NCBI GenBank assembly: GCA_002280875.1
Contig: NCEV01000020.1
Coordinates: 1-37,859, forward strand
DNA: 37,859 nucleotides
Direction: 5' to 3'
Origin: Caulobacter sp. 32-67-35
GTDB taxonomy: Bacteria; Pseudomonadota; Alphaproteobacteria; Caulobacterales; Caulobacteraceae
A model generated the notes under the pieces. That model was not told the DNA's origin, did no database searches, and was given only the letters and a program-made list of their open reading frames with translations. Shown here piece by piece: positions 1 to 37,859 of this stretch (positions are counted from its first letter, which is position 1; every line of letters begins with the position of its first letter). A program made the position numbers and the translations under genes.

Positions 1-82
1 TAGCTCCGCGCGCCGGCCTCTTGCCACCCACCAACACCAAGGCTCAAATCAACCCAGGACTCTCGTTATCGCTGGATGAGAA

Positions 83-1615
83 ATGGGGGTCACGTCACAG
101 GCTATAGACGGCGTCCCGATCGGCCCCAGCGCCGGCTCGTGCGGCACCGCGATGTTCCACGATCGCCGCATCGTGGTCGAGGACATCCAAAGCGATCCTC
201 TGTGGGCGGATTATCGAGACATCGCGACAGCCGCCGGTCTGCGCTCCTGCTGGTCGCAGCCCCTTCACGCCGCAGATGGCAAGGTGCTGGGCAGTTTCGC
301 CATCTATCAACGCCGCGTGGCCCGCCCGACGCCCGACGATATCGGCTTCATCGAGGCCGCCGCCGACCTGGCGGCGATCGCCATCGAGCGAAAGCGCCAC
401 GAGGACGACGTCGCCCTGGCCCAGGCCCAGATCCGCCTGGCGCTGGAGCGCGAACGCGACGCCGCCGATGCGGCCAACAAGGCCAAGAGCGAGTTCCTCG
501 CCAATGTCAGCCACGAGCTTCGCACGCCGCTGAACGGCGTGGTCGGCCTGATCGACACCCTGGAGCGCGAGGCGCTCACGGCTGCTCAGCAGGACATTCT
601 CGACCTGATCCGCCAGTCGGGCGCGACCCTGGAGCATCTGGTCGCCGACCTGCTGGACATTTCGAGGATCGACGCCGGCCAGCTGAGCCTGCAGCCCCAC
701 GCCTTTGATCTGGTCGAGGCGTTCGATGGGCTTCTGAAGATCAGCCACGCCCAGGCGCAGGCCAAGGGTCTTGATTTCCAGGTCCGCTATGGCCCCGGGG
801 CGTCGGGCCGGTTCCTGGCCGACAGCGCCCGCATCCGGCAGGTGCTGGGCAATCTGCTGGACAATGCGATCAAGTTTACCCCGCAAGGTCGGATCGACGT
901 CGCTATCGATCTCAACGCGGGGCCGGATTCGAGCGCTTCGCGTGACCTGACCCTGCGCGTGTCCGACACCGGAATTGGCTTTGGCCCGGAAACAGCCGCC
1001 CGGATCTTCGACCGCTTCAACCAGGCCGACACCACCATCACCCGGCGCTTTGGCGGCACGGGCCTTGGCCTGTCACTGTGCAAGGCGCTGGTGGAGCTGA
1101 TGGGCGGCGCGATTGCCGCCAGCTCGGAGTCGGGGCGCGGGAGCCTTTTCACGGTGACCCTGCCCCTGGCGCCGGACCAGGCCGGACTCGCACCGCCGTC
1201 AGGCCAGAGAGCCGCGACCAACGACCTGGGCTCGCTGCGGGTGTTGCTGGCCGAGGATCATCCGGTCAATCAGCGCGTGGTGCAGCTGATCCTGGCCCCA
1301 CACGGCGCGGACGTCGTCGTGGTCGAGAACGGCGCGCTGGCGCTGGAGGCGTTCAAGAGCGGCCAGTTCGACCTGGTGCTGATGGACCTGCAGATGCCCG
1401 TGATGGACGGCCTGACGGCCACGCGCGCCATTCGGGCGCACGAGGAAGCCGGAGATTTCGCCAGGACGCCCATTGTGGCGCTCAGCGCCAGCGCCATGGC
1501 CAGCCACCAGCGAGAAGCCCTGCAAGCGGGCGCCGACCTGCATCTGTCCAAACCCATCACCGCCCTGGGGCTGGTGGCGGGCATTCATCAGGCGCTGGGC
1601 GCCCGCCCGGCCTGA
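83..1615 (+). CDS. Hybrid sensor histidine kinase (partial GAF, HisKA, HATPase, receiver)
   Basis: Cytoplasmic two-component hybrid kinase of 510 residues with no membrane segment. Residues 8-105 match the C-terminal two thirds of a GAF domain (IGPSAGSCGTA, DPLWADYRD). A coiled linker follows, then HisKA with SHELRTPL (phospho-acceptor His144), then an HATPase with N box (NLLDNAIKF) and G boxes (DTGIGFG, GGTGLGLSL). The C-terminal receiver has DLQMP with phospho-acceptor Asp435 and a KP pair near the end. The N-terminal GAF helix and first strand that normally precede DGVPIGP are missing. An in-frame TGA lies at 77-79, two codons before the ATG, so the reading frame cannot extend upstream. 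The upstream 82 bases do not resemble GAF in any frame. It may be a naturally shortened or a 5'-truncated gene. The phosphorelay partner is unknown. Confidence 0.85.
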   Translation: MGVTSQAIDGVPIGPSAGSCGTAMFHDRRIVVEDIQSDPLWADYRDIATAAGLRSCWSQPLHAADGKVLGSFAIYQRRVARPTPDDIGFIEAAADLAAIAIERKRHEDDVALAQAQIRLALERERDAADAANKAKSEFLANVSHELRTPLNGVVGLIDTLEREALTAAQQDILDLIRQSGATLEHLVADLLDISRIDAGQLSLQPHAFDLVEAFDGLLKISHAQAQAKGLDFQVRYGPGASGRFLADSARIRQVLGNLLDNAIKFTPQGRIDVAIDLNAGPDSSASRDLTLRVSDTGIGFGPETAARIFDRFNQADTTITRRFGGTGLGLSLCKALVELMGGAIAASSESGRGSLFTVTLPLAPDQAGLAPPSGQRAATNDLGSLRVLLAEDHPVNQRVVQLILAPHGADVVVVENGALALEAFKSGQFDLVLMDLQMPVMDGLTATRAIRAHEEAGDFARTPIVALSASAMASHQREALQAGADLHLSKPITALGLVAGIHQALGARPA

Positions 1616-1624
1616 GAAATCAGG

Positions 1625-2722
1625 TCAGGCGGCGGCGGATTTCGCCATCGTCTCGACGAGGGAGGCCGGCTCCTTGGTCTGGGCCAGACAGCCATACCAC
1701 CCCAGGCCCTTATAGGTCTCGTAACCAGGCGTCAGCGCATAGCCCACCGTGAGGTCGCCGTCCGCATAGCTGCCCATGACGCCTTCGGCCGTGTTGAGCG
1801 GAAAGACTTCGGTCAGCACGCCGCGCCCGTCGGATGAGGCCAGGACGCGGCCCTTCTGGTCCAGCAGCATGACCCGCGAGCGGGCGCGTTCCTCGGTCGT
1901 CAGGCGCACGCCGTCGACCACCGCCTGGGCCTGGGGCTTCCAGTCGAAATGGACGCCAAGCACGCCCAACACCTTGCCATTGCTCAAGCCTCCCTCACGG
2001 ATGGCCGTGGCGTAGGTGGCGACCGGGGCGTCGTTCAGGGCCTTCACCCGCTCGATGTCGCAGGCGATGAAGTCGTCGCCTGTGGCCGTCTTCATGGCGT
2101 CGCGGAACCAGGGGGCGTCAGCGACCGAGGCGCTCTTTGCGGCAGGATAGCGATCAGGCCGGCCCGTCGCGACGACCCTGCCCCTCGCATCGCAGATCCA
2201 AAGGTCGAGATAGACGGTATAGGCGTCCAGAATCACGCCCAGCCTTTGGCTGGCGTGCCGGGCCGTCTCGGGCGATGGCGCGTCGACGCAGCTGACCACG
2301 GCGGAATCGGTGGCCCACCAGCGAACATCGCAGGTGCGTTCATAGAGATTGCGGTCGACGATCTCGATGGCGTTCAGCGCCAGGTCGGCCAGGCGCTGGC
2401 CGCGCATGTGGCCCAGGATCGCCCCGCCGATCGCGGTCAGCTCGTCCAGATCGGCGCGAACCTGGCTTTCCAGGGCGGCGGCGACCGCGTCGATCTCGGT
2501 GGAGATCTTCTTGAACTCCTCGGCGACGATGGCGAATCCCTTGCCGGCCTCGCCCGCCCGGGCGGCGACGATCAGGGCGTTGATCGACAGCATCTTGGCC
2601 GCGCGATTGACCCGCGCGATTTCGCCGATCTTTTCGCCGGCGACCGTGCTGAGGCGTTCGGAAAGGTCCAGAATACGTTCCGGACGCAGACTGGCGTCTT
2701 GTTCCAACCTAGGCGACCCCAC
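1625..2722 (-). CDS. Soluble methyl-accepting chemotaxis-like protein with Cache domain
   Basis: Predicted cytoplasmic sensor of up to 365 residues with no transmembrane segment. Residues 30-75 carry the tip of an MCP signalling hairpin (INALIVAARAGEAGKGFAIVAEEFKKIS), the part that contacts CheA/CheW in chemoreceptors. The rest, from about residue 120, looks like a PAS-like Cache sensor (DRNLYERTCDVRWWATDSAV, then LDLWICDARGRVVATG and a second VMLLDQKGRVLASSDGRG strand pair). The order signalling domain first, sensor second, is the reverse of a classical receptor but occurs in a family of short soluble MCPs. The start is uncertain: the outermost codon is GTG with no clear ribosome site, and a TTG lies five codons inside. 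It converges with the kinase gene, leaving a 9-bp gap. Confidence 0.75.
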   Translation of the reverse strand: MGSPRLEQDASLRPERILDLSERLSTVAGEKIGEIARVNRAAKMLSINALIVAARAGEAGKGFAIVAEEFKKISTEIDAVAAALESQVRADLDELTAIGGAILGHMRGQRLADLALNAIEIVDRNLYERTCDVRWWATDSAVVSCVDAPSPETARHASQRLGVILDAYTVYLDLWICDARGRVVATGRPDRYPAAKSASVADAPWFRDAMKTATGDDFIACDIERVKALNDAPVATYATAIREGGLSNGKVLGVLGVHFDWKPQAQAVVDGVRLTTEERARSRVMLLDQKGRVLASSDGRGVLTEVFPLNTAEGVMGSYADGDLTVGYALTPGYETYKGLGWYGCLAQTKEPASLVETMAKSAAA

Positions 2723-2853
2723 GCGACTACTGAACGAATCGGTAGAGCCTCGCGCAAAAGGACGCCCCCGTCACGCGGACCCCGTGTCTTCGATCGCCAG
2801 ATCAACCGCTTTTTCGGAAAACGGGAAAAGGAGGTCTCAAGCCCGCGAAGATA

Positions 2854-2872
2854 TTGAGCGCTCTTCGCTCAA
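2854..2872. repeat. Perfect inverted repeat upstream of MCP-Cache gene
   Basis: TTGAGCG, five-base loop, CGCTCAA: a perfect 7-bp inverted repeat about 130 bp upstream of the MCP-Cache start. It could be an operator or a small transcript hairpin. No T tract follows on either strand. Confidence 0.4.
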
Positions 2873-3107
2873 AATGACGGCATTGGGGTGGGCGCGAGGA
2901 ACGAGCAGAGAGGTTGGGACAGCCCAGCTCCGCCGACCGCCGCCCTTGCTCCGGCCAGGCCCGAGTATCATTTGATGCCGTCGACGGCGGCCGGAACGGC
3001 GAGCGCGCCGATTTTACCCGACACCGCCTGTTGCGACTGAAGCGCTGGATCCATTGGCTTCTGGCGGCCCCCGCGCGCCAGGCGCCGCCGAGGCGCCCCG
3101 TCGCGCC

Positions 3108-3133
3108 GGAACAGGTCATCGGACCCGTCTGTT
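3108..3133 (+). promoter_or_regulatory. Candidate EcfG/SigT-type general stress promoter
   Basis: GGAAC (3108-3112), a 17-base spacer, then TGTT (3130-3133). The alphaproteobacterial general-stress sigma factor (SigT in Caulobacter, EcfG elsewhere) recognises roughly GGAAC-N16/17-CGTT, so eight of nine positions fit. The element ends 30 bases before the hemerythrin ATG, the right distance for a promoter. Hemerythrin-like and catalase genes are typical targets of this response. Confidence 0.5.
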
Positions 3134-3163
3134 GATTGAGCCTCATCACAATCGAGAGCTCTC

Positions 3164-3700
3164 ATGGCCACCACGGCAAACACCAAAGCCAAGAACAGCA
3201 CCCGCCGCGCGGCCACCAAGGCCGCCGCCGCCCCCAAGGCCGTCGGTCCAGACGCCATTTCGCTGCTCGAGGCCGACCATCGCGAAGTCGACGATTACTT
3301 CGAACAGTATGAAACCCTCACGGACGATGCCGCCAAGAAGGCGCTCGCCGACAAGATCTGCCTGGCCCTCAAGGTTCATGCCCAGATCGAAGAGGAACTT
3401 CTCTATCCGCCGGCTCGCGAAGAGACCGGAGATGGCCACCTCATCGACGAAGCCATCGTCGAGCACATGGGGGCCAAGACCCTGATCGCCCAGATCGAAG
3501 CCAGCGCGCCAGGCCAGCCGCTCTATGACGCCAGGGTCAAGGTGCTGGGCGAGCAGGTCCGCCACCATGTCGAAGAAGAAGAGCAGGAGCTCTTTCCCGA
3601 GGTGCGCGCGACCGGCCTGGATCTCGACGCTCTGGGCGCCAAGCTCACGGCGCGCAAGGCCGAACTGATGGCGCTGCTGGCGCCCGCCCCGGCCGCCTGA
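3164..3700 (+). CDS. Hemerythrin (HHE) domain protein
   Basis: Small soluble protein of 178 residues. After a basic Ala/Lys-rich N-terminus (1-28) it forms one four-helix hemerythrin-like domain with the expected metal-ligand histidines: [17 protein letters not shown] near 40, [12 protein letters not shown] near 75, EHMGAKTLI near 103 and [12 protein letters not shown] near 135. Such proteins bind a di-iron centre and are linked to oxygen, NO or oxidative-stress handling; the exact role here is inferred only from family and neighbour. It precedes katE by 50 bp on the same strand and probably shares its transcript. The basic tail could bind nucleic acid, which is speculation. Confidence 0.88.
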
Positions 3701-3750
3701 CGCCACCCCCTCTCTTTTCTCGCAATAGCCCAAGCGGGCCAGGACAGCTC

Positions 3751-5877
<2,127 letters not shown>

Positions 5878-5886
5878 TCTCCGGGC

Positions 5887-5916
5887 GCCGGGGCCCCGCG
5901 TCAGCCGGGCCCCGGC
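5887..5916 (+). terminator. GC-rich hairpin after katE
   Basis: GCCGGGGCCC and GGGCCCCGGC form a perfect 10-bp stem around a 10-base loop, starting 9 bases after the katE stop codon. There is no T tract, so it is either a weak or Rho-assisted terminator or a 3' stabilising hairpin. Confidence 0.55.
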
Positions 5917-5931
5917 AAGAGACGGCCAGAG

Positions 5932-5956
5932 GGAACATGAGGGTTGCCAGAGGGTT
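5932..5956 (+). promoter_or_regulatory. Weaker EcfG/SigT-type promoter candidate before Crp-type gene
   Basis: GGAAC (5932-5936), 16-base spacer, GGTT (5953-5956), ending 60 bases before the regulator's ATG. Eight of nine consensus positions match. The resemblance to the element before the hemerythrin gene suggests possible co-control, but a motif this short can occur by chance. Confidence 0.3.
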
Positions 5957-6016
5957 GAGCTCAGGCGTGGGCGAGATCGCATTCCCACGGTCCGCCGCGC
6001 CGCCGAAGGCTATGTC

Positions 6017-6790
6017 ATGAACCGCCTGCTGATCGCCAGCATCGACCGATTTGGTCCGCTCAAGGATGATGCCCGGACCAGCCTGGGGGCATGCTCCCAG
6101 ACCGTGGTCACGGTCTCCCCGGGCCACAGTCTGGTCCAGAGGGGCGAGCCCTCCCGACTTCGGGTCCTGGCCAAGGGCCTGGCGGTCCGGCAACACGTGC
6201 TGGCGGATGGCGCGCGGCAGATTCTGGGTTTCGTCACCCCCGGCGATCTGCTCGACCTTGGCGGACTGTTCGCGGGCGGCGATCACGAGGTGCGCGCGCT
6301 CAATGCCTGCGAGGTGCGCCAGACCACCGCCCGTGAGGCTCGATCCCTGCTTCGCCAGCATCCCAGCCTGCTGGCCGCCCTGTGCCGGGCAGTGATGACC
6401 GAAGCAAAATTACAGCGAAACTGGATGGTGGGTCTAGGTCGTCGCTCGGCGCTGGCGCGAACAGCCAACCTGTTCTGTGAAATCTATGCCCGGCAGAAGG
6501 CCGTCGGCCTCGCGGCAGAAGGCCGTTGCAGGCTTCCCGTGCTTCAGGCCGATATCGCCGACGCCCTGGGCCTCTCGGTGGTCCATACCCACCGTGTGCT
6601 GCAGACCCTGAAGAAGTCCGGGCTGGCGTCCTTGCGCGATGGCGACCTGAGCATCGAGGACTGGGATCGGCTTGTGGGTCTGGCCGAGTTCGACCCGGAT
6701 TGTTTCCGGCCCCAGCACGATCCGGCCGAACTGGCCGCCACTAGGGGGCGTCATACGCTGCCCGCCCTGACGGCTGCCCAACAGGCCTGA
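6017..6790 (+). CDS. Crp/Fnr-family transcriptional regulator
   Basis: DNA-binding regulator of 257 residues. Residues 15-120 form a cyclic-nucleotide-binding-like beta barrel (SPGHSLVQRGEPSRLRVLAKGLAVRQ, then FVTPGDLLDLGGLF). Residues 120-140 form the long dimer helix. The C-terminal winged helix-turn-helix has LPVLQADIADALGLSVVHTHRVLQTLKKSGLAS at about 176-208, the Crp_2-type recognition segment. I see no N-terminal cysteine cluster, so it is not an oxygen-sensing Fnr with an iron-sulfur cluster. Many Caulobacter paralogues have this architecture and unknown ligands. A GAAGG ribosome site precedes the ATG. It follows katE on the same strand after a hairpin, so it may be transcribed separately. 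Confidence 0.85.
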   Translation: MNRLLIASIDRFGPLKDDARTSLGACSQTVVTVSPGHSLVQRGEPSRLRVLAKGLAVRQHVLADGARQILGFVTPGDLLDLGGLFAGGDHEVRALNACEVRQTTAREARSLLRQHPSLLAALCRAVMTEAKLQRNWMVGLGRRSALARTANLFCEIYARQKAVGLAAEGRCRLPVLQADIADALGLSVVHTHRVLQTLKKSGLASLRDGDLSIEDWDRLVGLAEFDPDCFRPQHDPAELAATRGRHTLPALTAAQQA

Positions 6791-6887
6791 GCCGCCCATC
6801 GCGCAAGTAGATCTGCCCAGGCGGCCTCGCCATCGCCCGCCCGTCCTCTGTTTGATGGTCGAGTACGGCGTCAGCGTCAGGCCGAAC

Positions 6888-8060
6888 CTAGCTCAGGAGG
6901 CCTGCAGCGCGAAGCGCCTTGGCGATGATATCCTGGACCTGAGGAGACACATGTCCCGACACAGCGCCCATCACCTGGTCGCCTATGCCCACAGGCTTTG
7001 ACCTTGTTTGAGCCTCGAACGCGGCCGTCGGCTGGGTCAGGGATGGCTCCCCCTTGTTCCGAACTGGCGTCGCGCGGAAAGCGGCCGACTCTGAAAGGCC
7101 CCAGAAGGCGGCAGTCTCCAGCGTCGAGCAAAGCCCCATCTCGATCATGAAGGGGGCGACCGTGCCGACGTCGCAATCCCGGCGGGTCGAGAGCGGGGTT
7201 CCATGAGCAAGCCCCTCGACCATGTGCATTTCCAGCACCGAAGGGGCAGGCCCCTCGCCACGCCAGACGCTTAGGGTTCGGCCGGGTCCGGGGGGCGCGG
7301 CGTCCGGCAGGGCCTTCAGGTTCAGGGCCGCCGCCCATTGCAGGGAGAGATCCCGGCCGTTGGCGGGATGCACAGTCGCGTCGGCGTCCCCGTGCCAGAT
7401 GACAAGCCTCAGCGGCGCGGCCGGGCGCGGCGCGGCGTCCAGCACCAGACCCGCCAGCGCAGGAGCGGGTCGCCCGGCGCCCCGGCCCATGGCGCGAAGG
7501 GCGTCCGACACGCTCCTGGCCACACCGTAGGGCAGGCCGGCGATGATCGCGCCGCCCGCGAAGAGCTCCGGATAGGTCGCGAGCATGACCGCCGTCATCG
7601 CGCCCCCCGCTGACAACCCGCTGATGAAAACGCTTTGGGGATCGGCCTCGAAGAGATCCACAGCCTTCGCCACCATCGCAGCGATGGAGGCCGCCTCCCC
7701 GCGTCCGCGGACGATGTCCTCTGGCGCGAACCAGTTGAAGCAGCGATTGGGATTGTTGGCGTTCGACTGCTCGGGCGCCAGGACGGCGAAGCCAAGCCGC
7801 TCGGCCAGGGCGATCCAGCCGGCATGGTTTGCATAGCCGTGCGCCGTCTGGGTGCAGCCATGCAGGACCACGACAAGCGGCGCCCCCTTGGGCAGGTTGG
7901 GCGGCGCATAGGTCCACATCTTCAGGGCGCCGGGATTGGCCCCGAAGGACCGGGTCTCGGTCAGACCGCCCGGGCCCTGGGGCGCGGCGGACGTCTCGGG
8001 GACCGCGCGCCTCAGGCGCGCCAGCATTGCAGTCGTCTCACCAAGGCCTGGCATCATCAT
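6888..8060 (-). CDS. PHB-depolymerase-family (LpqC-like) alpha/beta-hydrolase esterase
   Basis: Alpha/beta-hydrolase of about 390 residues. Family features: oxyanion segment PLVVVLHGCTQT (61-72), nucleophile elbow SGLSAGGAM with Ser150, acid region VIWHGDADATVHP and a terminal histidine in VEGLAHGTPL. Relatives hydrolyse poly-3-hydroxybutyrate or feruloyl and acetyl esters; the substrate here cannot be told. I see no clear signal peptide, so it may be intracellular. The C-terminal VQDIIAKALRAAGLL is common in this subfamily. Start choice: three ATGs in a row at 8052-8060 begin the family-like sequence. A GTG at 8135 would add 25 residues that look unlike the family, so I prefer 8060 with moderate certainty. 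Confidence 0.82.
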   Translation of the reverse strand: MMMPGLGETTAMLARLRRAVPETSAAPQGPGGLTETRSFGANPGALKMWTYAPPNLPKGAPLVVVLHGCTQTAHGYANHAGWIALAERLGFAVLAPEQSNANNPNRCFNWFAPEDIVRGRGEAASIAAMVAKAVDLFEADPQSVFISGLSAGGAMTAVMLATYPELFAGGAIIAGLPYGVARSVSDALRAMGRGAGRPAPALAGLVLDAAPRPAAPLRLVIWHGDADATVHPANGRDLSLQWAAALNLKALPDAAPPGPGRTLSVWRGEGPAPSVLEMHMVEGLAHGTPLSTRRDCDVGTVAPFMIEMGLCSTLETAAFWGLSESAAFRATPVRNKGEPSLTQPTAAFEAQTRSKPVGIGDQVMGAVSGHVSPQVQDIIAKALRAAGLLS

Positions 8061-8200
8061 TCTCGCTACAACCGCAAGCCGGTCCGCCAAAGAGAATGCT
8101 GCACTGCAGCATAAGGACGCATCACGTTTGATCACGTCTTTTCGAGCCCCGAAACCCGAGGGCCTGACGGGGCGCGGCGAACCTCCATGGCGCGGCGTCG

Positions 8201-8259
8201 TTTTCGCCCTGGCGGCGCCGTCGCCGCGTGTTTTCGCCTGGCGGCGCCGTCGCCGCGTG
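8201..8259. repeat. Tandem duplication, 30-bp unit
   Basis: Copy 1 (8201-8230) and copy 2 (8231-8259) are identical except that copy 2 lacks one C in a CCC run. Each unit starts TTTTCGCC and ends TCGCCGCGTG. The one-base difference changes the reading frame between copies. It lies directly before the broken reductase remnant. Confidence 0.9.
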
Positions 8260-8269
8260 GAGGGCCCTG

Positions 8270-8488
8270 ATGTCGTACGACGTGCTATCGATGCGATGGA
8301 ACGCCCGGCGCGACGCAGAAGGCAATCTGATCGTCAGCGCCCATCAGGAGACGTCGATTGATGGGGTCTATGCGGCGGGCGACCTCGTTCCAGGCCTGAA
8401 CCAGATCGCGGTCGCCAGCGCCGAGGCGGCCCTTGCGGCCACCGATATTCATCGACGCCTGCGAGCCCTGGAGTCGCCCGAGCGTTAG
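8270..8488 (+). pseudogene. C-terminal remnant of thioredoxin-reductase-like flavoprotein
   Basis: Only the last 70 or so residues of an FAD/NAD(P)-dependent pyridine-nucleotide oxidoreductase remain: ARRDAEGNLIVSAHQETS, then the FAD-binding motif GVYAAGDLVPGLNQIAVA and a terminal helix EAALAATDIHRRL. The complete family has about 300 residues with an N-terminal GxGxxG dinucleotide fold and, in thioredoxin reductase, a CxxC pair; neither is present upstream in any frame. The fragment therefore has no plausible catalytic function. The frame stays open through the upstream tandem repeat to 8228, and an ATG at 8270 could start a peptide, but I treat it as a decayed gene. Confidence 0.75.
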
Positions 8489-8519
8489 AGCGGCTGTCTT
8501 CAGCCTCTGGAGCCTGCGG

Positions 8520-9986
8520 TCAGGGCGCGGGGCTCAGATAGATCGGATTCCCGATCGCCAGCAGTCGACCATCGGTGTCGCGCAGATTGACGCGCACCCA
8601 GCTGGGGCGGTCGCCCATCCTGATCGAGAACACGCCCGGACGGGTGAACACCGGCGCGCGTTTCTCGCCGTCCTGGACAATCTCCAGCCGCGCCTGATCG
8701 GCGCCAGCGACCGTCGCGGTGAAGATCACCGTTTCACCGCGGCGAGCCGCGAGCGCGCCGCCCATCGTCGCCGTCGACCTCGCGGTGCGAGCCGAGAGGT
8801 CCAGCAACCGGTCGCGGCTACCGTCGAAGTCGATGAACACGCGCCCGGCCCGCAGGCCGGCGAGCAGGCCCGTCGTGGACAACTCCGGCGCATGAACCAC
8901 GGTGGTCGGCCGGCCGATCGACGAGGCGATATCCGACGACAGACCCGCATCGTGATTGTCGCTGCCGCCGATGGCCGTGATCCGATGGCCGGCGTTCAAC
9001 TGCGCCTCCCAGAAGGCGACACCCAGAAGCGGTCCCTCAGCGCCGCCCTGGGCGCGCTCGGAGCCGCCATTGGCGACCTCGATGGCTCCGACCCTGGCAT
9101 AGTCTGTGTCGGGAGCTGTCCAGCCGCAGCCCATGCAGGCCTCGCCGGAAAGCGCGGTCGGGTGATTGATAGACAGGAACCCTCCGGCGCCCTCCGCCAG
9201 ACTCTGCAGGGTTCGGACATTCGGTACGGCCGCATCACCCAGGCGGAAGTCGATGAAGGCGGTCGGGCCGAAGACATTGGCGTGACCGTGGAAGGTGGTG
9301 ACCTCCCGTCCAGGGATCAGCAGCAACCTGTCGAAGGCCGGCTGCAATTGCGCCATCGCGGCGAAGTGGCTGGTGGTGTTGTGATCGGTGATGGCGATGA
9401 AATCCAGGCCCCGGGCGGTGGCGGCCTCGGCGGTGCGATAGACCGGGCATGGCGCGCGGGCGCCGCTCTGGGTCTGGCACGAGCCGTCGCTGTGACCGGT
9501 GTGGGCGTGCAGGTCGCCGCGATACCAGCCGGCCCCGGCCTTCAACGGCTTGGCCGCAAGGCTCGGCCCGCCAGGCGTCCGCTCCAGGAAGATCCTGGCC
9601 TCAAAGGACGCCACGGTCTCCGCGCGGGTATTGGGCACGCCCAGCAGCAAGGTCCAGCGCCCGGCCGGCAGCGGTCCGGGCAGGTAGCTCATGGTGGCGT
9701 CCTCGACCCCCAGGGTGAAGGTGCGCTTGTTGCCGCCGCTCCAGCCCCGGAATCGATGGGGATCCATCAGGCCCAGGTCGATGACCGTCTTCTGGTCCCG
9801 GCCGGTATAGTCGAAGGCGACGGTCAGCCGGGTCACGCCATCCGGTACGTCAAAGCTCACGGGCTTGTAGGTCTGGTGATCGCCGCCGACGATCTGGCCA
9901 GTGAGCACGAAATCCGGGGCCTGTTCTCGGGCCCAGACCGGGGTCGCCAGGCAGAGAACGAGCAGCGTCAGCAGGCAGCGGATCAT
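8520..9986 (-). CDS. Secreted CehA/McbA-family PHP-domain metallohydrolase
   Basis: Exported hydrolase of 488 residues. A signal peptide (MIRCLLTLLVLCLATPVWA, about 1-19) targets it to the periplasm or beyond. Residues 20-150 form a beta-rich N-terminal region. The PHP metal-binding domain begins at GDLHAHTGHSDGSC (His160, His162, HSD at 165-167), followed by FIAITDHNT, the GREVTTFHGHANVFG segment, SINHPT and AIGGSDNHDA, all metal-ligand motifs of the CehA/McbA group. A C-terminal beta domain ends at PIYLSPAP. Characterised relatives hydrolyse carbamate and other esters; the substrate here is unknown. It is the last gene of the FecI-FecR-TonB receptor locus, 74 bp after the receptor, with a GGAAG ribosome site. 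That position suggests it processes the compound the receptor imports. Confidence 0.87.
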   Translation of the reverse strand: MIRCLLTLLVLCLATPVWAREQAPDFVLTGQIVGGDHQTYKPVSFDVPDGVTRLTVAFDYTGRDQKTVIDLGLMDPHRFRGWSGGNKRTFTLGVEDATMSYLPGPLPAGRWTLLLGVPNTRAETVASFEARIFLERTPGGPSLAAKPLKAGAGWYRGDLHAHTGHSDGSCQTQSGARAPCPVYRTAEAATARGLDFIAITDHNTTSHFAAMAQLQPAFDRLLLIPGREVTTFHGHANVFGPTAFIDFRLGDAAVPNVRTLQSLAEGAGGFLSINHPTALSGEACMGCGWTAPDTDYARVGAIEVANGGSERAQGGAEGPLLGVAFWEAQLNAGHRITAIGGSDNHDAGLSSDIASSIGRPTTVVHAPELSTTGLLAGLRAGRVFIDFDGSRDRLLDLSARTARSTATMGGALAARRGETVIFTATVAGADQARLEIVQDGEKRAPVFTRPGVFSIRMGDRPSWVRVNLRDTDGRLLAIGNPIYLSPAP

Positions 9987-10009
9987 GTCAGTCTTCCAAA
10001 CGAAAAGAT

Positions 10010-10034
10010 GGGCGGCCGGCAGAACCGGCCGCCC
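10010..10034 (-). terminator. Intercistronic hairpin between TonB receptor and PHP hydrolase
   Basis: GGGCGGCCGG and CCGGCCGCCC form a perfect 10-bp stem with a 5-base loop. Read on the minus strand it follows the receptor stop by 26 bases and is followed by ATCTTTTCG, a short T run. It could partly terminate transcription, lowering hydrolase expression relative to the receptor, or protect the receptor mRNA end. Confidence 0.65.
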
Positions 10035-10060
10035 AAGTCGAGGGGATCTGGAAACGAAAA

Positions 10061-12859
10061 CTAGAAGCGGTACATGACAGCCGCGCGGAACGAGCGACCA
10101 AACTCCGGACGGCCGATGCCATAGACGGCGCCCGCCTCGGTGCTGATGATCTGGCCGGCGCGGGGATTGCCCTCGGTCAGGCCGATCTCGTCGGTGAGGT
10201 TGTTGCCATAGGCATAGATGGCCAGCTTGTCGGTGACGTTGAACCGCACCGTGGCGCCCACCAGCGTGTAGGCCGGCAGCTTGAGGGTGTTGGCGGCGTC
10301 GGAGTAGCGGTCGCCATAGCGTTCGACGCTGCTCTCCACCCGCAGGCGCCCATCCAGCAGGTTCACGCCGGGCGTCAGCCGGAACGAGGTCTTCGGTACA
10401 CGGATCAACTGGTTTCCAGTGAAGTCGCGCGTGCGGCTGGCGGTCGCGGCGGGCGGCTTGATCTGGCAGGTGGCGTCCGTCGCCGAGATCGAGCAGGCCT
10501 CCTCGAACTTGTAGTCGCCAAATTCCGGATTCTGGACGGTCGCGCTGAAGCTCACGTCGAACCAGCGGGTGGGACGCACGGTCCCCTCCAGTTCCAGGCC
10601 CAGAGTCTCGGTCTCGGTGATGCTGGTCTGCTGGACATAGGCGCCGGTGGCCGGATTGAACACCAGGCTGCCGAAGCCGAGGTTGTCATAGGTGGTCTGG
10701 AACACCGTGGCGTAGAGGTCGGCCTTGGGGGTCGACCACTTATAGCCAGCTTCCATCAGGTCCATGGTCTGGACGGTCGGGGCCGTATTGAGGGCGTTGG
10801 TGATGTAATCGCCCAGCGACGGCAGACGGAAGGCCGAGGTGTAGCGCGCGAAGACGCCCATCTGCGGCGTGATCCGGTAGTCGGCGCCCACGGTCCAGCC
10901 GGCATGGTCGAACTTGCGGTCAAAACGATCATAGACGCCCGAACCGGCCAGGACGGTGTCGTCGGCCGGGGTCGGCGAGAGACCCAGATTGACGGTCTTT
11001 GTGCGCTCGCTGCGACCTTCGAATTCGATCTGCTCCCAGCGCACGCCGGCGTCGATGCGCAGGGACGGCGTGATGCTCCACTCGTCGGTCAGGTAGAGCG
11101 CGGTGGTGTTGGACTTGCCGTCGCCGTTGGCGAACTCGGCGCCATAGCGCGAGATGCCGTTCTCGGTGAGGCTGGACAGCACCTGACCCGCGCCGTTGAC
11201 GGCCACCAGGTTCAGCCGCCGGGCGTTGTCGCGCACGTCGAGCAGAACGTTGGCCGAATAGCGGTTGAAGGCTTCCTCGACGTGGGCGGTGTAGACCCCG
11301 AAGGCGACGTCGTGGGTCTGGCCGCCGACTTCGAACTTGTGCAGCAGGCGGGCGTCATTGATCAGTTCGTCCAGCGGGACCGAGACGTAGCGCAGCGAGC
11401 CGTCGAGGACGAGGCCGTTGCCGTTCTGACCAGCGCCCGTGGTCTGGAAGATCTCGGTCGGCGAACTGGCGTAGCGCAGCTGCACGTCGGTGGCGCCCGG
11501 CGTGGCCGCCAGCAGGAGGGCGCGGTACTGGGCGATGCGAGCCGCACCGGTCAAGGGCGTGTTGGGGAACAGGCCGATACGCTTGGACTCCGACGTGCGG
11601 TAGCGCAGCGTGTTCTGGAAGTTCCAGCCGTCGAAGAGCTCATAGTTCAGGATGGCGGTGGCCTGGGTCAGCTTGACCTCGGTGCCGCGCGTCAGGTCCC
11701 AGTTGAAGGGCCCCGTCGGACCGCGCAGGGTCAGCTGGGCGGTTTCCGGACCGGCCAGGGTGCCTTTCAGCGCGTCGAAGCCAGGGGTGTCGCCCGGCTC
11801 GCCCGAAGCGTTGAACTTCAGGGGCACGCCGGCGAACAGGATGACATTGTCGTCCAGGTGCTTGATGTTGAACTCGATGCTGCCGCGCTCGAAATCGCGA
11901 CCGGCCGAGACTCGCCACTGATAGCCCTTGTTGGCCGTGAAGCCCGGGTCGCGGATGCCGTCATCCTCGCGCCAGAAGCCGCCGGCGCCGACGCGCCACT
12001 CGCCGATCGGGCCGCCGTACCAGAGATCGACGCGCTTGAGGCCGTAGTCGCTGACCTGAACCTTGGCGATGCCTTCCGGGGTCTCGCCGCCCTTGCGGGT
12101 GATGAAGTTGACCGTGCCACCGGGGGCGTAGGAGGCGAAGATCGACGAGGGACCACCGCGCACGACTTCGATGCGCTCGATGGTCTCGTCCAGGCGGAAC
12201 GACTGGTCGGCGTTCAAATAGCCCAGGCCGCCGTCGTGCTGCACCGGCGCGCCGTCTTCCTGCAGGGCGATGGCCGAGAACCCTTCCTGCGGGATGCCCC
12301 GCGCGCGGATGTTGGCGCTGGCCTCGCCGCCCGAGGCCTCGACCCAGAAGCCTGGCACCGACTTCAGGGCGTCCGCGACGCCCATCGGGGAGCGCATCCG
12401 CAGGGTTTCCTCGTTCAGGCTGGTGACGGCGTAGCTGGTGGCCAGGCGCGTGCGGGCGTCAGAACCGGCGCGCGAGGTGACGATCACCTCTTCCACCACG
12501 TCAGCGACGGCCGCGCCCAAAGGGCCCGCCGTCCGGGCGCGCAGCGTGATGACCTGCGCATTGGCCGAGGCGATCTCCAGGTCGGCGCCCTCGATCAGCT
12601 TGCGCAGGGCTTCCTCACGACCAAACGCACCCTTCAGACCGTCGGTGCGGTGACGGGCGGCGACGTCGTAGGGGAACATCAGCTGTACGCCGGCCTGACG
12701 CGAGAAGGCGTTCAGCGCCGCCGCCGTGTCGCTGGCCGGAATGTCGAACGCGACTCGCGCGGCCGTCTGGGCCTGGGCGACGACCGGCATGGCCGAAACA
12801 ATGGCCGTCGTGGCCAGCAACAAGCACGCGCCCATGCGCGGCGCCCAGGTTTTGATCAT
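10061..12859 (-). CDS. TonB-dependent outer-membrane receptor with N-terminal STN signalling domain
   Basis: Outer-membrane transporter of about 932 residues. A signal peptide (MIKTWAPRMGACLLLATTAIVSAMPVVAQA) is followed by an STN domain (about 33-105, ARVAFDIPASDTAAALNAFSRQAGVQLMFPYDVA), which contacts a FecR-type protein. Next come a TonB-box-like segment EEVIVTS, the plug (VADALKSVPGFWVEASGGEASANIRARG, VRGGPSSIFASYAPGGTVNFITRKGG) and a 22-strand barrel ending in aromatic residues (AAVMYRF). I chose the ATG at 12859 because AGCAGGGGC provides a ribosome site and the signal peptide then starts properly; an upstream frame extension adds 17 unlikely residues. The adjacent sigma and anti-sigma genes show that it is a transducer as well as a transporter. 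The imported substrate is unknown. Confidence 0.93.
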   Translation of the reverse strand: MIKTWAPRMGACLLLATTAIVSAMPVVAQAQTAARVAFDIPASDTAAALNAFSRQAGVQLMFPYDVAARHRTDGLKGAFGREEALRKLIEGADLEIASANAQVITLRARTAGPLGAAVADVVEEVIVTSRAGSDARTRLATSYAVTSLNEETLRMRSPMGVADALKSVPGFWVEASGGEASANIRARGIPQEGFSAIALQEDGAPVQHDGGLGYLNADQSFRLDETIERIEVVRGGPSSIFASYAPGGTVNFITRKGGETPEGIAKVQVSDYGLKRVDLWYGGPIGEWRVGAGGFWREDDGIRDPGFTANKGYQWRVSAGRDFERGSIEFNIKHLDDNVILFAGVPLKFNASGEPGDTPGFDALKGTLAGPETAQLTLRGPTGPFNWDLTRGTEVKLTQATAILNYELFDGWNFQNTLRYRTSESKRIGLFPNTPLTGAARIAQYRALLLAATPGATDVQLRYASSPTEIFQTTGAGQNGNGLVLDGSLRYVSVPLDELINDARLLHKFEVGGQTHDVAFGVYTAHVEEAFNRYSANVLLDVRDNARRLNLVAVNGAGQVLSSLTENGISRYGAEFANGDGKSNTTALYLTDEWSITPSLRIDAGVRWEQIEFEGRSERTKTVNLGLSPTPADDTVLAGSGVYDRFDRKFDHAGWTVGADYRITPQMGVFARYTSAFRLPSLGDYITNALNTAPTVQTMDLMEAGYKWSTPKADLYATVFQTTYDNLGFGSLVFNPATGAYVQQTSITETETLGLELEGTVRPTRWFDVSFSATVQNPEFGDYKFEEACSISATDATCQIKPPAATASRTRDFTGNQLIRVPKTSFRLTPGVNLLDGRLRVESSVERYGDRYSDAANTLKLPAYTLVGATVRFNVTDKLAIYAYGNNLTDEIGLTEGNPRAGQIISTEAGAVYGIGRPEFGRSFRAAVMYRF

Positions 12860-12933
12860 CGGATTTGCCCCTGCTTCGTTGATCGCCGTGATCGGCGTCT
12901 CGCAGGGCAAGACGGGGGGCGCGGGAAAAACCC

Positions 12934-13884
12934 CTATCGAGATTTAAGAAGAATTCGCGACGGTCCGTCCTCGACGATCCGTAGACCGAACGTCGTGCGC
13001 AGCGCCTGCAGGAAGCTGTCGGGATCGCCGGTCAGGAACCGGCCGCCCAGCTTCAGATTGGCTGCGCGGGTGTCGCCGATGACCAGCTTGCGGGTCAGGT
13101 AGCGGTTGTACTCCTCGACCGCGACGGACAGGGCCTGTCCCTCGAACACGATCTCGCCCCGCCGCCAGGCCTGCACGTTCTGGACCCTGTCTTCCGGCGC
13201 ATCGACGACGGCGATCTTGCTGTCGCTGACCTCCAGAACCCGGCGCGCATCATCGGCCCCGGCCACGCCTGCCTCGGCCGTGGCGTAGGCGGTCTCGATC
13301 ACTGCGCGTCCGGCCAGGACCACGAGGTCCAGCCCCGCCGGGCGCAGCCGCGCATTGAACTGCCCCGCCGCCAGACGCGTCAGGGCCTGAGCCGTGACCA
13401 GTTCAAAGGGGCGCAGCGTGTCCCTGGCGATCGTCAGGGCGGCCTCCCCGCGCGCGAGCCACAGCCGGCGTCTTTGCCGGTCATAGCGCCAGAAGATTTC
13501 GGTGTCGGTATTCAGCTCGACCGAACTGCCGTCGGGCAGGGCCAGGGTGCGACGTTCGCCAACGCCGGTCGCGACGCGATCGCGCAGCAGGACGTCCCGC
13601 CCCAGATAGACGCCGGCCGCGAGGCTGGCGGCAAGAGTCGCGCCGCCGCCCGTCAGCCAGGCGCGTCGGTTGATCCCGGGCGCGGGCCGGGCTTCATCAC
13701 TTCGCAGCACATCCAGCCGGCTCCAGGCGCTGGCCACCTCCGCGAAGGCCGCCGCGCGGCGCGGATCGGCGTCACGCCAGGCGTTCAGTTCCAGCTCTGT
13801 CGTGCGGCCGGCGTCCAGCCGCGCCAGCCATTGCGAAGCCTGGGCGATCAGCGCGTCTCTGTCTTGATCGCCCGTCTTGGCCAT
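12934..13884 (-). CDS. FecR-family anti-sigma factor
   Basis: Inner-membrane regulator of 316 residues that relays the occupied state of the TonB receptor to the sigma factor. Residues 1-60 hold the cytoplasmic anti-sigma region (DUF4880-like, LIAQASQWLARLDAG, WRDADPRRAAAFAEVASAW). A single membrane helix at about 77-95 (RRAWLTGGGATLAASLAAGVYLG) starts with a twin-arginine pair; Tat-dependent export is reported for some FecR proteins. The periplasmic FecR domain is at 105-215 (LALPDGSSVELNTDTEI, LARGEAALTIARD), and an STN-like C-terminal domain follows (about 235-316). It overlaps the sigma gene by 37 bp and lies 74 bp from the receptor start, as expected for a FecI-FecR-FecA type circuit. 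Confidence 0.9.
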   Translation of the reverse strand: MAKTGDQDRDALIAQASQWLARLDAGRTTELELNAWRDADPRRAAAFAEVASAWSRLDVLRSDEARPAPGINRRAWLTGGGATLAASLAAGVYLGRDVLLRDRVATGVGERRTLALPDGSSVELNTDTEIFWRYDRQRRRLWLARGEAALTIARDTLRPFELVTAQALTRLAAGQFNARLRPAGLDLVVLAGRAVIETAYATAEAGVAGADDARRVLEVSDSKIAVVDAPEDRVQNVQAWRRGEIVFEGQALSVAVEEYNRYLTRKLVIGDTRAANLKLGGRFLTGDPDSFLQALRTTFGLRIVEDGPSRILLKSR

Positions 13885-14429
13885 GAACTCGGTCGTTTCT
13901 CGATACTGCGCCCATCACCCGCGGCGAGGGCCTTGGTCAAGAGCCGAAGCCCCTTGGCCAGGTGTTTCTCGACCGTAGAGATGGACAGGTTCAACCTAAC
14001 CGCTATCTGCGCCGGCGAAAGACCGTACATTTTTCGCAAGGTGAGCACCTTGCGGCATTGTTCGGGCAGGCGATCCAGCGCCGCCAGCACCAGGTCCAGC
14101 TCCTGCCGGGCGCTGGTTATGGCGTAGGCGTCCGGCGCGGGATCGGCCAGCAGGTCCATTTCCAGCACCCCGATTTGACGGATCCCGACCACCTTGGCGC
14201 GGCGGAAGCGTTCAAACGCCAGATTGCGGATGATGGTCATCACGAAGCGCTCGGGCGCCTCCAGCCGGCGCCAGTCCGGCACGCCCAGCACCTTGGCATA
14301 GGCTTCCTGGACAAGGTCTTCCGCCTCGGCCTCGTCGCCGATCAATTTGCGGGCATAGGCGCGATAGTTGCCGGCAAAGGGCAACACGCGGGTCGCAAAC
14401 CAATGATCTATGTCACGCAGCCAGGCCAT
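13848..14429 (-). CDS. FecI-type ECF sigma factor
   Basis: RNA polymerase sigma factor of 193 residues. Region 2 (about 15-80) has NYRAYARKLIGDEAEAEDLVQEAYAKVLG and FVMTIIRNLAFERFRRAK. Region 4 (about 120-175) has ALDRLPEQCRKVLTLRKMYGLSPAQIAVRLNLSISTVEKHLAKG, a helix-turn-helix that contacts the -35 element. I prefer the ATG at 14429 because AGGA lies six bases upstream; a GTG at 14489 would add 20 residues. It overlaps the FecR gene. Expected role: transcribe the TonB receptor when FecR signals substrate binding. Confidence 0.9.
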   Translation of the reverse strand: MAWLRDIDHWFATRVLPFAGNYRAYARKLIGDEAEAEDLVQEAYAKVLGVPDWRRLEAPERFVMTIIRNLAFERFRRAKVVGIRQIGVLEMDLLADPAPDAYAITSARQELDLVLAALDRLPEQCRKVLTLRKMYGLSPAQIAVRLNLSISTVEKHLAKGLRLLTKALAAGDGRSIEKRPSSWPRRAIKTETR

Positions 14430-14519
14430 ATCGCGTCCTGTCGCCTGAGACAGGGTCAGGTCGACTAGGCGCTGCACTAGCGCGATCACGTGTCAGTTTG
14501 CTGACGGGCCAGACCCAGC

Positions 14520-15368
14520 CTATCGCGGCCAGTCGGCAAGGATCTCAGCCTTGGCGTCCTCGAAGGCGACGCGGTCAATGTCGACCGCATACAGGCAGAC
14601 CGGTCGATGCTCGGCTGATTCACTCCAGCAGTGGATCGCCGCCCCATCGGCGAAACCCGAAACCTTGCCCTCCAGAACCAGACCGAACGTCTGCGCCTGA
14701 TCAAGGTTCTCAGGGGCGAGCTTGACAACATGTTCGTAGGGGCGCTTGCCGCGTCGCTCAACGCGCGAGGCTTCGGCGGCGTGCAACATGGCCAGGCCCA
14801 GCGTGGGCGCTTCGACCGACGTGGGGGTGGCGGGCGGCGCCACGGTGCGACGCGAAGGGCAGCCCTCCGAGGTCAGCCAGGGGCGCGGCAGCCAGAACCC
14901 TTCAACCGATTCCGTCCCCGAGGGCGTCGGCGCGGCGCGCACCAGCGGCAGGTCCGTCCACACCGCGGGGCGCGCGACCAGCCGCAGCGCCGAACCGGCC
15001 GGGTCATACTGATAATAGGCCTGGGCCGAACCGGGATCAGCGGCCGGTCCGCCGCATCCAAATGTCAGACGCACCCGAAACCGGCGGCCCACCAGATCTC
15101 GTCCGCCGCCTTCTGTGGTCCCGGCGGCATAGGCGTCAGACGCCCGCGCAGCCGCAGCGATGAGCTCGGCCCGCGTGGCGACCGCAGGAAGCGCGGGAGG
15201 CGCTGCGACGATCGGCGGGGCCTCAGCGACCACAGGCGGCGAAGCAGGCGGCGGCGGGGGCTGGCGGGTCAGCAGCAGCACAAGCACCACGACGGCCGCG
15301 AGCCCGACGACGACGGGCGCGATAAGGGCGAACTTGCGGTCTGCCGACCTGGGGCTATTGTCGCTCAT
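14520..15368 (-). CDS. Unknown membrane-anchored protein with proline-rich linker
   Basis: I do not recognise this 282-residue protein. It has a short charged N-terminus, one membrane helix at about 13-34 (FALIAPVVVGLAAVVVLVLLL), a Pro/Ala-rich linker (38-62) and a periplasmic domain. The domain has two pairs of cysteines, one in LTFGCGGP and SEGCPSR and one in IHCWSESAEHRPVCLYAVDIDRV, which could form disulfides. The C-terminal segment DRVAFEDAKAEILADWPR resembles the end of several Caulobacter hypothetical proteins. It lies upstream of the sigma factor gene on the same strand, with a gap of 30 to 90 bp depending on the sigma start, so it might be co-transcribed with the FecI-FecR-receptor genes. 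Compositional features are native. Confidence 0.7.
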   Translation of the reverse strand: MSDNSPRSADRKFALIAPVVVGLAAVVVLVLLLTRQPPPPPASPPVVAEAPPIVAAPPALPAVATRAELIAAAARASDAYAAGTTEGGGRDLVGRRFRVRLTFGCGGPAADPGSAQAYYQYDPAGSALRLVARPAVWTDLPLVRAAPTPSGTESVEGFWLPRPWLTSEGCPSRRTVAPPATPTSVEAPTLGLAMLHAAEASRVERRGKRPYEHVVKLAPENLDQAQTFGLVLEGKVSGFADGAAIHCWSESAEHRPVCLYAVDIDRVAFEDAKAEILADWPR

Positions 15369-15461
15369 GGCTACAGCCTAGCAGAACACAGGGTCCCCTT
15401 TGCAATCGCCTTCGTCCCGATCCGCGCGGGTCGCGTGCCTCCGCGTCGGCGCGCGACGTTC

Positions 15462-16763
15462 ATGACCCCAGCCCAGATCATCGCCCTGGGAGTGCTGGCG
15501 GGAGTCGTCGTCGCCCTGATCCACGGCAAGCTGCGCTCCGATGTGGTGGCCCTGGCTGGCGCCGCGGTGCTGCTGGGCACGCGCACCGTTCGTCCGGTCG
15601 AGGTTCAGGCCGCCTTCGCCAGTCCGGCGATCCTGGCCCTGGCCTCGCTGTTCGTCATCGCCTACGCCATGGAGCTGTCGGGCCTGCTGGGCGTGCTGAT
15701 CCGGGGCGCGACACGGCTCTGCGCCCGCCTGGGCGCGGTGGGCCTGTGGCTGGTCATCGCCTTCTGCGGACTGGCTTCGGCGTTTCTCAACAACACGCCG
15801 ATCGTCGTGCTGGGCGCGCCCGTGGTGCGCGACGTAGCCCGCTCGATGGACCTGTCGCCCAAGCGCTTTCTGATCCCCCTGTCGTACGCGACGATCCTGG
15901 GCGGCGCCTGCACCCTGATCGGCACCTCGACCAATCTTCTGGTCAACGACATGGCCCGCAATGCCGGCCAGCCGGCGTTCAGCCTGTTCGAGATCACGCC
16001 GGTGGCCCTGGTCATCGCCGCGGTCGGCGGCCTCTATCTTGTGCTGGTGGGACCGCGACTGCTGGGCGCCGAGCCGGCGGCGTCACCCGCATCCGAGCCG
16101 ATGGCGCGACCTCCGAACTCGCCGCCCGCCGGCGAGGATCCCGCGCTCTATCCCGTCGACGCGCCTTTCGATCCGGTGAAGGCCGGCGCGGCCCTGGGGG
16201 TTTTCACCCTCGTGGTCACGGTCGCGGCCCTGGGCCTGCTGCCGATCGCGGCGGCGGCCTTCGCCGGGGCGGTGTTGCTGGTGGTGACCGGCGTGATCAG
16301 CGTCGAGGACGCCTATAAGGGCCTGCGCCCCGAAATCCTGCTGCTGATCGCCGGCATGGTGGTGGTTGGCCTTTCCCTGGAACTGACCGGTCTGGCGGCC
16401 CTGACCACGGACGCCCTCGTCGGATGGCTGCGCGGTCTGGGACCGCTGTTCGCCCTGGCGCTGATCTATGGCGCCACCCTGTTCCTGACCGAGATCCTGT
16501 CCAACGCCGCCGTCGCGGTGTTGCTGACGCCGATGGCTGTGGCCCTGGCCGAGAGCCTGGGCGTCAATCCGCGACCCTTCCTGGTGGCGGTGATGATGGC
16601 CGCCAGCGCCGCCTTCGCCACGCCGTTCGGCTATCAGACCAACGTTCTGGTCTATCAGATGGGCGGCTATCGCTATCTGGACTTCGTGCGGATCGGCGCG
16701 CCGCTGAACCTGATCACCTGGGCCGCCGGCATGGCGGCCATCCCGATCTTCTTCCCCTTCTGA
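15462..16763 (+). CDS. SLC13/DASS-type anion permease
   Basis: Integral inner-membrane transporter of 433 residues with about 11 predicted helices. The two SLC13-like inverted halves each contain the substrate and sodium-site signature: FLNNTPIVVLGAPVVRD with GTSTNLLVND in the first half, and LSNAAVAVLLTPMAVAL with ATPFGYQTNVLVYQMGGYR in the second. Substrate could be dicarboxylate, sulfate or another anion; it cannot be told. The central loop (about 208-245, Pro-rich) is short and lacks the two RCK/TrkA-C domains found in many bacterial relatives. The ATG at 15462 begins the first helix; the frame is open further upstream but that is the antisense of the neighbouring gene. It is divergent from the unknown membrane protein, 93 bp apart. 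Confidence 0.88.
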   Translation: MTPAQIIALGVLAGVVVALIHGKLRSDVVALAGAAVLLGTRTVRPVEVQAAFASPAILALASLFVIAYAMELSGLLGVLIRGATRLCARLGAVGLWLVIAFCGLASAFLNNTPIVVLGAPVVRDVARSMDLSPKRFLIPLSYATILGGACTLIGTSTNLLVNDMARNAGQPAFSLFEITPVALVIAAVGGLYLVLVGPRLLGAEPAASPASEPMARPPNSPPAGEDPALYPVDAPFDPVKAGAALGVFTLVVTVAALGLLPIAAAAFAGAVLLVVTGVISVEDAYKGLRPEILLLIAGMVVVGLSLELTGLAALTTDALVGWLRGLGPLFALALIYGATLFLTEILSNAAVAVLLTPMAVALAESLGVNPRPFLVAVMMAASAAFATPFGYQTNVLVYQMGGYRYLDFVRIGAPLNLITWAAGMAAIPIFFPF

Positions 16764-16789
16764 ACCCGGCCGCGCAGCGATTCGGCCGG

Positions 16790-16945
16790 CTCACTCAAGC
16801 TGAGAACCGGCGTCGCTGATAAGCCTCGGCTTTTCCACTCCCCAGCTCAAACCAGTTGAGACGCCCAGCTCGCTCAGAGTGAGACTCGCCCTCATGCGAG
16901 CTCACTCAAAGTGAGAAACTTGCCCCGCGGCTCATTTGGAATGAG
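16790..16945 (+). repeat. Array of five 15-bp CTCA-N7-TGAG palindromes
   Basis: Sites at 16790-16804, 16846-16860, 16869-16883, 16901-16915 and 16931-16945. Four match CTCA-N7-TGAG exactly; the third has CTCG. All five are followed by A. Arms extend in some copies: CTCAC/GTGAG in site 4 and CTCATT/AATGAG in site 5. Start-to-start spacings are 56, 23, 32 and 30 bp. The array begins 27 bp after the permease stop codon. This resembles a set of protein-binding sites; the protein is unknown. A related set lies at 27746-27818. Confidence 0.85.
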
Positions 16946-17077
16946 AATCAGGGGCGAACTCTTCGATACCTGCCGATAAGGTTTCAAGCCGCCCGAGCGC
17001 CAGCGGACTAAGCCGCTCGCGCGGCATGGGTGACCGGCGCTGGCGCCGTGAACGAACCTGAAGTGGCGCCTTGCCCG

Positions 17078-17115
17078 TCCTGTCTGAAGATCAGGGGTCA
17101 ACCCTGCAGACAGGA
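17078..17115 (+). promoter_or_regulatory. Nested hairpin covering the recombinase ribosome site
   Basis: Outer arms TCCTGTCTG (17078-17086) and CAGACAGGA (17107-17115) pair perfectly over 9 bp; inner arms CAGGG (17092-17096) and CCCTG (17102-17106) add 5 bp. The ACAGGAG ribosome site of the recombinase (ATG 17124) is part of the 3' arm, so folding would hide it. It may also be a structural end signal of the IS91-type element. Confidence 0.65.
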
Positions 17116-17123
17116 GATCCCCG

Positions 17124-18083
17124 ATGAGCTCTGCACCCACCACCCCGCTGCGTCAGCGGATGATCGAAGACATGTCCATCCGCCAGTTCGGCGAGCGGAC
17201 CCAGCGCGGCTATGTCGCCGTGGTCGCCGACTTCGCTCGGTTCCTCGGCCGCTCGCCGGACAAGGCCGATCCCGAGGATCTGCGACGATACCAACTGCAT
17301 CTGGCCGCCCAAGGCGTTTCGCCCGGCAAGATGAACGCTGCCGTCTCGGCCCTACGGTTCTTCTTCAACCTCACCCTGGGTCGGCAGGGTTATGGCGAGC
17401 GCTTGGCCAGGGCGCGCAAGGAAGACCGCCTGCCCGAAGTGCTCAGCCCTGAAGAGGTGGCGCTACTGCTGCACTGCGCCCCCAGCCTCAAGCACGAGGC
17501 CGCCCTCAGCGTCGCCTATGGCTGCGGGCTGCGGGTATCGGAGATCACCCACCTGAAGGTCGGCGACATCGACAGCGCCCGCATGCTGATCCGCGTCGAG
17601 CAGGGCAAGGGGCGCAAGGACCGCTACGTGATACTCGCCCCCGATCTGCTGGAGCTGCTGCGCCGATGGTGGCGCTCGGCCCGGCCGATGGGCTGGCTGC
17701 TCCCGGGCCGCGATCCTGGCCAGCCGGTCACCGCCCGCCAGCTCGACCGGGTCTGCAAGGCGGCGGCCAAGACGGCCGGCCTGGACAAGCGGGTGTCGAT
17801 GCACACCCTGCGCCACTCGTTCGCCACCCACCAGCTGGAACGCAAGACCGACGTGCGGGTGATCCAAGCGCTGCTGGGCCACAAGAAGCTGGACACTACA
17901 GCCCGCTACACCCGCGTAGCGATCAAGACCCTGGGGGCGGTGAAGAGCCCGCTGTCGCTGCTTCGGCCGCCGCCCGCCCGAGCCGGTCGCCATGTCCCGG
18001 CCATCCCTGGAGGTGGCCGACATCTTCCGCGCCCATGGCCCGGCTATCGCCGCGCCCAGGCCGGACATCTGAGCCTTGGTTAG
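17124..18083 (+). CDS. Tyrosine recombinase associated with IS91-type element
   Basis: Site-specific recombinase/integrase of 319 residues, apparently intact. The N-terminal SAM-like domain (1-95) has TPLRQRMIEDMSIRQFGERTQRGYVAVV. The catalytic domain shows the full set: Arg137 (GLRVSE), Lys162 (GKGRKDR), His227 and Arg230 (HTLRHSF), His253 (LLGHKK) and the nucleophile Tyr262 (ARYTRV). Such genes regularly precede IS91-family transposases in alphaproteobacteria. The last 40 or so residues after SPLSLLRPP run into the transposase start and are unlikely to be family sequence; they read through because the downstream gene is frameshifted. AGGAG ribosome site at 17112-17116, partly inside a hairpin. 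Confidence 0.9.
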   Translation: MSSAPTTPLRQRMIEDMSIRQFGERTQRGYVAVVADFARFLGRSPDKADPEDLRRYQLHLAAQGVSPGKMNAAVSALRFFFNLTLGRQGYGERLARARKEDRLPEVLSPEEVALLLHCAPSLKHEAALSVAYGCGLRVSEITHLKVGDIDSARMLIRVEQGKGRKDRYVILAPDLLELLRRWWRSARPMGWLLPGRDPGQPVTARQLDRVCKAAAKTAGLDKRVSMHTLRHSFATHQLERKTDVRVIQALLGHKKLDTTARYTRVAIKTLGAVKSPLSLLRPPPARAGRHVPAIPGGGRHLPRPWPGYRRAQAGHLSLG

Positions 18084-19048
18084 CTCAAGGCCATGTCGGC
18101 CATCGAGGCCTGTCGCACCGCCGGGCTCGGCGGTCATGTCGCGCGCTGCGACGACTGCCAGCGCCTGGCGGTGAGCTACAACTCGTACCGCAACCGCCAC
18201 TGCCCTAAGTGCCAGGGCTCGGCAGCCAAGGTCTGGCTGGCTGAACGCGAGGCCGACCTGCTGCCCGCGCCCTACTTCCATGTCGTCTTCACCCTGCCGG
18301 GGGAGATCGCCGCCATCGCCTTCCACAACAAGGCCGTGGTCTATGACCTGCTATTCAAGGCCGCCGCCGAGACCCTGCAGACCATCGCCGCCGACCCCAA
18401 GCTGCTCGGCGCGCGGCTGGGCCTCATCGCCGTGCTGCATACCTGGGGCTCAGTCCTGACCCATCACCCGCATGTGCACTGCATCTTGCCAGGCGGCGGG
18501 CTGTCGCCAGACGGTCAGCGCTGGATCGCATGCCGCAAGGGCTTCTTCCTGCCCGTGCGGGTGTTGTCGCGGTTCTTCCGGCGGCTGTTCCTGGAGAAGC
18601 TCGCCGACGCTCATGCGCGCGGGCGCCTGAGTTTCTTCGGCGAGCTCACGCCATTGGCGGCGCCCGAGGCCCTCGCCGCCTATCTCGCCCCGTTGCGTCG
18701 CGCCGAATGGGTGGTCTACGCCAAGCCACCGTTCGGGGGGCCGGCCACCATGGCCCTGTCGCCGGCCGAGTTCATCCGGCGGTTCCTGATCCACGTGCTG
18801 CCGTCCGGCTTCCACCGCATCCGCCACTATGGCCTGCTAGCCAAGGGTCCCAACGCCGTGCCCTTGAAGACCCTGCGCGCCCTGATCCTGGAGCGAACGC
18901 CGCATCCGGCCGCCGTGCACAAGGACCCAGTGAGCCCAAGGCCACAGCGGCCCTGACCTGCCCGTGCGGCGGCGCCGTGCGGATCATCGAGGTCATCGGC
19001 CGCAGCGGCGCCTGGCGCGCCCGCCCCCTTCGCGCCACTGTGGTGTGA
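17992..19048 (+). pseudogene. IS91-family HUH transposase, broken
   Basis: Rolling-circle (Y2 HUH) transposase with at least four lesions. It starts at ATG 17992 (MSRPSLEVADIFRAHGPA), shifts frame near 18040, and in the following frame meets TAG at 18081-18083 where relatives have glutamine (sequence SLG-stop-LKAMSAIEACRTA). The zinc-finger region (CDDCQ, CRNRHCPKCQ-like: NRHCPKCQG) and the HUH-like motif THHPHVH are kept (18093 onward). After YAKPPFGGP (near 18740) about 40-50 residues normally containing the YLSRYTHR catalytic tyrosines are absent, and the sequence resumes at EFIRRFLIHVLP. A further frameshift near 18925 separates the C-terminal CPCGGAVRIIEV zinc motif, which ends at 19048. 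It cannot encode an active enzyme. Confidence 0.88.
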
Positions 19049-19506
19049 CAGCTCATGAGTCTAGCCACAACGATCGTCCGCGCCCATGCCCGCCATCGCC
19101 CCCGGCCTTGGCGCAGAGCCTGCTGCGCCTCGCGTCCAGCCGCGCCTCAAGCGCCGTTCCGCGACCGCCAATGTCGGCCCCTAACACCGCTCAGGGACCG
19201 ACATGTTGAACGTTTGGGGCTCTTCGTGGCCACTGCCCAGGCCTATTGGGCTATCGTCAGCACCGCAGCGACAACCGCTATCGCCATAGCCTGACACGCT
19301 CGGCGTACTGACCGCGGCTTCCTCCCCTGAAGGCTTTCGAAAGCCGGCCCTCAGCGTCGGCCGCAGACCCAGTGCACGGGCCGGCATCCGAAACCCTCAA
19401 CAGGAACGGAACTTCACAGCGCGCCAACTTCCGGACATTCACTCGGCCATGCTTCACATGCCAAAGATCGGCTCGAACGGCATGGTCCATGCTCGTCGCA
19501 CATTGG
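19049..19506. other. Non-coding region after IS91 remnant
   Basis: 458 bases between the transposase remnant and kdpE with no convincing gene. It probably includes the 3' (origin) end of the IS91-type element. A perfect 14-bp palindrome, GGCTTTCGAAAGCC, lies at 19333-19346; it could be a sub-terminal hairpin of the element or part of a terminator for kdpE, which ends at 19507 on the minus strand. Confidence 0.45.
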
Positions 19507-20199
19507 CTAGTCCGCAATGAAGCGGTAACCGACCCCAGGCTCGGTTTCGATGATCTTCGGATGAGCCGGATCGATTTCCAGCTTTTGGCGCAGCTGGCCG
19601 ACGAAGACGCGCAGATACTGGGTGTCCGTTGCGTGGGCGGGGCCCCATACGGCGACCAGCAGGTCCTTGTGCGTCAGCAATTTGCCGCGCCCCGAAGCCA
19701 GGCGGGCGAGCAGCTCGAATTCCTTGGGCGAAACCTTCACCACCGCGCCGCCTCGGGTAACCCGATGCTTGTCCAGATCGATCTCGACATCGCCGGCCCG
19801 GATTGGTCCGGGCGGCAGCCTGGTGGAGGCGCGCTGGCGCAAAGCGGCGCGAAGACGGGCCAGCAGCTCGCCCACCCCGAAAGGCTTTTCCAGGTAGTCG
19901 TTAGCGCCGTGGTCCAGAGCCTGGATCTTCTCGGCCTCGCGATCGCGGGCCGACAGGATCAGGATCGGACCGTCATAGAAGTCGCGCGCCCGGATCAGCA
20001 CATCCTTGCCATCCATGTCGGGTAGGCCCAGGTCCAGCACCACCGCGTCGGGCGACCATGTCGCCACGCCCCGCAGGCCCTCCTGCCCGCTGTCAGCGCG
20101 CAGGGGCTCATAGCCGGCCGCATCGAGCGCCGGACCCAGGAAGCGGTGGATCTGGGGCTCATCGTCGATGACCAGGATGCGTGGACGCGAGATGCTCAT
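19507..20199 (-). CDS. kdpE: Response regulator KdpE
   Basis: OmpR-type response regulator of 230 residues controlling the kdp potassium-uptake genes. The receiver has the acidic pair in VIDDEPQ (11-13), phospho-acceptor Asp56 (VVLDLGLPDMDG), the conserved Ser in ILSARD and Lys in YLEKPFG. The C-terminal winged helix (about 130-228) includes VKVSPKEFELLARLASGRGKLLTHKDLLVAVWG and the YLRVFVGQLRQKLE recognition helix. It starts 7 bp after the kdpD stop codon and is the last gene of the operon. Confidence 0.95.
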   Translation of the reverse strand: MSISRPRILVIDDEPQIHRFLGPALDAAGYEPLRADSGQEGLRGVATWSPDAVVLDLGLPDMDGKDVLIRARDFYDGPILILSARDREAEKIQALDHGANDYLEKPFGVGELLARLRAALRQRASTRLPPGPIRAGDVEIDLDKHRVTRGGAVVKVSPKEFELLARLASGRGKLLTHKDLLVAVWGPAHATDTQYLRVFVGQLRQKLEIDPAHPKIIETEPGVGYRFIAD

Positions 20200-20206
20200 G
20201 GCGCCG

Positions 20207-22885
20207 CTATAACAGGTGATGCGGCGTGGCGACCGCCTTGGGCAGGCTGATCAGGATGCGCGTGCCCTTGCCGTCATGGATCGGGCTGGCGGCGGCGATG
20301 CGGCCGCCCATGGCGTCGATGAAGCCCTTGGCGATCGAAAGGCCCAGGCCTGCGCCCTGATTGCGGTCGCTCGGCTCCTCCATGCGGCGGAACTTTTCGA
20401 ACACCCGCTCCAGCTCGGCGGTCGCGATACCGCGCCCCTCGTCCTCAATGCTGATCACCACATTGGCGCGATCCTCATAGGCCGCCATCTCGATGCGCGC
20501 CTCGGCCGGGCTATAGGCGATGGCGTTTTCCAGGATGTTGACGATGGCCTGCTCCAGCAGACTGCCGTCAACCCTCACCAGGCTCAGCTCGGCCGGATAG
20601 TCGCGGGTCAGCGCGCGGCCGCCCAGCCGGCGGGCCACACGATCGGCGGCCGCGCCCAGCACATCGCGCACATCGGTCCAGTCGGTGCGCAGGCGAAGCG
20701 CCCCGCCCTCCAGCCGGGTCATGTCCAGCAGGTTGCCGACATAGCGGTTCAGACGCTCGGCCTCCTCGCGGATGCTCAAGGTCAGGTCAGCGCGCACGGC
20801 GGGCGTCAGGGTCTTGCCATAGTCGATCAGGGTGCTGGAGGCGCCCAGCACGGTCGAGAGCGGCGTGCGCAGGTCATGGCTGATCGAGTTCAGCAGCGCC
20901 GAGCGAAAGCGGTCGGCCCGGCGCAGGGTCTCGGTCTCGACGGCCTCGGTCGCCAGTTCGGCCCGTTCCAGAGCCACGGCGCCCTGCTCAAGCAAGGCCA
21001 GAACCAGACGCTCGGTGTCGGAGCCGGCCACCATCACCCCGGCCTCGACACCGGCCACGCCGGCGCGGGACCGCACGCCGTCCAGCGGCCAGAAGGTCCA
21101 GCGGGTCTGCGGCAGGGTGCCGGTGCCAAAGCCGGCCGGCTCGCCCTTCTCCCAGGCCCAGCGCGCGGCGGCCATCGGGGCGGCGTCGAGCGGTTCCAGG
21201 GTCGGCGCGCCGGCGGCGGGCTCCAGCTCGCCATCGCGCGGCAACAGCACCATGGCCTTGGCGCCCGCTGCGGCCGCCGCCTGGTCGGCGATGGCCCGGG
21301 CGGTGGCGCCGCGATCGGCGGCGGCCGAGAAGATGCGGCTGGCCGCCAGCAGGGCCGACACCGCCGAGGCGCGCCGCTGGGCGTCCTGTCCCTGATCACG
21401 CACCCGCCCTGCAAGCCCACCGGCCGCCAGCGCCACAGCCCAGAAGACGATCAGGGTCAGGACGTCGGTCGGCGAACCGATCTGAAAGCTGTAGCGCGGC
21501 TCCAGGAACAGATAATTGTAGACGAGAAAGGCGACGGTCGCCGCCGCCAAGGCGGGGCGCAGGCCGTGCCGAACACCGGCCGCCAGCACCGCCGCCAGGA
21601 AGATCATCCCCAGGTCCACGCTGTCGAACGCCACGTCCAGACCCCAGGCGCACAAGGTGGCGACGCCGACGAAAGCCGCGCCCGTGAAATAGGCGCGCCA
21701 GGGCGGCCGAGCGCGGGGCTTGGGCGGCTCGGGCGCAGCCTCATGCGCCGCCTCGGTGACCACATGGATCGCCGCGCCGCGCGCCTCTCTCAGTAGGGCC
21801 GCCGCCAGGGACTGACCCAGCATCTCGCGCCAGCGGCTGTCGGCCGACTTGCCGATGACGATCTGGGTGACGTTGTTGCGCCGGGCATAGGCCATCACCG
21901 TGGCGACGATATCCGACCCCGTCAGCACCACGGTCGATCCGCCCAGCTGCTCGGCCAGCTTCAGCGCGTCGCGAACCCGGGCGCCGGCCACCGGACCCGG
22001 CGGGGCGTGGTCGGGCCTGTCCACATGGGTGACGGTCCACGGCGCATCCATCATCATGTCCGACAGGCGTCGGCCGGTACGGACCAGCCCCGCCGACATG
22101 GCGTCGCCGCCGATCAGCACCAGGATCCGCTCGCCCGCCGCCCAGGGGCCCTCGACCCCCTTTTCGCGCATGGCGGCGACCAGCTGGTCGTCCACCGTCT
22201 GGGCGGCGCGGCGCAGGGCCAGTTCCCGCAGGGCGGTCAGGTTCTCGACCTTGAAGAAGTTCTCCGAGGCCAGCCGCGCCGTCTCGGGCACATAGACCTT
22301 GCCCGCCGCCATCCGCTCGCGCAGCTCGTCGGGGGTGATATCGATCACCTCGATGGCGTCGGCCCGCGACAGAGCGCTGTCGGGCACCGTCTCGCGCTGG
22401 CGCACGCCGGTGATGCGCTGCACCACATCGACAAGGCTTTCCAGATGTTGGACGTTCAGGGTCGTCCAGACATCGATGCCGGCCGCCAGCAGCTCTTCCA
22501 CATCCTGCCACCGCTTGGGATGGCGCGAGCCCGGCGCGTTGGCGTGAGCGTATTCGTCGACCAGCAGCAGGGCCGGCTTGCGCGCCAAGGCCGCGTCGAG
22601 GTCGAACTCCATCATCACGTGGCCGCGATGATCGATCGGCCGACGCGGCATGACCTCCATGTCGCGCAGCAGGCTTTCGGTCTCGCGGCGGCCGTGGGTC
22701 TCGACCAGACCGACGACCACGTCCTTGCCCTCGGCCTTGCGACGCCGCGCGGCGCGCAGCATCTCGTAGGTCTTGCCCACGCCCGGCGCCATGCCCAGAA
22801 ACACCTTGAGGCGCCCCCGGCCCGCCTTGTTGGCGGCGGCCAGAAGCGCCTCTGGATCGGGCCTTTTGGGTTCGTCGGCCGGCAA
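20207..22885 (-). CDS. kdpD: Sensor histidine kinase KdpD
   Basis: Membrane sensor kinase of about 892 residues for potassium limitation. The N-terminal KdpD domain has the Walker A-like GMAPGVGKTYEML and VDEYAHANAPGSRHPKRWQDVEELLAAGIDVWTT. A Usp-like domain follows at about 230-370, then four membrane helices (about 395-500), a GAF-like region, HisKA with ISHDLRTPLS (His670) and an HATPase (NILENAIAYSP, EDEGRGI, GAGLGLSIAKG). Start choice: TTG at 22885, four bases after the kdpC stop, begins PADEPKRPDPEALL as in relatives. A longer frame to 22981 would overlap kdpC by about 90 bp and add a non-family Cys/Ser-rich stretch. Confidence 0.93.
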   Translation of the reverse strand: MPADEPKRPDPEALLAAANKAGRGRLKVFLGMAPGVGKTYEMLRAARRRKAEGKDVVVGLVETHGRRETESLLRDMEVMPRRPIDHRGHVMMEFDLDAALARKPALLLVDEYAHANAPGSRHPKRWQDVEELLAAGIDVWTTLNVQHLESLVDVVQRITGVRQRETVPDSALSRADAIEVIDITPDELRERMAAGKVYVPETARLASENFFKVENLTALRELALRRAAQTVDDQLVAAMREKGVEGPWAAGERILVLIGGDAMSAGLVRTGRRLSDMMMDAPWTVTHVDRPDHAPPGPVAGARVRDALKLAEQLGGSTVVLTGSDIVATVMAYARRNNVTQIVIGKSADSRWREMLGQSLAAALLREARGAAIHVVTEAAHEAAPEPPKPRARPPWRAYFTGAAFVGVATLCAWGLDVAFDSVDLGMIFLAAVLAAGVRHGLRPALAAATVAFLVYNYLFLEPRYSFQIGSPTDVLTLIVFWAVALAAGGLAGRVRDQGQDAQRRASAVSALLAASRIFSAAADRGATARAIADQAAAAAGAKAMVLLPRDGELEPAAGAPTLEPLDAAPMAAARWAWEKGEPAGFGTGTLPQTRWTFWPLDGVRSRAGVAGVEAGVMVAGSDTERLVLALLEQGAVALERAELATEAVETETLRRADRFRSALLNSISHDLRTPLSTVLGASSTLIDYGKTLTPAVRADLTLSIREEAERLNRYVGNLLDMTRLEGGALRLRTDWTDVRDVLGAAADRVARRLGGRALTRDYPAELSLVRVDGSLLEQAIVNILENAIAYSPAEARIEMAAYEDRANVVISIEDEGRGIATAELERVFEKFRRMEEPSDRNQGAGLGLSIAKGFIDAMGGRIAAASPIHDGKGTRILISLPKAVATPHHLL

Positions 22886-22889
22886 GCGT

Positions 22890-23462
22890 CTAGCCCGGCG
22901 CGCGGGCGTCGAGCACCCGGTTGACCGCCAGCACATTGACGCGCGGCTGGCCGATGAAGCCCAGCAGACGACCTTGGACATTGGCGTCGATCACCGCCTC
23001 GACCTGCGGCGTCGTCAGGCCGCGCGCCTTGGCGATGCGGGGCGCCTGCAGGCGGGCGAAGGCCGGCGAGATCTCGGGATCCAGGCCCGAGCCCGAGGTG
23101 GTGACGGCGTCGGCGGGGATCACCACGCCGGGGTTCTCGGCGCGCAGGGCGTCGGCGTCGGTCTTGACCCGCTCGGCAAGGGCCTCGTTCATCGGGCCCA
23201 TATTGGAGCCGCTGGAGGCCGAGGCATCATAGCCGGCGCCGGCCGCCGACGGGCGGGGGTGCAGATATTTCGCCGCCGCGAACGGCTGGCCGATCAGGGC
23301 CGAGCCGATGACGGTCCCCTTGGCGTCACGGACAAGGCTGCCATTGGCCTGATCCGGGAACGCCGCCTGGGCGACGCCGGTGATCGCCAGCGGGTAGGCC
23401 AGGCCCAGCAGGGCGGTGAAAAGGCCCATGGAAACCAGGGCGGGACGAAGGTGGGAGAGCAT
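22890..23462 (-). CDS. kdpC: Potassium-transporting ATPase subunit KdpC
   Basis: Single-pass membrane subunit of 190 residues that stabilises the KdpFABC pump. The N-terminal helix (about 9-31) is followed by family motifs GSALIGQPFAAAKYLHPRPSAAG, GSNMGPMNEAL, and the C-terminal VTTSGSGLDPEISPAFARLQAPRIAKARG. A GGAG ribosome site precedes the ATG by 9 bases. It lies 24 bp after kdpB. Confidence 0.95.
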   Translation of the reverse strand: MLSHLRPALVSMGLFTALLGLAYPLAITGVAQAAFPDQANGSLVRDAKGTVIGSALIGQPFAAAKYLHPRPSAAGAGYDASASSGSNMGPMNEALAERVKTDADALRAENPGVVIPADAVTTSGSGLDPEISPAFARLQAPRIAKARGLTTPQVEAVIDANVQGRLLGFIGQPRVNVLAVNRVLDARAPG

Positions 23463-23486
23463 GTTGGAATCTCCGAAGGTGACAGC

Positions 23487-25556
<2,070 letters not shown>

Positions 25557-25583
25557 GTCAAATCGCCTTTGCGATCAGCTGTG

Positions 25584-27236
<1,653 letters not shown>

Positions 27237-27249
27237 GAAATGTGATCCG

Positions 27250-27336
27250 TCAGAACTTGTCGGGTCGCAGCAGGGCCGCGACCATATAGGCCGCGACGAC
27301 GATCGCCCCGGCTCCCCACAGCACGCTCACCAGCAT
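27250..27336 (-). CDS. kdpF: Small membrane subunit KdpF
   Basis: 28-residue single-helix peptide: [18 protein letters not shown], then [10 protein letters not shown]. The C-terminal LL-P-KF ending is the hallmark of KdpF, which sits beside KdpA and stabilises the complex. It is 13 bp upstream of kdpA and 2 bp downstream of another small ORF. Confidence 0.9.
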
Positions 27337-27338
27337 GG

Positions 27339-27422
27339 TCAGACGCGCCTCAACGCCATGGCGAAGCCGGCGAAGGCCGAAAACAGCCCCACCCCCAGCG
27401 CCAGAAAAATCAGGTCAGCCAT
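27339..27422 (-). CDS. Small membrane peptide upstream of kdpF
   Basis: A 27-residue ORF: MADLIFLALGVGLFSAF, then AGFAMALRRV, one hydrophobic helix followed by a basic end. GGAGG lies five bases before the ATG, the strongest ribosome site in the operon, and the stop is two bases before the kdpF ATG. From memory, short ORFs of similar length and layout precede kdpF in other bacteria, but I cannot confirm a family name. It may be an accessory KdpFABC peptide or a leader peptide. Confidence 0.7.
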   Translation of the reverse strand: MADLIFLALGVGLFSAFAGFAMALRRV

Positions 27423-27462
27423 TGCCGCCTCCGTTCGGATAGGCGGCTTGAAGACCACGGCG

Positions 27463-27504
27463 GCGCGTAAGCTCGCCATGCGGGAAAGGGCCGGCGCGCG
27501 TAAG
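27463..27504 (-). promoter_or_regulatory. Direct repeat upstream of kdp genes
   Basis: GCGCGTAAG at 27463-27471 and again at 27496-27504, start-to-start 33 bp, 40-80 bases upstream of the first kdp ORF. Read on the coding strand it is CTTACGCGC. The position suits an activator site such as KdpE, though it is unlike the AT-rich E. coli site. Confidence 0.3.
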
Positions 27505-27700
27505 GGCTGCATAAAGGCGGCCAGGACCAGGCTCCCCCAGGCTCTGACCTTCGGGGTCGGCGCGATGGCGCTGCCCGAATGCGGACCCTCCCAAGGTCAG
27601 CGATGAGTCAGGTGTAGCCGTTCGAAATAGGCTGCTGCGGTGCGCCAGCGGCCTTCATAAGGCCGATATGGTTCCCCACGCCAAACTCCAAGGGAGACAC

Positions 27701-27732
27701 AAAAGGGGGCCAGAAGTGCTGGCCCCCTTTTT
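27701..27732 (-). terminator. Strong intrinsic terminator between gyrB and kdp
   Basis: AAAAGGGGGCCAG, five-base loop AAGTG, CTGGCCCCCTTTT with an extra T: a perfect 13-bp stem with A and T runs on both sides, so it can work in both directions. On the minus strand it ends the recF-gyrB transcript and insulates the kdp operon. Confidence 0.9.
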
Positions 27733-27745
27733 AGAACGTGGCGCA

Positions 27746-27818
27746 CTCCCACAGTGCGAGTCTCATCTCTTTGATACACAGTCTCATCTATTGTGGATCA
27801 CTTCTCATTCATAGTGAG
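27746..27818 (-). repeat. TGAGA repeat array downstream of gyrB
   Basis: Full palindrome CTCACTATGAATGAG on the minus strand at 27804-27818, fitting CTCA-N7-TGAG. ATGAGA then recurs at exact 21-bp steps (CTCA on the plus strand starting 27804, 27783 and 27762). A last degenerate 15-mer is at 27746-27760. The ten-mer TGAGACTCGC at 27756-27765 is also in the first array at 16880-16889. The array begins 24 bp after the gyrB stop. Confidence 0.75.
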
Positions 27819-27841
27819 CCGGTCCAGCGATCCCGACGTCG

Positions 27842-31494
<3,653 letters not shown>

Positions 31495-31538
31495 GGGGGT
31501 CTCTTAAGGCAGGTTGGCTTCTCCGTCGACGCTGCGCT

Positions 31539-31639
31539 GCCCCCTCCGGCCCTCCGGGCCACCTCCCCCAAAAGGGGAGGAGCTAACGCGCGGCGCTGCT
31601 CCCCCTCTGGGGGAGCTGTCGCGGAGCGACTGAGGGGGC
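31539..31639. repeat. Composite palindromic repeat, copy 1 (halves in order R-L)
   Basis: About 101 bp with 8-bp perfect outer arms GCCCCCTC / GAGGGGGC. Internal hairpins: CCTCCCC / GGGGAGG near 31562-31580, GCTCCCCC / GGGGGAGC near 31598-31616, and GTCGC / GCGAC near 31618-31630. Its left half resembles the right half of the copy at 31996 and vice versa. Confidence 0.8.
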
Positions 31640-31672
31640 AAGCGCCGGCGCCTCACGCGACATCTCGCTGAG

Positions 31673-31843
31673 CTATGAAAAGGGTCGCGGAGCGTCCGGA
31701 CCACGTCCGGATGAGTTTTTGTAAGTTACCGTTTCGACGAAGCCGTCCGCTCCGCGTGACCGGTTCACAAGAGCCTGCGCTTGGGCGGTATGTGACGCCT
31801 CGTACGCTTCCAGCCCCAGACGGGCGGCGTGAATAGCGTTCAC
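31673..31843 (-). CDS. Doubtful small ORF between repeats
   Basis: A 56-residue ORF from GTG 31843 (VNAIHAARLGLEAYEASHTAQ) to the TAG at 31673. Third-position GC is lower than in neighbouring genes, there is no clear ribosome site, and I recognise no family. The first half looks like a plausible amphipathic helix. It could be a decayed gene caught between two repeats. Confidence 0.25.
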   Translation of the reverse strand: MNAIHAARLGLEAYEASHTAQAQALVNRSRGADGFVETVTYKNSSGRGPDAPRPFS

Positions 31844-31995
31844 GCCGGACCGCGAGCCATTACGCCCGCCTGTCCCCGCTCGATCACCCCCGCCGCCGCA
31901 ATGGTCGCTGGCCTTGCGCCCTTTCCTCGCGACGAGGTGGGTCAAGAATACGGGAGGTTTTCAGGGGGCTGCGTCGATTGTCTGGACGCCCATAC

Positions 31996-32113
31996 AAGTC
32001 CTCCCCCTAGCGGGGGAGGCGATCGCGTAGCGATCGGAGGGGGAAGTGCTGCTGAATCAATGCGGTATTCCCCCACCGGCCTCCGGCCGCCTCCCCCTTC
32101 AGGGGGAGGACTT
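31996..32113. repeat. MITE-like palindromic element with 13-bp terminal inverted repeats
   Basis: 118 bp. Ends AAGTCCTCCCCCT (31996-32008) and AGGGGGAGGACTT (32101-32113) are perfect inverted complements. A second pair, GGGGGAA (32039-32045) and TTCCCCC (32068-32074), lies inside. Local hairpins: CCTCCCCC-TAGC-GGGGGAGG and GATCGC-GTA-GCGATC in the left half, a CCGG-rich and CTCCCCC/GGGGGAG hairpin in the right half. Non-coding. Confidence 0.85.
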
Positions 32114-32183
32114 AGGGCGTCTATCCCCGTGCCTATCCGGGGACGGCGCGATCCCGATCCCCGTAGCTGGGCCCCGCGCTCAC

Positions 32184-32528
32184 CTACCCAAAATACCGCC
32201 GCGCGATCTCCAGATTGTCCTTCTGCCAGACCCCGGCGGCGCCCATCAGCACGCGCATCATGTTGGCCTGGAAGCTCTGACGCGCCTCGTCGCGGTCGAC
32301 CAGCTGACGGAGCGGCCAGTCGAAGCGGGCGTCCGGCGCGATGGCGCGGTGGACAGCATAGTTCATGGCGACCAGGTCGATGCGGTGCTCGACAGCGCCA
32401 AACGCCGCCTCGACGCGCTGGGAGCGGTCAAACCAGGTGTCGCAGCCCGTAAAGTCGGTCGCTTCCCAGAGGGTGAGCATGTTGTCGAACAGCTCGGCGA
32501 ACAGGTCTTCGCGCAGCCCCTGGGTCAT
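32184..32528 (-). CDS. Conserved-looking small protein of unknown function, downstream of dnaN
   Basis: 114-residue soluble protein, not recognised: MTQGLREDLFAELFDNML followed by a mostly helical sequence with WF/W-rich segments (CDTWFDRSQRVEAAFG, VWQKDNLEIARRYFG). Codon use is native. It starts 13 bp after the dnaN stop on the same strand, so it is probably co-transcribed with dnaN. Two cues for a real gene are the tight spacing and the high third-position GC. Confidence 0.7.
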   Translation of the reverse strand: MTQGLREDLFAELFDNMLTLWEATDFTGCDTWFDRSQRVEAAFGAVEHRIDLVAMNYAVHRAIAPDARFDWPLRQLVDRDEARQSFQANMMRVLMGAAGVWQKDNLEIARRYFG

Positions 32529-32541
32529 CGGCCAAGCGGGA

Positions 32542-33660
32542 TCAGACCCGCAGCGGCATCAGCACGTATTTGACGCCCGGATCGGTCGGATCGACCACCA
32601 GGGTGGGGCTGGCCGGGTCGGCGAAGCGGAACTCGGCGATGGGACCGCCGATCTGGCCGCAGACGTCCAGCAGGTAGCGGGCGTTGAAACCGATCTCGAA
32701 GGGCTCGCCGTCGTAATCGACCTCGACCTCTTCGACGGCCTGGCCGGCTTCCATGTTGCGCACGGTCAGGGTGATGCGGCCTGGCTCGATGGCCAGCTTC
32801 ACCGAACGGCTCTTCTCGGCCGAAATGGTGGCGACGCGGTCGACAGCCTTGGCGAACAGGTCGTTGTCCAGGGTGAGGATCTTGGCGTTGTCGCGCGGGA
32901 TGACGCGCAGATAGTCGGGGAAGGCGCCGTCGATGACTTTCGAGGTCAGGGCGGCCGCGCCAAATTCGAAGCGCACCTTCTGGGCCGAAACCTGCAGATC
33001 CACGTGCTCGCCGGCCGATTCCATCAGGCGGCGGGCTTCCTGGATGGTCTTGCGCGGCACGATGATGCCCGGCAGGCCGGCGGCGCCCTCGGGGGCGTCC
33101 ATCTCGGCCAGGGCCAGGCGGTGGCCGTCGGTGGCCACGGCGCGCAGCTTGACCACGCCGCCGTCATTGACGGTGTGGAGATAAAGGCCGTTCAGATAGT
33201 AGCGGGTCTCCTCGGTGGAGATCGCAAAGCGGGTCTTGTCGATCAGGCGGATCAGCTCGGTGGTGTCGACCGGGATGCGGGCCGACAGGCCATCGCTGCT
33301 CATCACCGGGAAGTCGCCGGCCGGCAGGACCGGCAGGTTGAAGCGCGAGCGACCGGCCTGGATCACCAGGCGGGGGTCATCGCCGCTGAAGCTCAGCGAC
33401 ACGTCCGAGCCGTCCGGCAGCTTGCGGACGATTTCATACAGGGTATGGGCCGGGGCGGTGATCTGGCCGGGCACGTCGATCTGGGCCAGGCCCTCGTCGA
33501 TGATCTCCATGTCCAGGTCGGTGGCCGAGAAGCTGAGCGTGTCGCGTTCCGCCGACAGCAGGATGTTCGACAGGATCGGGATGGTGTTGCGGCGCTCGAC
33601 GACGCTCTGCACATGCCCCAGCGCCTTCAGCAGCGCCGCCCGTTCGATCGTAAGCTTCAT
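32542..33660 (-). CDS. dnaN: DNA polymerase III beta sliding clamp
   Basis: Ring-shaped processivity clamp of 372 residues with three clamp repeats. It begins MKLTIERAALLKALGHVQSVVERRNTIPILSNILL and ends in the conserved YVLMPLRV, which forms part of the client-binding pocket. VDYDGEPFEIGFNARYLLDV marks the third domain. Family-typical length. Followed by the unknown 114-residue gene; recF lies 850 bp further on. Confidence 0.97.
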   Translation of the reverse strand: MKLTIERAALLKALGHVQSVVERRNTIPILSNILLSAERDTLSFSATDLDMEIIDEGLAQIDVPGQITAPAHTLYEIVRKLPDGSDVSLSFSGDDPRLVIQAGRSRFNLPVLPAGDFPVMSSDGLSARIPVDTTELIRLIDKTRFAISTEETRYYLNGLYLHTVNDGGVVKLRAVATDGHRLALAEMDAPEGAAGLPGIIVPRKTIQEARRLMESAGEHVDLQVSAQKVRFEFGAAALTSKVIDGAFPDYLRVIPRDNAKILTLDNDLFAKAVDRVATISAEKSRSVKLAIEPGRITLTVRNMEAGQAVEEVEVDYDGEPFEIGFNARYLLDVCGQIGGPIAEFRFADPASPTLVVDPTDPGVKYVLMPLRV

Positions 33661-33804
33661 AAATCAGGTCCAGGTTCCGGGACCGCGCGCGTCGAGGAGA
33701 ATCCCCGCGCTGTCCCGTTAAGAATGGACCGCCGACATTAGCGAAATCGCGCGCTTGGGGAAGAGGGCGGCGCCCCTTGCAGGCACGGAAACAGCGCCTA
33801 TCTT

Positions 33805-33821
33805 TTGAGAACAGTTCTCAA
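33805..33821. promoter_or_regulatory. Perfect 17-bp palindromic operator candidate
   Basis: TTGAGAAC-A-GTTCTCAA: two 8-bp arms around a single A. It ends directly before the AAGGAG ribosome site of the DUF2061 gene, an ideal place for a TetR-like repressor to block transcription. No regulator gene for it is visible nearby. Confidence 0.7.
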
Positions 33822-33837
33822 CAAGGAGCGCACGTCA

Positions 33838-34094
33838 TGCGCCTCGCCCTCAAGACCCTGACCTACGCCTCCATGCACCTGACCGTGGCGGTCGCCGTCG
33901 CCTATGCCCTGACCCGCGACTGGCGCGTGGCCCTGGCCGTCGGCATCGTGGAGCCGCTGGTCCAGACGGTGTTCTTCAACCTGCACGAACGGGCCTGGTC
34001 GCGGGCCGACAGGCGCCGCGACCAGAAGCGCCGTCAGGACTTGATGTCGACCGAACCGCCCGAGCCGTCGGCCTCGGTGTTGGCGCCCGCATAG
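33838..34094 (+). CDS. DUF2061 small membrane protein
   Basis: 85-residue inner-membrane protein: MRLALKTLTYASMHLTVAVAVAYALT, then WRVALAVGIVEPLVQTVFFNLHERAW, the two helices and NLHERAW motif of DUF2061. Function unknown. An AAGGAG ribosome site sits about 10 bases before the ATG, immediately after a perfect palindrome. The last 20 codons overlap the 3' end of grpE on the other strand (61 bp), and that tail is low in conservation features. Confidence 0.8.
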
Positions 34095-34669
34095 GGGTTT
34101 GAACCGCCGCCCGACGAGGGCTCGGCCGAGCCGGGCGCGGTCGAGCCCTTGGCCGCCACGGCGACCATGGCCGGACGGATCAGGCGGCCCATCAGCTCGT
34201 AGCCGGCCTGCAGGAACTGGATGACGCCGCCGGCCGCGACCTCGGTCGAGGGCTGCTCCATCACCGCCTGGTGCAGGTGGGGATCGAACTTCTCGCCCTT
34301 GGCCGGCTCGATCTTCTTCAGACCATTCCGCTCGAAGGCCGCCAGAAGCTCCTTCTCGGTCATTTCAACGCCGATGATATAGTTGGTCACCGCCGGATCC
34401 TGGCTGTCGCGCGGGCTCATGGCCGTGGCGCGCGACAGGTTGTCGGCGGCGCCCAGCAGGTCGCGGGCGAACTTCTGGATCGCATAGGCGCGGGCGTCGT
34501 TCATCTCGCGCTCGGCCCGGCGCTTGGTGTTTTCCGCTTCGGCGGCGTAGCGGAAAACCTGATCCTTCAGGGCCGCCACTTCCAGTTTCAGCGCCTCGAT
34601 TTCCTGGGCGGCGTCCTCGGCTTCCGGAGCCATGCCCATCTCTTCAACCGGCGCTTGATCGTCACTCAT
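34034..34669 (-). CDS. grpE: Nucleotide exchange factor GrpE
   Basis: Co-chaperone of 211 residues that releases ADP from DnaK. It has a long N-terminal coiled coil (about 20-70, AQEIEALKLEVAALKDQVFRYAAEAENTKRRAERE) and the C-terminal beta wing with EKFDPHLHQAVMEQPS and GGVIQFLQAGYELMGRLIRPAMV. A Gly/Ser-rich tail follows (about 175-211). It starts 10 bp after the hrcA stop; the two form an operon as in Caulobacter. Confidence 0.96.
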   Translation of the reverse strand: MSDDQAPVEEMGMAPEAEDAAQEIEALKLEVAALKDQVFRYAAEAENTKRRAEREMNDARAYAIQKFARDLLGAADNLSRATAMSPRDSQDPAVTNYIIGVEMTEKELLAAFERNGLKKIEPAKGEKFDPHLHQAVMEQPSTEVAAGGVIQFLQAGYELMGRLIRPAMVAVAAKGSTAPGSAEPSSGGGSNPYAGANTEADGSGGSVDIKS

Positions 34670-34679
34670 AGCCTAGTCC

Positions 34680-35744
34680 TTATCCATCCATCATCCGGCC
34701 GAGCACGCGGGCGGTATAGTCCACCAGCGGGATCACCCGGGCATAGTTGAGGCGGGTGGGGCCGATCACCCCGATCGCGCCCAGCACCTTGCGTTGGCCC
34801 GTCATATAGGGCGCCGCGATCACGGAGGAACCCGAAAGCGAAAAGAGTCGCGTTTCGGCCCCGATGAAAATGCGCACGCCCTGGGCTTCGCGGACGTCGT
34901 CGAGCAGGCCGATCAGCTGACCCTTCTGCTCCAGATCGTCAAACAGCATCCGGACGCGCTCCAGATCCTCGCGGGCCCCGGGCTCGCCCAGCAGGTTGGC
35001 CTGGCCGCGCACGATCAGGGCCCGGGCGTCGCCCTCGCCGCCGCCCCAGGCCGCCAGACCATCCTCGACCAGCCGCGCCGCCGTCTCGTCCAGCTGCCGG
35101 CGGGCGGCCTCCAGCTCGGCCCGGACCTCGTCCTTGGCCTCGACCAGGGTGCGGCCCCGCAGGCGGCTGTTGAGGAAGTTGGACGCCTCCTGGAAGGCCG
35201 AGGGCGTCATCCCGGCCGCGCGCTTCATCAGCCGGTTCTCGACCGTGCCGTCCTCGAAGACCATAACCGCCAGGGCCTGGTCGCCGCCCAGGGCCACGAA
35301 CTCGACATGCTTGACCCCGCCCTCGCGCACCGGCGTGACCACGATGCTGGCCCCGCCGGCCAGACCCGACAGGATCGAGCCGGCCTCGGCCAGGGCCTCT
35401 TCGAACGACCGGCCGCGGGAGAACAGCCGGGCCTCGATGGCCTGGCGCTCCTCCTGGCCGACATCGCCGACCTCCAGAAAGCCGTCGACGAACATCCGCA
35501 GGCCCGCATGGGTGGGCATCCGGCCAGCGCTGGTATGGGGCGAATCCAGCAGGCCCAGCTGCGCCAGGTCCTGCATGGTGTTGCGGATCGAGGCCGGCGA
35601 CAGTGACATCCCGCCCCGCGAGAGGGTGCGCGACCCCACGGGCTCGCCGGTCTCCAGATAGGCTTCGACCACCCGCTTGAAGATGTCGCGGGCCCGCGCG
35701 TCCAACTCCGTCAGACCGGGGGTGCGACCAAACAATTGCGTCAT
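34680..35744 (-). CDS. hrcA: Heat-inducible transcription repressor HrcA
   Basis: Repressor of 354 residues which in other bacteria binds CIRCE elements of groESL-type operons. The N-terminal winged helix is at about 10-80 ([66 protein letters not shown]). The GAF-like middle and C-terminal dimer region ends at [29 protein letters not shown] chose the ATG at 35744 because it begins the family sequence; a frame opening at 35840 adds 32 unlike residues. I see no CIRCE element upstream. Candidate heat-shock -35 at 35792-35798. Confidence 0.94.
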
Positions 35745-35777
35745 GGCGTTAAGCCGGAGACCTCGCTGAGACAGAAA

Positions 35778-35798
35778 AGCGCCGGGCGCTCTTTCAAG
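35778..35798 (-). promoter_or_regulatory. Palindrome and CTTGAAA element upstream of hrcA
   Basis: On the minus strand CTTGAAA (35792-35798) matches a sigma-32-type -35, 48 bases before the hrcA ATG. It is followed by the perfect 13-bp palindrome AGCGCCGGGCGCT (35778-35790). I cannot define a matching -10 motif, so the assignment is tentative. Confidence 0.3.
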
Positions 35799-35854
35799 TT
35801 CCCGTCGCAGATAGGATAAGCGGCCCCTTCTCACAGTCAAAGCCGGAGTTTCCC

Positions 35855-36571
35855 ATGCGTCCTTCGAAACGCGCCCCCGACCAATTGCGCGCCGTCACGC
35901 TGGAGACCGGCGTCAACCGCTATGCCGAGGGCTCGTGCCTGATCGGCTTTGGCCACACCAAGGTGCTGGTCACCGCCAGCGTCGAGGAAAGCATCCCCGG
36001 CTGGATGCGCGGCAAGGGCCAGGGCTGGGTCACGGCCGAGTACGGCATGCTGCCCCGCGCCACCCACACCCGCGGCCGCCGCGAGGCCGCCGCCGGCAAA
36101 CAGACCGGCCGCACCCAGGAAATCCAGCGCCTGATCGGCCGCTCCCTGCGCGCCGTGGTCGACATGAAGGCCCTGGGCGAGCGCCAGATCAGCCTGGACT
36201 GCGACGTCATCCAGGCCGACGGCGGCACCCGCACCGCCGCGATCACCGGCGCCTGGGTGGCCCTGCGCCTGGCCACGCAGTATCTGCTGGACGAGGGCGT
36301 GCTGAAGACCGACCCGATCATCGGCCAGGTCGCCGCCGTCTCGTGCGGTGTGTTCGCCGACACCCCGGTGCTGGACCTCGACTATGAGGAAGACTCCAAC
36401 GCCGAGGCCGACAGCAATTTCGTCCTGACCGAGAACGGCGACATCGTCGAGATCCAGGCCACCGGCGAAAAGCGCGGCTTCACCCGCGCCGAGTTCGAGG
36501 CCCTGTACGGCCTGGCGGAAAAGGGCATCGGCGAGCTGTTCGCGTTCCAGATGGCGGCTATCGGGAAGTAG
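35855..36571 (+). CDS. rph: Ribonuclease PH
   Basis: Phosphorolytic 3'-5' exoribonuclease of 238 residues that trims tRNA 3' ends. Conserved segments: [76 protein letters not shown] and [18 protein letters not shown]. Full length. Divergent from hrcA with 110 bp between starts, so both promoters share that gap. Confidence 0.97.
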
Positions 36572-36596
36572 GCGCCCACACGGCTATTGCGGCCCG

Positions 36597-36626
36597 CGAC
36601 GCCCCGCCCCCTTGCCCGGGGCGTCG
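36597..36626 (+). terminator. Hairpin after rph
   Basis: CGACGCCCCG and CGGGGCGTCG form a perfect 10-bp stem with a 10-base loop, 25 bases after the rph stop. No T tract follows. It lies 37 bases before the next gene's GTG start, so it may limit read-through. Confidence 0.6.
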
Positions 36627-36662
36627 ACGAGCCCCAGATTCGATTTCCGAGAGGAGATCCAA

Positions 36663-37652
36663 GTGCCCGCACCCTTTCCCCCTCCTTTTCGGGGCCACGA
36701 AGTCGAAGCGCGCTTACGCCCCGCCGCCGAAGCCTATCCGTTCGACCTGGACCGGGTGCTGGCCTCGGTGGTCGCCCTGGAATCGCGCGTGCCGTCCGAC
36801 GCCTACACGGCCAATATCCTGGGCACGGAGCGCATCGGCAACGGCGTTGTGATCAGCCCCACGGGGCTGGTCCTGACCATGGCCTATCTGGTGACCGAGG
36901 CGCGAGAGGTGATCCTGACCCTCAATGACGGCCGCCGCGTCTCGGGCCATGTGCTGGGCTTTGATCCGCGCAGCGGGCTGGGCCTGGTCCAGGCGCTGTC
37001 GCCGCTGGATGTGCCGGTCATGCCGATCGGCACGGCCAAGGGGCTGACGGCGGGCGACGCGGTGATCGCCGCCGGCGCCGGCGGACGCGCCCATGCCGCG
37101 GCCGGCCAGATCCTGACCCGGATGCCGTTCTCGGGCTATTGGGAGTACCATCTGGACGAAGCCATCATGACCGAGCCGGCCCACCCGCACTGGAGCGGCG
37201 CGGCCCTGATCGGTCCCAAGGGCGATCTGGTCGGCCTGGGCTATCTGAGCCTGGAAGCCCGCGCCGCCGATGGCTCGCCCCGGCCGATCAACATGTTCGT
37301 GCCCGCCGAACTGCTGCCGCCCATCCTCGACGACCTGGCGCGCGGCCAGCCGCCGCATCCGCCGCGACCGTGGCTGGGGGTGTTCACCCAGGAGATCGGC
37401 GACCACGTGGTGATCGTCGGCATCTCGCCCAAGGGCCCGGCGGCCCGCGCCGAACTGAAGCCCGGCGACATCATCCTGGCCGTCGACGGCCAGGGCGTCG
37501 CCGACCTGGCCGAGTTCTACAACGCCCTGTGGTCCCAGGGACCGGCCGGCGCGACCATTCCGCTGCAGGTGCTGCGCGAGGGCGACACCTTCGAGGTCGA
37601 GGTCCGCTCGATGGATCGCGGGACGCTGCTGAAGAAGCCGAAGTTCAACTGA
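36663..37652 (+). CDS. Degenerate trypsin-like (S1C) and PDZ domain protein
   Basis: HtrA-like protein of 329 residues. The chymotrypsin-like fold is recognisable (RIGNGVVISPTGLVLTMAYLV, HVLGFDPRSGLGLVQAL), but the catalytic His position is Tyr (TMAYLV for TNAHVV) and the Asp position is Gly (SGLGL for TDLAV). A serine remains in HPHWSGAALIG, without the usual GNSGGP. One PDZ domain follows at about 235-325 (PRPWLGVFTQEIGDHVVIVGISPKGPAARAELKPGDIILAVDG). No signal peptide is visible. It is therefore probably a non-catalytic protein-binding or scaffold protein. GTG 36663 was chosen because GAGGAG lies seven bases upstream; a TTG further up lacks one. Confidence 0.85.
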   Translation: MPAPFPPPFRGHEVEARLRPAAEAYPFDLDRVLASVVALESRVPSDAYTANILGTERIGNGVVISPTGLVLTMAYLVTEAREVILTLNDGRRVSGHVLGFDPRSGLGLVQALSPLDVPVMPIGTAKGLTAGDAVIAAGAGGRAHAAAGQILTRMPFSGYWEYHLDEAIMTEPAHPHWSGAALIGPKGDLVGLGYLSLEARAADGSPRPINMFVPAELLPPILDDLARGQPPHPPRPWLGVFTQEIGDHVVIVGISPKGPAARAELKPGDIILAVDGQGVADLAEFYNALWSQGPAGATIPLQVLREGDTFEVEVRSMDRGTLLKKPKFN

Positions 37653-37655
37653 GGC

Positions 37656-37859
<204 letters not shown>

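Follow-up and report, generated by a model that had tools for sequence, protein, structure and literature searches.

A cluster of CTCA-N7-TGAG palindromes downstream of a permease gene in Caulobacter sp. 32-67-35: a candidate set of 3' RNA hairpins

A palindrome cluster between convergent genes

The window, by which we mean the whole 37,859-nt stretch of contig NCEV01000020.1 analysed here, contains a gene for a CitMHS/SLC13-type permease (15462–16763, plus strand; PF03600, E 8e-63) that is convergent with a minus-strand gene for a response regulator (19507–20199; Response_reg and Trans_reg_C domains). The latter is probably kdpE, a name suggested by the KdpA gene in its neighbourhood. The kdp genes sit between gyrB and the permease (19403–27440). 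In relatives such as G019 and G050 the matches to the permease and to the kdpE-like gene are widely separated, so that the junction between them looks unusual in the window, and the order of the permease, kdp and gyrB genes looks rearranged, to judge from the listed coordinates.

Five 15-bp palindromes of the form CTCA-N7-TGAG occupy positions 16790–16945, the first starting 26 bp downstream of the permease stop codon. A pattern count in the window gave four exact copies and one with a single mismatch, as the first-pass annotation had reported, and also reproduced its start-to-start spacings of 56, 23, 32 and 30, its placing of the array directly after the permease and its observation that an A follows every copy. 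All five sites were read on the plus strand. Site 1 (CTCACTCAAGCTGAG, 16790–16804) is exact and is flanked on both sides by an outer stem, GCCGG/CCGGC; site 2 (CTCAAACCAGTTGAG, 16846–16860) and site 4 (CTCACTCAAAGTGAG, 16901–16915) are exact; site 3 (CTCGCTCAGAGTGAG, 16869–16883) reads CTCG-N7-TGAG, its one mismatch being a G-U wobble in RNA from the plus strand only; and site 5 (CTCATTTGGAATGAG, 16931–16945) is exact and enclosed by GCCCC/GGGGC. A G precedes each site just as an A follows it, all in a single common orientation, and the extended form GCTCA-N7-TGAGA is found exactly at 16789, 16845, 16900 and 16930 and with one mismatch at 16868. Two features had escaped the first-pass annotation: a further hairpin, CTCGC-N6-GCGAG (16885–16900, plus strand), which a search for short inverted repeats placed between site 3 and site 4, and a sixth exact palindrome outside the array, at 27804.

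The outer arms are kept across the five copies, and the spacers vary and are conserved far less. Over 18 nt, sites 1 and 4 are 89% identical, and sites 2 and 3 each share 72% with site 1. The copies are too divergent, and too unevenly spaced, for the recent tandem duplication that had been argued against from the outset; the separate protein-binding sites proposed in its place found little support (see below). Three GANTC (CcrM-type) sites fall within 171 bp (16779–16949), at 16779, 16883 and 16945, the last two beginning on the final base of site 3 and of site 5, respectively. The whole window contains 47 such sites, one per 806 bp, and at 30410 four of them stand closer together.

The packing of the array is a real cluster, beyond chance. 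When one mismatch is allowed, the total number of CTCA-N7-TGAG sites in the window is at chance level (14, against a mean of 13.9). To keep the motif from being chosen post hoc, the cluster test spanned all 4-base arms and spacers of 3–12; under these terms a single cluster in the window reaches four exact copies within 160 bp. In 60 dinucleotide shuffles of the window no cluster exceeded three copies, and none equalled the packing of the array. A background of real DNA (1,485,818 bases in overlapping loci, with 24 loci excluded in advance, 20 from this genome and four with the tandem repeat of G262) included five loci with four copies, and this background is unfair, since all five had originally been retrieved through pattern searches.

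Some 50 bp past site 5 begins an IS91-family (ISMno24-like) insertion sequence (16997–19402, plus strand), likewise absent from the first-pass annotation. Its left end, at 16997–17005, was set by a block conserved in 15 aligned rows, two of them apparently one contig, and its right end, at about 19402, by six loci; the type was named through an annotated relative, H1, related to ISMno24. It encodes a tyrosine recombinase (17124–18083, plus strand; PF00589, E 5.2e-38) and a Y2_Tnp transposase (18093–18956, plus strand; PF04986, E 3.4e-43; PF14319, E 1e-24). The zinc domain of the transposase is matched from profile position 23 of 90, its start being missing, and by this sign the copy at 17124–18956 may be decayed. 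All other matches to the recombinase in this genome have 41% identity or less. If the insertion sequence is subtracted, the coordinates imply that the permease and the kdpE-like gene would converge on about 337 bp, with the array filling much of it.

Occurrence of the motif in the genome, in relatives and in mobile DNA

Across the whole genome (4.1 Mb in 163 contigs), CTCA-N7-TGAGA has 15 exact matches, a total in which two palindromic places appear once for each strand, and no cluster of exact sites was found besides the array. The longer GCTCA-N7-TGAGA occurs exactly seven times: four in the array, one after gyrB and two solitary elsewhere. A reversed control pattern had no exact match and, with one mismatch, 33 matches against 140 for the real motif, so CTCA/TGAG words are commoner in this genome than their reversed form; at least part of these 140 places was examined, among the matches listed.

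Nor was any array of this kind found in relatives. The genome of the array was part of every set searched. A search for pairs of sites in 61 genomes of the genus returned only the array itself; in 390 genomes of the family it added a perfect 17-bp tandem repeat in G262 and a lone pair in G110, and a search for triples in a sample of 385 genomes of the class added G550 alone, again a perfect tandem repeat. These patterns demand exact arms and tolerate gaps up to 31 or 35, a setting that diverged arrays can escape and at which the array itself qualifies for the pair pattern through sites 4 and 5 alone. BLAST of 235 array bases against the 390 family genomes, in which the best two candidates per genome were scored (the best eight in an earlier DNA search), gave, besides the locus itself, short matches with E 0.0039 or worse, and among the best candidates scored no second copy of the array DNA was found in its own genome. 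The 3' end of the permease gene was matched in loci of 15 other genomes; none of the 15 has an exact CTCA-N7-TGAG, and the sequence 3' of the permease differs among these relatives (13 of 15 displayed). In one comparison of permease flanks the end of the gene was not located in two of six loci. We therefore discarded an array common to relatives, whether at the permease or elsewhere, having seen none in the searches of genus, family and class sample. The first-pass annotation had proposed scanning genomes for such clusters as the test of a regulator; the regulator reading fails most of that test, because no regulon was found and no relative has such an array.

Searches with the array among plasmids and phages returned short matches without significance (E 0.7 or worse and E 3 or worse, respectively), and a phage or plasmid origin was set aside on these matches. 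The pair pattern was present in 67 stretches of viral contigs, and six of these stretches packed three or four sites into 250 bp. One of the six, L160, was examined; at 4700–5000 it carries several TCTCA-N7-TGAGA palindromes inside an ORF encoding a repeated peptide, and no link between these and the array was found. A further locus, L241, looked like a HipB-type (HipB/HipA) operator region. A literature search for the motif as written, in four spellings, found nothing. No Rfam covariance model matched the array; one weak match (E 0.76) lies outside it, at 17102–17126.

The sixth exact palindrome belongs to another repeat set. Within the gyrB 3' region (27755–27825, minus strand), TGAGA occurs three times at 21-bp steps, and the first repeat is GCTCA-N7-TGAGA, 23 bp past the stop codon of gyrB and oriented to its gene as the array motif is to the permease. 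These repeats differ from the array in their regular spacing, and in relatives they are not CTCA-N7-TGAG. A survey of the gyrB 3' region matched 73 genomes, of which 30 gave loci, 16 of these readable by pattern. Four of the 16, within the genus, have the repeats: this genome (G000) and G012 with three TGAGA, and G044 and G045 with two plus a copy that differs by one base. A motif drawn from the relatives' repeats, CACGATAGATGAGA, was found in 13 of 75 genomes, following gyrB in the same four and elsewhere as scattered single copies; its doubled form had no match in viral contigs, and its flank had no more than weak matches in plasmids. Aligned with the gyrB repeats, the array scored 28, a value reached by 20 of 1000 shuffles and by 49 of 1378 real pieces of the window; with free gaps, 8 of 500 shuffles and 162 of 1378 real pieces did as well. 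Common descent of the two was not convincing on this alignment, which 49 of the 1378 real pieces equalled.

Folding of the array and the readings it favours

The array may amount to no more than a series of RNA hairpins, and the reading that we favour, with a probability of roughly 0.4, is a group of hairpins specific to this lineage in the 3' part of the permease transcript. We infer that the stretch is transcribed, and also what the hairpins do. On transcription of the plus strand each CTCA...TGAG dyad would form a stem of about six pairs, a second stem would enclose some of the hairpins, and together they could terminate or protect the mRNA of the permease and reduce transcription running on into the convergent kdp genes. 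The dyads themselves, their orientation, the pairing beyond the arms, the fold of the plus strand and the distance of 26 bp from the stop codon are all observed.

The plus strand of 16764–16996 (233 bases) folds at -90.9 kcal/mol (z -3.30), with none of 200 shuffles as good; for the minus strand z is -1.27, and 23 of 200 shuffles do as well. A repeat with 40 shuffles gave z values of -3.8 and -1.2, respectively. Among 81 spaced plus-strand pieces of the window, folded with 16 shuffles per piece, the piece at 16777 had the second-best score (z -5.1), and three of the 81 reached -3. Since the plus strand also folds well as DNA (z -2.81), the array may instead have a role as DNA. Inverted repeats with arms of five and G-T pairs allowed number 16 on the plus strand, against a shuffle mean of 7.0 (sd 3.3, maximum 18), and 11 on the minus strand, against 15.5 and thus without excess; without G-T pairs there are 6, against 1.9 (sd 1.6, maximum 8).

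When the five sites are aligned, a six-pair stem extends inward past the arms, with 28 of its 30 cells paired. At the fifth pair two copies have C-G, one has A-T and one T-A, and the remaining copy is unpaired, so that pairing is kept in four of the five. Of 500 partner shuffles, 28 matched the covariation score of the alignment; six slid versions all fell short of it. The pair measures were reached by 28 to 167 of 500 shuffles. With 28 of 500 shuffles reaching the score, and with five copies that are few and may share descent, covariation within the array is suggestive only; for a comparison between species the searches found no homologue. Taken singly and compared with shuffles of their flanks, site 5 folds clearly better (fraction 0.037) and site 1 weakly so (0.07), and sites 2, 3 and 4 do no better (0.77, 0.74 and 0.40). 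Site 1 is more stable on the minus strand (-21.8 against -18.6; fraction 0.013), which counts against a plus-strand reading.

Next in our order of preference, and somewhat more doubtful, is an operator array of LysR-type geometry (a 15-bp dyad containing T-N11-A) that would bind a dimeric or tetrameric regulator and now lies stranded between convergent genes. If true, it would point to an unknown regulator. As first proposed, a 4 + 7 + 4 dyad does suit a dimer; that the geometry matched no known regulator did not hold, because the T-N11-A of the LysR-type box lies within the dyad, as in PMC6628147 and PMC8407307. In favour of this reading, the outer arms are kept in five copies and the spacers vary, and a rearrangement at the IS91-family element perhaps removed the promoter once served, in keeping with the unusual-looking junction. 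Against this, the array lies downstream of both the permease and the convergent kdpE-like gene, and a scan for sigma-70 promoters found no promoter-like site there; with convergent genes and no such site, an operator would have hardly anything to regulate. The interval from the insertion sequence to kdpE likewise yielded neither a sigma-70-like promoter nor a terminator. Pfam identified no LysR-type gene in the 22 ORFs scanned, a part of those in the window, the regulators among them being a CRP-like regulator, an ECF sigma factor, the kdpE-like regulator and HrcA. The lack of a second exact-site cluster in this genome, and of any of this kind in the relatives searched, also speaks against it. 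Finally, the fixed G and A flanks and the single orientation count for hairpins, since a symmetric dimer site needs neither.

Slightly less probable again is a neutral expansion, in which a small palindromic repeat was multiplied by local duplication or template switching and has since diverged without function. It would account for an array present in one genome only among those searched, for the close likeness of sites 1 and 4 beside the lower identities of sites 2 and 3, and for the variable permease 3' flank, and similar words do form perfect tandem repeats in G262 and G550. It sits poorly with arms that are far better kept than the spacers, and with changes in the fifth pair that keep pairing in most copies.

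We regard the remaining readings as improbable. Subterminal arrays of binding sites exist in some transposons, and this, like the junction at an insertion sequence, could suit the leftover end of a mobile element distinct from the adjacent one, with several transposase-binding sites near one end; the insignificant plasmid and phage matches, and the lack of a second copy in the genome by DNA search, make it unlikely. About as unlikely, or slightly more so, is a new multi-unit 3' element, made of GCTCA-N7-TGAGA units that begin 23–26 bp past a stop codon, that would embrace the array and the diverged gyrB repeats and be read by a novel RNA- or DNA-binding protein. Least probable by far is that the array forms part of the IS91-family element as binding sites for its recombinase or transposase: it stops only about 50 bp short of the element, and this reading was rejected, and is refuted wherever the flank suffices, because conserved element sequence begins only at 16997–17005 and none of 80 related loci has such a cluster before the recombinase gene (10 of the 80 with less than 334 bp before the match).

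The first-pass interpretation is thus partly supported, and the claim is narrowed: the cluster is real, no regulon was found, and the array lies outside the neighbouring insertion sequence.

Comparison with known systems

LysR-type boxes consist of T-N11-A within a dyad, for example ATAC-N7-GTAT at the BenM/CatM site (PMC6628147), and two to four such motifs per promoter region are mentioned in PMC8407307. The array resembles them in its 15-bp length, arms of four, spacer of seven, and several sites close together; T and A stand eleven apart in all five sites, four of the dyads being exact and one mismatched. It differs in its other arm letters, in having five sites, in its position after a gene rather than upstream of a target promoter, and in that no regulator gene was found among the 22 ORFs.

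The CIR elements of Caulobacter are about 110 bp long and abundant (PMC2229807). Like them, the array is intergenic, with inverted repeats and some GANTC sites (for CcrM, named CerM in that paper). Unlike a dispersed repeat, it had no second copy in its own genome by DNA search of the best candidates scored.

Bacterial 3' hairpin and terminator regions occur between convergent genes. The array differs from these in consisting of several short hairpins with common arms, and no G+C-rich stem with a T-run, as in a canonical intrinsic terminator, was found at it. It resembles them in its position and in the strong folding of its plus strand, which exceeds that of shuffles, as expected of a structured RNA, in both the full and the repeated comparison. 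If the hairpin reading is correct, the array would be one more complex 3' end between convergent genes.
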